Origin: Deltaproteobacteria bacterium HGW-Deltaproteobacteria-8
Lineage (GTDB): Bacteria; Desulfobacterota; Desulfovibrionia; Desulfovibrionales; Desulfovibrionaceae
Direction: 5' to 3'
DNA length: 64,000 nucleotides
Assembly (NCBI GenBank): GCA_002840405.1
Contig: PHAR01000002.1
Location: forward strand, 62,001 to 126,000
Numbering within the stretch: the first letter of the stretch is position 1; the number at the start of each line of letters is the position of its first letter. Shown here in pieces: positions 1 through 64,000 of the stretch. The notes beneath the pieces were generated by a model. The model was not told where the DNA came from. It was given only the letters and a program-made list of their open reading frames with translations, and ran no database searches. A program made the position numbers and the translations under genes.

Positions 1-213
1 GAGTTCTGGGGCGGGTTCCTGGGCACCGAGGAAGTGAACGTGCTGCTCATCTCGGGCAAGGGCGTGTACATCAAGAACAGCGCGGGCATGACCGAAATTT
101 TGAAGCCGCTGGAGGGCGTGACCCTGCGCACGGCCACTGCGCCGCCCCCGGCCCCGACCCTGTGGAGCCCGGACAAGCGCGCGCGGGCGTTCAAGACCGT
201 GGAGTTCGACTAG
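1..213 (+). CDS. C-terminal end of an unknown protein (partial)
   Basis: An open frame enters from the left edge and ends with TAG at 211-213, giving the last 70 residues of a protein. The visible part has a short beta-rich stretch (VNVLLISGKGVYIKN), a Pro/Ala segment (ATAPPPAPTLW) and a charged end (AFKTVEFD). I do not recognise a family. Its stop overlaps the stop of the convergent ABC permease within a shared CTAG at 210-213. High G+C and normal codon choice support it being real. Function cannot be assigned from this fragment. Confidence 0.6.
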   Translation, partial: EFWGGFLGTEEVNVLLISGKGVYIKNSAGMTEILKPLEGVTLRTATAPPPAPTLWSPDKRARAFKTVEFD

Positions 214-1349
214 TCCAGCGTCTTCCGGTAGCGCCGCATGCCCACGCTGATGACCACCACCAGGAACAGGGCGATGGGCCAGACGTGGGTCAGGGATTCC
301 AGCGCGCCGTTGCCCTTGAGCAGGATGCCGCGCACCAGCCGCAAATAGTGCGTCAGCGGCAGCACCGAGCCGATGGTCTGCGCCCATCCCGGCATGCCCC
401 GGAACGGGAACATGAACCCGGACAAGAGCAGCGACGGCAGGAAGAAGAACACGCTCATCTGCACTGCCTGCAGCTGATTTTTGGCGATGGTCGAGAGCGT
501 CACCCCGACGCTTAAGTTGGCCGCGATGAACACCAGGGACAGCACGAACACCGCCAGGACGCTGCCGCGCAGGGGCACCCCGAACAGGAACTTCGCCGCC
601 AGGACGATCAGCGTCATCTGGATGTAGCCCACCAGGATATACGGGATGATCTTGCCCAGCATGACCTCCAGCGGCCGCACCGGCGTGGACAAGAGGTTCT
701 CCATGGTGCCGCGCTCCCTCTCTCGTGTAATGGCGAGTGAGGTGATCATGGTCAGGGTCAGGGTCAAGATGACGCCCATGAGGCCGGGCACGATGTTGTA
801 CTGGGTCACGGCCTCGGGGTTGTACTCGGCGTGCACGCGCAGGGTTACGGGCGAGGGCGTTGGGACGTAGCCTGCCGAGGCGGGCAGGTCGCGGGCCAGC
901 ACCTGGCTGACCACCTCGCGCATGGCGGCAAGGGCTCCGCTGGTGGCGGCCGGGTCCGTGGCGTCGGCCTCCAGCAGCAGCACCGGCTTTTCCCCGCGCA
1001 ACAGCTTGCGCGAGAAGTCCTCGGGGATGGTCAGCACGAACTGGGTGCGGCCCTCTTTGAGCGCGCTGTCGGCCTCGGCGCGGCTGGCCAGATGCTCGGT
1101 GACCTCGAAGTAGCTGCTGGTCTGCATGCCCGCCACGATGCTGCGCGCATACGGCGAGTTGTCGGCCGAGAGCACGGCCGTGGGCAGGTGGCGCGGGTCG
1201 GAGTTGATGGCGTAGCCGAAGAGGATGAGCTGCATGAGCGGGATGCCGATCATCATGGCAAACGTCACCCGGTCGCGGCGCATCTGGATGAATTCCTTGT
1301 AGACCATGGCCGCGAAGCGCCGGAAGCAGAACACGTTGTTCGCGCTCAT
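210..1349 (-). CDS. ABC-2 type transporter permease (YbhR/YhhJ-like)
   Basis: Predicted 379-aa inner-membrane permease of an ABC-2 exporter. One TM segment lies near residues 25-45 (MMIGIPLMQLILFGYAI), followed by a roughly 150-residue extracytoplasmic domain and about five C-terminal TM segments. The conserved cytoplasmic stretch RERERGTMENLLSTPV before the TM block is typical of the family. The ATG at 1349 overlaps the ATPase stop (ATGA, 4 bp), so the two are translationally coupled; the open frame continues upstream but that part is ATPase DNA out of frame. E. coli ybh-type operons carry two permeases; here I see one, so the transporter may work as a homodimer. Likely substrate is a drug or other hydrophobic compound, by family only. 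Confidence 0.9.
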   Translation of the reverse strand: MSANNVFCFRRFAAMVYKEFIQMRRDRVTFAMMIGIPLMQLILFGYAINSDPRHLPTAVLSADNSPYARSIVAGMQTSSYFEVTEHLASRAEADSALKEGRTQFVLTIPEDFSRKLLRGEKPVLLLEADATDPAATSGALAAMREVVSQVLARDLPASAGYVPTPSPVTLRVHAEYNPEAVTQYNIVPGLMGVILTLTLTMITSLAITRERERGTMENLLSTPVRPLEVMLGKIIPYILVGYIQMTLIVLAAKFLFGVPLRGSVLAVFVLSLVFIAANLSVGVTLSTIAKNQLQAVQMSVFFFLPSLLLSGFMFPFRGMPGWAQTIGSVLPLTHYLRLVRGILLKGNGALESLTHVWPIALFLVVVISVGMRRYRKTLD

Positions 1350-2446
1350 GGCTGGCCGCCTGCCTGGCCGCCTGCCTGAGCCTTCTGGGCGGCCTGGCCG
1401 TTCTGCTTGGCCTGCTGGCCGCGCATGAGGTGGATGAAGACCTCCTCCAGGCTGGTGCGGATGAGCTTCCAGTCGTGCCCGGTCCCTGCCTGGAACGGGG
1501 CGATGGCCCTCTCCAGGGCCTCGGCGTCCTGGCCGCTGACGTGCAGGGTGTTGCCAAAGGCCACCACCTGTTCCACGCCGGGCAGGGGGCGCAGGGCGTC
1601 GGCCAGTTCCGGCAGGTTCGCGCCGGAAACGCTCCAGGTGCAGAGCCCGGCGTGGTCCACGATACCCTCCAGGGTGTCCTGGGCCAGCAGGTCGCCATAG
1701 GCGATGTAGGCCAGGCGGTGGCAGCGCTCGGCCTCGTCCATGTAGTGGGTGCTGATGAGCGCGGTGACGCCCTGGCTGGCCAGCTTGTGCACCTCGTCCC
1801 AGAAGTCGCGCCGCGCGCCAGGGTCCACCCCGGCCGTGGGCTCGTCCAGCAGCAGCAGCTTCGGCCCGTGCAGGGTGCAGGCCGAAAGAGCCAGGCGCTG
1901 CTTCCAGCCGCCGGACAGGCTGCCCGCCAGCTGGTTCGCAAAGCGCGTCATGCCCATGCGCGTGAGGCACTCGTCCACCACCCGCAGGCGGTCGGCCAAG
2001 CCGTACATGCGCGCCATGAAGTCCAGGTTCTCGCGCACGGTCAGGTCCTCGTAGAGGCTGAAGCGCTGGGCCATGTAGCCCACGTGGGGCTTGATCTCGT
2101 CGGCCTGGGTGAGCACGTCGAAGCCCAGGCAGGTGCCGCTTCCGGAGTCGGGCTTGAGCAGCCCGCAGAGCATGCGGATGAAGGTGGTCTTGCCCGAGCC
2201 GTTGGGGCCGAGGAAGCCGTAGATCTCGCCGCGCTTGACGCGCATGGAGAGGTTGTTGACCACGACCTTGCCGTCAAAGCTCTTGGTCAGGCCGGAGACG
2301 TCGATGACGTAGTCGGCCTCGTTGGCGGAAGCGTCATTTGCGGAAGTATCGTTAACAGGAGCTTTCGGGGCGTCGGCGTCGGCAGGGCCGTTGTGGAGGC
2401 TGTGGCCGACGCTGTGGCCGGTGCTGTTGTCCGTGTCCGCGCCCAC
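1346..2446 (-). CDS. ABC exporter ATPase (YbhF-like)
   Basis: A 366-aa ATP-binding subunit. Walker A is GPNGSGKTT, the signature motif is LSGGWKQRL, Walker B is LLLLDEPTAGVD, and the switch His is in ISTHYMDEAE. Before the ABC domain there is an unusual 45-residue low-complexity N-terminus with a TSANDASANEA repeat, and after it an Ala/Gln/Gly-rich tail (AQKAQAGGQAGGQP). The start is GTG (2444-2446), three bases after the stop of the membrane fusion protein; an internal start is possible, since the N-terminal tail is not conserved-looking. It would power export with the downstream permease. Confidence 0.9.
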   Translation of the reverse strand: MGADTDNSTGHSVGHSLHNGPADADAPKAPVNDTSANDASANEADYVIDVSGLTKSFDGKVVVNNLSMRVKRGEIYGFLGPNGSGKTTFIRMLCGLLKPDSGSGTCLGFDVLTQADEIKPHVGYMAQRFSLYEDLTVRENLDFMARMYGLADRLRVVDECLTRMGMTRFANQLAGSLSGGWKQRLALSACTLHGPKLLLLDEPTAGVDPGARRDFWDEVHKLASQGVTALISTHYMDEAERCHRLAYIAYGDLLAQDTLEGIVDHAGLCTWSVSGANLPELADALRPLPGVEQVVAFGNTLHVSGQDAEALERAIAPFQAGTGHDWKLIRTSLEEVFIHLMRGQQAKQNGQAAQKAQAGGQAGGQP

Positions 2447-2449
2447 GGG

Positions 2450-3466
2450 TTATTTCCCCGCGGGCAGGCTCAACCGCACGTCCACCGGCTGGCCGGGGTG
2501 CAGCAGGGGCGCCTGGTCCGGGCCGGGCTTGGCCTCTACCATGAACACCAGCTTGGCGCGGTTGTCGCTGGAGTAGAGGATGGGCGGGGTGTACTCGGCC
2601 TGGGCCGAGACGTAGCTGACGCGGACCGGAATGGGTTTGGCCTCGCCGTCGAAGCGCACCTGGGCCTCCTGGCCCATCTGGATGCGGCCCACGGTCTCCT
2701 CGGGCACGAAGAAGCGGACCTTGATGTTCCCAGGGGGCAGGAGCACGGCCACGGCCTTGCCCGCAGGCACCCACTCGCCCAGGGTATACAGGGTGTCGAA
2801 GACCAGCGCGGCGGACGGGGCGGCCTGGGATTTCTGGGCCAGGGTCCAGGCGGCCTGCTCCACGCGGCCCTTGGCGGCCTCCACCTCGGCCTGGGCCGCA
2901 GAGATCTCGTCCGAGCGCCCGCCGAGCTTGGCGGTGGAAAGGTTGGCGGACATCTCGCGCACCTGCTGGGCCTTGACGTCGTAGTCCGCCCGCGCCCGGT
3001 CCATCTCCTCGGCGGAGATGGTGCGCTCGGCAAAGAGCTTCTCGCGGCGCTTGAACTCGGTTTCGGCAAGCCGCAGGGCGGTGCTGGCCTGGCCCAGGCG
3101 CGCACTGACGGCCTTCAGTTCCGTGGGCCGCTGTCCCTTCTGCAGGTTGGCCAGCTTGTCGGCAGCCTGCTTCAGGGCTTGGGTGGCCACGGCCAGGGCC
3201 GCGCGCTCAAAGTCCTGCTCCAGCACGAACAGCGGCGCACCGGCCTTGACCTCCTGGCCCCGGTGCACGCGCAGCTCGGAGAGCGCCCCGGACACGGGCG
3301 AGGCCACGTGCACGTACTCGGCCTCCACATAGCCCTGGAAGACCTTGGCCCCGTCCTGGCTGAAGCGTCGCAGGCCGTATGCCGCCACGCCCAGCAGCAG
3401 CAGGGCCAGCAGCGCCAGGCGGGCCTTGGCCGGAATCCGTTGCAGGAGGTGTACAGGGTTCTGCAT
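2450..3466 (-). CDS. HlyD-family membrane fusion protein of an ABC exporter
   Basis: A 338-aa periplasmic adaptor. An N-terminal anchor (ARLALLALLLLGVAAYGL) is followed by the first lipoyl half (VASPVSGALSELRVHRGQEV), a long coiled-coil hairpin around residues 85-200, and the second half with beta-barrel (APSAALVFDTLYTLGEWVPAG). It resembles YbhG/YhiI adaptors that pair with an ABC-2 exporter. It is the first gene of a tight three-gene operon (3 bp to the ATPase, then a 4-bp overlap). A 16-bp palindrome lies 33 bp upstream of the ATG and may be the operator. No outer-membrane TolC gene is adjacent. Confidence 0.9.
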   Translation of the reverse strand: MQNPVHLLQRIPAKARLALLALLLLGVAAYGLRRFSQDGAKVFQGYVEAEYVHVASPVSGALSELRVHRGQEVKAGAPLFVLEQDFERAALAVATQALKQAADKLANLQKGQRPTELKAVSARLGQASTALRLAETEFKRREKLFAERTISAEEMDRARADYDVKAQQVREMSANLSTAKLGGRSDEISAAQAEVEAAKGRVEQAAWTLAQKSQAAPSAALVFDTLYTLGEWVPAGKAVAVLLPPGNIKVRFFVPEETVGRIQMGQEAQVRFDGEAKPIPVRVSYVSAQAEYTPPILYSSDNRAKLVFMVEAKPGPDQAPLLHPGQPVDVRLSLPAGK

Positions 3467-3498
3467 GCCACCCCTTTACACCTTCTGCGACGGAAGTG

Positions 3499-3514
3499 TC
3501 AAACGTACGTTTGA
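3499..3514. promoter_or_regulatory. 16-bp perfect palindrome, candidate TetR-type operator
   Basis: TCAAACGTACGTTTGA is its own reverse complement. It lies 33 bp upstream of the HlyD-like gene, where a repressor would block the exporter promoter. Perfect palindromes of this size are typical of TetR-family operators, and the related E. coli ybh operon is controlled by a TetR-type protein (CecR). No tetR gene lies in this window, so the regulator would be encoded elsewhere. Confidence 0.5.
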
Positions 3515-3516
3515 AA

Positions 3517-3554
3517 GTTGGGGAGGATTACGCCCGGAGCGAATCCTCCCCAAC
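3517..3554 (-). terminator. Strong hairpin after cbpB
   Basis: A 13-bp perfect stem (3517-3529 with 3542-3554) around a 12-nt loop sits 37 bp past the cbpB stop on the minus strand. The downstream U-run is weak (CTTTC), so termination may be partial. It separates the riboswitch-peptide unit from the exporter operon. Confidence 0.5.
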
Positions 3555-3590
3555 GGGTCAGGGGGTCAGAAGGCGGCTGCCCAGGCGGGG

Positions 3591-5000
3591 TCAGGGACGG
3601 TTCACATCGAAGACTGTCTGGGCGTCCTTGTCCCAGCCGTCGAAGAGGAAGGCGTCGGCCTTCTTGTCCGCCAGCAGCCGGAAGGCGTAGCGCACCTGCT
3701 CCTCGTAGAAGGTGCAGAAGGCGCCCTTCTGGTCCATGCCGCCGTTCATCTCCTGGGCCTCGGCAGGGCAGGGCGAGCCGCAGAAGTGCCGGATGGCGCA
3801 GCTCCGGCAGGACGCGATGTCCTCGACCTTGCGTCCGGTGACGCGCTTAAAGGCCGGGGACACCAGCACCTCGTCCAGGCTGTCGGTGAACAGGTTGCCG
3901 CCGTTGTAGTCCGGCAGGCCGATGAATTCGCTGCAGGGGAACAGGCCGCCGTCCGGGCCCAGGGCGAAGAAGCAGCGTCCGCCGCCGCAGGGCGAGATGT
4001 CGCACATGAGCCGCCGGGCCGTGGGCGCCACGATGGACAGCAGGATGTTGGCGAAGTTCGCCACCACCAGCTTGCGCCCGGTCTTCTGGTACAGCTCATA
4101 GGAGCGGTCCAGGGCGGCGGTGAAGTACTTGGCGGCCACGGCCTCGTCCGGCTTGAGGTCCCTGGACGCGGGCATGGTGCAGCGCAGGATGTTCAGCATG
4201 GTCACCGGCACCTCGTGCTGGTGGAAGAAGTCCACCAGCTGGGGCAGGGTGCGCATGTTCTCCTTGGTCACTGTGCAGATGACGTTGTACAGCGGGTAGC
4301 CCTTCAGGCGCTCCATGGCCTTGACCACGACGTCGTACACGCCCTTGCCGCCCCAGGTGGTCCGGGTGCGGTCAGCGATGCGCGCCGTGGCCGCGTCCAG
4401 CGACAGGCCGATGCCGACCTTGTGGCTGGTCAGAAAGTCGATGGCCGACTCGTCCAGGTTGGTGGCGTTGGTCTGCACGCCGAAGCTGAAGTCCCCGGCA
4501 TAGCGTTCGATGCCCGCAAAGACCGCGTCGCGGTTGAGCAGCGGCTCGGCCCCGTGGAACACGATCTGCGGCAGGCGGCCTGCGGGAAGGTGCGCGCCGA
4601 ACCAGTCCTTGAGCCGGGCCAGGGCATCCAGCAGGCGCTCGGCCGGCATGTGCTCGCCTGTGCGGCGCATCTCGGTGGGGATGTAGCAGTAGCCGCAGTT
4701 CAGGTTGCAGCGCGCCGTGGGGTTGAAATACACAGCAGAGGGCGTCAGGTTGAAGCGCAGGTCGTGCATCTCCTTGGCAAAGGCCGCGGAGTTGGCCTGG
4801 ACCGAGTCCAGGAAGCGCCGGGAGCCAAGGGTCTTGGCCAGGGCGCCCTTGCGCACCAGGGACCAGAAGGCCGTGTCCGGGTCGATGAGCGCCAGGTGCG
4901 TGTCGTGGCCGATGTCCACGGGGATCAGCCGCGGGCCGTCGCCGGTGTTGGCGAAGCGGCCCGCCTGGGCCGCCCCGCCGGTGGCTCTTTTCACCGTCAT
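3591..5000 (-). CDS. cbpB: Peptide-modifying radical SAM/SPASM enzyme, CbpB type
   Basis: A 469-aa radical SAM protein. The cluster motif CNLNCGYC places the three SAM-cluster cysteines at residues 98, 102 and 105 (CX3CX2C). The C-terminal third holds a SPASM-like cysteine set: CDISPCGGGRC, then LFPCSEFIG, then CRSCAIRHFCGSPC. SPASM enzymes commonly modify peptide side chains. The gene starts 2 bp after the 49-aa peptide gene, so the peptide is the expected substrate. ATG at 5000 is chosen because the frame upstream runs through the peptide gene, terminator and riboswitch in the wrong frame. I recall the NCBI families CbpA/CbpB (a modified peptide with its rSAM enzyme, often behind a cobalamin riboswitch); the arrangement here fits exactly, but the chemistry is unknown. 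Confidence 0.85.
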   Translation of the reverse strand: MTVKRATGGAAQAGRFANTGDGPRLIPVDIGHDTHLALIDPDTAFWSLVRKGALAKTLGSRRFLDSVQANSAAFAKEMHDLRFNLTPSAVYFNPTARCNLNCGYCYIPTEMRRTGEHMPAERLLDALARLKDWFGAHLPAGRLPQIVFHGAEPLLNRDAVFAGIERYAGDFSFGVQTNATNLDESAIDFLTSHKVGIGLSLDAATARIADRTRTTWGGKGVYDVVVKAMERLKGYPLYNVICTVTKENMRTLPQLVDFFHQHEVPVTMLNILRCTMPASRDLKPDEAVAAKYFTAALDRSYELYQKTGRKLVVANFANILLSIVAPTARRLMCDISPCGGGRCFFALGPDGGLFPCSEFIGLPDYNGGNLFTDSLDEVLVSPAFKRVTGRKVEDIASCRSCAIRHFCGSPCPAEAQEMNGGMDQKGAFCTFYEEQVRYAFRLLADKKADAFLFDGWDKDAQTVFDVNRP

Positions 5001-5002
5001 GG

Positions 5003-5152
5003 TTAGTGCTTCGCCTTTTCGCTGATAAGGATGTAGTGTGACAGGCCGGTGCCTTCGGCCGAGCATTTCTTGCGGAAGGCGATGATGTCCTTGTCCTTGG
5101 GCTGGCGGGGCTTCTTCTGCGTGTCCATCGTCGTAGCGGGCTTCGTGTCCAT
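5003..5152 (-). CDS. cbpA: Small peptide, predicted RiPP precursor CbpA
   Basis: A 49-aa peptide with a strong Shine-Dalgarno (AAGGAGGTCACACATG). The N-terminal half is hydrophilic and contains a partial repeat (MDTKPATT then MDTQKKP); the C-terminal half, with KDIIAFRKKCSAEGTG and LSHYILIS, is the likely recognised or modified region. It has one Cys and no Gly-Gly leader cleavage site or signal peptide that I can see. It lies directly between a cobalamin riboswitch with terminator and the radical SAM gene. A second in-frame ATG eight codons in would give a shorter peptide. An upstream in-frame ATG lies within the terminator hairpin and is unlikely. Confidence 0.8.
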   Translation of the reverse strand: MDTKPATTMDTQKKPRQPKDKDIIAFRKKCSAEGTGLSHYILISEKAKH

Positions 5153-5172
5153 GTGTGACCTCCTTGAGGGTG

Positions 5173-5219
5173 AAAAAAAAGGATTCCGGCTGCCCCATAC
5201 AGAGCAGCCGGAATCCTTT
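5173..5219 (-). terminator. Intrinsic terminator forming the riboswitch expression platform
   Basis: A 16-bp perfect stem (5178-5193 with 5204-5219), 10-nt loop, followed on the minus strand by eight U residues (5173-5180). It lies after the cobalamin aptamer and before the cbpA ribosome binding site. This is the layout of a transcription-attenuating OFF riboswitch: cobalamin bound, transcription ends; cobalamin low, cbpA-cbpB is read. Confidence 0.85.
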
Positions 5220-5249
5220 GCCATCGGACTCCACGGGATACAATCGAAG

Positions 5250-5412
5250 CAACAGATCTTCTGACTTCCGGATCATTCGCCTGTGCGCGACCTTCCCCCC
5301 AGGTTGTGACCTGAAAGTGGCGGCGGTTGCCTTGCGCACGGCGTCCCCGGTTACAGCGGCGGGACCGTCACGGACTTGCACCGTGTTCTGAGATGTTGCC
5401 TCAACGAATGAA
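5250..5412 (-). ncRNA. Cobalamin riboswitch
   Basis: On the minus strand the conserved core reads GGTGCAAGTCCGTGACGGTC, then CCCGCCGCTGTAACCGGGG, then a GGGAAGG segment, ending in AAGTCAGAAGATCTG. These match the B12-box features of the cobalamin riboswitch (GGUGNAAGUCC, GCNGUNA, and the AGUCAGAAGAYCUG end). It heads the cbpA-cbpB unit with an intrinsic terminator downstream. The exact 5' limit is approximate. Confidence 0.9.
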
Positions 5413-5516
5413 AACTTACAGGAAGAGGGCTTGAACCGTCAAGCCTTGAGCCGTCCCTCGGATCACTGGCCGGGCTCGACCAGCGCGCCCTTGATCCGGT
5501 CTCAGCGGGCCAAGCC

Positions 5517-6422
5517 TCAGGGCTCTGGCGGCGATGCGGGCTCGCGGATGTGCTCGACGAGCTCGCGGATGTGCAGGGGCTGGTTGGCGAAGTCGCGCAC
5601 GCAGAGCATGAGCTGGCGCGTGGCCCAGCTGTCCGTGAGCCGCACGATGTGCAGGCTCATGGACTTCTTGCAGTGTACGGCCGCGGTCTCCGGGATCACG
5701 GCGATGCCCACGTTGTCCTGCACCAGCCGGGCGGAGGCCATAAAGCCGCGCAGGCGCACCCGGTAGTTGATGCGCTTGCCCACGCGGCTGGCGTGGGCCT
5801 CCAGGTATTTCTGGATGGAGCTGCCCTCGGCCAGGCCCACGAAGTCGTAGTCCAGGGTTTCGGCAAAGCTTACGGAGCGCTTGGCGGCCAGTGGGTGTTT
5901 GGGCGAGACCACCAGCACCAGCTGAAGCGTGCGGAAGGGGAAGGTCTGCAGGTTGCCTAACACCTCGGAGCTTTTGGGCACCACGCCCACGTCGGCCTTG
6001 TCCTCCAGCAGGTCCTGCATGATCTCGGTGCTCAGGCGTTCGTGCACGTCGATGCCCACGTTGGGGTGCGCGAGGAGGTAGGAGCTCAGGATCTCAGGCA
6101 GAAACTCGGTGATGGTGGACGTGTTGCACAGGAGGCGCACGTGGCCCTTGAGGCCCTGGCCGTACTCGCTCACGTCGCCCACCATGCGCTCCCACTCCTG
6201 CATGATGTTGTGGGCATGGCGCATGAGGGCGAAGCCCGCCTCTGTGGGCGCCACGCCGCGGCGTCCGCGCGTCAAGAGCGGCACGCCGAGGGTGTCCTCC
6301 ATGTTGCGGATGCGCGCGCTGGCCGAGGCCAAGGCCATGAAGGCGCGGTCGGCCCCGCCGGTGATGCTGCCGCTCTCCACCACATGCAGGAACAGTCGTA
6401 AGTCTGTGAGATCAAAGGACAT
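5517..6422 (-). CDS. LysR-family transcriptional regulator
   Basis: A 301-aa regulator with an N-terminal winged helix-turn-helix (DLRLFLHVVESGSITGGADR, then SARIRNMEDTLGVPLLTR) and a C-terminal periplasmic-binding-like effector domain from about residue 90 (GHVRLLCNTSTITEFLPEI). The ATG at 6422 is used because GGGAG lies 7 bp upstream and it gives the usual length; 33 extra in-frame residues upstream look non-coding. It is divergent from the lipoprotein gene at 6637 and convergent with nothing metabolic, so its target is unclear. Substitution GADRAFMALASASARI in place of the usual AA..LH.SQPA.S suggests a somewhat divergent subgroup. Confidence 0.9.
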   Translation of the reverse strand: MSFDLTDLRLFLHVVESGSITGGADRAFMALASASARIRNMEDTLGVPLLTRGRRGVAPTEAGFALMRHAHNIMQEWERMVGDVSEYGQGLKGHVRLLCNTSTITEFLPEILSSYLLAHPNVGIDVHERLSTEIMQDLLEDKADVGVVPKSSEVLGNLQTFPFRTLQLVLVVSPKHPLAAKRSVSFAETLDYDFVGLAEGSSIQKYLEAHASRVGKRINYRVRLRGFMASARLVQDNVGIAVIPETAAVHCKKSMSLHIVRLTDSWATRQLMLCVRDFANQPLHIRELVEHIREPASPPEP

Positions 6423-6636
6423 ATATTGCTCCCTGGCCTGTGCTGGGCCGGGCTCATTCGTCCGAAGAAACCTTTCCCGAGCCTTCGTCTCGACCGAAGG
6501 CATACTCAATATCTTCCGCATTTACAACCAAGGTCGACGGGATCAGGTTGCAGTCATGGAAAGCGTGGCCCCAGTCGTCTGGTGGCCTGCGATACAAAAG
6601 AAACACCCGCGCAATATGCGCGAAAGGGGAAAGATC

Positions 6637-6906
6637 ATGAACACCACCACACAGCTCATCGTCAGGGTCGCCTTTGTCGCCATGCTGCTCGTCGGCGCTG
6701 CCTGCAACAAGATGGACCGGACCACCCTCAGTGAAAACGCCGCCGCCGATGCTCGCGGCGAACTGACCGCAGAGCAGGCCCAGAACGTCGAGACCGAGCG
6801 CGTGCATGCGCTGCAGGACCGCGTGGAATTCCTGCAGGCCCAGCTGAAGGACGTGCATCCCCTGAGCGCCAAGGCCGACGTGCCTGGCGGCGACTACATC
6901 GAGTAG
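6637..6906 (+). CDS. Small predicted lipoprotein
   Basis: An 89-aa protein with an N-terminal hydrophobic segment (LIVRVAFVAMLLVGAAC) and a Cys at residue 24, consistent with a lipoprotein although the lipobox (VGAAC) is not ideal. The mature part is hydrophilic and helical (TAEQAQNVETERVHALQDRV), possibly a short coiled coil. RBS GAAAGGGGAAAG precedes the ATG. It stands alone between a divergent LysR gene and a repeat region. No family recognised. Confidence 0.7.
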   Translation: MNTTTQLIVRVAFVAMLLVGAACNKMDRTTLSENAAADARGELTAEQAQNVETERVHALQDRVEFLQAQLKDVHPLSAKADVPGGDYIE

Positions 6907-6916
6907 CGTAACCTCC

Positions 6917-7104
6917 GCCCCTCAACGGCCGGGGCGGGGTGTTCGGGCTTGCAGGTCCCGAGCGCTTTGCCCCGGCCACTTTATACCCACCCGGACGTTG
7001 CGCGCAGAAGCGCGCAGGCAAAATTAACCGGGACATGCCCCTCAATGGCCGGGGCGGAATGTGCGGGCTTGCAGGTCCCGGGCGTTTCGCTCCGGTCTTT
7101 TTTT
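6917..7104 (+). repeat. Two imperfect direct repeats with hairpin potential
   Basis: About 65 bp starting at 6917 recurs exactly 120 bp later at 7037 with few changes (shared core GGGCTTGCAGGTCCCG). The first copy can pair GGCCGGGGC (from 6928) with GCCCCGGCC (to 6977). The second has the same stem with G-U pairs followed by a T-run (7097-7103 region), so it could act as a terminator for the lipoprotein gene. The intervening 50 bp is not repeated. Confidence 0.6.
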
Positions 7105-7136
7105 CGGCCTTTTGGACAGGTCCGCCCAGGGCTCGC

Positions 7137-7613
7137 CTACAGGGGCCGGGCCTGTCTGCGGCGCCACAATTCCAAGGCCAGAACCCCCACCACCAGCAGG
7201 TTGACCGCCAGGACGAAGAGCCTGAGCCAGGTCACCTGCCGCGCCAGCTCATACAGCTCAAAGGGGATGTAGACCCCGCCCGCCAGCGCCCCGAACCATT
7301 CGGCCCAGGCCTTGCGCAGCCACAGCCCGCTGGCCTCCACCACGCGGACCAGGGCATAGCCCAGAGCCAGGGCCGCAAGCATCCACAGCCGGGCGTCCGT
7401 AAGCTTTTCCGCTGCGTCGATGAAGATCCTTGGCATGTGGCTGGCGGGGTTCAGGTGCAGCAGCCGCACCAGTTCCTCCGCCGCCAGGCCCAGATCCTTG
7501 TGCAGCAGCGTCAAAAGTCCGAACCCGGCCAGGAGCACCAGCGCGCCCTTGGACAGCTCCAAGAGCGCCACGAGTCTCACCCCGGTCAGCCTTGTCCCGA
7601 TCTGCTCAGTCAT
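7137..7613 (-). CDS. DUF2127-like integral membrane protein
   Basis: A 158-aa protein with about four TM segments: LVALLELSKGALVLLAGFGLL near the start, LWMLAALALGYALVRVVEAS, WFGALAGGVYIPFELYELA and LFVLAVNLLVVGVLALELW. The pattern and length match my memory of DUF2127 proteins, whose function is unknown. RBS AAGGAG lies 4-5 bp before the ATG at 7613. It is downstream of the ferredoxin gene on the same strand, but a large inverted-repeat element lies between them. Confidence 0.75.
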   Translation of the reverse strand: MTEQIGTRLTGVRLVALLELSKGALVLLAGFGLLTLLHKDLGLAAEELVRLLHLNPASHMPRIFIDAAEKLTDARLWMLAALALGYALVRVVEASGLWLRKAWAEWFGALAGGVYIPFELYELARQVTWLRLFVLAVNLLVVGVLALELWRRRQARPL

Positions 7614-7666
7614 GCGGCTCCTTATAGGCAACCAGGGCGCTGCCCCTGGACTCATCCAGTATGCGG

Positions 7667-7801
7667 GCCTCCGGCGGCCGGGGGGAATGATTCCCCCGGA
7701 CCCCCTCATAGCCGAAAGGGCTGGGCTGCGCAAAACGCAGCCCAGCCCTTTCGGCGTGTGGGGGATTCCAAAGGGCCTCAGGCCCTTTGGCCGCCGGAGG
7801 C
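7667..7801. repeat. Cloverleaf-like palindromic element
   Basis: An outer 11-bp inverted repeat (7667-7677 with 7791-7801) encloses three perfect hairpins: 7681-7697 (7-bp stem), 7711-7755 (20-bp stem, 5-nt loop) and 7768-7790 (10-bp stem, TCA loop). The third hairpin contains the TGA stop of the ferredoxin gene in its loop. None is followed by a good T-run. From experience, similar G+C-rich nested palindromes are dispersed in Desulfovibrio genomes; I cannot count copies from one window. Confidence 0.7.
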
Positions 7802-8746
7802 ATTCTTCTCCAGTTCCTCGACCACAAGCGGCAGGCCCCGGGTCGGGTCTGCCCTGAGGGAGAGCGCCTGCTTGGGGCACTTGGAGACGCAGGCCCCGCA
7901 GCCCATGCAGCGCGCGGTCTTGATCTGGAGCGCCCGGTCGCGGGCCTTGAGCGCGCCGAACTGGCAGAACGGAACGCAGTTGCCGCAGCCCACGCAGGCC
8001 TCGGCGTCCACCTGGGCCACAAAGCCCGAGCTGGCGAGCATGTCTACGCCGTTGCGCTGGGCGGCCATGGCCCCGCAGCAGCAGGAGCAGCAGTTGCAGA
8101 TGGCGTAGAAGCGCCCCAGGGCCACGTCCTTGAAGAAGGCGTGGTGCACGTGCCCGCGCGCGTGCTCGGCCTTCAAAATGTCAGCCGCCTCGTCCACGCT
8201 GATGCGCCGGGCGCGCTTGCCGTTGTGCTCCAGCACGAGGCTGGCGAAGGGTTCGCCCATGACTAGGCAGACGTCCATGGGCGAGCAGGGGTTCTTGCGT
8301 GCGGCGCGGCAGGGGCAGTCGAAGACCACGATGTGGTCCGGATTCTTCAGCACGATGTCGCGCGCGAGCTGGTAGGGCACCACGCTCTCCGGCGCGGTGA
8401 GCCTGACCTCGCGGCCGATCTTGACCAGCCGGGTGGCTTCCTCCGTGGGCAGCACTTTCCCGTGGTAGGTGTCCGCGAAGCGGATGCCGCCGCTGGCCTT
8501 GAGCGCCTTGCGGGCGGTGCGGCGGGCCGCCACGCGGGAGGGGAAGAGCGTGTCCAGCGTGCGCGACAAACGCATGAGGCCACGGGCAAGCGGATGCTCG
8601 CCCGTGGCCATGCTGATGTAGAAGTAGGGCCAGCGCAGGTAGATGTAGCCGTGCAGCTTGCTTGCCGTGGTGAACCCGGGGAGCGTGTCCGCCTCCTCGA
8701 AGAAGCGGCGCGCCGAGGGTTTCAGCAGCAAGTGCAGCGGGTTCAT
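7778..8746 (-). CDS. Ferredoxin-like protein with two [4Fe-4S] motifs
   Basis: A 322-aa protein. The C-terminal 80 residues carry two classical [4Fe-4S] motifs, CVGCGNCVPFC and CMGCGACVSKC, as in 2[4Fe-4S] ferredoxins. The middle has further clustered cysteines (FDCPCRAARKNPCSPMDVC and CNCCSCCCG) that could bind another metal centre. The first 150 residues lack signals for export and are Arg-rich. It starts 21 bp after typA and probably shares its transcript. Likely an electron carrier or the Fe-S subunit of an unknown oxidoreductase; no partner enzyme is adjacent. Confidence 0.8.
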   Translation of the reverse strand: MNPLHLLLKPSARRFFEEADTLPGFTTASKLHGYIYLRWPYFYISMATGEHPLARGLMRLSRTLDTLFPSRVAARRTARKALKASGGIRFADTYHGKVLPTEEATRLVKIGREVRLTAPESVVPYQLARDIVLKNPDHIVVFDCPCRAARKNPCSPMDVCLVMGEPFASLVLEHNGKRARRISVDEAADILKAEHARGHVHHAFFKDVALGRFYAICNCCSCCCGAMAAQRNGVDMLASSGFVAQVDAEACVGCGNCVPFCQFGALKARDRALQIKTARCMGCGACVSKCPKQALSLRADPTRGLPLVVEELEKNASGGQRA

Positions 8747-8767
8747 GGCCGGGCCCTTTTGCGGGTG

Positions 8768-10612
<1,845 letters not shown>

Positions 10613-10666
10613 GGGAGAAAATTCCTTTGGGCGGGCGTTACGGGGTGAAGGAAGGCTTATGAATGC

Positions 10667-10695
10667 ATAGTAACCGGACAATGACTTTGGAGCAA
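10667..10695 (-). promoter_or_regulatory. Sigma-70-like promoter for typA
   Basis: On the minus strand TTGCTC (10690-10695) and TACTAT (10667-10672) are separated by 17 bp, about 55 bp upstream of the typA ATG. Match to consensus is moderate. Confidence 0.45.
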
Positions 10696-10757
10696 CAGCA
10701 CTGTGACACTTTCTGAAGGCAGGCTGCGGACTGCGGATTTTTGTGCGGCATGAAAGG

Positions 10758-10788
10758 AAAAACCCCGTCCCGCAGGGGCGGGACGGGG
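10758..10788 (-). terminator. Intrinsic terminator of the RRM gene
   Basis: An 11-bp perfect G+C stem (10763-10773 with 10778-10788) with a 4-nt loop, followed on the minus strand by five T. It lies 43 bp past the RRM stop and before typA. Confidence 0.85.
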
Positions 10789-10830
10789 CGCTGGTAGCCG
10801 GGTATTTTTACTGCCGGCGTGCCGTGACGA

Positions 10831-11100
10831 TTAGTAGTCGCGACGGGGGCGGGGCTGGCGTTCCTGGGCTTCGTTGACCCGCAGGGCACGTCCGGCGATT
10901 TCTTTGCCATTGAGCGCGTCGATGGCCTGCTTGGCGGAGGAGTCGTCCATCTCCACAAAGCCGAATCCGCGGAAGCGGCCGGTCTCGCGGTCATTGATGA
11001 ACTTCACGGACATGACCTCGCCATACTGGCCGAACATGTTGCGGAGGTCTTCTTCGGAGGCGCTGAAGGGGATGTTGCCAACATAGATAGACTTAGGCAT
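10831..11100 (-). CDS. RRM-type RNA-binding protein
   Basis: An 89-aa single RNA-recognition-motif protein. RNP2 is IYVGNIPF (residues 5-12) and RNP1 is RGFGFVEM (around residues 44-51), both with the aromatic residues that stack on RNA. The tail is short and Arg/Pro-rich (RQPRPRRDY). Such small RRM proteins in proteobacteria and cyanobacteria are often cold-induced RNA chaperones. It is monocistronic, with its own terminator. Start ATG at 11100 has AGGAGC upstream. Confidence 0.95.
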   Translation of the reverse strand: MPKSIYVGNIPFSASEEDLRNMFGQYGEVMSVKFINDRETGRFRGFGFVEMDDSSAKQAIDALNGKEIAGRALRVNEAQERQPRPRRDY

Positions 11101-11422
11101 AAAAATCTAAGCTCCTGAAATGATGATGAGACGTTCGCGTCATGTGTCCTTTGGGGCAACATGCTCCCATGTCTGCATGACAATTGAGGGCTAGCTTTGA
11201 GCGCTCATCTTTGCAATGTCAACGGAAAAACGACCTGTTTTTGAAATTTCTTCCTTGGAACCCTTCTTGCTAGGCAGATCGCTAAAGCTCTCAGGCAATG
11301 CCCCAGAAGGCCATTTGAGGTGTTTGCCGCGCAAAACTGTCCGGATATGGTCAGGATTTTGGCGGCTCAACGGACCGAAAATGGAAAGGCTAAGCCGCAC
11401 ACATTCGTACCGGAGGCTCTCC

Positions 11423-12490
11423 ATGCACGTGTTCCTGCTTGTCGCCATTGCTTCAATCTTCGCCCTCTCGGGCTGCGGTATTGTTCCCATGTATGGAACG
11501 CAGAACATCCATTCCGAGGCCCCCGGCTCCTCTGGCGGCAGCCGCCTTCAGGCGAATTCCGAGCAGTCGGCCCGGCCCCGCGTCAGCTACCAAAAGGGCC
11601 CTGGTTTCGTGGACCCGAAACTCCAGCCGTATTCCATCAGGGGCATAACCTACTGGCCGATTCAGTCGGGCCTGGGCTACAGCGAGGTCGGCACGGCCTC
11701 CTGGTACGGCATGGACTTCCATGGCAAGAAAACCGCCACCGGCGAAATTTACGACATGTTCGGCGTGTCCGCCGCACACAAGACCCTGCCCCTGGGCACC
11801 AAGGTCCGCGTGACCAACCTGGAGAACGGCCGGGAGATTGAGCTGACGGTCAATGACCGGGGTCCCTTCGTGGACGGCCGCATCATCGATCTTTCCTACG
11901 CCTCGGCGCGGCTGCTCGGCATGGCCGAAAACGGCGTGGCCAAGGTGCGGGTTGAGGGCGTCAGCGACAATCCGGCCATCGCGGCAGCCAATGCCAAGGG
12001 CGCGGCCAAGACCGGCGCCCTGGCCGCCAACGATTCCCCTGTGCGCCGCGCCAAGCCGCAGGTCGGGGAAAGAAACATCGTGGAGCGCACCATCGTCGAA
12101 GAGACCGCCAGCCCGCAGCCTCAGAGCAAAGCCCAGGCCAGGACTCAACACAAGGCTCAGCGCCAGGTGCAGCTGGCCGAGGCCGCCAAGCCGCGCCACG
12201 CAACCAACACCGTGGCCGAGGCCAAGCACGCGCCCAAGACCGTGGCCCAGGCCGAGAACGGCAAGTACGCCGTGCAGGTGGGGGCCTTCTCACAGGACGA
12301 CAACGCCCGCCGCGTGCAGAAGAAGCTCGTGCAGTCCGGGTACGGCAGCGCCAGGATCACCCGCGTGGTGCGCGGCGGACGTGAACTCATGGCGGTGCAG
12401 GCCTCCTTCGAGGAGCGCGAAAAGGCCGAGGAGGCCTTGCGCAACCTGAAGCCGGAATTTCCGGCCAGCTTCATCAGCACCGGGGCATAG
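11423..12490 (+). CDS. rlpA: RlpA-like lipoprotein, septal ring/lytic transglycosylase, with SPOR domain
   Basis: A 355-aa lipoprotein with lipobox LSGC (Cys at residue 19). A double-psi beta-barrel follows at about 95-185 (GTASWYGMDFHGKKTATGE; TVNDRGPF; IDLSYASARLLGM), the RlpA fold with its catalytic Asp in NDRGPF. A low-complexity Ala/Lys/Gln linker leads to a C-terminal SPOR domain (KYAVQVGAFSQDDNARRVQK) that binds denuded septal glycan. RlpA cleaves such strands in Pseudomonas. ATG at 11423 has CGGAGG 7 bp upstream and gives a clean signal peptide; the longer open frame upstream is rejected. Confidence 0.93.
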   Translation: MHVFLLVAIASIFALSGCGIVPMYGTQNIHSEAPGSSGGSRLQANSEQSARPRVSYQKGPGFVDPKLQPYSIRGITYWPIQSGLGYSEVGTASWYGMDFHGKKTATGEIYDMFGVSAAHKTLPLGTKVRVTNLENGREIELTVNDRGPFVDGRIIDLSYASARLLGMAENGVAKVRVEGVSDNPAIAAANAKGAAKTGALAANDSPVRRAKPQVGERNIVERTIVEETASPQPQSKAQARTQHKAQRQVQLAEAAKPRHATNTVAEAKHAPKTVAQAENGKYAVQVGAFSQDDNARRVQKKLVQSGYGSARITRVVRGGRELMAVQASFEEREKAEEALRNLKPEFPASFISTGA

Positions 12491-12594
12491 GGCTTGCGCC
12501 CCTGGGGAGCATGGGCTAAAGAATAATCAGCAAAGCCCATTCCGCATCCTGCGGGCCGGGCTTTGGCGCAACCCAACCCCACGGAGGGCGAGGC

Positions 12595-12891
12595 ATGGCG
12601 CAGAAGACGTATGAAGTGGCGGGCGTTCCGCTGGAGAACATCCGCAATCGCAACGAACTGCGGGTTGTCAAACTCCTGCCGCAGGTTCTGGCCGAGCACC
12701 TGGACTATCACCCCGGCTACCTTGACATCCAGGACATCTACGCCCTGACCCTGAACAACCTGCCCCCGCGCTACCGGCAGCAGGGCACCATCATCATCAG
12801 CGAGCCGGTCAGCGACGCGGAGATCCTGCGCGAGCTGCGCAACTCGGTGAACCAGGTGGAGCTTTCCCCCACGGACCGCGAGAAGGGCTAG
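12595..12891 (+). CDS. ComFB-family protein
   Basis: A 98-aa protein whose central part (NRNELRVVKLLPQVLAEHLD, then DIYALTLNNLPPRYRQ) matches the late-competence ComFB family. Members have been reported as cyclic-dinucleotide receptors, which would fit the c-di-GMP protein at 61116, although no competence genes are here. RBS GGAGGGCGAGGC precedes the ATG. Its TAG stop shares CTAG with the stop of convergent mazG. Confidence 0.85.
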   Translation: MAQKTYEVAGVPLENIRNRNELRVVKLLPQVLAEHLDYHPGYLDIQDIYALTLNNLPPRYRQQGTIIISEPVSDAEILRELRNSVNQVELSPTDREKG

Positions 12892-13694
12892 GCTTCAGGT
12901 TTGGCTGCGGCTGCGGCCTTGACTTCATTCCAGAGGCGATCCTTGTCGGCCATGGGCATGACCAGCAGGTCCAGGCCGCGCTCGCGGGCCAGGGCCTCCA
13001 TGCCTGCGTAGCGGGACAGAAACTTCAGGTTGGCCCGGTCCAGCGCCGCATTGGCCTTGATGCCCTGGCGGCGTCCCAGCTCGATCAGCGTGAACAGCGC
13101 GTCCCCGAACTCCTCCTCCATCTCGTCCTGGCTGCCGCGTGCGCAGGCCTCCTCGTATTCGCGCCACTCGGCGTCGAACTGGGTGCGGGCGTCGGCGTCC
13201 GTGGCCCAGGTGAAGTCCAGGCGCGCAGCCTTGGAGTGGATGCGGTAGGCCTTCAAAAGCGGCGGCAGGCCCTTGGGCAACGAGTCGTACGCGCCGGGCT
13301 GCTTGCCGTTTTCTGCCTTCTCCCCGCGCTTGATGCGCTCCCAGTTGCGCAAAAGCTCTTCCTGGTCGGCCACCTTGGTGTCGCCGAACACGTGCGGGTG
13401 GCGGCGGATCATCTTGGCCGCGTTGGTGGCCACCACGTCCGCCAGGTCGAACTGCCCGGCCCGGGAGGCCAGGGCGGTCTCGAAGAGCAGCAGGAAGAGC
13501 ACGTCTCCCAGTTCCTCGGCCGTCTCGGCGGTGTCGCCCGAGCGGATGGCCGAGACCAGCTCAAAGGCCTCCTCGATGATGTAGTCGCAGAGCGAAAGCG
13601 GCGTCTGCTTGCGGTCCCAGGGGCAGCCGTCCGGCCCCAGCAGGGCGTCGATGACCTCCTGCATTTTCTCGAGGGAAAGCTTGTCCGTGTTCAC
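12888..13694 (-). CDS. mazG: Nucleoside triphosphate pyrophosphohydrolase MazG
   Basis: A 268-aa two-domain MazG. The first domain has GCPWDRKQT and the metal-binding EExxE-type helix (EELGDVLF); the second has EEEFGDALFTLIELGRR. It hydrolyses NTPs or dNTPs to monophosphates and helps clear damaged nucleotides. The start is GTG at 13694 with AGGAGACACGCC upstream. It follows cvpA on the same strand by 104 bp. Length matches the E. coli enzyme. Confidence 0.95.
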   Translation of the reverse strand: MNTDKLSLEKMQEVIDALLGPDGCPWDRKQTPLSLCDYIIEEAFELVSAIRSGDTAETAEELGDVLFLLLFETALASRAGQFDLADVVATNAAKMIRRHPHVFGDTKVADQEELLRNWERIKRGEKAENGKQPGAYDSLPKGLPPLLKAYRIHSKAARLDFTWATDADARTQFDAEWREYEEACARGSQDEMEEEFGDALFTLIELGRRQGIKANAALDRANLKFLSRYAGMEALARERGLDLLVMPMADKDRLWNEVKAAAAAKPEA

Positions 13695-13798
13695 GTGGGC
13701 GTGTCTCCTGTTCTTGTGGGATTGCTTTGGGGGTGGCCGGGGCCGTATCGCCCAGGCTGGATTGTTCTGATCGGGGGGCCTGGCTCAGACGGCCCGGC

Positions 13799-14374
13799 TC
13801 AAATATTCTGGGGGCCCTTCTTGGCGGGCTTTTGCTGCTGCTTGGGCCTGGGCGGGGGCAGCACGGCCGGCTTGGGCAGGGTGAAGCCGCCCTCCTCCAG
13901 GGTGTCGCGGATGGGCGCGGGCGTGAAATTGGCCAGGAGCACGAGGGCGGGCTCTGTCTTCTGGGCAAAGGCGGAATGCTTTACCGCCGCCGTGCCGGGC
14001 AGCATGGCCTTGAGCAGCAGGAGCACCACCAGGGACAAAAGCACTCCCTCCACGACCCCGAAGGCGGCGCCTGCGGCCTTGTCCACCACGGTGAGCATGG
14101 CCAGTTTGAGCACGCCCTGGAGGAACTGGACCAGGAACCACAGGGCCGCCAGGGTGGCCAGGAAGGTGATGAGGTAGCTGAGGGCCAGCACTGTGCCCGG
14201 ATTGGCGAAGTAGACCTTGAGGTGCGGCACGAAGATGGTGTGCAGGTGCGCGGCCATGAACAGGCCGACGAATATCGAGACCAGCGACACGGCCTCCTTG
14301 ATCAACCCCCGGCTGTAGCCCCGGAAGCCCACCAGACAGATGATGGCGATGATGATGATGTCCAGGGAGTTCAT
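13799..14374 (-). CDS. cvpA: CvpA-family membrane protein
   Basis: A 191-aa protein with four TM segments starting with SLDIIIIAIICLVGFRGYSRGLI, the CvpA signature (family length 160-190). A soluble C-terminal part ends in a Pro/Lys/Gln-rich tail (PPPRPKQQQKPAKKG). CvpA proteins affect colicin V production and envelope maintenance in enterobacteria; the exact role is unsettled. Probably co-transcribed with mazG. Confidence 0.9.
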   Translation of the reverse strand: MNSLDIIIIAIICLVGFRGYSRGLIKEAVSLVSIFVGLFMAAHLHTIFVPHLKVYFANPGTVLALSYLITFLATLAALWFLVQFLQGVLKLAMLTVVDKAAGAAFGVVEGVLLSLVVLLLLKAMLPGTAAVKHSAFAQKTEPALVLLANFTPAPIRDTLEEGGFTLPKPAVLPPPRPKQQQKPAKKGPQNI

Positions 14375-14575
14375 GGCACCTCAACGTTTCCGTGGTCCGC
14401 GTTCCCTTGGGTCCGCTCCGGCCTGGGCCGTGAAAAGTCCGCCTGCGCGCAGCACTAGCAGAGGGCGGCGTGAAAGGGAAGCCTCGGCAGGGGTCTGTGC
14501 GACGCACGCGGTTGTTGTGCTGGCCCTGGAATTCGGATAGGGCTGTGCGAATTCAGAATGGGGACGGGAGAAGGG

Positions 14576-15145
14576 ATGCGGCTGATCGAGACGGGCTTGC
14601 CAGGACTGTTGCTCATTGAGCCGAAACTCTTTCGGGACGAACGCGGTTTTTTTCTGGAAACCTACAGCCGGGAGAAGTTCGCCGAGCTGGGAATCCAGGC
14701 AGACTTTGTCCAGGATAACCACGCCTATTCGGCGCAGGCTTGTGTGCTGCGCGGCCTGCATTTCCAGAATCCGCCCTTTGCCCAGGCCAAGCTGGTCTGG
14801 GTGGTTCGCGGGCGAGTCCTGGACGTGGCCGTGGACCTGCGCCGGGGATCGCCTACCTTTGGGAGGAGTTTCTGCGTGGAGCTCTCCGCAGCGAACTTTA
14901 TGCGGCTGTTCATCCCGCGCGGGTTCGCCCACGGCTACCTGACCCTTGAGCCGGACACGGAGTTTCTGTACAAGGTCGATGCCCCTTACGCCGCTGCCAG
15001 CGACGCGGGCATCCGCTGGAACGACCCGGATCTGGCCGTGCCCTGGCCGGCTTGCGAGCCGGTGCTCTCGGCCAAGGACTGCGCGCTGCCTTTGCTGAAG
15101 GATTTCTCCACACCCTTTGTCTATGAGGCCCTGGCGGCTGGCTGA
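14576..15145 (+). CDS. rfbC: dTDP-4-dehydrorhamnose 3,5-epimerase
   Basis: A 189-aa cupin epimerase. Motifs seen: DERGFFLETYS, the catalytic His region VLRGLHFQ, VRGRVLDVAVDLR, IPRGFAHGYL and the Tyr-bearing TEFLYKVDAPY. It makes dTDP-4-keto-L-rhamnose for cell-surface glycans. I chose ATG 14576 because GGGAGAAGG lies just upstream; ATG 14558 would add six residues. It is followed by manC after 35 bp, so the two are likely co-transcribed, although rfbABD are not here. Confidence 0.94.
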   Translation: MRLIETGLPGLLLIEPKLFRDERGFFLETYSREKFAELGIQADFVQDNHAYSAQACVLRGLHFQNPPFAQAKLVWVVRGRVLDVAVDLRRGSPTFGRSFCVELSAANFMRLFIPRGFAHGYLTLEPDTEFLYKVDAPYAAASDAGIRWNDPDLAVPWPACEPVLSAKDCALPLLKDFSTPFVYEALAAG

Positions 15146-15180
15146 GGCCGAGCAAGGGCTCAAGCGAAAGGAGATCCGTC

Positions 15181-16635
15181 TTGCCGAAACAATCACGCGC
15201 TGCCAAATCCGATCCAGCCCGGCCACGCCACGCGGTGATCCTGGCCGGCGGCTCGGGCACGCGGCTGTGGCCACTTTCGCGCACGCTCTTCCCCAAGCAG
15301 CTCCTGGCCTTGAACGGCGATCTGACCCTTTTGCAGCAGACCGTGACCCGTGTACTCGGCGCCTACGCGCCAGAGAACGTCTGGGTAGTGACCAACGAGG
15401 AGCACGTCTACGAGGTCCGCAGCCAGATCCGGGCCATCAGCCCCGACCTGGACACACACGTGCTGGCCGAGCCCATGGCCAGAAACACCTTGCCCGCCGT
15501 CCTGCTGGCCCTGGACCGCATCCTGCCAAGAGGGGACGCGGCGGCCCTGGAGTCTCTTGTCGGCGTGTTCCCCTCGGACCACCTGATCGCCGATCAGGAC
15601 GCCTGGGGGCGCTCGGTTTCGCAAGGCATGGACCTGGCCGCCGGGGGGCGCTTCGTGACCTTTGGCGTGACCCCGTCCAATCCTGAGACCGGGTACGGCT
15701 ACATCGAACGGGGCGAGGCCCTGGGCGGCGGCGCCTTCGACGCGCTGCTGTTCATCGAGAAGCCGCGCCTGGAGAAGGCCCTGGAGTTCGTCAAAAGCGG
15801 GCGGCACTATTGGAACAGCGGCATGTTCGTGTTCCGCGCCGGGGAGTTCCTGGCCGCCGTGGAGGACTTCGAACCCAAGCTCTGGGACTGGTGGGCCAAC
15901 CGTGGCGAGCGGCCCATGGTCGAGGGCTACGCCAGCCTGCCGAACATTTCTGTGGACTACGGCATCGTGGAGAAGATTTCAGGCATCGCCGTGGTCCAGG
16001 CCCTGTTCGACTGGGACGACTTGGGCAACTGGGAGGCCGTGTACCGGCTGGGCAAAAAAGACGCGAGCGGCAACGTCATCCAGGGCGATGTGCTGGCGCT
16101 GGACTGCCGCGACTGCCTGCTCATCTCCAAGGGCGGCAAGCTGGCCGTGGTCGGCATGTCGAACATGATCATGGTCCAGACCCGGGACGCCACCCTGGCC
16201 TGCCCCCAGACGGAGGTGCAGCGGGTCAAGGAGATCGTGGCCCTGCTGAAAGCCCAGGGCAGCCAACTGGTGGACAACCACCTCACCGTGAAGCGGCCCT
16301 GGGGCAGCTACTCGGTGCTGGAGGAGGGCCAGTTCTACAAGGTCAAACGCATCGAGGTGTTGCCGGGCGCGCGTCTGAGCCTGCAGATGCACCATCACCG
16401 CAGCGAGCATTGGGTGGTCATCGCGGGCGCGGCCCTGGTTGAGATTGGCGGGGAGGAACGCCTTCTGGTGGAGAATCAGGCGGTTGATATCGACAAGGCT
16501 ACGGCGCACCGTCTAGCCAATCCTGGCAAGGTATCGCTTGAAATCATTGAGATTCAGAGCGGACCTTATCTTGAGGAGGACGACATCGTCCGGTTTGATG
16601 ATGTCTACGGCAGGGTGAGACAGGGGAACTCGTGA
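15181..16635 (+). CDS. manC: Mannose-1-phosphate guanylyltransferase / mannose-6-phosphate isomerase
   Basis: A 484-aa bifunctional enzyme of the ManC/AlgA type. The N-terminal nucleotidyltransferase has ILAGGSGTRLWPLSR and FPK, then FIEKP; the C-terminal cupin (RPWGSYSVLEEGQFYKVKRI, then MHHHRSEHW) is the isomerase part. It makes GDP-mannose for surface polysaccharide. Start is TTG at 15181, supported by AAAGGAGATCCGTC; no ATG gives the full N-terminus. Qrc genes follow after a new promoter. Confidence 0.95.
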   Translation: MPKQSRAAKSDPARPRHAVILAGGSGTRLWPLSRTLFPKQLLALNGDLTLLQQTVTRVLGAYAPENVWVVTNEEHVYEVRSQIRAISPDLDTHVLAEPMARNTLPAVLLALDRILPRGDAAALESLVGVFPSDHLIADQDAWGRSVSQGMDLAAGGRFVTFGVTPSNPETGYGYIERGEALGGGAFDALLFIEKPRLEKALEFVKSGRHYWNSGMFVFRAGEFLAAVEDFEPKLWDWWANRGERPMVEGYASLPNISVDYGIVEKISGIAVVQALFDWDDLGNWEAVYRLGKKDASGNVIQGDVLALDCRDCLLISKGGKLAVVGMSNMIMVQTRDATLACPQTEVQRVKEIVALLKAQGSQLVDNHLTVKRPWGSYSVLEEGQFYKVKRIEVLPGARLSLQMHHHRSEHWVVIAGAALVEIGGEERLLVENQAVDIDKATAHRLANPGKVSLEIIEIQSGPYLEEDDIVRFDDVYGRVRQGNS

Positions 16636-16651
16636 ATTTTTTCGTAAGCCC

Positions 16652-16681
16652 TTGACACGCAAAAGCGGTGTCCAGTATGAG
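16652..16681 (+). promoter_or_regulatory. Sigma-70-like promoter for qrcABCD
   Basis: TTGACA (16652-16657), 18 bp, TATGAG (16676-16681), about 60 bp upstream of qrcA and just after manC. Good -35, moderate -10. Confidence 0.55.
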
Positions 16682-16740
16682 AACGCAGTTTTCCGTGGCG
16701 AAATATTGACCAGAAACTACAGGAGCTATGGGGCGAGGTT

Positions 16741-17289
16741 ATGGAGGAAAAGAAACAGTGCAAGGGATGTGGAGGGGCTCTTCCCTTCTTGATCGGCTTC
16801 GTGGCCATGCTGGTTGTGGGTTGGGTGGTATTTCCCAAAGTGATTTACAGCCAGAAGACCCAACCCGTCCGGTTCAGCCATAAGATCCACCAGGAGCAGG
16901 GCATGGAATGCGCAAACTGCCATGCCTTCCGCGACGATGGATCCTATGCTGGCCTGCCGAAGAACGAGAAGTGCCAGGAGTGCCATGCGGACGTGGTCGG
17001 CAGCGACCCGGCTGAGAAGGTCTATGTTGAGCAGTACGCGCAGAAGAACAAGGAAGTTCCTTGGCTCGTCTACCAGTACCAGCCGGACAACGTCTTCTTC
17101 AGCCACAAGGCCCATGAGTCGTTCGAGTGCAAGGAATGCCACCTCGAAGTTGGCAAGATGGACACTCCGCCGGTCTACTACGAGAACAGGCTGTCTGGGT
17201 ACAGCAAGCAGACCATGAAGATGTGGCAGTGCGAGCGCTGCCATGCAGAGAACGGCGTCAGCAACGCCTGCCACGTCTGCCACAAGTAA
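16741..17289 (+). CDS. qrcA: Multihaem cytochrome c subunit QrcA
   Basis: A 182-aa cytochrome c with an N-terminal membrane anchor (PFLIGFVAMLVVGWVVFPKVI, about residues 15-35). Five CXXCH haem sites are visible: CANCH, CQECH, CKECH, CERCH and CHVCH. A CKGCG at residues 7-10 lies before the anchor and lacks the His. QrcA receives electrons from periplasmic type I cytochrome c3 and passes them to the rest of the complex. The published D. vulgaris subunit is described as having six haems, so a sixth may use a site I do not recognise. First gene of the four-gene operon. Confidence 0.94.
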   Translation: MEEKKQCKGCGGALPFLIGFVAMLVVGWVVFPKVIYSQKTQPVRFSHKIHQEQGMECANCHAFRDDGSYAGLPKNEKCQECHADVVGSDPAEKVYVEQYAQKNKEVPWLVYQYQPDNVFFSHKAHESFECKECHLEVGKMDTPPVYYENRLSGYSKQTMKMWQCERCHAENGVSNACHVCHK

Positions 17290-17305
17290 AAGAGGGGTGC
17301 TTAAG

Positions 17306-19363
17306 ATGGGTTTGGATCGTAGAGGATTCGTCAAAATCGTCGTGGGAGGCGTTGCAGGCACCCTGTTCACGCCTGTCATCTGGAAGAGCCTGGATGATGT
17401 ATCCATCTGGTCCCAGAACTGGCCGTGGATCCCCCGCCTGAACAAGGGCGAGGTGAAAAGCAAGGCCGCTCTGAGTAAACTTTGCCCCGCCGGTTGCGCC
17501 GTTAAGGTCAAGACCGTTGGCGGGCTTCCCTTTGCAGTGGTTGGCAACACCGCCAATCCCCTGAGCAAGGGCGGCGTGTGCCCCGTGTGCGCGGCCGGCG
17601 CCCAGCTCATGTACAGCCCTGCTCGCGTCAAGTCGCCCATGAAGAAGGTCGGCGAGGGCAAGTTCGAGGCCATCAAGTGGGAGGACGCCGAGGCGCTCCT
17701 GGTTGAGAAGCTCACCGCGCTCAAGGGCCAGAACGGCAAGATCGCCGCCATCAACGGCGACGAGACCGGCTCCGCGGGCGAGGTCCTCTCCGGCCTGCTG
17801 GCCGGGCTGGGCAACTCCGGCTGCTACATGATGCCCGGTGAGAAGTTCGTGGCCGAGAAGGGGGTGAAGCTCATGGGCGGCTCCGGCCAGCCCGGCTTCG
17901 ACATCGCCGGTTCCGACCTGGTGCTCATGATCGGCGCGGACGCGCTCGACTCCTGGGGCACCACCGTGGCCAACCAGAAGGCCTTTGCCGCTACGCGCCC
18001 CACGGGCGGCGTGGCCACGGCCAAGTTCGTCTACGCCGGTCCGGTGCTGAACCACACCGCCGCCGTGAGCGACAAGTTCCTGCCGGTTCCCCCGACCGCC
18101 ACCGCGGCCTTCGCGCTGGGCTTGGCGAACCTGCTCATCAATGCCGGCGCCGTGTGCTCCGCCCCGGACTTCGCCGAGTACAAGGCCCTGGCTGCCAAGT
18201 ACACGGCTGAGGAAGTGGAGAAGGCCACGGGCCTGAAGGCCGAGTCCATGAAGGAGCTGGCCGCCCTGATCAAGGCCGCCAAGGCCCCGCTGGTCATCGC
18301 CGGAGCCTCCTTCGGCCAGGGCGCTGGCGCCCTGGACTTCGTGGCCGGCGCTTCCCTGAACGTGCTCCTGGGCCGCGTGGGCGGTGGCATGACGCTTCTG
18401 CCCGCCGCTCCCAAGGCTGTGGCTGGCGCTGGCGCCTCCGACAAGGACGCCGGGAGCTTCCTGGCCGACGTGTCCACGGGCAAGGCCGCACCGGGCGTGC
18501 TCCTGGTGTACGAGGCCAATCCGGCCTACGCCCTGCCCCAGGCGGGCGACATGGCCAAGGCCCTGGGCAACATCGCCTTCAAGGTCTCCTTCAGCACCTA
18601 CATGGATGAGACGGCAAGCCTGTGCGATCTCATCCTGCCTGCCCCGCACCCGTTCGAGCGCTACGACGACAACCTGAATCCCTACGGCGTGGCCAAGCCC
18701 ACGTACCTGGCCGGAAAGCCGGTGGTACAGAAGCCCGTGGCGGACTGCAAGGACCCGGTGGACGTGCTCCTGGGCGCGGCTGCCAAGCTCGGCCTGTCGC
18801 TCGGGTTCGACACCTACGCCGACGTCATCAAGGCCAAGGCCAAGGCCCTTGGCGCGGACTTCGACGCGCTGGTCGCTGGCGGCATCTGGACCGGCGAGGC
18901 CAAGGGCGGTTCCCTGAACCTGGGCGCGAGCGCCCTGGCCAAGGTCGCCATGCCCAAGGCTGACGACAAGACCCTGGCCCTGGCTCCCATGAGCAACCAG
19001 GCTTACGGCAGCGCCACTCTGGCCACTCCGCCCGCCAACCTGCTGGCTGTCCGCGATACGGAACTCTCTGGCAAGGACCTCTTTGTCCAGATGAACGCCG
19101 CCACCGCCAAGAAGGTCGGCGTGGCCGAGGGCGCCAGGGTCAAGCTCAGCGCTGGCAAGGGCGAGCTCAAGGCCCGCGTCCACCTGAACGAGGGTGTTGC
19201 CCCCGGCACGGTCGCCGTGCTCCTGGGCTTTGGCCGCAGCGCTTGGGACGAGTTCACCAAGGGCAAGGGCGATAACGTTTACAAGATCCTCACGGTGAGC
19301 GACGAAGCAGGCACGGGCCTGAAGGTGTGGGCTGGCTCCACCGTCACCGTCGCCAAGGTCTAG
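17306..19363 (+). CDS. qrcB: Molybdopterin-oxidoreductase-like subunit QrcB
   Basis: A 685-aa large subunit. The N-terminus has a twin-arginine signal (DRRGFVKIVVGGVAG), so it is exported folded to the periplasm. Residual Fe-S-type cysteines appear in LCPAGCAVKVK and GGVCPVCAAG, and the fold family is that of formate dehydrogenase/DMSO reductase large subunits. In D. vulgaris Qrc this subunit is known to lack the molybdenum cofactor, acting as a scaffold or electron conduit. ATG at 17306 is 16 bp after qrcA; an upstream open frame is rejected because the TAT motif would be internal. Confidence 0.93.
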   Translation: MGLDRRGFVKIVVGGVAGTLFTPVIWKSLDDVSIWSQNWPWIPRLNKGEVKSKAALSKLCPAGCAVKVKTVGGLPFAVVGNTANPLSKGGVCPVCAAGAQLMYSPARVKSPMKKVGEGKFEAIKWEDAEALLVEKLTALKGQNGKIAAINGDETGSAGEVLSGLLAGLGNSGCYMMPGEKFVAEKGVKLMGGSGQPGFDIAGSDLVLMIGADALDSWGTTVANQKAFAATRPTGGVATAKFVYAGPVLNHTAAVSDKFLPVPPTATAAFALGLANLLINAGAVCSAPDFAEYKALAAKYTAEEVEKATGLKAESMKELAALIKAAKAPLVIAGASFGQGAGALDFVAGASLNVLLGRVGGGMTLLPAAPKAVAGAGASDKDAGSFLADVSTGKAAPGVLLVYEANPAYALPQAGDMAKALGNIAFKVSFSTYMDETASLCDLILPAPHPFERYDDNLNPYGVAKPTYLAGKPVVQKPVADCKDPVDVLLGAAAKLGLSLGFDTYADVIKAKAKALGADFDALVAGGIWTGEAKGGSLNLGASALAKVAMPKADDKTLALAPMSNQAYGSATLATPPANLLAVRDTELSGKDLFVQMNAATAKKVGVAEGARVKLSAGKGELKARVHLNEGVAPGTVAVLLGFGRSAWDEFTKGKGDNVYKILTVSDEAGTGLKVWAGSTVTVAKV

Positions 19364-19376
19364 GGGGAATACCAAC

Positions 19377-20165
19377 ATGGCACACGGAGCTACCAAAGAA
19401 TTCAAAGTCACGTGGGGTATGGTCATCGACCTGGACAAGTGTACGGGCTGCGGCGCGTGCATGACCGCCTGCCAGGTCGAGAACAACATCGCCCCCATGG
19501 TTGATGCGTCCAACAAGATGCGCACCTTAAGCTGGATGCTTGTGTTCGAGCTGTCCAACAAGAAGTCCGGGGCCGAGGCCGAAGTGGCCTACCTGCCGCG
19601 CCCCTGCATGCAGTGCGGCAACCCCGCCTGCGTGCCGGTTTGCCCGGTCGTGGCCACGGAGAAGAACGAGGAAGGCGGCATCGTCAGCCAGATCTATCCG
19701 CGCTGCATCGGCTGCCGGTACTGCATGGCCGCCTGCCCGTACCATGCCCGTTACTTCAACTGGGAAGATCCCATCTTCCCCAAGGGCATGGAGAAGGCGC
19801 TCTCTCCGAGCACCTCCGCCCGTCCGCGCGGCGTGGTCGAGAAGTGCAACTTCTGCCACACCCGTTTCATGGAGGCCAAGGACAAGGCCCGCCAGGAAGG
19901 CGGCAACCCGGAAGGTCTGGCCGACGGCGCTTACATGCCCGCCTGTGCTGAGATCTGCCCCACTGGCGCCATCAGCTTCGGCGATGTGAAGAACAAGGAA
20001 CACAAGGTGTTCGATTTGGCTCAGGGCAAAGACGCCTTCCGCCTGCTCGAGAAGCTGGGCCTGAATCCTCAGGTCTACTACGTGAGCAAGCGCGAGTGGG
20101 TGCGCAAACTGGGCGATAACTACGCCGCCACCGGCAAGCCCGGTGCCGCCAAGAAGCATTCCTAG
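19377..20165 (+). CDS. qrcC: Iron-sulfur subunit QrcC
   Basis: A 262-aa Fe-S protein with cysteine motifs in the order CTGCGACMTAC, CMQCGNPACVPVC, CIGCRYCMAAC, and CNFCHTR with CAEIC, the arrangement of the four-cluster HybA/DsrO/PsrB-type subunits. It carries electrons between QrcA/B and the quinone-reducing QrcD. No signal peptide of its own; it is probably exported with QrcB by the TAT route. Starts 13 bp after qrcB. Confidence 0.95.
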   Translation: MAHGATKEFKVTWGMVIDLDKCTGCGACMTACQVENNIAPMVDASNKMRTLSWMLVFELSNKKSGAEAEVAYLPRPCMQCGNPACVPVCPVVATEKNEEGGIVSQIYPRCIGCRYCMAACPYHARYFNWEDPIFPKGMEKALSPSTSARPRGVVEKCNFCHTRFMEAKDKARQEGGNPEGLADGAYMPACAEICPTGAISFGDVKNKEHKVFDLAQGKDAFRLLEKLGLNPQVYYVSKREWVRKLGDNYAATGKPGAAKKHS

Positions 20166-20174
20166 GGGGCGCAA

Positions 20175-21404
20175 ATGGATAGAGCACTCTTTCCCGACGG
20201 TGTGGAGCGTTGCTCCTTCGGTAAATTCGTACTGTGGATGGGTTTCATCTCGGCCTTCTTCCTGTTCGGGCTGTACGCCATGCTGCTCATTTTCTACAAG
20301 GGCATCGTGGTCACCGGTCTGGACAACTACTTCGGATTCGGCCTCTGGATCACCTTCGACCTGGCGGTCATCGCCCTGGGCGCAGGCGCATTCTTTACGG
20401 GCTTTTTGAAGTACATCCTGAAGATCGACCAGCTCAAAAACATCATCAACCTGACGGTCATCGTCGGGTTCATCTGCTACTCGGGCGCCATGCTGGTGTT
20501 GACCATGGACATCGGCCAGCCGATCCGCGCATGGTTCGGCTACTGGCACCCGAACGTCCATTCCATGCTGACGGAAGTCATCTTCTGCATCACCTGCTAC
20601 TGCCTGGTGCTCGTCATTGAGTTCGTGCCCCTGGTTCTGGAGCAGAAGCAGCTGAACAAGATTCCCTTCCTGCACCACCTGGCGCACAACATGCACGTGA
20701 ACATGGCTTTGTTCGCGGGCATCGGCGCCTTCCTGTCCACCTTCCACCAGGGGTCGCTGGGCGGCATGTACGGCGTCCTGCAGGGTCGCCCCTATGCCTT
20801 CCGCGAAGGCTTCTTCATCTGGCCCTGGACGTTCTTCCTGTTCGTCCTGTCGGCGGTTGGCTGCGGCCCCATCTTCACGGTGCTCTGCTGCACCCTGATG
20901 GAGAAGATGACCGGCCGCAAGCTGGTGGACTTCAAGACCAAGGCCCTCATGGGCAAGATCGCGGGCACCATGCTCACCGTCTACATCTTCTTCAAGATCC
21001 TGGACACCTGGGCCTGGGCCAATAACTACCTGCCCAGTGTCGGCATGACCTTTGACCAGATGTTCTACGGCGTGATCTACGGCAAGTGGCTCATGTTCAC
21101 GGAGATCATCCTCTGTGGTCTGGTTCCGGCCATCATGCTCATCACCCCGAGCATTCGCAACAATCCGACCCTGCTCTACACCGCAGGCATCCTGGACTGC
21201 ATCGGCATCAGCCTGAATCGCTACCTGTTCACGGTCCAGAGCATCGCCATGCCCATCCTGCCCTTCGACAACTGGCAGTTTTACGCGCCCAACTGGGCGG
21301 AGTGGGCTACCAGCGGCATGATCGTGGCCTACGGCATCCTGGTCATGAGCCTGTCCTACCGCTACCTGCCTGTGTTCCCGCAAGAACGGGGAATGAACAA
21401 GTAG
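20175..21404 (+). CDS. qrcD: NrfD/PsrC-type membrane subunit QrcD
   Basis: A 409-aa integral membrane protein with about ten TM segments, for example FISAFFLFGLYAMLLIFYKG and LWITFDLAVIALGAGAFFTG. This is the NrfD/PsrC fold that holds the menaquinone site. It completes the Qrc complex, which feeds electrons from periplasmic hydrogen and formate oxidation into the menaquinone pool for sulfate reduction. Starts 9 bp after qrcC and is followed by a strong terminator. Confidence 0.95.
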   Translation: MDRALFPDGVERCSFGKFVLWMGFISAFFLFGLYAMLLIFYKGIVVTGLDNYFGFGLWITFDLAVIALGAGAFFTGFLKYILKIDQLKNIINLTVIVGFICYSGAMLVLTMDIGQPIRAWFGYWHPNVHSMLTEVIFCITCYCLVLVIEFVPLVLEQKQLNKIPFLHHLAHNMHVNMALFAGIGAFLSTFHQGSLGGMYGVLQGRPYAFREGFFIWPWTFFLFVLSAVGCGPIFTVLCCTLMEKMTGRKLVDFKTKALMGKIAGTMLTVYIFFKILDTWAWANNYLPSVGMTFDQMFYGVIYGKWLMFTEIILCGLVPAIMLITPSIRNNPTLLYTAGILDCIGISLNRYLFTVQSIAMPILPFDNWQFYAPNWAEWATSGMIVAYGILVMSLSYRYLPVFPQERGMNK

Positions 21405-21431
21405 CGAGGCTCCTGCCTCACTCGCCTCCTG

Positions 21432-21462
21432 GAGCCCGGCCGCAAGGTCGGGCTCTTTTTTT
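21432..21462 (+). terminator. Intrinsic terminator of qrcABCD
   Basis: A 9-bp stem (21432-21440 with 21447-21455, one G-U pair) followed by a run of T to 21462, 27 bp after the qrcD stop. Confidence 0.9.
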
Positions 21463-21771
21463 GTCTTGCGGCCACGGGGCGGGAGAAACAGGCGTTCCCC
21501 CCGTCCCGGCATTCGAGCCTGAGTCACGCCGCCCGGCTTCGCTCCGTCTGAATCCTCCTTGCTGGCGCCAGCGCCGCCAGGCTTGGCGTTGCCCGGCCAG
21601 CGGCACGGCCATCACTCGCCCGGCAGGCTCGGCATGAGCGCCTGCACGCGTTTCCGCAGGGCGCCCACCGCTTGGCCGAAAGGCGACACCCTGGCCCCCT
21701 CTGGTCAGGTCCAAGCTGGTTTACCTAAAGGCCGCAGGAGACCTGGTCACTGCCCCGGCACGCAAATAAAG
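21463..21771. other. Intergenic stretch with no recognised feature
   Basis: About 310 bp between the qrcD terminator and the RND-pump terminator. A 98-codon open frame crosses it on the minus strand but is Arg/Gly-rich, has no RBS and overlaps the qrc terminator. I see no RNA gene, promoter pair or repeat here. Confidence 0.5.
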
Positions 21772-21801
21772 CGCGGCCACCAGCAATCGCCGGTGGCCGC
21801 G
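21772..21801 (-). terminator. Terminator of the RND operon
   Basis: A 10-bp perfect stem (21772-21781 with 21792-21801) and 10-nt loop, 34 bp past the RND stop on the minus strand, followed there by GCTTTATTTG. Confidence 0.7.
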
Positions 21802-21835
21802 TTGAACGCGCGGGTCGCTTTGGATGAACGCCTGG

Positions 21836-24800
21836 CTATTCGGCGTCGTTGATGTCCTGGGGAGGCTTCTTGCCGCTGCCCTCGTCCTTGCGGTCCTTCA
21901 TGACCAGATCGCGCAGGTCTTGGGCCATGTCCTTGGACTCGGAGGCCTTGAGCGGGTGCCGCAGCCTGTACATGCGCTCGCGCAGGGTCTGGCGGGCGCG
22001 TGCGGCGCGGAGCAGGACTCCTTCGCGCAGGGCAGGCAGGCGGTTGATGAGCCTGCGGTACAGCGGCAGGTGCGACAAGAGCCCGTCCAGGCGCCCCACG
22101 GCGATGCAGAAGAGCTCGGCCAGGCGGTGCAGGCGCGGGCTCTGGCGCAGGTGCCGGAACAGGCCGACAACGCCGCGGTGGCGCATGAAGTCCTGGAAGT
22201 CGTCCATGTAGGTGTAATAGACCGGGGTCAGGTAGAGGGTGACCACCTGGGAGAGGATCAGCCCGCCCACCACCACCAGGCCCAGGGGCCGACGCGCCTC
22301 CGCGCCCACGCCGAAGCCCAGCGCGATGGGCAGCGCGCCCATGATGGCGGCCATGGTGGTCATCATGATGGGCCGGAAGCGCACGATGCAGCCCTCGAAG
22401 GCGGCCTCGGCCGGGGTCATGCCGCGCTTCTCGGCCTCGATGGCGAAGTCCACCACCATGATGGCGTTCTTCTTGACGATGCCGATGAGCATGATGATGC
22501 CCACAAAGCCATACAGGTGCAGCTCCTGGCGGAAGATGATGAGCGAAAGCAGCCCGCCCATGGCCGCAGAGGGCAGGCCCGAGAGGATGGTCAGCGGGTG
22601 GATGAAGCTCTCGTACAGGCAGCCCAGGATGATGTAGATGACCACGATGGCGATGATGAGCAGGAAGCCGGCCGTGCCCATGGAGCCCTTGAAGGAGCTG
22701 GCCGTGCCCTCGAAGTCGGCGTTCACCGTGTCCGGGAGCTTCTGGCGGGCGGTCTTCTGCACGCTGGCCATGGCCTGGTCCAGGGACAAACCCGGCGCCA
22801 GGTCAAACGAGATGGTCACCGAGGGCAGCTGGCCCGAGTGGTTCACGGTCATGGGGCCGGTGCCCTCAATCACGTCCACCAGGGCGTCCAGGCGCACGAG
22901 CTTGCCGGACTTGGAGCGCACGTAGAGCATGGACAGGGCCAGCGGGTTGCTGCGGTACTGCGGCAGAAGCTCCAGGATGACCTTGTAGGAGTCGTTCTCG
23001 GCATAGATGGTGGAGATCTGGCGCGAGCCGTAGGCCGAGTACATGGCCGTCTCGATGGCCTCGGCCGTGACCCCAAGGCTTGCGGCCAGATCGCGGTTGA
23101 TCTTCAGGTCCACCTGGGGCGCGTTCACCTGCAGGTCCGTGGCCACGCGCAGAAGCCCGGGAATCTTGGACAGGGCTGTCACCAGCTCGCCTGTGGCCTG
23201 GTAGAGGATGCTGGTGTCCGGGCAGAGCAGGGTGAACTGGTAGTCGCCCTTGGTGGGCTTGCCGCTCATGCGGATCATGGGCGGGTTCTGCACAAAGGCG
23301 AGCAGGCCCGGCTGGGATTGCAGCCTGGGTTGCAGGCGCGCCAGCACCTCGTCGGTGCTGGACTTGCGCTTCTCGTTCAGGAAGGCGATGGTGTAGCCCT
23401 GGTTCACGGTGCCGACTCCCGCCACCTGGATGACATCGCGGATGTCCTTGTCCGAGAGCAAGAGCGGCGTCAGGGCTCTCTGCGACTTGGCCTGGTCCTC
23501 GAAGGAGTTGCCCTGGGGGCCTTGCACGATTCCGAAGAGCGTGCCCATGTCGTCCGAGGGCAAAAAGCCCTTGGGCACGATGATGAACAGCGCGATGGTC
23601 AAAAGGAAGAGCACGCCCGAGGAGATCATGGTCCAGCGTCGGTGGTCCAGGGCGAAGTGCAGGGTGCGGCGGTAGAAGGCCACGGCCCGGTCGAAGATGG
23701 GGTCGGTATGCTCCAGGTGCGAGCCGCTCTTGAGCCAGCGCGAGCAGAGCATGGGCGTAAGGCTTAAGGAGACCACGCCGGAGACGAGGATGGCGGCGGT
23801 GATGACCACCGCGAACTCGTTCAGGATGCGGCCGATGATGCCCGGCATGAACAGGATGGGGATGAACACCACGGCCAGGGACAGGGTCATGGTGACGATG
23901 GTCGAGCCGATCTCCTTGGCTCCGTCGAGCGCCGCCTCCATGGGCGTCTTGCCCATTTCCATATGGCGCACCACGTTCTCCAGCATGACGATGGCGTCAT
24001 CCACCACGAAGCCCACGGCGAGCGTCAGGGCCATGAGCGAGAAGTTGTCCAGGGTGAAGTGCATGAAATGCATGACCGCGAAGGTGCTGATGATGGAGAA
24101 GGGGATGGCCACGGCGGTGATGATGGTGCCGGGGATGTTGCGCAAAAACAGGAAGACCACCAGCACCACCAGGGCCACGGCCAGGGCCAGGGTGAACTTC
24201 ACGTCCTCCACGGACTGGCGGATGGGCTTGCTGCGGTCGAAGAGCTCATGCAGCTCGACGCTGGCCGGCAGCTGCTTGCGGATGGTGGGCAGAAGCTGGT
24301 TGATGCGGTCCACCACCTCGATGGTGTTGGAGCCTGGCTGGCGCTTGATGGCTACCACCAGGGTGCGCTCATCGTTGAGCCAGGAGCCGCTCTTCTCGGT
24401 CAGGGTGCTGTCCTTGGCCCGGCCGATGTCCTGCAGGCGGATCGGCATCCCGTTCTTGTAGTCCACGATGATCGGGCTGTAGCGCTCGGCGCGCTTGAGC
24501 TGGCCGTCGGCGTCGATGGTGATGCTCTTGTGCGGCCCGTCGAGCGTGCCCATGGGCAGGTTGACGTTCTCCGCCGACACGGCCCCGGCCACCTGGTCGA
24601 GCCCGATGCCAAGCGAGGCCAGCTTGCGCGGGTCCACCTGGATGCGCACGGCGTACTTCTGCTCGCCGTAGATGAGCACCTGGGCCACGCCGGGCACCAT
24701 GGACAGGGTCTGGGTGACGAAGGTGGTGGCGTAGTCGTTGACCGTGGACAGGGGCAGAGTCTTGGACTTGATGGCCATGTAAAAGATGGGCGAGTCCGCC

Positions 24801-25198
24801 GGGTTGACCTTGTCGTAGGTCGGCTCGTCGGTCATGGTGTTGGGCAGGCTGCCGCGCGCCTTGGTGATGGCCGCCTGCACGTCCATGGCCGCCTTGTCGA
24901 TGTCCTTGTTCAGGTCGAACATGAGCGTGATCGTGGTCATGCTCTGGCTGCTGGTGGAGCTCATGGCCGACAGCCCGGAGATGGCCGAGAACTGGCGCTC
25001 CAGGGGCGAGGCCACGGAGGAGGACATGGTCTTGGGGCTGGCGCCGGGCAGGGTGGCCGAGACCTGGATGACCGGGAAGTCCACGGCTGGCAGGTAGCTC
25101 ACGGGCAGGTTGAAGTAGCTGGCGATGCCGAAGAAGAGCAGGCCCAGCATGACCAGCGTGGTCATCACCGGGCGGGTGATGAAGAGCCTGGTGTTCAT
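21836..25198 (-). CDS. RND efflux pump inner-membrane transporter
   Basis: A 1120-aa AcrB/MdtB-like proton-driven pump. The start (RLFITRPVMTTLVMLGLLF) and the TM4 proton-relay motif VGFVVDDAIVMLEN are typical, as are two large periplasmic loops and the second TM block ending in LSQVVTLYLTPVYYTYMDD. The unusual part is a C-terminal cytoplasmic extension of about 120 residues after the last TM helix, rich in Arg, Leu and finally Lys/Asp (ESKDMAQDLRDLVMKD), absent from most family members (about 1030-1050 aa). Its ATG overlaps the adaptor stop (ATGA). Substrate unknown. Confidence 0.93.
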   Translation of the reverse strand: MNTRLFITRPVMTTLVMLGLLFFGIASYFNLPVSYLPAVDFPVIQVSATLPGASPKTMSSSVASPLERQFSAISGLSAMSSTSSQSMTTITLMFDLNKDIDKAAMDVQAAITKARGSLPNTMTDEPTYDKVNPADSPIFYMAIKSKTLPLSTVNDYATTFVTQTLSMVPGVAQVLIYGEQKYAVRIQVDPRKLASLGIGLDQVAGAVSAENVNLPMGTLDGPHKSITIDADGQLKRAERYSPIIVDYKNGMPIRLQDIGRAKDSTLTEKSGSWLNDERTLVVAIKRQPGSNTIEVVDRINQLLPTIRKQLPASVELHELFDRSKPIRQSVEDVKFTLALAVALVVLVVFLFLRNIPGTIITAVAIPFSIISTFAVMHFMHFTLDNFSLMALTLAVGFVVDDAIVMLENVVRHMEMGKTPMEAALDGAKEIGSTIVTMTLSLAVVFIPILFMPGIIGRILNEFAVVITAAILVSGVVSLSLTPMLCSRWLKSGSHLEHTDPIFDRAVAFYRRTLHFALDHRRWTMISSGVLFLLTIALFIIVPKGFLPSDDMGTLFGIVQGPQGNSFEDQAKSQRALTPLLLSDKDIRDVIQVAGVGTVNQGYTIAFLNEKRKSSTDEVLARLQPRLQSQPGLLAFVQNPPMIRMSGKPTKGDYQFTLLCPDTSILYQATGELVTALSKIPGLLRVATDLQVNAPQVDLKINRDLAASLGVTAEAIETAMYSAYGSRQISTIYAENDSYKVILELLPQYRSNPLALSMLYVRSKSGKLVRLDALVDVIEGTGPMTVNHSGQLPSVTISFDLAPGLSLDQAMASVQKTARQKLPDTVNADFEGTASSFKGSMGTAGFLLIIAIVVIYIILGCLYESFIHPLTILSGLPSAAMGGLLSLIIFRQELHLYGFVGIIMLIGIVKKNAIMVVDFAIEAEKRGMTPAEAAFEGCIVRFRPIMMTTMAAIMGALPIALGFGVGAEARRPLGLVVVGGLILSQVVTLYLTPVYYTYMDDFQDFMRHRGVVGLFRHLRQSPRLHRLAELFCIAVGRLDGLLSHLPLYRRLINRLPALREGVLLRAARARQTLRERMYRLRHPLKASESKDMAQDLRDLVMKDRKDEGSGKKPPQDINDAE

Positions 25199-26397
25199 TT
25201 TGCGCTCTGTCCGGTTTCGTTGCCTGTTGCCGCCCCCGTGGCGGGCTTGTCAGCGGTCTTGGCGGGTGGCTTGCCGCCAGGCTTTTGGCCGGGCTCTTTG
25301 TCTGCGCCCTCCTCTTCGGACACGGCCGCGCCGGGGAACAGGCGCAGGTGCCCTTCGGTGACCACCACCTCGTCGCCGCGCAGACCCTTGTCGATCATGA
25401 CGGACTCGTGCACGCGCACGCCCACGCTGACGGGCTGCATCTCGGCGTGGCCGTCCTTGACCACGAACACGTAGGTTCCCTCCGGGCCGTTCTGCACGGC
25501 GCTTGAGGGCACCAGCACGGCGTCCTTGATGGTCTTGAGCACCAGGCCCACGGTGACGAACTGGCCGGGCCAGAGGCGTCCCTCGGGGTTCAAGAAGCGG
25601 GCCTTGAGGAGGATGGCCCCGGTGCCGGGGTCCACCTGGTTGTCCATGAAGGTCAGGGTGCCGACCTCGGGGTGGGCTTCCATGCCCGGCGGCGCGGCCT
25701 CCACGGCGAGGGTGCCTTGGGAGTACTGCCTGCGCAGCTCCGCCAGATAGCGCTCCGGCAGGGAGAAGCTCACCTCGAGCGGCGTGGTGGTGTTGACCAC
25801 GGCCAGGATGTCGTCCTTGTCCTTGACGAAGCTGCCCTCGTCGAACAGGGTGGCGCCGATGCGGCCGTCGATGGGCGAAGCGATGGTGTTGTAGGACAGG
25901 GTCTGCCGCGCGATGGAGGCTCCGGCCCCGCTGGCGCGCATGGCGTTCTTGGCGCGAACCGTGGCGGTGTGCTTCTCTTCGTACTGCTCGCGGCTGATGA
26001 CGCCCTGGTCGGCCAGGGTCTTGTAGCGCGCGAGGTCGCGTTCGAGCTGCTCGTAGTCTGCGCGGTCGCGCTGGAAGGTGGCCCCGGCCTGCTGCTCGGT
26101 CAGGGCGTTCACCGCCGGGTCGATGGTGTAGAGCACCTGGCCCGCCTTGACCAGGCTGCCCTCCACGAAGTGCACCTTCTTGATGTTCGCGGCGAACCTG
26201 GACTTGATGTTCACCGACACGGCGGCCTTGATGGTGCCGACTGTTGCGAGCACATACGGCGCGTCCTTGACCTCGGCCCTGGCTGTGACTACTGGCGCGG
26301 GCCGTTTGGCTTCCTTCTGCCCCCGGCCACAGCCGGAGAAGAGCAGGGCGGTTCCCATGAATATAAATAACATGAGCGAATAAATCATGTTACGCAT
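25195..26397 (-). CDS. RND efflux periplasmic adaptor lipoprotein
   Basis: A 400-aa membrane fusion protein. A lipobox (LLFSGC) follows a short hydrophobic N-terminus. The lipoyl and coiled-coil regions (FVEGSLVKAGQVLYTIDP; GVISREQYEEKHTA) and the beta-barrel (YNTIASPIDGRIGATLFDEGSF) are typical of MdtA/AcrA. The tail is low-complexity Lys/Pro/Gly/Thr. ATG at 26397 has GGAG 7 bp upstream; a GTG seven codons earlier is the alternative. First gene of the two-gene pump operon; a 12-bp palindrome lies 26 bp upstream. No outer-membrane factor is adjacent. Confidence 0.92.
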   Translation of the reverse strand: MRNMIYSLMLFIFMGTALLFSGCGRGQKEAKRPAPVVTARAEVKDAPYVLATVGTIKAAVSVNIKSRFAANIKKVHFVEGSLVKAGQVLYTIDPAVNALTEQQAGATFQRDRADYEQLERDLARYKTLADQGVISREQYEEKHTATVRAKNAMRASGAGASIARQTLSYNTIASPIDGRIGATLFDEGSFVKDKDDILAVVNTTTPLEVSFSLPERYLAELRRQYSQGTLAVEAAPPGMEAHPEVGTLTFMDNQVDPGTGAILLKARFLNPEGRLWPGQFVTVGLVLKTIKDAVLVPSSAVQNGPEGTYVFVVKDGHAEMQPVSVGVRVHESVMIDKGLRGDEVVVTEGHLRLFPGAAVSEEEGADKEPGQKPGGKPPAKTADKPATGAATGNETGQSAK

Positions 26398-26423
26398 ATG
26401 CTTACTCCGGCAGTACACGATTG

Positions 26424-26435
26424 AAACACGTGTTT
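26424..26435. promoter_or_regulatory. 12-bp palindrome upstream of the RND operon, candidate operator
   Basis: AAACACGTGTTT is a perfect palindrome 26 bp upstream of the adaptor start. Its outer arms (AAAC, GTTT) match those of the palindrome at 3499-3514 before the other exporter. Consistent with a TetR-like repressor, but no such gene is nearby. Confidence 0.45.
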
Positions 26436-26607
26436 AACATGCGGCTTGCCGCAAGGCAAGTGCTCACGTGCAAATGTGGAGCGGCTCAGTGCGGCCTTGA
26501 CCGGGTGTTTGCTGAAAGGCTACAAGGTGCAAGCAATTCGTGCCGGGCTCCCCGGCGACACCTGCGACCCGGCATGATTTCGACGCCGGGGCGCTTCTGG
26601 AGCATGC

Positions 26608-27336
<729 letters not shown>

Positions 27337-27368
27337 ACGGAACGATCCAGCCAACCAAGGAGACCGAT

Positions 27369-28220
27369 GTGAAAAGACTGACCATGCTCGTGGCCCTTGC
27401 CCTGACCCTGGCCCTGGGCGTTTTTGCCTGCGGCAACAGCAAGCAGGGCGAGAAAAAGGCCGACGGCACCCAGACCAGCCGGCTTGACGAGGTGAAGAAG
27501 CGCGGCGTGCTGGTGGCCGGAGTCAAGGACGCCACTCCGCCGTTCGGCTTCGTGGACGACTCGAAACAGCTCGCCGGGTTTGAGATCGACCTTCTGCAGC
27601 ACATTGCCAACAAGCTGGGCGTGAAGCTTGAGCTCAAGCCTGTGACTTCGTCCACGCGCATCCCCATGCTGACCCAGGGCTCGGTGGACATCATCGCCGC
27701 CACCATGACCCACAAGCAGGAGCGCGAGAGCCAGATCGACTTCACCATCACCTATTTCATGGACGGCCAGTCCCTGCTCGTGAAGAAGGGCAGCCCCATC
27801 AAGAGCGTCAAGGACCTCACGGGCAAGAAGGTCGGCACGGCCAAGGGCTCCACCTCCGAGAAGAACGTCATGGCGGCCAACCCCAAGGCCCAGGTGCTCT
27901 CGTTTGAGGACTATCCCCCGGCCTTCCTGGCGCTCAAGCAGGGCAAGGTCGTGGCCGTCACCACCGACGCCTCCATCCTGGTGGGCCTGAAGAACAAGGA
28001 CGAGAATCCCCAGGACTGGGAGATCGTGGGCGGCACCTTCAGCGAGGAGCCCTACGGCATGGGCGTGCCCCAGAACGACTCCAAGTTCCGCAACTTCGTG
28101 AACAACGCCCTGATCGACATGTGGCGCAGCGGCGAGTACGCCAAGGTCTACGAGAAGTGGATGGGACCCAAGACCAAGTACTACATACCGCTGACCTGGA
28201 AGATGACGCTTTGGCCCTAG
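27369..28220 (+). CDS. Amino-acid ABC transporter substrate-binding protein
   Basis: A 283-aa SBP_bac_3-type periplasmic binding protein with a lipoprotein-like leader (LALGVFAC, Cys at residue 18). The mature start SRLDEVKKRGVLVAGVKDAT and PPFGFVDD, FEIDLLQHIANKLG, and the TQGSVDIIAATMT region are family hallmarks. Start is GTG at 27369 with AAGGAG 5 bp upstream; a longer open frame upstream is ATPase DNA. Closest general type: Glu/Asp or Gln binding proteins. Confidence 0.93.
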   Translation: MKRLTMLVALALTLALGVFACGNSKQGEKKADGTQTSRLDEVKKRGVLVAGVKDATPPFGFVDDSKQLAGFEIDLLQHIANKLGVKLELKPVTSSTRIPMLTQGSVDIIAATMTHKQERESQIDFTITYFMDGQSLLVKKGSPIKSVKDLTGKKVGTAKGSTSEKNVMAANPKAQVLSFEDYPPAFLALKQGKVVAVTTDASILVGLKNKDENPQDWEIVGGTFSEEPYGMGVPQNDSKFRNFVNNALIDMWRSGEYAKVYEKWMGPKTKYYIPLTWKMTLWP

Positions 28221-28303
28221 GCCGGGCGGCTTCTTAACCCCTGTGTGATGCACTTGCGGGGCGCGGGCGACCGCGCCCCGCGTCCTTGATTGCGGAGAGC
28301 TGA

Positions 28304-29005
28304 GTGGGATATCAATTCGACTGGAGCCTGGTGCTCACGGGTGAGTACAGGGACTGGCTGCTCGACGGCTTTGTCCTGACGCTTAAGATCTCCGCCCTGG
28401 CGGGAGTCTGCGCTTTGGCCCTGGGCACGCTGGTGGCGGTCATGCGCCTGTCCCGCGTGAAGCCGCTCGAGTGGCTCAGCCTGGCCTTCACTGAGTTCTT
28501 CCGCAACACCCCGCTGCTGGTTCAGATCTTCTTCTGGTACTTCGGCAGCGAGGCCTTTCTGCCCAAGGCCGTGAACGTGTGGCTCTACAAGCAGGACTTC
28601 GAGTTCGCGGCGGGCACCATTGCGCTTACGGTGTATTCCTCGGCCTTCATCGCCGAGGAGCTGCGCTCGGGCGTGTTCTCCATCCCCAAGAACCAGCTGG
28701 AGGCCTCGCGGGCCACAGGCCTGAACTTCCTGCAGGCCTACCGCTACGTGATCCTGCCCCAGGCCTTCCGCATCGTCATCCCGCCGCTCATCTCGCAGCT
28801 GCTGAACCTGCTCAAGAACTCGTCGTTGGTCATGACCATCGGCGTCATGGAGCTCACCTACCAGGCGCGGCAGGTGGAGTCCTTCACCTTCCACGGGTTC
28901 GAGGCCTTCACCGTGGCGACCCTGCTGTATCTGGCCGTGTCCCTCAGCGTCTCCTTTGCCATCACCATGTACAACAAGCATTTCCTGCATCAGCTCAGGT
29001 ACTAG
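28304..29005 (+). CDS. Amino-acid ABC transporter permease 1
   Basis: A 233-aa HisM/GlnP-type permease. About five TM segments and the EAA-type cytoplasmic loop (EASRATGLNFLQAYRYVILPQAF) that contacts the ATPase. Start is GTG at 28304, six bp after GGAG. It lies 83 bp after the binding protein, in the same operon. Confidence 0.93.
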   Translation: MGYQFDWSLVLTGEYRDWLLDGFVLTLKISALAGVCALALGTLVAVMRLSRVKPLEWLSLAFTEFFRNTPLLVQIFFWYFGSEAFLPKAVNVWLYKQDFEFAAGTIALTVYSSAFIAEELRSGVFSIPKNQLEASRATGLNFLQAYRYVILPQAFRIVIPPLISQLLNLLKNSSLVMTIGVMELTYQARQVESFTFHGFEAFTVATLLYLAVSLSVSFAITMYNKHFLHQLRY

Positions 29006-29015
29006 GCAGGCCTCC

Positions 29016-29711
29016 ATGCGCTGGGACATCGTCTACAACAACCTGGACTACCTGCTCTGGGGCAGCTTCCCCAACGGGCCGCTGGGCGGCATCGCCGCGA
29101 GCATCATGCTGGCCGTGCTGGGCATCTTCGGGGCCTTCTGGCTGGGCCTGGGCTTCGGGCTCATGCGCCTGTCCAACAGCCGCATCCTGCGCGCCGTGGC
29201 CATGGTCTACGTGGAGGTCATCCGCGGCACGCCGCTGTTGATGCTCATCTTCTGGTTCTATTTCCTCGGGCCGGTGGTCTTCAACTACAACCTGCCGGAG
29301 TTTCAGAGCGCGCTCATGGCCTTTGTGGTGTTCACCGGGGCCTTTGTGGCCGAGATCGTGCGCGCCGGGGTCAACGCCCTGCCCGGTGGGCAGATGGAGG
29401 CCGCGCGCGGCGCCGGGCTGACCCGCTTCCAGGCCATGCGCTATGTCATCCTGCCCCAGGCCCTGCGCAACATGATCCCGTCTTTCGTGAACCAGTTCGT
29501 GAGCCTGACCAAGGACACCTCGCTGGCCTACATCATCGGCGTGAACGAGCTGACCAAGGCCGCCACGCAGATCAACAACCGCGAGGTGGTGGCCCCGGCC
29601 GAGATCTTCCTGGCCATCGCCGTGCTCTATTTCCTCATCTGCTGGGTGCTCACCGCCTTCAGCCGGCGCATGGAGCGCCACCTGGCGCGCTACCAGGCCA
29701 GGGGCCGCTGA
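29016..29711 (+). CDS. Amino-acid ABC transporter permease 2
   Basis: A 231-aa permease, paralogous to permease 1, with EAA loop EAARGAGLTRFQAMRYVILP and about five TM segments. The pair would form the membrane heterodimer. Its TGA overlaps the deoC ATG by one base (TGATG), so deoC is translated from the same message. Confidence 0.93.
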   Translation: MRWDIVYNNLDYLLWGSFPNGPLGGIAASIMLAVLGIFGAFWLGLGFGLMRLSNSRILRAVAMVYVEVIRGTPLLMLIFWFYFLGPVVFNYNLPEFQSALMAFVVFTGAFVAEIVRAGVNALPGGQMEAARGAGLTRFQAMRYVILPQALRNMIPSFVNQFVSLTKDTSLAYIIGVNELTKAATQINNREVVAPAEIFLAIAVLYFLICWVLTAFSRRMERHLARYQARGR

Positions 29712-30409
29712 TGGCCGCGCCAATGAACGAGCCGCCCCTGACCCCGGCTGCCCTGGCCGCCTGCATCGACCACACCCTGCTCAAGCCTGACGCCACGCCT
29801 GCGGACATCGAGCGGCTCTGCGCCCAGGCCGTGCGCTTCGGCTTCAAGGCCGTGTGCGTGAACCCCTGGCACCTGTCCCTGGCTGTGCGCTGCCTGCGCA
29901 ACAGCGCGCCTGCGGCCATCACCGTGGCCGGGTTTCCGCTGGGCGCCTCGCAGACCCTGGTCAAGGCCCGCGAGGCCGGTCTGGCTGTGGAGCAGGGCGC
30001 GGCCGAGGTGGACATGGTGCTGAACATCGGCGCGCTCAAGGCCGGGGAAATGGCCCTGGTGCGCCAGGATATTTTCGAGGTGGTGCAGGCCTGCGGGCCC
30101 GCCCCGGTCAAGGTCATCCTGGAGACCTGCCTGCTCACCGACGCCGAAAAGGAGCTGGCCTGCCGCCTGGCCGTGGATGCTGGAGCGGCCTTCGTCAAGA
30201 CCAGCACGGGCTTTTCTTCCGGCGGGGCCACCGAGGCTGACGTGCGCCTGCTGCGCAGCATTGTGGGGCCGCAGATAGGCGTCAAGGCCAGCGGCGGGAT
30301 CAGGACATTGGACGACGCCCTGCGCCTGCTGGCCGCCGGGGCCGACCGTCTCGGGGCCTCGGCCTCGGTGCGGATGATCACCGAACTGACCACAGGAGGC
30401 GGCGCGTGA
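29711..30409 (+). CDS. deoC: Deoxyribose-phosphate aldolase
   Basis: A 232-aa TIM-barrel aldolase. Key parts: IDHTLLKPDAT, the Asp region VDMVLNIGALK, the Schiff-base Lys in FVKTSTGF and the second Lys in GVKASGGIR. It cleaves 2-deoxyribose 5-phosphate to glyceraldehyde 3-phosphate and acetaldehyde. Its place between an amino-acid transporter and a cobalamin gene is odd. The ATG overlaps the preceding stop, and its own stop overlaps the next GTG. Confidence 0.95.
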   Translation: MAAPMNEPPLTPAALAACIDHTLLKPDATPADIERLCAQAVRFGFKAVCVNPWHLSLAVRCLRNSAPAAITVAGFPLGASQTLVKAREAGLAVEQGAAEVDMVLNIGALKAGEMALVRQDIFEVVQACGPAPVKVILETCLLTDAEKELACRLAVDAGAAFVKTSTGFSSGGATEADVRLLRSIVGPQIGVKASGGIRTLDDALRLLAAGADRLGASASVRMITELTTGGGA

Positions 30410-31068
30410 GCGGACCAGAGATTGCGGACATCCGCCTGGGCCAGGACATCGAGGCCGAAAGCATGCGCATCATCGAGTCCGAGGTGCCGGAGCCCAGGCC
30501 CTTTGCCGGCGGCGAGTGGCTTGTCGTGCGGCGCATGATCCACACCACCGCGGACTTTGGCCTGCTGGACCTGGTGCGCTTCCATCCCCTGGCTGTGGAG
30601 GCGGGCAAACGCGCCCTGGCCGCAGGCTGCACCCTGGTCACGGATACGGAGATGGCCCGCGCGGGCATCCCGGACCGGCGCATGAACGCGCTTTCCTGCA
30701 CGGTGCGTTGCCTCATGCGCGACCCCGAGGTCCTGGCCCTGTCCCAGGCCCAGGGCTCGACCCGCGCCCGCGCCGCCGTTGATTTCGCGGTGGAGACAAT
30801 CGCCCCGCCGCAGGGCCCCGCCATCTGGGTCATCGGCAACGCGCCCACGGCCCTGTTGCGCCTGCTGGAGCATGTGGAGGCCGGGCGCGCCGAGCCTGCG
30901 CTCATCGTCGGCATGCCCGTGGGCTTCGTCAACGCGGCGGAGTCCAAGGCCCTGCTCATGGCCCAGTCAAAGATCCCCTACATCGCCATCGAGGGCCGCA
31001 AGGGCGGCTCTGCCCTGGCCGCCAGCGTCATCAACGCCCTGGCCGAGATGGTGCTCTCCGCCAAATGA
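30406..31068 (+). CDS. cbiC: Precorrin-8X methylmutase (CbiC/CobH)
   Basis: A 220-aa enzyme that moves the C-11 methyl group to C-12 to form (cob)hydrogenobyrinate-type intermediates in cobalamin synthesis. The catalytic His is in MIHTTADFG; TDTEMARAGI and GMPVGFVNAAESK are also conserved. Start GTG overlaps the deoC stop (GTGA). It is separated from other cob/cbi genes, which is unusual; cobalamin riboswitch control is not visible at this locus. Confidence 0.94.
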   Translation: MSGPEIADIRLGQDIEAESMRIIESEVPEPRPFAGGEWLVVRRMIHTTADFGLLDLVRFHPLAVEAGKRALAAGCTLVTDTEMARAGIPDRRMNALSCTVRCLMRDPEVLALSQAQGSTRARAAVDFAVETIAPPQGPAIWVIGNAPTALLRLLEHVEAGRAEPALIVGMPVGFVNAAESKALLMAQSKIPYIAIEGRKGGSALAASVINALAEMVLSAK

Positions 31069-31085
31069 CTTCCCTGGAGGTGCGC

Positions 31086-31526
31086 ATGAAACTGCATCTG
31101 TCCACCGTCACCCTGGGCGTGGCCGACCTGGCCCGGTCCCGCGCCTTCTACGAGCAGGGCATGGGCCTCGTGCCTTCCAGCGCCAGCAATGAGCAGATCG
31201 GCTTCTACCAGTGCGGGCTCACGGTGCTGGCCTTGTACCCGCGCCAGGAGCTCGCCGAGGACGCCTGCCTGCCCCCCGAACGCGTGGGCCGGGCCGGACT
31301 CTTCGACGGCGTGACCCTGGCCTGCAACTGCGCCACCCGCGAGGCCGTGGACCAGCTCATGGCCCGGGCCGCTGCCGCCGGAGCGAGGATCGCCAAGCCC
31401 GCCCAGGAGGCTTTCTGGGGCGGCTATTCCGGCTATTTCGAGGACCCCGACGGGCACCTCTGGGAGGCCGTCAACGTGCCTTTCTTCGAGCATGGCCAAG
31501 CGGGCAATCTCATTCTGCCCAAATAG
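31086..31526 (+). CDS. VOC (glyoxalase/bleomycin-resistance) family protein
   Basis: A 146-aa single-domain or two-module VOC protein: KLHLSTVTLGVADLARSRAF, FYEQGMGLV and the C-terminal YFEDPDGHLWEAVN, with Glu and His positions expected for metal binding. The substrate cannot be read. ATG 31086 has GGAGG 6 bp upstream; ATG 31065, overlapping the cbiC stop, is the alternative. Confidence 0.85.
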   Translation: MKLHLSTVTLGVADLARSRAFYEQGMGLVPSSASNEQIGFYQCGLTVLALYPRQELAEDACLPPERVGRAGLFDGVTLACNCATREAVDQLMARAAAAGARIAKPAQEAFWGGYSGYFEDPDGHLWEAVNVPFFEHGQAGNLILPK

Positions 31527-31556
31527 CGCGCACTTCATTTCCTGGGGGAAAACCAC

Positions 31557-32351
31557 ATGACGAGCCAACGCACGCGCCTTTTGACCCGCACGGCGCTGTT
31601 CCTGTTTCTGTCCGTCCTGTTCTGCGTCGGCTGCGCTGGCGGCCAGCCCCGACCCTTTGGCGGGGCGGACATGACCGGGCCATCGCGGCAGCTGTTGCTC
31701 GTCACGGCCGAGGGCTGGGACTCCACCAGCGGGGAGCTGCGCTGGTTCGAGCGCGCTGGGGCCGGAGCGGAGTGGATCGCCGTGGGTGGGCCTGTGCCCG
31801 TGAACCTGGGCCGCAAGGGCCTGGGCTGGGGGCGGGGTCTGCACGGCCTGGCCCTGGGGCCGGGGCCGGTGAAGCGTGAGGGCGACGGCCGCGCGCCAGC
31901 CGGGCTGTTCGAGCTGGGCACGGGCTTCGCCTACGACCCGGCAGAGGTCGGGCCAGCGCGCCTGCCCCTGCTGCGCGCGGACGCGGACCTGGTCTGCGTG
32001 GACGACGGCGCCTCGCGCAGCTACAATCGGTTCGTCCAAAAGAGCGTTGTGCCCGCGCCGGACTGGACCAGCGCCGAGGACATACTCCGCGCTGACGGCC
32101 AGTACCGCCTGGGCGCGCTGGTGCGGCACAACATGGACCCTGCGGTGCCGGGCGGCGGCTCCTGCATCTTCCTGCATATCTGGCGTGGCCAGGGCATGGC
32201 CACGTCCGGCTGCACCAGCATGGCCCCGGAGGCCATGCTCGAGCTGCTGCGCTGGCTGGATGCCGACCGCGCCCCGGTGCTGGCGCAGGTGCCGCGCCTG
32301 GAGCTTGAGCGCTACGGGCCGTCCTGGCACCTGCCGGTGCTCGGCCAATGA
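31557..32351 (+). CDS. L,D-transpeptidase-like (YkuD-related) lipoprotein
   Basis: A 264-aa exported protein. Lipobox VGCAGG follows a hydrophobic leader (FLFLSVLFCVG). The C-terminal half has HIWRGQGMATSGCTSM, which resembles the YkuD catalytic His-Cys block of the ErfK/YbiS-related group (COG3786 type). It would act on peptidoglycan in the periplasm. Starts 30 bp after the VOC gene. Confidence 0.78.
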   Translation: MTSQRTRLLTRTALFLFLSVLFCVGCAGGQPRPFGGADMTGPSRQLLLVTAEGWDSTSGELRWFERAGAGAEWIAVGGPVPVNLGRKGLGWGRGLHGLALGPGPVKREGDGRAPAGLFELGTGFAYDPAEVGPARLPLLRADADLVCVDDGASRSYNRFVQKSVVPAPDWTSAEDILRADGQYRLGALVRHNMDPAVPGGGSCIFLHIWRGQGMATSGCTSMAPEAMLELLRWLDADRAPVLAQVPRLELERYGPSWHLPVLGQ

Positions 32352-32417
32352 CCGTTGGCCCGTAACCGCCGGACGTCTTCGCAGAGATTTCGCCAGAATC
32401 TGAACAGGAGCGCCGCC

Positions 32418-33005
32418 ATGAGCGAGCCCAAGACAGAGCGCCAGGACATCGCCCTGGTCATCATCGACATGCAGAACGATTTCGTGCTGCCCGGCGCACC
32501 GGCCTGCGTGGCCGGGGCCCTGGCCACGGTGCCGGTGATCCGGCAACTGCTGGACCAGGCCAGGGGCGCCGGCTGGCCCGTGTTCCACGTGCACCGTGAG
32601 CACCGGCCCGACGGCAGCGATGCCGAGGCCTTCCGCCGCGCGCTTTTTGCCCAGGGACGGGGCATCTGCGTGTCCGGAACGCCGGGCGCGGACATCGTGC
32701 CGGAGTTGGCCCCGCTGCCCGGCGAGCACCGCATCGTCAAGCGCCGCTTCAGCGGCTTTCTGGGCACGCAGCTCGACCTTGTGCTGCGCCGCCTGGGCGT
32801 TTCAACCCTGGTGCTGGCGGGCACCCAGTACCCCAACTGCATCCGGGGCACGGCCGTGGACGGCTTAAGCCTCGACTACCGGGTCATTGTGGTCACGGAC
32901 GCCTGCTCGGCCCAGGCCGAGGCCGTGGCCCAGGCCAACATCTTTGATCTCGCCAACATGGGCGTGGTCTGCGTGCCGCTGCAAGACCTCACCGGAGTGT
33001 TGTAG
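32418..33005 (+). CDS. Isochorismatase-family cysteine hydrolase
   Basis: A 195-aa alpha/beta hydrolase with the family catalytic triad: Asp in IIDMQNDF, Lys in IVKRRFSGF, and Cys in QYPNCIRGTA. Close relatives include nicotinamidase and ureidoacrylate-type amidohydrolases; the exact substrate is not fixed by the motifs. RBS CAGGAG. Last gene of the rightward run, ending before a terminator shared with the convergent gene. Confidence 0.88.
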   Translation: MSEPKTERQDIALVIIDMQNDFVLPGAPACVAGALATVPVIRQLLDQARGAGWPVFHVHREHRPDGSDAEAFRRALFAQGRGICVSGTPGADIVPELAPLPGEHRIVKRRFSGFLGTQLDLVLRRLGVSTLVLAGTQYPNCIRGTAVDGLSLDYRVIVVTDACSAQAEAVAQANIFDLANMGVVCVPLQDLTGVL

Positions 33006-33032
33006 GCCCAGGCAACTCGCCGCAAGCCAACG

Positions 33033-33067
33033 AAAAGGGCGGCCCCCCTGGTTGGGAGGAGCCGCCC
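33033..33067 (-). terminator. Terminator between convergent genes
   Basis: GGGCGGC (33037-33043) pairs with GCCGCCC (33061-33067); TTTTCG follows on the minus strand. It lies 29 bp past the ZraP-like gene on that strand. Confidence 0.6.
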
Positions 33068-33095
33068 GTGTTGAGCGAATCTTGATGGAAAAAGC

Positions 33096-33758
33096 TTAGT
33101 TCGTGGTCGCGGCGTTGTGGGGCATTGCGCCGACAGCTCCGCCAGTCATGCCAGCACCCATTCCGGCGCCCATGTTAGCACCAGGGCCAGCACCCATTCC
33201 GGCGCCAGGGCCGTTTGCCGCGCCGTGGGCCATGCCGCCGTTCATCTGGCTCATCATCTGCTCCATCATGGCGCATTTCATGCCGCCGCCAGCCATCATG
33301 CCACCAGACATCATGCCGGGGCCCATGGGCGCGGTGCGCAGGCCGGTCTCCTTGACCAGGCGCGCGCGGAACGTGCCGTTCTCCATCAGCATCTTGGCGT
33401 TCAGGTCGGCGATTTCACGGATGACGGCCTTGGCCTTGCCGGAGTCGCCGTTGCCAGCGGCGTTCAGGGCCTCCAGCTCAAGGCTCTTGGCGTACATGCT
33501 CTGGCGCAGGGGGAACAAGGCGTCGCGGTGCGCGTTCATGATGGTCCGGGCAAGCTCCTGCTTTTCCGGGGAGAGTCCGGCCAGGCCCATCTGGCCGGGC
33601 ATGGAGCCGGGCATGGAGCCGTGGAGAGCCTGAGCCGCGTGGGCCGGCATGGCCGGGGCGGCCTTGGACGTGTTCGGGGCCTCTGCCGCCATGGCCAGGG
33701 AGGAAGACAGGACCAGGGCAGTGCAGGTGGCGGCGAGGATCTTGGGGAAGCGCTTCAT
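33096..33758 (-). CDS. ZraP/Spy-like periplasmic protein with Met/Gly-rich tail
   Basis: A 220-aa exported protein. The signal peptide (KILAATCTALVLSSSLAMAAE) is followed by a helical LTXXQ/ZraP-type core, LSPEKQELARTIMNAHRDAL and ALNAAGNGDSGKAKAVIREI, around residues 60-135. The last 75 residues are Met/Gly/Ala-rich (MMSGGMMAGGGMKCAMMEQMM, shortened here) and could bind soft metals such as copper. ZraP-type proteins are zinc- or stress-responsive periplasmic chaperones. Its signal peptide is nearly the same as that of the next gene. Confidence 0.82.
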   Translation of the reverse strand: MKRFPKILAATCTALVLSSSLAMAAEAPNTSKAAPAMPAHAAQALHGSMPGSMPGQMGLAGLSPEKQELARTIMNAHRDALFPLRQSMYAKSLELEALNAAGNGDSGKAKAVIREIADLNAKMLMENGTFRARLVKETGLRTAPMGPGMMSGGMMAGGGMKCAMMEQMMSQMNGGMAHGAANGPGAGMGAGPGANMGAGMGAGMTGGAVGAMPHNAATTN

Positions 33759-33862
33759 GCGGTGTGCTCTCTTGGGTTAATGGTTCAAGCCAGGCAGCCT
33801 TGGCTGGTTCAACTCTCCGGCAGCGGGATGACCCAATGGTCGGAGCGGGCCCTTATCGCACA

Positions 33863-33904
33863 ACAACAATCGGCGGCGTCCGGAAGGGCACCGCCGATTG
33901 TTGT
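33863..33904 (-). terminator. Hairpin after the GYGHM-repeat gene
   Basis: A 14-bp perfect stem (33863-33876 with 33891-33904), 14-nt loop, starting 12 bp past the stop. The U-run is poor (TTGTGCG), so it may stabilise mRNA more than terminate. Confidence 0.55.
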
Positions 33905-33915
33905 ATGTTCAACAG

Positions 33916-34260
33916 TTAGTATGTGCGGTCCGAGGAGCCCATGTGGCCGTCATAGCCCTGGCCCATGTGGCCGTAGCCGTTTCCGCCCATGTGGCCGTAG
34001 CCGTCCTGGTGCATGCTCTCAAAGTCCGCCTGGCTCATGTGGCCGTAGCCGTTTCCGCCCATGTGGCCGTAGCCTTCGGCTCTCATGTGGCCGAAACCGA
34101 TCTGGCCCATGTAGCCGGAAGCCGTGTCCATCATGTGCTGCCAGGGGGTGGTCTGGTTGGCGTCAGGTTGGGTGGTCACCGTCTCGGCGGCAAGGGCCAG
34201 GGAGGCGGTCAGGGCAAGGGCGGCAACGGTGGCGGCGAGGATCTTCGAAGTGCGGTTCAT
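33916..34260 (-). CDS. Exported GYGHM-repeat (His/Met-rich) small protein
   Basis: A 114-aa protein with a clear signal peptide (KILAATVAALALTASLALAAE). The mature part contains repeated GYGHMGGNGYGHM units (twice, 25 residues apart) and further GHM triplets, plus HMM and MHQ. I count at least eight His and ten Met in about 70 residues, which suggests metal binding, most likely copper, by inference. The underlying DNA has a 75-bp-spaced duplication. RBS AAGGAGAAATCTC. No family recognised. Confidence 0.75.
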   Translation of the reverse strand: MNRTSKILAATVAALALTASLALAAETVTTQPDANQTTPWQHMMDTASGYMGQIGFGHMRAEGYGHMGGNGYGHMSQADFESMHQDGYGHMGGNGYGHMGQGYDGHMGSSDRTY

Positions 34261-34327
34261 GAGATTTCTCCTTTGTCTTGTCTTCCTGCCAGGGGGGCGG
34301 GATGACGACTTGGTTATCTCTACCAAA

Positions 34328-34342
34328 GCATATGCTGTGCCA
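34328..34342 (-). promoter_or_regulatory. Weak sigma-54-like site before the GYGHM gene
   Basis: On the minus strand TGGCACAGCATATGC has GG-N10-GC spacing, with a good -24 and an imperfect -12. It lies 68 bp upstream of the ATG. E. coli zraP is sigma-54 dependent, which makes this worth noting, but one mismatch and a competing sigma-70 site lower confidence. Confidence 0.3.
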
Positions 34343-34346
34343 ACAA

Positions 34347-34375
34347 ATATAATCTATTATTCAGGCATGTTGCAA
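34347..34375 (-). promoter_or_regulatory. Sigma-70-like promoter of the GYGHM gene
   Basis: On the minus strand TTGCAA (34370-34375), 17 bp, TTATAT (34347-34352) in an AT-rich patch about 90 bp upstream of the ATG. The remaining 34376-34509 holds nothing I recognise. Confidence 0.5.
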
Positions 34376-34509
34376 TATTGTTTGAAACGGCCTGTGCAAC
34401 CCTGTGCATATATACGACTAATATGGGCGGATATGCTGCTGCACTTGTGCAGCGTTTGGCACAAGAGTCTTTCAGCCGGGAGGGCGGGGCGGTTTGGGGT
34501 GGCCGCACG

Positions 34510-34553
34510 AAAAAAAGCCCCCATCCGGCTTGTCACCGGACAGGGGCTTTGTC
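34510..34553 (-). terminator. Terminator copy 1 (orphan membrane gene)
   Basis: AAAGCCCC (34514-34521) pairs with GGGGCTTT (34543-34550), with an inner CCGG pair; seven T follow on the minus strand. Nearly the same sequence recurs at 35585-35624. Confidence 0.85.
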
Positions 34554-34561
34554 ATGTCAGG

Positions 34562-35497
34562 CTATGGCGCAGGTGGGGAGTTGGTCGGCTTGTTCCCATT
34601 GAGAGCGCCAACGTGGTCGGCGGGGCCGGAAGGCTGTGGTTCGCTGGGTATGCCCAACAGTGCGGAGGCCTGCTTGGCAATGGCGGTTGACATCATCTGT
34701 TCCGAGAACCCACAGAGCAGGCCCACGAGCACTGCAATCTCAACGATGTATGAGAACATCAACGTGGATTTGTTGCCGATGTTCACCTGCGTGAAGTTGA
34801 GGACGCAGGCCAGTCCTACGATCATAGTCTGTATTCCAGTGTAGGAGAGCCTGACAATGAACCAGTTCCTCTCCCGCTCAACCTTGACGAGATCTTCAAA
34901 TGACAATTCCGTTTTTCGGGTGCCGTAGGAGACGAATGCGCCAGCCATTGACGCAGACCACGCGAAAGCGAACTGGCTTAAGAGTATGAAGTCAATGAAC
35001 ACTGGCCAGTTGAGGTGCGCCAGGTAGCGGAAGATCATGCCGCATGTGGCGGTAACTGCGCCAAGGATTAGCGCCCATCGGCCCAGGCTGCTCAAGTGCC
35101 GGAGTTTGACTCTGCTGGCCTCACAGCCGATGATTTCTTCTTTCAGGCTCAGCAAGGCGCGTCTTGCGACGTTGGTCTGTGCATATTGGCCGGTCAACCC
35201 GGCCTGGGCAACGGTGTAGAGTGTCTGCAGGTACCGGGGGAATCGCTGACTGTAGTTTGGGAATAGTGCGCGTATGGTTGCCAGGACGCGTTCAATTTCA
35301 GCTTTGAGCTCGACCTGGTCGTCGGGCACGTCCGAGGCCATAGGTTTATTCAGGTCCACGCCAATCGCATGGTCGTCCACGACATTGGCCTGGGGCGGGG
35401 GTGCTGGTGGAAGCACTGGCGCAAGCAAAATAGTGAGGCCAGTGCGCGTTTTCGACTCATCAAGTTCGTATCCGACAATGAAGGCTCCATTTGGCAT
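34562..35497 (-). CDS. Unknown membrane protein with about four TM segments
   Basis: A 311-aa protein. Residues 1-130 are soluble (LKAEIERVLATIRALFPNY; YLQTLYTVAQAGLTGQYAQT), then four TM segments: WALILGAVTATCGMIFRYLA, FIDFILLSQFAFAWSASMAG, VRLSYTGIQTMIVGLACVLN and FSYIVEIAVLVGLLCGFSEQ. It has no signal peptide; the C-terminus is Pro/Ser-rich. Its base composition is visibly less G+C-rich than its neighbours, and it is flanked by duplicate terminators, which suggests acquisition. RBS CAGGAGAACC. I do not recognise a family; a membrane effector or sensor is possible but unsupported. Confidence 0.75.
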   Translation of the reverse strand: MPNGAFIVGYELDESKTRTGLTILLAPVLPPAPPPQANVVDDHAIGVDLNKPMASDVPDDQVELKAEIERVLATIRALFPNYSQRFPRYLQTLYTVAQAGLTGQYAQTNVARRALLSLKEEIIGCEASRVKLRHLSSLGRWALILGAVTATCGMIFRYLAHLNWPVFIDFILLSQFAFAWSASMAGAFVSYGTRKTELSFEDLVKVERERNWFIVRLSYTGIQTMIVGLACVLNFTQVNIGNKSTLMFSYIVEIAVLVGLLCGFSEQMMSTAIAKQASALLGIPSEPQPSGPADHVGALNGNKPTNSPPAP

Positions 35498-35584
35498 ATG
35501 GTTCTCCTGTTGTCATGTTGCTGATGATAGTTGCCATGCTATTATATAAATCATTTTGTATCAACAACTAGTTTTGAATAACGC

Positions 35585-35624
35585 AAAAAAGCCCCCGCCC
35601 GGCGTACCGGACAGGGGCTTTGTC
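35585..35624 (-). terminator. Terminator copy 2 (serA)
   Basis: AAAGCCCCC (35588-35596) pairs with the AGGGGCTTT at 35613-35621; six T follow on the minus strand. Sequence closely matches the copy at 34511-34553. It ends the serA transcript. Confidence 0.85.
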
Positions 35625-35640
35625 GTTTCAGTCTGTCAGC

Positions 35641-36825
35641 CTAGAAGGTCACGCGCTTCACGCCGGGGATGGCCATGAGCTTCTCGCGCACGGCCTCGTT
35701 GGGCTCCTGGTGCACCACGTACACGGTCTGCACGGAGTCGGACAGGAAGCGGGAGTTGTTCTCGCGGATGTTGACGCCCAGGTCGCCCAGCGCGGTGCCG
35801 AACTTGCCGAACATGCCCGGCTTGTCCTCGTGGGTGATGAAGAGCGAGTAGATGCGTTTGCCCTCCTCCTCCACGGTCTCGCCCACGTTGACCGAGTTGC
35901 CGAAGTCGCCCCGGCGCAGGTACTTGGTCACCACCTCGGCGATCTCCAGGCCGGTCTTGCGCACGGCGTTCTTGGTGCTGGCGCCCAGGTGCGCGCTCAT
36001 GACGATGTTGTCCAGCTCGTGCAGGGAGCAGGCAAAGGCCTCGCCCTCGAGCTTGGGCTCCTTCTCGTAGCAGTCCAGCGCCGCGCCCGCGATGACGCCG
36101 TTCTTCAGGGCGTTGTACAGCGCGGCCTCGCTGACGTTGCTGCCGCGCGAGGCGTTGATGAGGTACGCCGTGGGCTTCATCAGCGCGAACTCGCGCTCGG
36201 TGATGATGGCGTTCTTGCCGCCGGTGTGCAGGCTGATGAAGTCGGACACCTTGAGCACCTCGTCGATGCTGTCCAGGTAGTCCACGTTGGAGTCCTGCAT
36301 GCGGTACAGGTCAAAGCCCACGGTCTTCATGCCGATGCCCAGGGCCTTGGCCGCCAGGGCCTGGCCGATGCGGCCGCAGCCGATGACGCCGAGCGTCTTG
36401 CCCATGAGCTCGTTGCCAGCGAAGCGCTTCTTGTGCCACACGCCGCCCTTGAGGCAGTGGTGGGCCATGGGCACCCGGCGGGCCACGGCGAACATGAGGC
36501 CCAAGGCGTGCTCGGCAGTGGCGTTGGTGTTGCCGTTGGGCGCGAACTTGACGATGACGCCGCACTCTTTGGCGGCCTCCAGGTCGATGTTGTCCGTGCC
36601 CACGCCGCCGCGGCCCACGATCTTCAGCTTGCCGCCGTTCTTTGTTCCGGCCTCGATGACCGCGCGGGTGACCTTGGTGGCGCTGCGAACGAGCAGGGCG
36701 TCGAAGTCGCCGATCTCGCCGAGCAGGTCGTCGGTGCTGCGTTTTTCGGTCTCAACGGTGAAGCCTTCCTTCTTCAGGAGGGCGATGGCCTCTTCGTTCA
36801 GGCCGTCATTGGCAAGAATACGCAT
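35641..36825 (-). CDS. serA: D-3-phosphoglycerate dehydrogenase
   Basis: A 394-aa short-form SerA. NAD-binding GVIGCGRIGQALA, catalytic Arg in INASRGSNV, the Glu region and His in SAHLGAST are present; a C-terminal ACT domain (FITHEDKPGMFGKFGTALGD) is the likely serine-feedback site. It makes 3-phosphohydroxypyruvate. The ATG at 36825 has AGGGGG upstream; the longer frame is aminotransferase DNA. It follows the class V aminotransferase by 13 bp. Confidence 0.93.
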   Translation of the reverse strand: MRILANDGLNEEAIALLKKEGFTVETEKRSTDDLLGEIGDFDALLVRSATKVTRAVIEAGTKNGGKLKIVGRGGVGTDNIDLEAAKECGVIVKFAPNGNTNATAEHALGLMFAVARRVPMAHHCLKGGVWHKKRFAGNELMGKTLGVIGCGRIGQALAAKALGIGMKTVGFDLYRMQDSNVDYLDSIDEVLKVSDFISLHTGGKNAIITEREFALMKPTAYLINASRGSNVSEAALYNALKNGVIAGAALDCYEKEPKLEGEAFACSLHELDNIVMSAHLGASTKNAVRKTGLEIAEVVTKYLRRGDFGNSVNVGETVEEEGKRIYSLFITHEDKPGMFGKFGTALGDLGVNIRENNSRFLSDSVQTVYVVHQEPNEAVREKLMAIPGVKRVTF

Positions 36826-36838
36826 GTTCTGTCCCCCT

Positions 36839-37972
36839 CTATTTGGCCAGTTCGGGCTTGAGCGCGTCCAGATAGTCGGCAAGCATGGCTGGGGTGATGT
36901 CGCCCATGTGGCCGATGCGGATGAGCACGCGCTGACCCTTCTCCTCAAGCTCGGTGTTCAGCTTGCCGTAGCCGGGGTCGAAGAGGTAGCCCTTGGCGCG
37001 CATGGCCTCCTTGACCTTCTTGAGGTCGGCAATGGTGACGCCCTCCGGCACGCGCACGGCCGTGACCGTGGGCGAACGGCGGCCCTCCGGGGCCAGCAGC
37101 TCGAAGCCCGGCAGGGTGCTCACAAAGCCGTGGACCATGGCGCGCATCTTGAGGTGGCGCGCGAAGCGCTCCTCGATGCCTTCGGTGTTCACAATGTAGT
37201 CCAGCTGCACGGCCATCTGGTTGGCCAGGGTGCAGTTGGGGGTGGTCAGGGTCTGGTTCTTCTGCGCCCGGCCCAGCTGGGCATTGATGTCCGTGGTGAA
37301 GCCCTTGTTTTTGACCGTCTTGGCCTTCTCGATCGCTTCGTCGGAAGCAAAGAGAATGCCGAAGCCGGCGGGCAGGGCCAGGGACTTCTGGGTGCTGGTG
37401 GCGTAAGTGGCCGCGCCCGATCCGGAGAGATCAATGGCCGCGCCGCCGAAGATGCTCACCCCGTCGACCAGGGGCAGGGCGCCATGCTTGCGCACGCAGG
37501 CGCACACGGCGCGCATGTCGTTGGACACGCCGGTGCTGGTCTCGTTGTGGGTGAAGGTGACGCAGGCGGGCTTGTGCTCCACAAGGGCGGCCTCAAGCTT
37601 GCCCAGGTCGATGGCCTCGCCGGCGGCGAACTTGAGCTGCACGGCTTTCTTGCCGTTGACCACGGCCATCTTGTGGTACAAATCGCCGAAGGCGCCCACG
37701 GAAACGTTCAGCACGCATTCGCCGTCGGCCACGAGCGAGCGCACCGTGGCCTCCATGGCGTTGGAGCCGGAGCCGTTGAAAATGATGACGTGGTAGTCGT
37801 CACGAACGCCCGCGAGCTTCTTCAGGTGGTCCATGATGGGCTTGAAGCGCTTGTTGTTCTCAGAGTCGCGGTGCCCGAATTCGGGCAGCAGGCCCGCCTC
37901 GCGGACCTCGGGACGAATGAACGTCGGGCCGGTGATGAACAGTTGCAGTTCTGCGAATTCCTGGGTGCTCAT
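36839..37972 (-). CDS. Class V aminotransferase (alanine-glyoxylate/serine-pyruvate type)
   Basis: A 377-aa PLP enzyme. The start LFITGPTFIRPEV and the Schiff-base Lys in TSTQKSLALPAG are typical of the SGAT/AGAT group; NGSGSNAMEATVRSL binds PLP phosphate. It lies directly before serA, so I infer that it acts as the phosphoserine aminotransferase, as some class V enzymes do in other anaerobes; serC itself is not here. A weak promoter (TTTACA-17-TATGGG) is at 38035-38063. Confidence 0.88.
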   Translation of the reverse strand: MSTQEFAELQLFITGPTFIRPEVREAGLLPEFGHRDSENNKRFKPIMDHLKKLAGVRDDYHVIIFNGSGSNAMEATVRSLVADGECVLNVSVGAFGDLYHKMAVVNGKKAVQLKFAAGEAIDLGKLEAALVEHKPACVTFTHNETSTGVSNDMRAVCACVRKHGALPLVDGVSIFGGAAIDLSGSGAATYATSTQKSLALPAGFGILFASDEAIEKAKTVKNKGFTTDINAQLGRAQKNQTLTTPNCTLANQMAVQLDYIVNTEGIEERFARHLKMRAMVHGFVSTLPGFELLAPEGRRSPTVTAVRVPEGVTIADLKKVKEAMRAKGYLFDPGYGKLNTELEEKGQRVLIRIGHMGDITPAMLADYLDALKPELAK

Positions 37973-38092
37973 GAGCGGGTCACCTCGTGGTAGAAGAATG
38001 TTCGGCTTGGCAGCCGGGGGCGTGCGAAACCAGTCCCATACCCGGACTGCCCCTGCCTGTAAAGCGGTGCGGGAACTCAAGGCCAGCCGCAC

Positions 38093-38121
38093 TTGCCAAG
38101 TGCTTTGCCCGGACCTATACT
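38093..38121 (+). promoter_or_regulatory. Sigma-70 promoter of the FAD/Fe-S dehydrogenase
   Basis: TTGCCA (38093-38098), 17 bp, TATACT (38116-38121), about 93 bp upstream of the ATG. Good match. Confidence 0.6.
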
Positions 38122-38214
38122 CCTCTCCTCGCGCCTCTTGCGAAACCCCGGCACTCCCGGCAACCAACCGCAACCTGCCGTCACCAACCCCTTTCGCCCT
38201 GGAGCTGACGCCAC

Positions 38215-41200
38215 ATGCCTTTGATCGGTCCGCATATCTCCATTTCTGATGAACGCATCCTGACCCGCGTGCTGGGCCTGGAAGCCTCGCCCGAGGAGGG
38301 CGGCTTCGCCCAGTGGCCGGACGCCGTGCGCGAACTGGCCGTGAGCCTGGCCGCAGAGCTGTTCCTGGTGCGCTACAACCCCTTTGTCGACGCCGAACTC
38401 GTGCGCCAGAGCGTGGACCGCAAGCTGTCCATAGCCCGTCCCAGCCTGTCCGGCGAGTTCCCGCGCGTGCTGGCCGTGGCCGTGGCCTCCTTCTGGGAGC
38501 GCTACGATGCGGATCAGGCCTTCGCCCTGGGCCTCAAGGGGCGCCTGCTTGAATTTTTGCCGGACGAGTGCATCGGCGCGCATGCCAACACGCGCATCGA
38601 GTGCGCCACGGACGCCACCGACCTGCGCCTGGAGCTGCCGCTCTTCGTGCTGTTTCCGGAGACCACCGAGCAGGTGCAGAAGATCGTCAAGCTGGCGGCC
38701 GAGATGGGATTTGGCGTGATCCCGCGCGGCGGCGGCACCGGGCTCACCGGCGGGGCCATTCCCATGTTCTCGCGCTCGGTGGTCTTGTCGCTCGCGCGCT
38801 TCAAGAAGATCATCGACATCAACCCCGAGGCCATGCTGCTCACGGTCCAGTCCGGCGTCATCACGCTGGACGCCATCAAGGCCGTGGACGAGCAGGGCCT
38901 GCTGTTCACCGTGGACCCGGCCTCCAAGGCGGCCTCCACGCTGGGCGGCAACATCTCCGAGAACTCCGGCGGGCCGTACGCGTTCGAGTACGGCACCACC
39001 ATCGACAACATCAGCGCCTTCACCATGGTCACCCCGCTGGGCGAGGTCATCACCGTGCGCCGCAAGGACCACCCCGGCCACAAGATCTTCGAGGACGAGA
39101 CCGCCTCCTTTGAGATCCTGGACGAGCGCGGCGCGCTGAAGGACGCCGTGGTCCTGGCCGGCACCGACGTGCGCGGCGCAGGGCTGGGCAAGGACGTGTC
39201 GAACAAGTACCTGGGCGGGCTGCCCGGCGTGCAGAAGGAGGGCGTGGACGGCATCATCACCGAGTGCGTGTTCACCCTGCACCCCAAGCCGAAATTTTCC
39301 CGCGTGCTGTGCCTGGAGTTCTTCGGCCGCAGCATGAAGAACGCCATGCTCGTCATCGGCGACGTGGTGGGCCTGCGCGACACCATCCGCGCCCAGGGCG
39401 ACCTGGTCAAGATCTCGGCCCTGGAGGAGTTCGGCACCAAGTACGTCCAGGCCATCGAGTACAAGAAGAAGTCCACGCAGTACGAGGGCGACCCCATCAG
39501 CGTGCTCATCCTGCAGCTCGACTCCGACTTCGAGGACGCGCTCTCCGACGCCGTGGACGCGGTGCTGGCCATCGCCACGCCGTACCCCAGCGTGGACATC
39601 TTCGCCGCGCGCGACGAAAAGGAGGCCGAGCTGTTCTGGGAGGACCGGCACAAGCTCTCGGCCATCTCCAAGCGCACCTCGGGCTTCAAGGTCAACGAGG
39701 ACGTGGTCATTCCCATGCGGGCCATCCCCGGCTTCGCCGAGTTTTTGGAGAACCTGAACCTGGTGTACATGGCCAAGGTGGCGCGCAAGGCGCTCTTGCA
39801 GGTCCGCGAGCTGCCGGGCGTGTCCGTCGACGACCCGGACATCGAGTTCGGCATGGAGCGCTGCCTGTTCATCTTGAAGAGGCGCACCACCGCCAGCGAG
39901 CTCTCCGACGAGGAGCTGGCCAGCCAGGTGCGCCTGCTGTTCCATGAGCTGGCCGACAAGTACCCGCGCCTGGAGCGCGACATCGAGGCCATCTACAAGG
40001 ACGCCCAGGCCAGGCGCATCATCATCGCCAACCACATGCACGCGGGCGACGGCAACTGCCACGTCAACGTGCCGGTGAACTCCAATGATCCCGAGATGCT
40101 GGCCCAGGCCTACGAGGCCGTGGAGGAGCTCTTCGCCGAGGTCCTGAAGCTCGGCGGCGAGATCTCCGGCGAGCACGGCATCGGCATCACCAAGATCGCC
40201 TTCCTGGGCCAGAAGAAGATCGACGCCCTGGCCGCGTACAAGCGCATCGTGGACCCCGGCGACGTGCTCAACCCAGGCAAGCTGACCCGGCGCGCGCTGC
40301 CCGTGGAGCCCTACACCTTCTCCTTCAACCGGCTCATCGGCGACCTGCAGAAGACCGCGCTGAAGGACAAGGAGACGCTCATCGAGCTTCTGCGCAACGT
40401 GCAGACCTGCACGCGCTGCGGCAAGTGCAAGCAGGTGTGCCCCATGTACTCGCCCGCGCGCGGCCTGCTTTTCCACCCGCGCAACAAGAACATCAGCCTG
40501 GGCGCGCTCACCGAGGCCATCTACTACTCACAGGTCCAGGGCGGCGAGCCCGCGCCGGAGCTCTTGGACGAACTGCGGCGCATCATGGACCACTGCACGG
40601 CCTGCGGCAAATGCCAGGGCGTGTGCCCGGTGAAGATCGACTCGGCCGGGGCCGCGCTGCAGATCCGCTCGTTCCTGGAGTACAAGGGCAAGGGCGGCCA
40701 CCCCATCAAGACCGCGCTCTTGACCCATCTGGCCGAGGACCCGTCCGGGCGCCTGCCCAAGGTGGCCAAGTTTTTGTCCCTCGGCCAAGCCGCGGCCAAC
40801 AGCGTTCTCGGCCCCGCTCTCCGGCTGGTTCCGGGGCACTTCCGCAAGCGGCTCGTCAGCCCGGCCCTGCAAGGCCCCGGCCCGCTCATCGACCTGCGCA
40901 ACCTTTCGCAGGAGCTGAAACTCGGCGAGCACTCGCTGTTCCGTTCGCCCCAGGCGGCCTTTGACGACACCGTGCTCTACTTCCCGGGCTGCGGCGCGGG
41001 CCTGTTCAGCCACGACATCGGGCTGGCCGGGGTGTACCTGCTGCTGCGTGCCGGGGTGAACGTGGTTTTGCCCGACCGGCACCTGTGCTGCGGCTACCCG
41101 CTCTTGTCCAGCGGCTGCACCGAGGCCTACGGCGCGAACCGCCACCGCACCATCCAGGACATCCTGGACACGCTCATCGCCACGGGTCGCGCGGGCATGA

Positions 41201-41814
41201 AGGCCACCACGCTGGTGACCTCCTGCGGCACCTGCCGCGAGGCCCTTGAGACCTATGACTTCTCCCAGGAGCTCTCTGAGCCCTTGCATCATCAGGACAT
41301 CGTGCAGTTCCTGTTGACCCGCCTCGACATCCCGAAGCCTGCGGAAGGGGAGGAGGGCGAGGCGCTGCTGTACCACGCGGCCTGCCATGCGGAGTGGGTG
41401 GACGTGCCCAAGGTCAAGGCCCCGGAGATTTACCGGAAAGCCCTTGCCGACGCTCTCGGCGCAAAGGTCCGGATCTCGCCCGGCTGCTGCGGCGAGTCCG
41501 GCCTGGGCGCGCTGACCAGCCCGGCCATCTACAACCGCATCCGCGACCGCAAGAAGGAGCAGCTTGGGCTGGACCTGTCCAAGCCTGACTCCAAGCGCCC
41601 GGACAAGGATACGCCCATCCTCGTGGGCTGCCCCTCGTGCAAGATCGGCGTGAAGCGCTGCCTGATGCAGATGCACAGGCCGAATGACGTCCTGCACACC
41701 ACGGAGCACCTGGCCGAGAAGCTCGGCGGCCCCAAGTGGCAGAAGGAGCTGAAGCGCATGATCGACAAGGGCGAGAAGAAGGGCAAGATGGTCATCGTGG
41801 ACGGCGGCAAATAG
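38215..41814 (+). CDS. Large FAD/Fe-S oxidoreductase, probable D-lactate dehydrogenase
   Basis: A 1199-aa fusion. Residues about 140-700 are a GlcD-type FAD domain (RGGGTGLTGGAIP; HMHAGDGNCHVNVPV; GEHGIGITKIAF). Then two [4Fe-4S] motifs, CTRCGKCKQVC (about 730) and CTACGKCQGVC (about 792), and two CCG-type domains with HLCCGYPLL (about 956) and PGCCGESGLG (about 1088). It is therefore a GlcD+GlcF fusion, similar in size to a D. vulgaris FAD/Fe-S protein of the same layout. Likely oxidises D-lactate or another 2-hydroxyacid at the membrane and gives electrons to the menaquinone pool. Monocistronic, own promoter. Confidence 0.9.
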   Translation: MPLIGPHISISDERILTRVLGLEASPEEGGFAQWPDAVRELAVSLAAELFLVRYNPFVDAELVRQSVDRKLSIARPSLSGEFPRVLAVAVASFWERYDADQAFALGLKGRLLEFLPDECIGAHANTRIECATDATDLRLELPLFVLFPETTEQVQKIVKLAAEMGFGVIPRGGGTGLTGGAIPMFSRSVVLSLARFKKIIDINPEAMLLTVQSGVITLDAIKAVDEQGLLFTVDPASKAASTLGGNISENSGGPYAFEYGTTIDNISAFTMVTPLGEVITVRRKDHPGHKIFEDETASFEILDERGALKDAVVLAGTDVRGAGLGKDVSNKYLGGLPGVQKEGVDGIITECVFTLHPKPKFSRVLCLEFFGRSMKNAMLVIGDVVGLRDTIRAQGDLVKISALEEFGTKYVQAIEYKKKSTQYEGDPISVLILQLDSDFEDALSDAVDAVLAIATPYPSVDIFAARDEKEAELFWEDRHKLSAISKRTSGFKVNEDVVIPMRAIPGFAEFLENLNLVYMAKVARKALLQVRELPGVSVDDPDIEFGMERCLFILKRRTTASELSDEELASQVRLLFHELADKYPRLERDIEAIYKDAQARRIIIANHMHAGDGNCHVNVPVNSNDPEMLAQAYEAVEELFAEVLKLGGEISGEHGIGITKIAFLGQKKIDALAAYKRIVDPGDVLNPGKLTRRALPVEPYTFSFNRLIGDLQKTALKDKETLIELLRNVQTCTRCGKCKQVCPMYSPARGLLFHPRNKNISLGALTEAIYYSQVQGGEPAPELLDELRRIMDHCTACGKCQGVCPVKIDSAGAALQIRSFLEYKGKGGHPIKTALLTHLAEDPSGRLPKVAKFLSLGQAAANSVLGPALRLVPGHFRKRLVSPALQGPGPLIDLRNLSQELKLGEHSLFRSPQAAFDDTVLYFPGCGAGLFSHDIGLAGVYLLLRAGVNVVLPDRHLCCGYPLLSSGCTEAYGANRHRTIQDILDTLIATGRAGMKATTLVTSCGTCREALETYDFSQELSEPLHHQDIVQFLLTRLDIPKPAEGEEGEALLYHAACHAEWVDVPKVKAPEIYRKALADALGAKVRISPGCCGESGLGALTSPAIYNRIRDRKKEQLGLDLSKPDSKRPDKDTPILVGCPSCKIGVKRCLMQMHRPNDVLHTTEHLAEKLGGPKWQKELKRMIDKGEKKGKMVIVDGGK

Positions 41815-41816
41815 TC

Positions 41817-42632
41817 GTGGGCTCTGGCCAGTTCCTGGGGCAGTGCTGCGCCAAGCCCGCCACGCCCGACACGCCGCATGCCCCGTCCGTTGATCTCGAC
41901 TTCGGCCATGGCTTCGGCCTTGGCCTTCACTGCGGCCCGGATTTGGCCGCCCTGGAAGCGACCCTGCGCGCGCACCTGACCGCCCGGCTGTCCGTTGCCG
42001 GGGCCTGCGACCCGGCGCACGACCTCCTGCACCTGGAGCGCGTGGTGGCCTCGGCCAAGCGCATCTGCGTTGCCGAGGGGGCTGACCCGGCCGTGGTCAT
42101 CCCGGCGGCCTGGCTGCACGACTACGTTGTGGTGACCAAGGACGACCCGCTGCGCAACCAGGCCTCAAAGCTGGCGGCCCAGGCCGCGCGCGCGTACCTC
42201 CTGAGCATTGGCTACCCGCCCACAACGACAGCAAACACCCACGCGCTGGATTCCACGCACGACGCCAAGGCCCTGCTTGTGGCCATCGCCCACGCCATCG
42301 AGGCCCACAGCTTCAGCGCGAACATTGCGCCGCAGACGCTGGAGGCCAAGGTGGTGCAGGACGCCGACCGGCTGGACGGCATCGGGGCCATCGGCATTGC
42401 CCGCTGCTTCGCGTGCTCCGGCACCATGAACCGGCCCTTTTACAGCGCCCTCGATCCCTTCTGCGACACCCGCGAGCCGGACGACGGCCTGTTCACCGTC
42501 GACCACTTCTATCGCAAGCTCTTCAAGACCGCCGCCACCATGCAGACCGCTGCGGGCCGGGCCGAGGCCGAGCGCCGGGTGGAGGTTATGCGGGGGTATT
42601 TGGCGGAGCTGGGGGCGGAGTTGGGGGAGTGA
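41817..42632 (+). CDS. HD-domain phosphohydrolase-like protein
   Basis: Up to 271 aa. HD-fold motifs: HDLLHLERVV, AAWLHDYVVV (the His-Asp pair) and KVVQDADRLDGIGAIGIAR, as in small HD hydrolases. I chose GTG 41817, two bases after the previous stop; a TTG at 41943 (giving a more usual N-terminus) is also possible, because the first 40 residues look non-conserved. Followed by a strong hairpin. Confidence 0.8.
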   Translation: MGSGQFLGQCCAKPATPDTPHAPSVDLDFGHGFGLGLHCGPDLAALEATLRAHLTARLSVAGACDPAHDLLHLERVVASAKRICVAEGADPAVVIPAAWLHDYVVVTKDDPLRNQASKLAAQAARAYLLSIGYPPTTTANTHALDSTHDAKALLVAIAHAIEAHSFSANIAPQTLEAKVVQDADRLDGIGAIGIARCFACSGTMNRPFYSALDPFCDTREPDDGLFTVDHFYRKLFKTAATMQTAAGRAEAERRVEVMRGYLAELGAELGE

Positions 42633-42652
42633 GTTTTTCCCTGGTATTTCGT

Positions 42653-42685
42653 GACGAAGGGCGGCTCATTGAGCCGCCCTTCGTC
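42653..42685. terminator. Bidirectional terminator hairpin
   Basis: A 15-bp perfect stem (42653-42667 with 42671-42685) with loop ATT, between convergent genes. Confidence 0.8.
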
Positions 42686-42700
42686 TTCTGTTGGGTAAGA

Positions 42701-43324
42701 TTACCTGCGGATTACCCGTTTTTTACTCTCAGTATCTGATGCTACTGCGGGTAGGGTGTCCTGGCTAGCAGCTGGTTTTACAATGAGTGGTTCCATACAC
42801 CACTCCTTGAAAGCCAACTGAAAGTCTGGATCAGTTAGTAGCTGTTTGATGTTGTCTGAAAATACTTTAACAACATTTTCTCGCAAATCATCAGACCCGT
42901 GATATTTTGTTTCAAAGATGTTGGCGTAAACCGGGCGTCCGTTATCTAGCGTCAAGTTGTACCGAACTTGACTTTTGTAATCACCAGAATTGAATATGCC
43001 CTGATGAAAATTTACATCAAGCACTGTGCCGGCAATCCTACACCGTGCTTGTTGTGCAGTTATAGCTTTCGCCTGTATCAATTCACGTTTTATAGCATCT
43101 GAAAAGTACGTGTCGATATTTTCAGATAAATATTTTCCGGAATAAGGGAGATAGTTGGGGCCAAGCCAATTTGTGTAATTGAATTTACGGACTTCTACTG
43201 TCCCACTTAGTGTTGCTGTTGTCGTTGGCTGGTAGGCAACAGAAATTATATTTGTTTGAGTTCCACAGGCACAAACGCTCAAGCAAAGAAGTACGCACAA
43301 ACCTAGAACAGTAGTTTTTCCCAT
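42701..43324 (-). CDS. AT-rich predicted lipoprotein
   Basis: A 207-aa protein with a lipoprotein-like leader (GLCVLLCLSVCAC, lipid Cys near residue 20). The mature part is beta-rich (ISVAYQPTTTATLSGTVEVR; VRYNLTLDNGRPVY) and ends in a charged tail. The gene is clearly poorer in G+C than its neighbours and uses AT-ending codons, a sign of recent transfer. ATG 43324 has GGGGGTC upstream. A YajG-like fold is possible but not supported. Confidence 0.75.
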   Translation of the reverse strand: MGKTTVLGLCVLLCLSVCACGTQTNIISVAYQPTTTATLSGTVEVRKFNYTNWLGPNYLPYSGKYLSENIDTYFSDAIKRELIQAKAITAQQARCRIAGTVLDVNFHQGIFNSGDYKSQVRYNLTLDNGRPVYANIFETKYHGSDDLRENVVKVFSDNIKQLLTDPDFQLAFKEWCMEPLIVKPAASQDTLPAVASDTESKKRVIRR

Positions 43325-43439
43325 AAGAATGACCCCCACCCATTGATTTTCTTGAAATCTATTAATTTTTGGTGAAATGGTCAATGGAACTTTACGTATT
43401 TTGCTATCTCCACAGCGGAATTGTTTTGGCTGTTTCCCC

Positions 43440-43468
43440 TTGACAACCCCTCCCGTCGCGCCTATTTA
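43440..43468 (+). promoter_or_regulatory. Sigma-70 promoter of the DEAD-box helicase
   Basis: TTGACA (43440-43445), 17 bp, TATTTA (43463-43468). The leader to the TTG start is about 215 nt and contains a CCGGGG/CCCCGG hairpin near 43478-43494. Long leaders are common for cold-regulated RNA helicase genes. Confidence 0.6.
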
Positions 43469-43688
43469 CCCCGAGTCCGGGGGCAATCCCCGGCACGGCA
43501 TACGTTCTTGAGAGGCGCGGCAACGCTGCACAGCCCGCCACAAAAATCCTCAGTACCCACGCCGAATCGACCACTGCCCCGATAGAGCCATCCAGTCCCG
43601 GCCCGCAGCGACCGCCACTCGATAAGCTCTTCGCCGCCGTCTGACGTATTTTTGCGTCGCGCGGCCCCTCTTTTACAAAGGACCTATT

Positions 43689-45248
43689 TTGACTTTTGAT
43701 TCCTTCGGTTTCCCGACCCTGCTTCTGTCCAACATCAAGGCCCTGGGCTACACCACTCCCACCCCGATCCAGACCCAGGCCATGCCGTTCGTCATGCAGG
43801 GCCGCGACCTTATGGGCCTGGCCCAGACCGGCACCGGCAAGACCGCAGCCTTCCTGCTGCCCATGATCACCCGCCTGCTGGCCCACAAGCCCGCCGGTCC
43901 GCGCCGCAAGATCCGCGCGCTCATCCTGGCCCCCACCCGCGAGCTGGCCGAGCAGATCCACGAGGCCGCCATGGACCTGGGCAAGGCCACCGGCATCCGC
44001 AGCACCACCATCTACGGCGGTTGCGCCATGAGCCGTCAGCTCCAGGCCCTGCGCCAGGGCACGGACATCGTCGTGGCCTGCCCCGGCCGCCTGCTGGACC
44101 ACATGGGCCAGCGCACCGTTGACCTCTCCGGCGTGGAAATGCTGGTGCTCGACGAGGCCGACCAGATGTTCGACATGGGCTTTTTGCCCGGCATCAAGAA
44201 AATCCTCCAGGCCCTGCCCAAGCAGCGCCAGACCATGCTCTTCTCGGCCACCATGCCCGACGCCATCCGTGGCCTCGCCGCAGAGTGCCTGAGCGAGCCC
44301 GAGACCGTGCGCGTGGGCAACTCCAACCCGGTTGAGACCGTGACCCACGGCATCTACCCCGTTGGCCAGCACCTCAAGACCAGCCTGCTGCAGGCCCTGC
44401 TTGAGCGCCACAAGACCGGCTCCGTGCTTGTCTTTACGCGCACCAAGCACCGCGCCAAGCGCCTGGCCGAGACCCTGGCCAAGTTTGGCCACGCGGCCAC
44501 GTCCATCCAGGGCAACCTGTCGCAGAACCAGCGCAAGTTCGCCATGGACGGCTTCCGCGCGGGCCGCTACCGCGTGCTCGTGGCCACGGACATCGCCGCC
44601 CGCGGCATCGACGTCAGCCAGATCGAGCATGTGGTCAACTACGACGTGCCGAGCACGCCGGAGACCTACACGCACCGCATCGGCCGCACCGGCCGCGCTT
44701 CCCGCACCGGCGAGGCCCACACCTTCGTCACCGGCGAAGACGTCTCCATGGTGCGCGCCATTGAGCGGCTGCTGCGCGAGCCGCTGACCCGCATGAAGCT
44801 GGAAGGCTTCGACTACAACCAGTCCATCCCGGCTGGCGAGAAGGAAATGTTCCACCGTCCGCCCCTGGAGCCCAGGGGACGTCCGGGCGGAAGCCGTCCT
44901 TCCCAGCCCCGTTCGCCGTACCGCGCCTCGGGCAGCTCCTACGGCAATTCCTCCGGGAATTCCTCCGGGAATTCCTCGGGCAACACCTCCTACGGCAAGC
45001 CGTCCGGTAATTCGGATAGCCGCCCGGCCGTGGGCTACACCAACCGCCCGACCAGCCAGCCCGGCGACGACATCTATGCCGCCGACCGTCCGCGCACCGA
45101 CCGCTCGCGCTCCGACCGTCCCGGCTATGGCCGCCCCCAGGGCGCCCGTCCGCAGGGTGCGCGTCCGCAGGGCACCGGCTACCAGGGCAACCGTCCCCAG
45201 GGCGCCCGTCCGCAGGGCTCCACGGGCGAGAGCTCGGGCAACCGCTAA
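43689..45248 (+). CDS. DEAD-box RNA helicase (RhlE-like)
   Basis: A 519-aa helicase with all motifs: Q (TTPTPIQTQA), I (AQTGTGKTA), Ia (APTRELAEQ), II (LDEADQ), III (SATMP), V and VI (HRIGRTGRA). The C-terminal 130 residues are low-complexity: GNSSGN repeats and then RPQGARPQG repeats rich in Arg, Gly and Gln, an RNA-binding tail. It unwinds structured RNA, in RNA decay or ribosome assembly. Start is TTG with AAAGGA upstream. Confidence 0.93.
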   Translation: MTFDSFGFPTLLLSNIKALGYTTPTPIQTQAMPFVMQGRDLMGLAQTGTGKTAAFLLPMITRLLAHKPAGPRRKIRALILAPTRELAEQIHEAAMDLGKATGIRSTTIYGGCAMSRQLQALRQGTDIVVACPGRLLDHMGQRTVDLSGVEMLVLDEADQMFDMGFLPGIKKILQALPKQRQTMLFSATMPDAIRGLAAECLSEPETVRVGNSNPVETVTHGIYPVGQHLKTSLLQALLERHKTGSVLVFTRTKHRAKRLAETLAKFGHAATSIQGNLSQNQRKFAMDGFRAGRYRVLVATDIAARGIDVSQIEHVVNYDVPSTPETYTHRIGRTGRASRTGEAHTFVTGEDVSMVRAIERLLREPLTRMKLEGFDYNQSIPAGEKEMFHRPPLEPRGRPGGSRPSQPRSPYRASGSSYGNSSGNSSGNSSGNTSYGKPSGNSDSRPAVGYTNRPTSQPGDDIYAADRPRTDRSRSDRPGYGRPQGARPQGARPQGTGYQGNRPQGARPQGSTGESSGNR

Positions 45249-45478
45249 CCTTTAGCGTCTGCCCCGCCGCGCCCCTGTAGGGCGTCGGCCCGCCCATGCC
45301 TTGAGCCCTCGCGGTCAATCCCCGTGGATAATCCACGCATTGACGCCGGGGCGCACATGACCTAGTCCAGAATACCAGCCGCACGGAGGGGGGAGAGATT
45401 CCCCCTCCAGCGCGGCTATTCGGATATCTGGCCCGCAGTTTGCTATCGCATGCGCAACGCCTTCAACCGGAGTGCTGC

Positions 45479-46996
45479 ATGGGCAACATTCTCATCATCG
45501 ACGACGATACCGAGGTCCGCGAGACCCTGCTCTCCCTGACGCGGCGCATGCGCCACGCGGGAGAGGCCGTGGGCTCCCTGGCCGCCGGGCTCGCGCGGCT
45601 GCGCCTGGGTGGCGTGGACGTGGCCTTTCTGGACGTCAGCCTGCCCGACGGTAATGGCCTCGATGCACTCGCGGAAATAAAAGCCTTGCCGGACTCGCCC
45701 GAGGTCATCATCCTCACCGGCCGGGGCGACGCCGACGGCGCGGAGCTGGCCATCCAGGGCGGCGTCTGGGACTACCTGCTCAAGCCTTCCCCCATCAAAG
45801 AGACCATGCTCGCGCTTGAACGCGCGCTGAAATACCGCGACGGCAAGCGCGGCGCGTGCGCTCCCGTGGCCCTGGTCATGGAGGACGTGGTGGGCAAGAG
45901 CCGGGCCATGCGCGTCTGCTACGACGCCGTGGCCGGAGCTTCCGGTGCGGCTTCCAGCGTGCTCATCACCGGGGAGACCGGCACAGGCAAGGAGCTTTTC
46001 GCCCGCACCATCCACCTGAACAGCGCCCGCGCGTCCAAGCCCTTCGTGGTGGTGGACTGCGCGGCCCTGACCGAGACCCTGGTGGAGAGCACCCTCTTTG
46101 GCCACCGCAAGGGCGCCTTCACCGGCGCGGACAGCGACCGCGTGGGCCTGGTCAAGCTGGCCGACGGCGGCACCCTGTTTCTGGATGAGGTGGGCGAGAT
46201 GCCGCTGAATCTCCAGAAGGCCTTTTTGCGCGTGCTCCAGGAGCGCCGCTTCCGGCCCGTGGGCGCAAGCCAGGAGGTGGAGAGCAACTTCCGTCTCGTG
46301 GCCGCCACCAACCGTGACCTGGACGCCATGGTGGAGGAGGGCGGCTTTCGCAGCGACCTTCTGTACCGCATCAAGACCATCCCCCTCTGCCTGCCGCCCC
46401 TGCGCGAGCGGCCCGAGGACATCAAGCCGCTCTGCGTGTTCCGCGTGGGCCAGTTGTGCGAGCAGTACAACCTGCCGCTCAAGGGCTTTGACCAGGATTT
46501 CTTCCATGTGCTTGAGGGCTACGCCTGGCCCGGCAACGTGCGCGAGCTGTTCAACGTGATTGAGCGCGCCTTTGTGGCCTCGGGCTCGGCGCGCACGCTT
46601 TACGCCATGCACCTGCCCCAGGACGTGCGCATCAAGGTGGCCAAGGCCATCCTGAGTCGGCCCGCGCCAGGCAACGGCGCTGGCAACGGCGCTGGCAACG
46701 GCGCGCCGCCGGAAGTCCGGCCCGATGCCCCAGCCGTCCAGCAGTCCGCGCTTCAGGCCGCTCCGTGTTGTGACGCCTGGCCCGAGCTCACCCAGGCCAT
46801 GGGCGATGACACCTTGAAGGGCGCCAAGGACGTGGTGGAGCACCGCTATCTGGAGGCGCTGCTCAAGCGCACCGGCGGCGACGTGCAGAAGGCCGTGGAG
46901 GCCTCAGGCCTGTCGCGTTCGCATCTCTACGCCCTGCTCAAGAAGTGGGGGCTCTCGGCGGACGGGCCTGGCATCGGATCCGCAGAGCCCTTCTGA
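45479..46996 (+). CDS. Sigma-54-dependent response regulator of the lactate operon
   Basis: A 505-aa NtrC-type regulator. Receiver domain with phosphoacceptor Asp52 (FLDVSLPDG), AAA+ domain with Walker A GETGTGKE (165-172), GAFTGA sigma-54 loop (212-217) and LFLDE (233-237), then a Fis-type helix-turn-helix (GGDVQKAVEASGLSRSHLYA). Between them is a GNGAGNGAGNGA linker repeat. Its partner kinase is not in the window. It lies next to, and in the same direction as, the operon with a -24/-12 promoter, the same arrangement as in D. vulgaris. Confidence 0.92.
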   Translation: MGNILIIDDDTEVRETLLSLTRRMRHAGEAVGSLAAGLARLRLGGVDVAFLDVSLPDGNGLDALAEIKALPDSPEVIILTGRGDADGAELAIQGGVWDYLLKPSPIKETMLALERALKYRDGKRGACAPVALVMEDVVGKSRAMRVCYDAVAGASGAASSVLITGETGTGKELFARTIHLNSARASKPFVVVDCAALTETLVESTLFGHRKGAFTGADSDRVGLVKLADGGTLFLDEVGEMPLNLQKAFLRVLQERRFRPVGASQEVESNFRLVAATNRDLDAMVEEGGFRSDLLYRIKTIPLCLPPLRERPEDIKPLCVFRVGQLCEQYNLPLKGFDQDFFHVLEGYAWPGNVRELFNVIERAFVASGSARTLYAMHLPQDVRIKVAKAILSRPAPGNGAGNGAGNGAPPEVRPDAPAVQQSALQAAPCCDAWPELTQAMGDDTLKGAKDVVEHRYLEALLKRTGGDVQKAVEASGLSRSHLYALLKKWGLSADGPGIGSAEPF

Positions 46997-47157
46997 TTTT
47001 TCGGACACCCTTCTCCCCTGTCAAAACGCCACCCCGCACATCTTCAGTTGAAGTTGGAGGTCGGGTGAGCGCCCGCATACCTCGTGTTCTCCACCACCCC
47101 GGTTCGTTCTCCGGTCTGAAATTGCGGACAAGGGAAGCCGCCTGGGCCTGTCAGAAG

Positions 47158-47176
47158 CTGTAACATTGCTGTAACA
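47158..47176 (+). promoter_or_regulatory. Direct repeat near the sigma-54 promoter
   Basis: CTGTAACA occurs at 47158-47165 and again at 47169-47176, with 11-bp phasing (one helical turn), 30 bp upstream of the -24 element. TGTTAT at 47194-47199 may add an inverted half-site. Candidate binding sites for the regulator. Confidence 0.45.
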
Positions 47177-47205
47177 CCCTGATTGCGAATGATGTTATTG
47201 TGAGA

Positions 47206-47220
47206 TGGCACACAAGTTGC
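47206..47220 (+). promoter_or_regulatory. Sigma-54 promoter of the lactate operon
   Basis: TGGCAC-N5-TTGC with GG-N10-GC spacing, a near-perfect -24/-12 element, 66 bp upstream of the glcD-like gene. The adjacent NtrC-type gene is the natural activator. Confidence 0.85.
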
Positions 47221-47286
47221 GATACTCACGCGTGAAGAGTCACGGCCCAAGCCAGGGTCCGCACACCACACCCAGGAGATTTCCGC

Positions 47287-48666
47287 ATGAACGACGCGCT
47301 GCTCAAGGAATTTCAGGCTCTGGTGGGCCAGGAAAACGTCATGGAGAGCGAGGCTGACCGCTTCTCGTACGCCTACGACGCGGCGGTGCTTCAATCCGTG
47401 ATGCCCGGCCTCGTGGTCCGGCCCCAGACGCGCGAGGATCTTGGCAAGCTGGTCAAGCTCTGCAACGACAACGGACTGCCCATCACCGTGCGCGGCAGCG
47501 GCACCAACCTCTCCGGCGGCACCATCCCGTCCCGCGGCGGCGTGGTCATCCTGACCAACGCGCTGAACAAGATCCTGGAGATCAACGAGGCCGACCTCTA
47601 CGCCGTGGTGGAACCCGGCGTCATCACCGCCAAGTTCGCGGCCGAGGTCGCGGCGCGCGGCCTGTTCTATCCCCCGGACCCAGGCAGCCAGGCCGTCTCC
47701 ACTCTTGGCGGCAACGTGGCCGAGAACGCCGGGGGCCTGCGCGGCCTCAAGTACGGCGTGACCAAGGACTACGTCATGGGCGTGGACTTCTTTGATGTGG
47801 ACGGCGAGATCGTCAAGAGCGGCTCGCGCACGGTGAAGTGCGTCACCGGGCTGAACCTGGCCGGGCTGATGGTCGGCAGCGAGGGCACGCTCGGCGTGTT
47901 CGAGAAGCTCATCCTCAAGCTGACCCCGCCGCCGCTCGCGGCCAAGGCCATGATGGCCATCTTCGACGACGTGAACAAGGCCTGCGAAACCGTGGCCGCC
48001 ATCATCGCCGCCAAGATCGTGCCCGCCACCCTTGAGTTCATGGACAATTTCACCATCCGCACCGTCGAGGACTTCGCCCATGCCGGGCTGCCGGTGGACG
48101 CCAAGGCGCTCCTGCTCATTGAGGTGGACGGCCATCCCGGACAGGTGGCGGACGAGGCCGAGAAGGTCGAGGCCATCTGCAAGCAGCTTGGCGCCGTGCG
48201 CATCCAGGTGGCCAAGGACGCCGAGGAGCGCAACAAGGTCTGGGAGGCCCGCCGCGCCGCCCTTTCCGCCCTGGCGCGCGTTTCGCCCACCACGGTGCTG
48301 GAGGACGCCACTGTGCCGCGCAGCAAGATCCCGGCCATGATGCAGGCCCTGGAGGCCATCGCCGGCAAGTACAAGCTGACCATCGGCACCTTCGGCCACG
48401 CGGGCGACGGCAACCTGCACCCGACCATCCTCACCGACCGTCGCAACAAGGAAGAGTGGCACCGCGTGGAGTCCGCCATCGACGAAATCTTCGACGTGGC
48501 CCTGGGCCTCGGCGGCACCCTGTCCGGCGAGCACGGCATTGGCCTGGCCAAGAGCAAGTACCTGGAGAAAGAGACCAGCCGCGCCACCATTCTGTACTCC
48601 CGCCGCCTCAAGAAGGCCCTTGACCCCAAGGGCATCTTGAATCCCGGCAAGATCATCGGCGAGTAG
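47287..48666 (+). CDS. glcD: FAD-linked oxidase GlcD-like, lactate/glycolate dehydrogenase subunit
   Basis: A 459-aa FAD_binding_4 plus FAD-oxidase-C protein. FAD motifs VRGSGTNLSGGTIP and STLGGNVAENAGG; C-terminal FGHAGDGNLHPT and GEHGIGLAKSKYLEK. With the next Fe-S protein it forms the GlcDF-type D-lactate or glycolate dehydrogenase that starts lactate oxidation. The gene lies 66 bp from the sigma-54 promoter and is first in the operon. Confidence 0.9.
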   Translation: MNDALLKEFQALVGQENVMESEADRFSYAYDAAVLQSVMPGLVVRPQTREDLGKLVKLCNDNGLPITVRGSGTNLSGGTIPSRGGVVILTNALNKILEINEADLYAVVEPGVITAKFAAEVAARGLFYPPDPGSQAVSTLGGNVAENAGGLRGLKYGVTKDYVMGVDFFDVDGEIVKSGSRTVKCVTGLNLAGLMVGSEGTLGVFEKLILKLTPPPLAAKAMMAIFDDVNKACETVAAIIAAKIVPATLEFMDNFTIRTVEDFAHAGLPVDAKALLLIEVDGHPGQVADEAEKVEAICKQLGAVRIQVAKDAEERNKVWEARRAALSALARVSPTTVLEDATVPRSKIPAMMQALEAIAGKYKLTIGTFGHAGDGNLHPTILTDRRNKEEWHRVESAIDEIFDVALGLGGTLSGEHGIGLAKSKYLEKETSRATILYSRRLKKALDPKGILNPGKIIGE

Positions 48667-48679
48667 GGGGCGGGTAGCC

Positions 48680-49969
48680 ATGGCCGAAATGAAAGAACTC
48701 CTGAGGCTCCTGGGTGAGCTTGACGACCAGCTGGTGAGCTGCATGCGCTGCGGCATGTGCCAGGCCGTGTGCCCCATCTACGGCCAGACCGGCCGCGAAG
48801 GCGATGTGGCGCGCGGCAAGATAGCGCTTTTGGAAGGCCTGGCCCACGAGATGGTGAAGGACCCCGAGGGCGTGCAGGACAAGGTCACCCGCTGCCTGTT
48901 GTGCGGCTCCTGCGCGGCCAACTGCCCCAGCGGCGTCAAGGCGCTGGACATCTTCATCAAGGCCCGCGTCATCCTGACCGGCTACCTGGGCCTGTCCTCG
49001 GTCAAGAAGGCCATATTCCGCGGCATGCTCGTGAAGCCCAAGCTCTTCAACAATCTCCTTGGCCTGGCCTCCATGTTCCAGGGCCTGTTCACCAGTCCGG
49101 TGAACAACGTCATCGGCTCCTCCTGCTCACGCTTCCTTGAGCCCGTGCTGGGCGACCGCCATCTGATGCTCCTGGCCAAGACGCCCCTGCACAAGGAGGT
49201 GCCCAGCCTGGACACCCCGGCGGGCAAGAGCGGGCTCAAGGTGGCCTTCTTCCCCGGCTGCATGGCCGACAAGATCTTCCCCCGCGTGGGCCATGCCGTG
49301 CTCAAGGTCCTGGCGCACCACGGCGTGGGCGTGTTCCTGCCGGAAAACCAGGCCTGCTGCGGCATCCCGGCCCTGTCCTCGGGCGACCGCCAGAGCTATG
49401 AGAAGCTGGTCAAGGCCAACCTCGAAATCTTTGCCAAGGGCAAGTTCGACGCCCTGGTGACCCCCTGCGCCACCTGCACCTCGACCATGAAGAAGATCTG
49501 GCCCATGATGGCCGAAGGCATGAGCCCCAGCGACCAGGAGGCCATCCGCGAGCTGTCCGCCAAGGTCGTTGACGTCAACGCCTTCGTGGTCGACCGCCTG
49601 GGCCTCACTCCCCCGGCGCCCAAGGCGGGCGGGGTGAGCGTCACCGTGCACGACCCCTGCCACTTGAAGAAGTCGCTGGGCGTCTCGGTCCAGCCGCGCA
49701 CCATCCTGCGCATGAATCCGGCCTACAACGTCGTTGAGATGAACGCTTCCGACGCCTGTTGCGGGTGCGGAGGCAGCTTCACCTTGCAGCACGCGGAGAT
49801 CTCGGCCAAGATAGGCCAGCAGAAAAGGGACAACATCGTGGGCTCCCACGCCCAGGTGGTGGCCACGGGCTGCCCTGCCTGCATGATGCAGATCTCCGAC
49901 ATGCTCTCACGCTCCGGCGACCAGATTGCCGTGAGGCATCCCATGGAGATCTACGCAGAGTCACTCTAG
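48680..49969 (+). CDS. glcF: Fe-S subunit GlcF-like
   Basis: A 429-aa protein with two [4Fe-4S] motifs near the N-terminus (CMRCGMCQAVC and CLLCGSCAANC) and two CCG domains (ACCGIPALS; ACCGCGGSF). It receives electrons from the FAD subunit and passes them to quinone. Starts 13 bp after glcD. Confidence 0.9.
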   Translation: MAEMKELLRLLGELDDQLVSCMRCGMCQAVCPIYGQTGREGDVARGKIALLEGLAHEMVKDPEGVQDKVTRCLLCGSCAANCPSGVKALDIFIKARVILTGYLGLSSVKKAIFRGMLVKPKLFNNLLGLASMFQGLFTSPVNNVIGSSCSRFLEPVLGDRHLMLLAKTPLHKEVPSLDTPAGKSGLKVAFFPGCMADKIFPRVGHAVLKVLAHHGVGVFLPENQACCGIPALSSGDRQSYEKLVKANLEIFAKGKFDALVTPCATCTSTMKKIWPMMAEGMSPSDQEAIRELSAKVVDVNAFVVDRLGLTPPAPKAGGVSVTVHDPCHLKKSLGVSVQPRTILRMNPAYNVVEMNASDACCGCGGSFTLQHAEISAKIGQQKRDNIVGSHAQVVATGCPACMMQISDMLSRSGDQIAVRHPMEIYAESL

Positions 49970-49979
49970 CGAAGGTCCT

Positions 49980-50031
49980 CTCCCGGCGTCGGGGTCTCGC
50001 CCCCACCCCCCCCAAACGCCGACGCCGGGAG
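49980..50031 (+). repeat. Intercistronic hairpin before pta
   Basis: A 13-bp perfect stem (49980-49992 with 50019-50031) and 26-nt loop containing a C-run. No T-run, so it is more likely to set mRNA stability or processing between glcF and pta than to terminate. A 6-codon frame (MDAQQT) lies at 50041-50061 just before the pta RBS. Confidence 0.6.
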
Positions 50032-50071
50032 ACTCTACTGATGGATGCCCAACAAACGTAAGGAGCGTATC

Positions 50072-52177
50072 GTGGCTGACACATTATTCGTCACCGGAGT
50101 GGAGCCCAGGAGCGGAAAATCCGCCATTGTGCTGGGGCTTATGCAACTTCTGCTGCGCGACATTCAGAAGGTGGCCTTTTTCCGGCCCATCATCAATTCC
50201 TCCGAGGCCACGGCCAAGGACCACGACATCAATCTCGTGCTGAACCAGTTCAACCTGGACATGCGCTATTCAGAGACCTTCTCCTTCACCATGCAGAAGG
50301 CGCGGGAGATGATCAACCAGGGCCAGCACGAAGCCCTGCTTGAGAAGATCCTGAACGACTTCAACTCGCTCAAGGGCCGCTTCGACTTCATCTTGTGCGA
50401 AGGCACGGACTTTTTGGGCTCGGACCCTGCGTTTGAGTTCGACACCAACGCCGACATCGCCGCCAACCTGGGCTGCCCGGTGCTGCTTGTGTGCAACGCG
50501 CAGAAGAAGACCCAGGAGGAGATCGTCGCCTCCTCGCTTCTGACCATTGAATCCTTCGAGGACAAGGGCCTGGACATCCTGGCCGCCATCATCAACCGCG
50601 TGGAGGACGTGGACGGCCAGAACATGGTGGAGGAGCTGCGCCAGAAGATCCGCTGCCCGGAATGCTTCCCCATCTATGTCATCCCCGAGGAGCAGCGCCT
50701 GGGCAAGCCCACCGTGGGCGACGTGGTCAAGTGGCTGGACGCCCGCGTGCTTTATGGCGGAGACATGCTGAGCAACCTCGTCGACTCCTACGTCATCGCG
50801 GCCATGCAGCTGGGCAACTTCCTCGACTACATCGAGCGCGGCAGCCTGATCATCACCCCCGGTGACCGCAGCGACATCATCCTGGGCAGCCTGGCCTCGC
50901 GGCTGTCCACCAACTATCCGGACATTTCGGGCATCCTGCTCACCGGCGGGCTCGACCCCTCGGACGCCGTGCGCAGGCTCATCGAGGGCTGGGTCGGCGC
51001 GCCCATCCCCATCCTCATCGCCCAGGGCCACACCTACAAGACCGCGCGCATCCTGTACGACTTGTACGGACGCATCGAGCCCGGCGACCAGAACAAGATC
51101 CAGTCGGCCCTGCGCGTGTTCGAAGAGAACGTGGATCTGGGCGAGCTGCGCAAGAAGCTGGTGGCCGCCAAGCCTCTCACCGTGACGCCCAAGATGTTTG
51201 AGTTCAGCCTCATCCTCAAGGCCAAGGTCAAAAAGCAGCGCATCGTCCTGCCCGAGGGCACCGGCGAGCGCATCATGCGCGCTGCCGACATCCTGCTCAG
51301 GCGCGGCGTGGTCGACATCACCTTGCTCGGCAAGGAGCTCGACATCCGCACCAAGATGAGCCAGCTCAACCTGGAGCTGGAGGGCGTGGAGATCATCGAG
51401 CCCGGCAAGTCCGCCAATTACGAGGACTACGTCCAGACCTACTATGAGCTGCGCAAGCACAAGGGCATCCGCGAGGAAGACGCCCGCGACCGCATGCTGG
51501 ACCCGACCTTCTACTCGACCATGATGGTCCACAAGGGCCACGCCGACGGCATGGTCTCCGGGTCCATCACCACCACCCAGCAGACCATCCGCCCGGCCTT
51601 TGAGATCATCAAGACCAAGCCGGGCTGCAGCATCGTCTCCAGCGTGTTTTTCATGTGTCTGAAGGACCGCGTGCTGGTCTACGGCGACTGCGCCGTGAAC
51701 CCGAACCCCACGGCCGAGGAGCTGGCCGAGATCGCCCTGCAGAGCTCTGAGACCGCGCAGCTGTTCGGCATCGAGCCGCGCATCGCCATGCTCTCATACT
51801 CCACCGGCGCCTCAGGCAAGGGCCTGGACGTCGAGAAGGTCATCAAGGCCACCAAGATCGCCCACGAGCGGGCCCCGGAACTGCTCCTGGAAGGGCCGCT
51901 GCAGTACGACGCCGCCGTGGACATCGAGGTGGCCCACACCAAGATGCCCGACAGCGCCGTGGCCGGACGCGCCACCGTGTTCATCTTCCCGGACCTCAAC
52001 ACCGGCAACAACACCTACAAGGCCGTGCAGCGCTCCGCCCAGGCCGTGGCCATCGGCCCCGTGCTCCAGGGCCTGAACAAGCCCATCAACGACCTCTCGC
52101 GCGGCTGCACCGTGCCCGACATCGTCAACACCGTGGCCATCACCGCCATCCAGGCCCAGGCCGTGAAGAAGGGATAG
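50072..52177 (+). CDS. pta: Phosphate acetyltransferase (long form)
   Basis: A 701-aa long-type Pta. The N-terminal P-loop domain (EPRSGKSAIVLGLMQLL) resembles dethiobiotin synthetase, a DRTGG-type middle follows, and the C-terminal catalytic domain has LPEGTGERI and SGSITTTQQTIRPAF. It converts acetyl-CoA and phosphate into acetyl phosphate. Start GTG 50072 has AAGGAG upstream; an earlier start adds nine residues without an RBS. Pairs with ackA 11 bp later. Confidence 0.94.
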   Translation: MADTLFVTGVEPRSGKSAIVLGLMQLLLRDIQKVAFFRPIINSSEATAKDHDINLVLNQFNLDMRYSETFSFTMQKAREMINQGQHEALLEKILNDFNSLKGRFDFILCEGTDFLGSDPAFEFDTNADIAANLGCPVLLVCNAQKKTQEEIVASSLLTIESFEDKGLDILAAIINRVEDVDGQNMVEELRQKIRCPECFPIYVIPEEQRLGKPTVGDVVKWLDARVLYGGDMLSNLVDSYVIAAMQLGNFLDYIERGSLIITPGDRSDIILGSLASRLSTNYPDISGILLTGGLDPSDAVRRLIEGWVGAPIPILIAQGHTYKTARILYDLYGRIEPGDQNKIQSALRVFEENVDLGELRKKLVAAKPLTVTPKMFEFSLILKAKVKKQRIVLPEGTGERIMRAADILLRRGVVDITLLGKELDIRTKMSQLNLELEGVEIIEPGKSANYEDYVQTYYELRKHKGIREEDARDRMLDPTFYSTMMVHKGHADGMVSGSITTTQQTIRPAFEIIKTKPGCSIVSSVFFMCLKDRVLVYGDCAVNPNPTAEELAEIALQSSETAQLFGIEPRIAMLSYSTGASGKGLDVEKVIKATKIAHERAPELLLEGPLQYDAAVDIEVAHTKMPDSAVAGRATVFIFPDLNTGNNTYKAVQRSAQAVAIGPVLQGLNKPINDLSRGCTVPDIVNTVAITAIQAQAVKKG

Positions 52178-52188
52178 CGGGAACAGCC

Positions 52189-53397
52189 ATGAACATACTT
52201 GTCATCAATTCCGGCAGCTCCTCCATCAAGTACCAGTTGCTCGACATGCGCACCGAGACGGTGCTGTGCTCCGGCGCCGTAGAGCGCATCGGTGAAGGCA
52301 TGGGCAGCGTCACGCACAAGATCTTCCCGGGCACGGACCAGGAAGACAAGATCAGCATCACCCAGCCCATCTCCGACCACGAGGTGGGCATGCACCTGCT
52401 TCTGGACCTCATCACCGACGCCGAGCGCGGCGTGGTCAAGAGCCTGGACGAGATAGACGCAGTGGGCCACCGCATCGTGCAGGGTGGCGATCTGTTCGAC
52501 CGCTCCTGCCTGGTGGACGATTCCGTGGTGGACGCCCTGACCAAGCTCATCCCGCTGGGGCCGGTGCACAACCCCGGCCACCTGGCCGGCATCCGCGTGT
52601 CCCGGCAGCTCATCCACGTGCCGCAGGTCACGGTATTCGACACCGTGTTCCACCAGACCATGCCGCCGCGCGCCTACATGTACGCCCTGCCGTACGAACT
52701 CTACGAAGAGCTCAAGGTTCGGCGCTACGGGTTCCATGGCACCTCCCACGCCTATGTCACCAAGGAAGCCGCGCGCTTTCTGGGCAAGGACGTGGACGAG
52801 GTGAACCTCATCACCGTGCATCTGGGCAACGGCAGCTCCATGTGCGCCGTGCAGAACGGCAAGAGCGTGGATACCAGCATGGGCCTGACGCCGCTTGAGG
52901 GGCTGATCATGGGCACCCGCTGCGGCGACACGGACCTGGCCATATATCCGCTCATCGGCGCGGCCAAGGGCATGAGCATCGAGGAGATCAACGATCTGAC
53001 CAACAAGCAGAGCGGGTTCAAGGGCATTTGCGGCAAGAACGACATGCGCGACATCCACCAGGCCGTGGCCGAGGGTGACGCGCGGGCCAGGCTGGCCCTG
53101 GATATGTTCGGCTACCGCAACCGCAAGTATATCGGTTCCTATCTGGCGGTGCTTGGCCGCGTGGACGCCGTCGTGTTCACGGCCGGCATTGGGGAGAACG
53201 ATCCCGTGGCCCGCGAGCTGTCCTGCCGTGGACTTGAACACATCGGCATCAAGCTGGACTCCGACCGCAACCTGTCCCCGGAGCGAGGCGCGCGCGACAT
53301 CGGCGCTGTGGGCTCCCAGGTGCGTGTGCTGGTGATCCCGACCAACGAGGAGTTGGAGATCGCCAGGCAGACCGTTGAGGTACTGCGGGCCCGCTAA
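52189..53397 (+). CDS. ackA: Acetate kinase
   Basis: A 402-aa ASKHA kinase: VINSGSSSIKYQ, AVGHRIVQGGD, TVHLGNGSSMC, GLTPLEGLIMGTRCGD and FTAGIGENDP are present. It turns acetyl phosphate and ADP into acetate and ATP, the substrate-level phosphorylation step in lactate growth. Confidence 0.97.
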   Translation: MNILVINSGSSSIKYQLLDMRTETVLCSGAVERIGEGMGSVTHKIFPGTDQEDKISITQPISDHEVGMHLLLDLITDAERGVVKSLDEIDAVGHRIVQGGDLFDRSCLVDDSVVDALTKLIPLGPVHNPGHLAGIRVSRQLIHVPQVTVFDTVFHQTMPPRAYMYALPYELYEELKVRRYGFHGTSHAYVTKEAARFLGKDVDEVNLITVHLGNGSSMCAVQNGKSVDTSMGLTPLEGLIMGTRCGDTDLAIYPLIGAAKGMSIEEINDLTNKQSGFKGICGKNDMRDIHQAVAEGDARARLALDMFGYRNRKYIGSYLAVLGRVDAVVFTAGIGENDPVARELSCRGLEHIGIKLDSDRNLSPERGARDIGAVGSQVRVLVIPTNEELEIARQTVEVLRAR

Positions 53398-53476
53398 GAA
53401 ATATCGGCGGAGACCCCGTGCGGATTTTTGTCCGTCGCGGGAAGCAACGGACAACTTTAGCGCAAGGAGGACTCTC

Positions 53477-55138
53477 ATGGACCCAATGGTGGCTCAGGCT
53501 GTTGAAACCTGGAAACAGGTCTACACGCCCATCGGCAGTGGCGGCTACATTCTTCCTGCCTTGGTGGCAGGCATCCCGCTCTACATTCTGTTCTACATGC
53601 TCGCGGTGCGCCGCGCCAAGGGCCACTTTGCCGCCGGTGCGGCGCTCTTGGCCGCCATCGGCATCTCCGTCGCCATGTGGGGCATGCCCGCCAAGCTGGC
53701 CATTTCCTCGACCCTGTACGGCGCTGCCATCGGTCTGTTCCCCATTTGCTGGATCGTCATCACGGCCATCTGGGTCTACAACATGACGGTTGAATCCGGG
53801 CAGTTCGAGGTCATCAAATCCTCCCTGGCCTGCGTCACCGAGGACCGCCGCCTGCAGGCCATCCTCATCGCCTTTGCCTTCGGCTCCTTCATTGAGGGCA
53901 CGGCGGGCTTCGGCACACCGGTGGCCATTACTGCGGCCATGCTGGTGGGCCTGGGCTTCAACCCGCTCTACGCAGCCGGTCTGTGCCTCATCGCCAACAC
54001 CGCGCCCGTGGCCTTCGGCGCGCTGGGCATTCCCATTATCGCCGTGGCCGAGCTGACCAAGATCGACATCATGCGCATCAGCTCCATCGTCGGCCGTCAG
54101 CTGCCTTTCCTGTCCATCATCGTGCCCTTGTGGCTGTCCGTCACCATGTGCGGTTTCAAGCGCTCCATGGAGATCCTGCCCGCCATCATCGTGGCCGGCG
54201 TGTGCTTCGCGGGTTCGCAGTTCCTGGTCTCCAACTACGTTGGCCCCATGCTGCCCGACGTCATCTCGGCTATTGTGACCATCGTGGGCCTGTTCGCCTT
54301 CCTCAAGGTCTGGAAGCCCAAGACTATTTGGCGCTTTGAAGACGAGCCTGCCACCACCGGCCCGGCCACCTGCTCCTACAGCTCCGGAGAAGTCCTGCGC
54401 GCCTGGATGCCTTGGCTCGTGCTGGCCGTCGCGGTTTTTGTCTGGGGTCTGAAGGACGCCCAGGCCATCCTGAACACTGTGACCATGAAGATCGACTGGC
54501 CCGCCCTGAACAACCTGGTCATCAAGACCGCGCCCATTGTCTCCGCCGACAAGGCTTATGGCGCCGTGTTCAAGCTCAACTGGCTGTCCTCGCCTGGTTC
54601 CGCCGTGTTCGTGGCCGGCCTGCTGTCCATCTTCGTCCTGCCGAACTACGGTGCTGGCAAGGCCTTTGGCTGCTTCTTCCGCACCATCAAGCAGCTGCGC
54701 TTCCCCATCGTGACCATCGCCATGATCGTGGGCCTGGCCTACATCATGAACTACTCCGGCATGAGCTCCTCGCTGGGCCTCGCCTTTACGCTGACTGGCA
54801 GCTGGTTCCCGTTCTTCGCGCCGATCATCGGCTGGTTGGGCGTGTTCCTGACCGGTTCGGACACCTCGTCGAACCTGCTCTTCGGCAGCCTGCAGCAGAC
54901 CACCGCCAACCAGATTGGTGTTGACCCGGCCCTGTGCGTGGCCGCCAACTCCTCGGGCGGCGTCACCGGCAAGATGATCTCCCCGCAGTCCATCTCCGTG
55001 GCCACCGCCGCCGCGAACATGGTCGGCCAGGAGGGCAACCTGTTCCGCTTCACCCTCAAGCACTCCGTGGCCATGCTGCTCTTCGTCTGCGTACTCACGT
55101 ACCTGCAGGCCTACACCCTGAGCTGGATGCTGCCGTAG
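53477..55138 (+). CDS. lctP: L-lactate permease (LctP family)
   Basis: A 553-aa integral membrane protein with about 13 TM segments and the family signatures GSFIEGTAGFGTP and TGSDTSSNLLFGSLQQ. It imports lactate (and possibly glycolate) by proton symport. ATG 53477 has AAGGAGG 7 bp upstream. A perfect hairpin follows. Confidence 0.94.
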   Translation: MDPMVAQAVETWKQVYTPIGSGGYILPALVAGIPLYILFYMLAVRRAKGHFAAGAALLAAIGISVAMWGMPAKLAISSTLYGAAIGLFPICWIVITAIWVYNMTVESGQFEVIKSSLACVTEDRRLQAILIAFAFGSFIEGTAGFGTPVAITAAMLVGLGFNPLYAAGLCLIANTAPVAFGALGIPIIAVAELTKIDIMRISSIVGRQLPFLSIIVPLWLSVTMCGFKRSMEILPAIIVAGVCFAGSQFLVSNYVGPMLPDVISAIVTIVGLFAFLKVWKPKTIWRFEDEPATTGPATCSYSSGEVLRAWMPWLVLAVAVFVWGLKDAQAILNTVTMKIDWPALNNLVIKTAPIVSADKAYGAVFKLNWLSSPGSAVFVAGLLSIFVLPNYGAGKAFGCFFRTIKQLRFPIVTIAMIVGLAYIMNYSGMSSSLGLAFTLTGSWFPFFAPIIGWLGVFLTGSDTSSNLLFGSLQQTTANQIGVDPALCVAANSSGGVTGKMISPQSISVATAAANMVGQEGNLFRFTLKHSVAMLLFVCVLTYLQAYTLSWMLP

Positions 55139-55156
55139 CCTGAACCTTTAGTCTTA

Positions 55157-55186
55157 GCGGAGCCGGGCCTTTTGGCCCGGCTCCGC
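55157..55186 (+). terminator. Strong hairpin between lctP and lutC
   Basis: A 13-bp perfect stem (55157-55169 with 55174-55186) with a TTTT loop. Downstream is CCAAATTTT, so termination is probably partial; it may lower lutC-lutB relative to the upstream genes. Confidence 0.6.
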
Positions 55187-55292
55187 CCAAATTTTCCGGT
55201 CCGTCCCTGTGCGGGCGGCCGAACCCGGCGGAAGAAGGCAGCACAAGCGCCGCCGCCAAAGTCTGCAACGATTTACACGCGAGGTGCCACCC

Positions 55293-55919
55293 ATGAGCGA
55301 GAACGCGCGATTGGCAGATTTGATGGCCGAAAAGGCTGGACTCGTCTCGGCCATAGTGTCCCGGGTCAAGACCCTGGACGAGGCCTTTGCGTACACGCTG
55401 GACGTGTGCGAGAAGAAGGAGGCCTGCCAGCTTCTTCCCGCGGGTTGCGAGGCCGATCTCTCCACCGGTGCGGGGGCGCTCTGCGACGCCAAGCTGGGCA
55501 AGATCATCGCCGCGCCGGGTCTAGCCGAAGAGACCGCCACGACCCTGAGCGAACTCTGCGCCGAGCGCGGGGTCCAGTTCATCACCAAGGGCATGCGCAA
55601 GCATTTGGCGGGCGTCGACATCGGCTTCACCATCGCCCAGGCCGGCATTGCCGAGACCGGCACCTGCGTGCTCGACTCCAAGAGCGAGGAGCTGCGCCTG
55701 GCCACCATGATCTGCGAGGTGCACGTCTGCGTGGTGCCGGTGTCAACCATCCGCGAGACCAGCTTCGAGGTGGAGAGCCTATTGCGCGCCATGTGCAAGG
55801 ATTTTCCGGCCTATGTCGCCTTCATCACCGGCGCCTCGCGCACGGCGGACATCGAGCGCGTGCTGGCCATCGGCGTGCACGGGCCGCTTGAGTTGCACAT
55901 CCTGCTTCTGGAGGACTAG
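55293..55919 (+). CDS. lutC: LUD-domain protein LutC-like
   Basis: A 208-aa protein of the LutC/YkgG family. DIGFTIAQAGIAETGTCVLD and the C-terminal ITGASRTADIERVLAIGVHG are the LUD hallmarks. With LutA and LutB it forms an L-lactate dehydrogenase. Starts 106 bp after the hairpin; 3 bp before the next gene. Confidence 0.93.
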   Translation: MSENARLADLMAEKAGLVSAIVSRVKTLDEAFAYTLDVCEKKEACQLLPAGCEADLSTGAGALCDAKLGKIIAAPGLAEETATTLSELCAERGVQFITKGMRKHLAGVDIGFTIAQAGIAETGTCVLDSKSEELRLATMICEVHVCVVPVSTIRETSFEVESLLRAMCKDFPAYVAFITGASRTADIERVLAIGVHGPLELHILLLED

Positions 55920-55922
55920 CCC

Positions 55923-58073
55923 ATGCAAAACGCACGCGATCTCAAGGAATACAGGGGCGAGATGCAGGGCGCCTTGGACAATGATTTCCTGCGCACCGCC
56001 ATGGACAACTTCGCCGTGGCCTACCGCGCCAGCCGCATCAAGGCCTTCGCAGGCATGGACGTTGACGGTCTGGTGCAGGAAATCGCCAAGGCCAAGGACC
56101 AGGCCATGGCCCGCATGGACGAGCTCTTCGAGGAGTTCAAGAAGAACGCCGAGCGTCAGGGCGTCACCGTGCACGTGGCCAAGACCGGCCACGAGGCCAA
56201 CGAGATCATCGCGCGCATCGCCGAAAAGGCGGGCGTCAAGCGTGTCGTCAAATCCAAGTCCATGACCGCCGAGGAGACGCACCTCAACCTCCACCTGGAG
56301 GCCCAGGGCCTGGAGGTGGTGGAGACCGACCTCGGCGAATGGATCATCCAGCTGCGCCACGAAGGCCCCACGCACATGGTCATGCCCGCCATCCACCTTT
56401 CGCGCTACCAGGTGGCCGAGCTGTTCAGCGATGTCACCGGCACCAAGCAGGAGGGCGACATCCAGAAGCTGGTCAAGGTCGCCCGGCGCGAGCTGCGCGC
56501 CAAGTATGTGCAGGCCGAGATGGGCATCTCCGGCGGCAACTTCGCCATCGCCGAAACCGGCACCATCGCCCTGTGCACCAACGAGGGCAACGCCCGCCTG
56601 GTGACGACCCTGCCGCGTGTGCACGTGGCCCTGGTGGGCCTGGACAAGCTCACCCCGAGCATCAACGACGCCCTGCGCGTCTTGAAGGTCCTGCCCAGGA
56701 ACGCCACGGGCCAGGCCATCACCTCCTACGTCACCTGGATCACCGGGCCGGGCGAATGCGAGGCCTCCCCCGACGGCAAGAAGGAAATGCACGTGGTCTT
56801 CCTGGACAACGGGCGGCGAGCCCTGGCCAAGGACCCCGTGTTCTCCCAGGTGCTCAGGTGCGTGCGTTGCGGCGCCTGCGCCAACGTCTGCCCGGTGTAC
56901 CGGCTGGTTGGCGGGCATCAGTATGGCCATATTTACATCGGGGCCATCGGGCTCATCCTGACCTACTTCTACCACGGCCGCGAGAAGGCCAAGAATCTGG
57001 TGCAGAACTGCATCAACTGCGGAGCCTGCAAGGCCTCGTGCGTGGGCGGCATCGACCTGCCCCGGCTGATCAAGGAGGTCCATGCCCGCATCCAGGACGA
57101 GTCGGGCCACCCGCTCCAGAGCCAGCTGCTGGGCATGGTGCTGAAGAGCCGCAAGATGTTCCACACGCTGCTGCGCTCGGCCCGGGCCGTGCAGAAGCCG
57201 GTCACCGGCGGCACTCCGTACCTGCGCCACCTGCCCATGATCTTCGCGCGCGGGCAGGAGTTCCGGGCGCTTCCGGCCATTGCCGAGCAGGCCTTCCGCG
57301 ACCAGTTCGAGGCCATCAAGCCCAAGGTCTCCAGCCCGAAGTACCGCGTGGCCCTGTTCTCCGGCTGCGTGCAGGACTTCGTGTACCCGGAGCAGGCCGT
57401 GGCCGCTGTGAAGGTTCTGGCCAAGCACAACGTGGCCGTGGACTTCCCCATGGACCAGTCTTGCTGCGGCCTGCCGGTGCAGATGATGGGCGAGCGCGAG
57501 GCCTCCCGCTCCGTGGCGGCGCAGAACGTGACGGCCTTTGACCCCGCCAGCTACGACTACATCCTGACCCTGTGCGCGTCCTGCGCCTCGCACCTGAAGC
57601 ACGGCTACCCGGACATCCTGGGCAAGGACCCCAAGCTGGCGGTGAAGGTGCAGCAGTTCGCGGACCGCGTCATCGACTTCAGCTCCTTCGTGCACGACGT
57701 CCTGAAGGTCGAGGCTTCCGAGTTCCGCGCCGACGGCAAGACGGCCACCTACCACGCACCCTGCCACCTCTGCCGCGGCCTGGGCGTCACCGAGGCCCCG
57801 CGCGAGCTCATCCACACCGGCGGCCTCACGTACCTGCCCGCCGACGAAGAGGACGTGTGCTGCGGCTTTGGCGGCACCTACTCCATGAAGTTCCCGGAGT
57901 TGTCTGCGGAACTCTTGAAGAAAAAGCTTGCGAACGTGGAGCGCACCGGCGCAGAATTGCTGCTCACGGACTGCCCCGGCTGCATCATGCAGTTGCGCGG
58001 CGGGCTGGAAGCCAAGGGCAGCCGCTTGCAGGTGCAGCATGTGGCCGAGGCCTTGGCCGAGCGGCTCAAGTAG
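55923..58073 (+). CDS. Fused LutB-LutA-like Fe-S oxidoreductase
   Basis: A 716-aa fusion. N-terminal LUD domain (GNFAIAETGTIALCTNEGN), two [4Fe-4S] motifs CVRCGACANVC (about residue 314) and CINCGACKASC (about 362), then LutA/GlcF-type CCG domains with SCCGLPVQ (about 513) and CCGFGGTYS (about 646). Bacillus has these as separate LutB and LutA; the fusion with LutC next to it should form the L-lactate dehydrogenase. Confidence 0.92.
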   Translation: MQNARDLKEYRGEMQGALDNDFLRTAMDNFAVAYRASRIKAFAGMDVDGLVQEIAKAKDQAMARMDELFEEFKKNAERQGVTVHVAKTGHEANEIIARIAEKAGVKRVVKSKSMTAEETHLNLHLEAQGLEVVETDLGEWIIQLRHEGPTHMVMPAIHLSRYQVAELFSDVTGTKQEGDIQKLVKVARRELRAKYVQAEMGISGGNFAIAETGTIALCTNEGNARLVTTLPRVHVALVGLDKLTPSINDALRVLKVLPRNATGQAITSYVTWITGPGECEASPDGKKEMHVVFLDNGRRALAKDPVFSQVLRCVRCGACANVCPVYRLVGGHQYGHIYIGAIGLILTYFYHGREKAKNLVQNCINCGACKASCVGGIDLPRLIKEVHARIQDESGHPLQSQLLGMVLKSRKMFHTLLRSARAVQKPVTGGTPYLRHLPMIFARGQEFRALPAIAEQAFRDQFEAIKPKVSSPKYRVALFSGCVQDFVYPEQAVAAVKVLAKHNVAVDFPMDQSCCGLPVQMMGEREASRSVAAQNVTAFDPASYDYILTLCASCASHLKHGYPDILGKDPKLAVKVQQFADRVIDFSSFVHDVLKVEASEFRADGKTATYHAPCHLCRGLGVTEAPRELIHTGGLTYLPADEEDVCCGFGGTYSMKFPELSAELLKKKLANVERTGAELLLTDCPGCIMQLRGGLEAKGSRLQVQHVAEALAERLK

Positions 58074-58104
58074 CCGCAACCGCATCATCCTGGAGGACCG
58101 ACCA

Positions 58105-59118
58105 ATGAAGGACGTGCGCAAGAGAGCCCGCGAGCTCATGACAGGCTATTGCAAGGTCTGCCCCATCTGCAACGGCAAGGCCTGCGCGGGCGAGGTGCCC
58201 GGCATGGGCGGCCTGGGAACGGGCTCCTCGTTCATGAGCAACGTCTCGGCGCTGGCGAGCGTGCGGTTCAACATGCGTCTGATCCACGGGGCCGAGATCC
58301 CGGACACCTCGACCACGCTGCTCGGCCGCAAGCTGTCCATGCCTGTGCTGGCCGCGCCCATCGGCGGGGTCTCCTTCAACATGGGCGGCAAGATCACAGA
58401 GCAGGAATACTGCGACGCGGTGCTTGGCGGCTGCGTGGACAAAGGCGTCATCGGCTGCTGCGGCGACGGCGTGCCCCCGTTCATCATCGAGTCCGGCTTC
58501 GCCACGATCCAGGCTCTGGGCGGAGCGGGAATCCCCTTCATCAAGCCCTGGGAGGACAAGGAACTCTACGAGAAGCTGGACCGCGCCGTGGCCACCGGGG
58601 CGGACGTCGTGGGCATGGACATCGACGCGGCAGGGCTTGTGACCCTGCGCCTCATGGGGCGGCCTGTGGGCCCCAAGCCCCTGGACAAGCTCAAGGACAT
58701 CATCAGCCACGTGCCAGTGAAGTTCGTCCTGAAAGGGGTCATGACCCCGGACGACGCCAAGCGGGCCGTGGATGCCGGGGCTGCTGGCATCGTGGTCTCC
58801 AACCACGGCGGCCGCGTGCTGGACCACACGCCCGGCACGGCCGAGGCCCTCCCGGCCGTGGCCGCAGCGGTCAAGGGCCAGGTCGCCATCCTGGTGGACG
58901 GCGGCGTGCGCACCGGCGGCGACGTGCTCAAGATGCTGGCCCTGGGCGCGGACGCCGTAATGATCGGCCGTCCCTTCTGCACCGCCGCCCTGGGCGGCCT
59001 GCGCGAGGGCGTGGGCAAGTATCTGGACCAGGTGCGCGGCGAATTGGCCCAGGCCATGATTCTCACCGGCTGCGCCAGCGTGGCCGACGCGGGCCGGGAC
59101 ATCCTGTTCGGAGCCTAG
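58105..59118 (+). CDS. FMN-dependent alpha-hydroxyacid dehydrogenase-like
   Basis: A 337-aa TIM-barrel flavoprotein related to lactate oxidase/LldD and isopentenyl-diphosphate isomerase type 2. Conserved: [24 protein letters not shown], the catalytic His in [32 protein letters not shown]. The N-terminus is unusual, with four closely spaced Cys ([12 protein letters not shown]), which might bind a metal or cluster. RBS TGGAGG. Substrate inferred from the operon as lactate. Confidence 0.85.
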
Positions 59119-59126
59119 GAGGCTGT

Positions 59127-60641
59127 ATGGCGGAGCACGGAACCCTCACCCTAGGGCCTCGGGGGTTGGCCGTGGCTGCTGCGGCGGCCTTCCTGCTGGC
59201 CCTGCTTCTTTTGACCGGTCTTGAATTTTCCCGTTCAGCCGACTCCTTCCGGCTTGGGCTGCCGCATGTCGCGGCGGCCCTTCTTTTTTCCGGCGCCGTT
59301 GTCCTGGCCATGGCCCTGCGCGAGCGCGCCCTGGCCGGGCATCTTGATTCCGCCGCCCTGGAGAGGGCGCGGACGGCCTCGGAGCTGAAGCACCAGACCG
59401 GGCTGGCCCAGGGCATTCTGGGCGGGCTGCCTGTGCCTTTCCTGCTGGTGGATGAAAACGAGCGCGCCGTGTTCTCGAACAGGGAATGCCTGGAGATGCT
59501 GGAGCTGGACGGGCGGCCCGAGGACTACTTGGGCCAGACCCTGGCCCAGATCTTCTACAACGATCCCGGGCGCAAGACCGCCGTGGGCCGAAGCATCAAG
59601 GACGGCGAGGTGTTCCGCAACCTTGAGGTCGCCATCAAGGGCCACAAGGGGGGGACGCGCAACGTGCTGGCCAACGTCTTTCCGCTCTACGACACAGACA
59701 AGCGCTGCATCGGCGGGTTGTGCCTGTATCTGGACATGACCGCGCTCAAGCAGAAGGAGCAGGTGATCCTGGAGAAGAACGAGAGCATCGGCAAAACGGC
59801 GCTGGACGCCAACGCCCTGTGCGCCCGCCTGCGCGACGCGTCCTCCCGGCTCTCGGAGAGCATCGGCCAGACCACGCGCGGCAGCGAGGCCCAGAAGGTG
59901 CGCGTGGGCGAGATCGGCATGTCCATGGAGCAGATGAGCAGCGCCGTGATTGAAGTGGCCAAAAACGCCTCCTCCGCCTCCCAGGGGGCAGACGCCGCCC
60001 GCCAGCAGGCGGAGCAGGGCGAGCGGGTGGTGGGCGAGGTCATCACGGCCATCCGCAGCGTGTCTGAACGCACCCTGGCCATGCAGGAGCGCCTGACCGA
60101 GCTGGGCGTCCAGGTGGCGGGGATCAGCCAGATTTTGAACGTGATCAATGACATCGCCGACCAGACCAATCTCTTGGCGCTGAACGCAGCCATCGAGGCC
60201 GCCCGCGCCGGTGACGCCGGCCGCGGTTTCGCCGTGGTGGCCGACGAGGTCCGCAAGCTGGCCGAGAAGACCGTGCAGGCCACGCAGCAGGTCGCCTCGG
60301 GCATCAGCTCTGTGCAGGACGGGGCGCGCCGCGCCTCCGAGGGCATGAGCGGGGCGGTGGAGGCCGTCGGGAGCAGCACCAGCCTGGCGGACAGCGCCGG
60401 GCGTGCCCTGCACGAGATCTTGCGCATCTCCCAGGGCTCGGCGGACCAGGTGCGCAACATCGCCACAGCCTCGGAGGAGCAGTCCGCCTCGGCGGAGGAG
60501 ATCGCCCATGCCGTGGAGCAGATGCGTGAGGTGTCTGACCGCTCGGCTCAGGACATGGTCCAGGCCTCCCAGGCCGTGGAGGAGTTGGCGCGGCTGGCGG
60601 ACGATCTGACGGAAATCATCACCAAGATGCAGACCTGCTGA
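59127..60641 (+). CDS. Methyl-accepting chemotaxis protein with PAS domain
   Basis: A 504-aa chemoreceptor. Two N-terminal TM segments with almost no periplasmic domain (residues 14-32 and about 48-64), a PAS domain ([20 protein letters not shown]), then the signalling hairpin tip [18 protein letters not shown]. Since the periplasmic sensor is missing, it probably senses an internal signal such as redox or energy through PAS. Its RBS overlaps the previous stop (TAGGAGG), tying it to the lactate operon. Confidence 0.9.
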
Positions 60642-60678
60642 GGCGGGCCTCGCGCAACCGCACAAGGAGCAAGCGAAA

Positions 60679-60981
60679 ATGATCAAGCACATCGTCATGT
60701 GGACCCTGAAGGATGAGGCCGAGGGCGCGGGCAAGGCCGCCAATGCGAAGAAGATGAAGGAGCTGCTTTCCGGCCTGCGCACGCTCATCCCCGTCCTGCG
60801 CGAGCTGGAGGTGGGCATCGACGTCTTTGCCGCCACCCCGGCCTGCGATGTGGTCCTGTACACGGCCTTTGACACCCGCGCCGACCTCGACGCCTATCAG
60901 GTCCACCCGGAGCATTTGCGGGTCGTGGCCTTTGTGAAGCAGGTGGTCGCCTCGCGCAGCGTGGTGGACTACGAGGTCTGA
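60679..60981 (+). CDS. Dabb-family (stress-responsive A/B barrel) protein
   Basis: A 100-aa dimeric alpha/beta-barrel protein: IKHIVMWTLKDEA at the start, DVVLYTAFDTRADLDAYQVH and HLRVVAFVKQVV. The biochemical role of Dabb proteins is mostly unknown. RBS AAGGAG. Followed by a terminator. Confidence 0.9.
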   Translation: MIKHIVMWTLKDEAEGAGKAANAKKMKELLSGLRTLIPVLRELEVGIDVFAATPACDVVLYTAFDTRADLDAYQVHPEHLRVVAFVKQVVASRSVVDYEV

Positions 60982-61013
60982 GCGCGCGGCCTGCCCGCAC
61001 TCCCTTTTCCTCG

Positions 61014-61042
61014 ACGGCCCGGTCCTCCGGGCCGTTTCCTTT
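61014..61042 (+). terminator. Terminator after the Dabb gene
   Basis: A 9-bp perfect stem (61014-61022 with 61027-61035), TCCT loop, then TTCCTTTT. Confidence 0.8.
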
Positions 61043-61045
61043 TGC

Positions 61046-61073
61046 TTGCTTTCGTGCCGCTGTATTGTAATAG
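61046..61073 (+). promoter_or_regulatory. Sigma-70-like promoter of the GGDEF-PilZ gene
   Basis: TTGCTT (61046-61051), 16 bp, TAATAG (61068-61073), 42 bp before the ATG. Confidence 0.4.
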
Positions 61074-61115
61074 TCATTGTTCAGATAGGCAAAAGCTATA
61101 AGGAGTGGAGGTCGC

Positions 61116-62276
61116 ATGGGCCAGAAGAGTGGCGTGAGTGGGATCCTGGAGATGCGCAAGCTGCTGCTCCGGGCAGGTTTGGGTGAGAGCACCCTGGAGG
61201 AGCAGTTGGGCGAGGGCCAACAGGCGTATGCCGACGCCTTGTACCTCTTGACCCGCATGCGTTTCACCCCGGAAGAATCGTGCGGCTACTGGAGCGAGAT
61301 CCTCCAGCACATGGAGAGCCTGAACCTGACTCTGGGCCGGGACGTGGGCCTGCGCCTGGCCTTGTGCGACTATTTCATGAACCTGCACCCCCGGATGCGG
61401 GAGCCGGTCATCGTGGAGGTGCAGGTACTTCTGCAGAAGGAGCGGAGCGCTCTGGTGGACGAACTCACCGGGCTCTACAACCGCCGCTACTTCAACGACG
61501 CCATCCAGCGCGAGGTGGAGCGCTTCAAGCGCTTCGGCCACCGCTTTTCGCTGGTCATGCTCGATGTGGACCACTTCAAGCGCTTCAACGACAGCTATGG
61601 CCATCTGGTGGGCGATGACGCCCTGCAGACCGTGGCCTCGGTCCTGCGCGACACGGCCCGCACCTCAGACCATGTCGTCCGCTACGGCGGCGAGGAGTTC
61701 GCCCTGATCCTGCCGCATACCGACGCAGAACAGGCCCTGGCGGCGTCCGAGCGCTTGCGCCAGGCCATGGAGCGGCGACCCGTGCAGGTGCAGAAGGACC
61801 AGTCTGTGCCGCTGACCATCAGCCTGGGCGCGGCCACCTTTCCCGAGGACGCCATCAACGCCCGTGATCTGGTTGCCCGGTCCGACGAGGCCCTGTACGA
61901 AGCCAAGCGCATCCGCAACAGCGCCTGCTCCTATGCGGAAAAGAACCGTGAGTTTCCGCGCGCGCCCGTGGGTTTGACGGTGCTGTTCCACAGCCCGGAG
62001 CATGAGCCGGAGGCGGTCAGGGTGGTGAACATCAGCTTTGGCGGCCTGCTTTGCCAAACGCCAGCGGCCATTCTGCCCGGCACGCGGGTGGAGGTCGTGC
62101 TGCCCGGGGATTATCCCGGTCAGTCCGGCCTGCGCGTGGGCTGTCGCTCGCTGCGCCTGGAGCGCGACACCGAGAGCGGGCCCTATGAGATCGCGCTGTC
62201 TTTCGAAGGCATCGGCGAGGATGTGCGCCGCGCCCTGGTGCGGCTCGTGGAGCTGGATCAGGGCGTGGACGGCTAG
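61116..62276 (+). CDS. Diguanylate cyclase with C-terminal PilZ domain
   Basis: A 386-aa protein. Residues 1-105 are a helical N-terminal region without TM segments. The GGDEF domain (about 112-275) has the active-site GGEEF at 191-195 and an inhibitory-site RTSD at 182-185, five residues upstream as expected. A PilZ domain follows: REFPR at 278-282 (RxxxR) and NISFGG at 305-310 ([DN]xSxxG). It should make c-di-GMP and also bind it. RBS GGAGG before the ATG. Confidence 0.92.
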   Translation: MGQKSGVSGILEMRKLLLRAGLGESTLEEQLGEGQQAYADALYLLTRMRFTPEESCGYWSEILQHMESLNLTLGRDVGLRLALCDYFMNLHPRMREPVIVEVQVLLQKERSALVDELTGLYNRRYFNDAIQREVERFKRFGHRFSLVMLDVDHFKRFNDSYGHLVGDDALQTVASVLRDTARTSDHVVRYGGEEFALILPHTDAEQALAASERLRQAMERRPVQVQKDQSVPLTISLGAATFPEDAINARDLVARSDEALYEAKRIRNSACSYAEKNREFPRAPVGLTVLFHSPEHEPEAVRVVNISFGGLLCQTPAAILPGTRVEVVLPGDYPGQSGLRVGCRSLRLERDTESGPYEIALSFEGIGEDVRRALVRLVELDQGVDG

Positions 62277-62341
62277 CCCGGGTGGGCGGTATTAGTGCGG
62301 AGCCAAAGGGCGACCGTGCATCGTGATTTCGCTCGTTATTG

Positions 62342-62370
62342 TTGTCAGGACTCTCCCCTGGTGCTACAGG
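62342..62370 (+). promoter_or_regulatory. Sigma-70-like promoter of the SBP-PAS sensor
   Basis: TTGTCA (62342-62347), 17 bp, TACAGG (62365-62370), 45 bp before the chosen ATG. Weak -10. Confidence 0.35.
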
Positions 62371-62415
62371 TTCAGGTACGTCGTGGGGCTTTGCTTGTCC
62401 ATGTCTGGGGGTGGG

Positions 62416-64000
62416 ATGTCTGGTCCGGGTGAGTGGCGAAGGGGGAAGAGAGCGCGGAGGTGCAGGCCGCTGCTCCTGCGAATGGCCTTTCTGTCCTGTC
62501 TGGTGCTTGCCTCCGTGCTTGGGGCCGGCACGTCCAGCGCCGCACAGGGCGCATTCCCCCGCGCCTCGGGCAGCACCCAGCCGGAGAAGGTCCGCCTGCA
62601 GCTCAAGTGGCGGCACCAGTTCCAGTTCGCGGGCTGGTACGCCGCCGTGGACAGGGGCTACTTCAGCGACGAGGGCCTCGACGTCACCCTGGTCGAGGGC
62701 CGCCCCGGCATCATCCCGGCTGAGACCCTGGAGCGCGGCGAGGCCGAATTCGCCGTGGATTCCCCGGCGGTGATGCTGCAGCGCGAGCAGGGCCGGGCCG
62801 TGGTCGTCATCGCCGTCATCTTCCAGCACTCGGCCAATATCCTGCTGTCCCGCAAGGACTCCGGCATCAGAACACCGCACGACCTGCGCGGCAGGCGCAT
62901 TATGGCCGAGCCCGCCACGGACCCGGAGTTCATGGCCATGATGAACAACGAGGGCATGGGGCCGGAGTCTTTCACCCTGGTGCCGCTTAGTTGGAACCTG
63001 GACGATCTCATCTCGTCCCAGGTCGACGCCCAGACCACCTACCTGACCAACGAGCCGCAGGAGATGCTGAAGCGCGGCATCGCGCCCAGCATCATCCGGC
63101 CCAGAGACTACTCCGTCGATTTCTACGGCGACTGCCTGGTGACCTTGGAGAAGCTGGCCCGCGAGCGCCCGGACCTGGTGGAGCGCTTTCTGCGCGCCAC
63201 GCGCCGGGGCTGGCGCTACGCCATGGACCACCCGCGCGAGATCGCAACCCTGATCTTCGCGGGCTACAGTCAGGACAAGCCTCTGGACGACCTGCTCTAT
63301 GAGGCCCAGGCCATGCGCGAGCTCATCCAGCCGGACCTGGTGGAAATCGGGCACATGAACCCCGAACGCTGGCGGCAGATGGCGGGCAGCTTTGCAAGAC
63401 TGGGAATTTTGAAGCCTGATTTTCCCGTGGACGATCTGCTCTACGATAGCGTGAGGGCCAAGGAGAAGGCCAGGGAGCACAGCCTGATCCGGCTTGGAAC
63501 TGCCGCTCTGGGCGCGCTCTTGCTGCTGGGCTGCGGGGTGGGCGTGGGGCTGCTTGTCTTCAACCGGCGGCTTCAGGCGCAGGTTCGGGTTCGCACCGCC
63601 GACCTCGCGGTCAGCGAGGAGAAGTTCCGGATCCTGGTGGAGCACCAGACCGACCTGGTGGTCAAGGTGGATACCCAGGGCCGATTCCTCTACGTCAGCC
63701 CCTCCTATTGCCGGGTTTTCGGCAAGAGCGAGGACGAACTGCTGGGCCAGACCTTCATGCCGCTGGTGCACGAGGATGACCGTGACGCGACGGAGGAGGC
63801 CATGCGCGGCCTCTTTGCCCCGCCGCACACGGCGTACCTGGAGCAGCGTGCCATGACCGCGCAGGGTTGGCGCTGGTTCGCCTGGCACGATTCCGCGATC
63901 CTCGGCCCCGATGGGCAGGTGGCTGCGATCATCGGGGTGGGGCACGACATCACTGAGCGCAAGCAGGCCGATCTTGCCCTGCGGGACGGCGAGCGCCGCT
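62416..64000 (+). CDS. NMT1/THI5-like binding domain fused to a PAS sensor (partial)
   Basis: The frame stays open to the window end (at least 528 residues). A basic then hydrophobic N-terminus ([24 protein letters not shown]) is a signal peptide. The periplasmic domain ([39 protein letters not shown]) matches NMT1/THI5-type pyrimidine/thiamine-precursor binding proteins. A TM segment (about 356-376: [18 protein letters not shown]) leads to a PAS domain ([20 protein letters not shown]) ending in [11 protein letters not shown]. The output domain (kinase or GGDEF) is beyond the window. ATG 62416 is chosen for its GGGGGTGGG; 62401 and 62482 are alternatives. Confidence 0.82.

Follow-up and report, generated by a model that had tools for sequence, protein, structure and literature searches.

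Organization of the locus

The DNA analysed, here called the window, is 64,000 nt long and spans positions 62,001–126,000 (forward strand) of contig PHAR01000002.1 from Deltaproteobacteria bacterium HGW-Deltaproteobacteria-8 (assembly GCA_002840405.1). Its minus strand carries, in this order, a cobalamin riboswitch, a strong terminator, a gene for a 49-aa peptide (cbpA) and a gene for a SPASM radical SAM enzyme (cbpB) that begins 2 bp further on (Table 1). An initial annotation had proposed the same arrangement, and matches to RF00174, TIGR04164 and TIGR04163 confirmed it throughout. The aptamer exceeds the gathering score of 31.5, and nothing else in the window reaches an Rfam gathering threshold; in the close relatives L004, L005 and L006 the aptamer region can be aligned over its whole length. 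The terminator folds with a z-score of −6.1, and none of 200 shuffled sequences was equally stable. It had been described as 16 bp with eight U; the run of eight T is there, but the scan gives 19 pairs. In one relative (L024) the hairpin is retained with a paired change of A-T to G-C; the riboswitch of this relative went undetected owing to N letters in part of its sequence. The stretch with the hairpin 3′ of cbpB has a folding z-score of −3.7, and the scan gave no terminator score there.

Table 1. Features of the cbpAB region (window coordinates)
Feature	Position	Strand	Basis
Cobalamin riboswitch aptamer (RF00174)	5234–5415	−	66.8 bits, E 2.6e-14
Intrinsic terminator, presumed riboswitch expression platform	5178–5219	−	19 pairs (scan) and U tract
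Shine-Dalgarno sequence AAGGAGG of cbpA	5159–5165	−	Direct sequence reading
cbpA, 49-aa precursor peptide	5003–5152	−	TIGR04164, 44.2 bits (cut-off 35)
CbpA conserved unit, residues I23–I43, with Cys30 and His39	5024–5086	−	Table of 73 distinct cores
cbpB, SPASM radical SAM enzyme, 469 aa, presumed CbpA maturase	3591–5000	−	TIGR04163, PF04055, PF13186
Radical SAM motif CxxxCxYC (C98, C102, C105)	4686–4709	−	Invariant in 68/68 aligned CbpB
SPASM cysteines C338...C356, C398-x2-C401-x5-C407-x3-C411, C429	3714–3989	−	Invariant in 68/68 aligned CbpB
GC-rich hairpin 3′ of cbpB, possible transcript end; U tract weak	3517–3554	−	
HlyD-family adaptor, neighbour outside the conserved cassette	2450–3466	−	Cluster in window and 4/80 loci

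Conservation of CbpA and CbpB

The locus belongs to the named CbpA/CbpB family. Both proteins score above the NCBIfam equivalog cut-offs, CbpA through a match to residues 24–46 and CbpB with 686.3 bits against a cut-off of 375, and the family names given in the initial annotation were correct. We found no difference from the NCBIfam pair, which has the same gene order, and record NZ_CP073765.1 annotates an adjacent pair under these names. As the annotation had also said, there is no established product: the open-access literature searched held no description of a product or role for CbpA/CbpB. The family was already named by NCBI; what is new here are the comparative counts on the core, the switch, cob linkage and cbiD.

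The comparison covered the best 80 of 420 confirmed relatives, hence those closest to the window, with genes called by a home-made script. A CbpA core lies 5′ of cbpB in 79 of these 80 loci; in the remaining one (L067) the contig starts inside the core. Absence of the peptide next to the enzyme in related genomes, which the initial annotation had named as a refuting observation, was thus not what the relatives showed. The core pattern matched in all 79, tblastn with the window peptide pointed to the same places, and the spacing to cbpB exceeds 150 nt in 5 of them. Among the 73 distinct cores of this sample, [VI]IAxRKxCxxxGxGLSHY is near-constant and the His is invariant, a constancy to which the search itself contributes, these positions being fixed in the pattern used. 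The window peptide has a single Cys and a single His, and one Cys only is found in 72 of the best 80 CbpA; the one-Cys peptide with a conserved core noted initially was therefore borne out. The one invariant Cys is compatible with a Cys thioether as in ranthipeptide and sactipeptide precursors. Near-identical cores occur in hosts labelled with 12 phyla in the same sample.

The general SPASM cysteine pattern is CX3CX2C + CX9-15GX4C / CX2CX5CX3C / C. It is complete in CbpB and invariant in an alignment of 68 sequences (the window and 67 of the 80 loci). The best PDB matches to CbpB in both sequence and fold were CteB (5wgg/5why), anSMEcpe and ChlB, with CteB as the best fold match. Radical SAM and SPASM domains are shared with these enzymes, but CbpB is only 17–21% identical to them in the fold alignments, and the single Cys of most CbpA peptides (72 of the best 80) sets the system apart. 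The next-best NCBIfam models were those of the maturases PapB (ranthipeptide, 124 bits) and DynA (dynobactin, 126 bits), whose curated cut-offs of 340 and 450 CbpB falls far short of.

The cobalamin riboswitch in related loci

Among the best 80 of 420 relatives, 72 loci could be judged for the presence of a switch, and 60 of these have their own cobalamin riboswitch. The 60 comprise 59 recognized by position (45 with the motif in place and 14 confirmed directly) and L064. Twelve loci were scanned and had none, and eight of these lie within, or at the 3′ end of, co-directional runs of cob genes, so that 68 of the 72 have either a switch or a cob-gene run. In L048 and L077 this cob run is itself headed by a switch. 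In L018, L054, L058 and L082, neither a switch nor cob genes were found in the available stretch. A terminator-like element stands between riboswitch and cbpA in 56 of the 60 loci, as compared with a mean of 15.8 for shuffled sequences.

From this anatomy, corrinoid binding would very probably favour the terminator, and cbpAB would be transcribed when corrinoid is scarce; the initial proposal that the peptide is made when cobalamin is scarce agrees with this prediction. The genome has two other cobalamin switches, one preceding a CbiK-like chelatase with a BtuC-like permease and the other preceding cobT.

Linkage to corrinoid genes and hosts

Within the best 80 of 420, 15 of 43 long loci have cob genes nearby, as against none of 36 recA control loci (p 2.9e-5), by a strict count that leaves out L023 and L081, which have a CobD-like match only, and L025, which has only a CbiH/CbiF match, possibly a siroheme-type methyltransferase. 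The raw counts for the same sample were 18 of 43 and 2 of 36 (p 2.0e-4), both control matches also being CobD-like only. The 14 cob baits were drawn from these loci; eight were checked by NCBIfam, Pfam matches in neighbouring genes agreed with the names CbiX and CbiB, and the remaining baits were named by eye. The control was unpaired: a search of 47 of the 80 genomes located recA in 42, and 40 regions were retrieved.

The gene directly 3′ of cbpB is cbiX in four and cbiM in two of the best 80 loci. Seven of the operon-type loci fall within one group of 14 rows in the tree, and these cbiX and cbiM neighbours are therefore hardly independent. The tree gave 13 changes for cob linkage, a figure inflated since loci on short contigs were counted as unlinked.

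When near-complete genomes from the window's phylum were compared, cbiD was found in 14 of 14 CbpB-positive and in 24 of 41 CbpB-negative genomes, the latter hand-picked from about 144 and kinship being ignored. Two of the 14 positives (G140 and G220) share their gene coordinates with two genomes from the set of 80 loci. The distribution of CbiM does not follow that of CbpB (2 of 14 positives against 5 of 24 cbiD-bearing negatives; 2 against 2 above the cut-off), and its co-occurrence was therefore rejected as support for cobalt supply.

Among the best 80 of 420 hosts, 58 have at least one of the ring markers cbiD and cbiH. Of the 22 with neither, 14 carry cobQ and 5 show none of the four markers sought, a count confounded by gaps in MAGs.

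Proposed role of CbpA

The counts extend the statement that the cassette has a B12 switch to the statement that it belongs to corrinoid production, since 68 of 72 judgeable loci have a switch or a cob run, cob linkage exceeds the control and cbiD is present in all near-complete CbpB-bearing genomes tested in the window's phylum. CbpB is likely to modify CbpA within the unit VIAxRKxCxxxGTGLSHYILM; the probable site is at or close to the invariant Cys, the Gly-x-Gly or the His-Tyr. A structure model suggests VIAxRK as a possible recognition strand. Our best reading is that the product is an intracellular peptide in the service of corrinoid production. The cassette has regulation, gene clusters and hosts in common with corrinoid synthesis, and on these grounds we give a probability of roughly 0.65 to the view that the product remains intracellular and contributes to corrinoid supply.

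The product might instead be secreted, as a cobalophore, a corrinoid scavenger or a signal, and the initial annotation had suggested a scavenger or signal. Expression predicted to rise under corrinoid scarcity would suit this idea, as would the HlyD adaptor and ABC genes that follow cbpB in the window. Among the best 80 of 420 relatives, however, the downstream adaptor recurs in four loci only, all close relatives, and in the window a hairpin separates it from cbpB. A relative of the same genus (L006) lacks it at this position, although an RND-type adaptor is encoded on the opposite strand upstream of the cassette; HlyD/RND-type adaptors are likewise the next upstream gene, divergently oriented, in L044, L055 and L059, three of these four loci being close relatives. 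Across clades, no exporter, outer-membrane receptor or peptidase recurs beside the cassette in this sample, and a scan of 71 downstream and 61 upstream neighbours showed no receptor or peptidase family more than once. The conserved exporter plus uptake receptor of a secreted metallophore was thus not found in the best 80 loci. Beside the pair there were only HlyD/ABC genes restricted to particular clades and a small number of divergently oriented RND-type adaptors, and a secreted scavenger was rejected; secretion in any of these forms seems unlikely to us. Of the earlier suggestion, the tie to cobalt or cobalamin metabolism is supported and the extracellular role is not.

A B12-sparing cofactor would be a different kind of product. 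Cobalamin riboswitches can control B12-independent isozymes, and both PQQ (PqqA/PqqE) and mycofactocin (MftA/MftC) start with a short precursor peptide and a SPASM enzyme, so that CbpAB might make a peptide-derived redox group that replaces a B12-dependent activity at low corrinoid. The copy in Methylovirgula lies near pqqA, pqqD and pqqE, with no cob genes within 25 kb and no riboswitch within 6 kb by Rfam. The PQQ and mycofactocin systems, however, have extra enzymes and proteases, which are not recurrent beside cbpAB (one plasmid copy is near pqqADE): no family of such accessory maturation genes occurred in at least 2 of the 71 downstream and 61 upstream neighbours, and nothing that could serve as companion enzyme, peptidase or redox partner is widespread beside the cassette. 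Together with the presence of the cassette among corrinoid synthesis genes, this makes a sparing cofactor improbable. It appears very improbable that the product is an antibacterial RiPP, or one of some other unrelated kind, whose genes just happen to be under a B12 switch; sactipeptide and dynobactin maturases are among the SPASM relatives of CbpB, but the core is nearly identical across hosts labelled with 12 phyla, cob linkage exceeds the control and cbiD was found in 14 of 14 near-complete positives.

If the product is intracellular and serves corrinoid production, our leading guess is that it handles cobalt for the early-insertion (CbiK/CbiX) pathway. The modified Cys/His core might bind Co(II) and supply or buffer cobalt for insertion by CbiK/CbiX, a tentative step that is speculation from the conserved potential ligands and the gene position; its function would be the counterpart of that of CobW, the cobalt chaperone of the aerobic B12 pathway (PMC7689651). 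The likeness to CobW would be confined to the role proposed here, that of supplying corrinoid synthesis with cobalt: CobW is a GTPase of late insertion, whereas CbpA is a short peptide, presumably modified, whose gene often accompanies those of early insertion. The whole chain, from a riboswitch-controlled RiPP-type cassette to cobalt supply for CbiK/CbiX, is possible at best. Against the cobalt-insertion guess, CbiM is unlinked, and some hosts seem to have late-pathway genes only. In its fullest form, with CbpA as a radical-SAM-made intracellular chaperone of cobalt (or of a corrinoid intermediate) for early-insertion B12 synthesis, a CobW counterpart in many phyla switched by absence of the end product, the idea is doubtful. 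If it were true, a modified peptide delivering cobalt would be a new role for RiPPs. The role of the cassette can be addressed in cultured environmental hosts, e.g. Aromatoleum.

The product could also act inside the cell on the corrinoid itself, carrying, protecting or ligating late-pathway or salvage intermediates, for instance with its His, constant in the 73 distinct cores, as an axial ligand. The gene cobT is next 3′ in L032, L037 and L062 and is found on the opposite strand, no more than 3.2 kb upstream, in L016, L017, L019 and L057, with back-to-back switches in the last three. In the best 80 of 420 hosts cobQ is more frequent than cbiD (69 against 48), and the 14 hosts with cobQ and neither cbiD nor cbiH are easier to reconcile with salvage or a late-step role than with cobalt insertion; the excess of cobQ may, however, be due to MAG gaps or to divergent ring enzymes, and to our knowledge CbpA has no corrinoid-binding domain or motif. 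We consider such a role conceivable but doubtful.

Mobile spread of the cassette was rejected: the two short patterns used revealed no relatives in viral contigs, and a single record among 72,556 plasmid records carried it at E 1e-80. Tandem copies of the CbpA core were found in one genome.

Organization of the cbpAB cassette in the window

The features of the cassette are collected in the table. They follow each other on the minus strand in the order aptamer, terminator, Shine-Dalgarno sequence, cbpA and cbpB, with cbpB starting 2 bp past cbpA. The layout of aptamer, terminator, peptide and SPASM enzyme given in the initial annotation was thereby retained, while the terminator stem was corrected from 16 to 19 pairs.

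Features of the cbpAB cassette in the window
Feature	Position	Strand	Remarks
RF00174 cobalamin aptamer	5234-5415	-	66.8 bits
Strong intrinsic terminator, stem of 19 pairs	5178-5219	-	between aptamer and peptide gene
Shine-Dalgarno sequence		-	after terminator, before peptide gene
cbpA, 49-aa peptide gene	5003-5152	-	TIGR04164 (CbpA), 44.2 bits (cut-off 35)
cbpB, SPASM radical SAM gene	3591-5000	-	TIGR04163 (CbpB), 686 bits (cut-off 375)

A gene for a LysR-type regulator (5517-6419) lies just upstream on the same strand, ahead of the switch and cbpAB, and is shared with L004, L005 and L024, which are close relatives. After cbpB, a row of HlyD adaptor, ABC ATPase and ABC-2 permease genes (210-3466) resembles a drug-type exporter; the HlyD adaptor downstream of cbpB is conserved in the window's close relatives only. 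An HlyD-type adaptor is found directly downstream in four loci near the window and directly upstream, divergently oriented, in four others. Beyond the gene sets of close relatives, no further widely recurring family was found among 71 downstream and 61 upstream proteins, for which genes were called with our own script.

Most cassettes are preceded by a cobalamin riboswitch

A GTDB-based genome scan yielded 420 confirmed CbpB relatives, the best 80 of which were taken as loci. Their 80 genomes were scanned with RF00174, and matches were assigned to loci by coordinates. By position, 59 of these best 80 loci have a switch ahead of cbpA; 45 of the 59 carry a B12-box-type motif at the same site, and the other 14 were confirmed by a direct Rfam scan. 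L064 brings the total with a switch of their own to 60/80. Seven loci start too near cbpA to be judged (L007, L011, L020, L056, L065, L067 and L069), and L024 was also set aside because part of its stretch reads N. Among the remaining 72 loci, 60 have the switch and 12 lack one at the Rfam gathering score. A terminator-like element is present between switch and cbpA in 56 of the 60, whereas 20 sets of shuffled segments averaged 15.8 of 60. Since switch and terminator-like element precede cbpA, the cassette is predicted to be switched off at high corrinoid levels.

Paired back-to-back switches occur in L017, L019 and L057, one directed towards cbpAB and the other towards an opposite-strand cobT. 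The pair in L019 (7219-7643) separates the cobT-side gene run from cbpAB. The window's genome has two other switches, one before a CbiK-like chelatase and a BtuC-like permease and one before cobT (names read from the translations). At the former (L001, elsewhere in that genome, 1501-3181), the gene after the switch apparently encodes a chelatase of CbiK type that bears an N-terminal signal sequence, and the permease gene comes next.

Association with corrinoid genes

Six of the 12 switchless loci lie inside co-directional corrinoid gene runs (L048, L071, L072, L077, L078 and L083) and two others stand at the 3' end of one (L039 and L066); the runs of L048 and L077 each begin with a cobalamin switch. 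Neither a switch nor a corrinoid gene run was found in L018, L054, L058 and L082. By their own switch (60) or a corrinoid run (8), 68 of the 72 judgeable loci are thus tied to cobalamin.

A neighbourhood search with 16 corrinoid baits found at least one corrinoid gene in 25 of the 80 loci, or in 22 after removal of three doubtful loci. As a control we used recA neighbourhoods (40 regions, 36 of them of at least 12 kb, from as many of the loci's genomes). At that length, corrinoid genes occur at 18/43 loci versus 2/36 control regions (Fisher p = 2.0e-4) and, by strict counts, at 15/43 versus 0/36 (p = 2.9e-5). The gene following cbpB is cbiX in L048, L071, L077 and L078, cbiM in L067 and L083, and cobT in L032, L037 and L062; in four further loci cobT lies at most 3.2 kb upstream of the cassette. 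Mapping linkage onto the CbpB tree takes 13 changes, so that linkage was probably gained or lost repeatedly, although seven of the operon-type loci fall within one tree group of 14 rows.

CbpA and CbpB

CbpA has a median length of 38 aa (range 29-69, by the start rule applied). All 73 distinct cores share Arg(-3), Cys(0), Gly(+4), Gly(+6), Leu(+7) and His(+9), although the search pattern, which matched wherever the contig held the core, had fixed several of these positions beforehand. Ser(+8) is present in 72 of the 73, and position +10 holds Tyr (69 cores) or Phe (4 cores). A single Cys occurs in 72 of the 80 peptides, which come from 79 loci plus the window. The 69-aa CbpA of L073, a Neptunomonas MAG (1148-1351), contains the unit VIAxRKSCSADGxGLSHYILMDK twice in tandem; this duplication of the whole marks it as the putative functional unit.

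CbpB carries the radical SAM CX3CX2C motif and a complete SPASM cysteine set, and Cys274 and Cys333 are also invariant. Its AlphaFold2 model (mean pLDDT 88.6) has three N-terminal strands and two helices ahead of the barrel, a part reminiscent of a RiPP recognition element; Pfam reported no such domain on CbpB. The nearest solved structures are CteB, anSMEcpe and ChlB. In a second model, CbpA was artificially tethered to CbpB through the L014 read-through (best of five, means 72-83). Here CbpA residues 11-20 (DIISVRKSCN) have strand character and a mean pLDDT of 87, and residues 23-69, including GTGLSHY, are below 50. This division suggests that VIAxRK may be the recognition strand and C...GTGLSHY the part acted upon.

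Hosts and proposed role

CbpB was above the cut-off in 16 of 198 genomes sampled from the window's phylum (Desulfobacterota). We compared 14 positives of at least 90% completeness with 41 near-complete negatives chosen by hand. All 14 positives have cbiD and cobQ, versus 24/41 (p = 0.0026) and 28/41 (p = 0.024) negatives, respectively; these values are optimistic, as related genomes are not independent. A link of CbpB to the cobalt importer CbiM was unsupported (2/14 positives, 5/24 cbiD-bearing negatives).

Of the genomes of the 80 loci, mostly MAGs, 69 have cobQ (68 above the cut-off for it), 48 have cbiD, and 58 have at least one of cbiD and cbiH/cobJ. The other 22 include 14 with cobQ, and none of cobQ, cbiD, cbiH and cobS was found in five genomes (G038, G047, G058, G064 and G066), of which G064 nevertheless has cbiM and cbiQ beside cbpB. 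The early-pathway reading therefore has a real class of exceptions, hosts that apparently keep the late steps only.

Regulation, gene position and host range argue that the cassette product would serve corrinoid supply, and it may act inside the cell, since export, uptake and peptidase genes do not recur. The job we favour is cobalt handling by matured CbpA for the early pathway, in view of the peptide's conserved Cys and His residues and of the neighbouring chelatase and importer genes; the late-step-only hosts hold this tentative reading to a probability of about 0.3. According to PMC7689651, CobW supplies cobalt in the aerobic pathway and most class II chelatases are apparently without metal specificity. 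An early-pathway cobalt helper would therefore fill a gap. We recognised no paper describing the CbpA/CbpB pair among the matches listed in the open-access literature, judged by titles and abstract beginnings.

Distribution

In 79 of the best 80 loci, cbpB is preceded by a CbpA core; in L067 the contig starts within the peptide and the final 11 residues remain. Identity to the window's CbpB is 58-90% (67 aligned loci). Host labels comprise 12 phyla, and the tree needs 30 label changes where 11 is the minimum possible, which suggests transfer, although bin labels may account for part. A scan of viral contigs with two short patterns found no relative. One plasmid, of Methylovirgula sp. HY1 (NZ_CP073765.1), has the pair, annotated there as cbpA and cbpB, with no Rfam match in the 6 kb around it; pqqA, pqqD and pqqE are nearby (L124, 11870-16819). 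The cbpA-cbpB gap exceeds 150 nt in five loci (L063, L064, L066, L071 and L077), and the unusually long gap of L064 contains an Acido-Lenti-1 RNA on the opposite strand (RF01687, 46.2 bits, 2920-2964).
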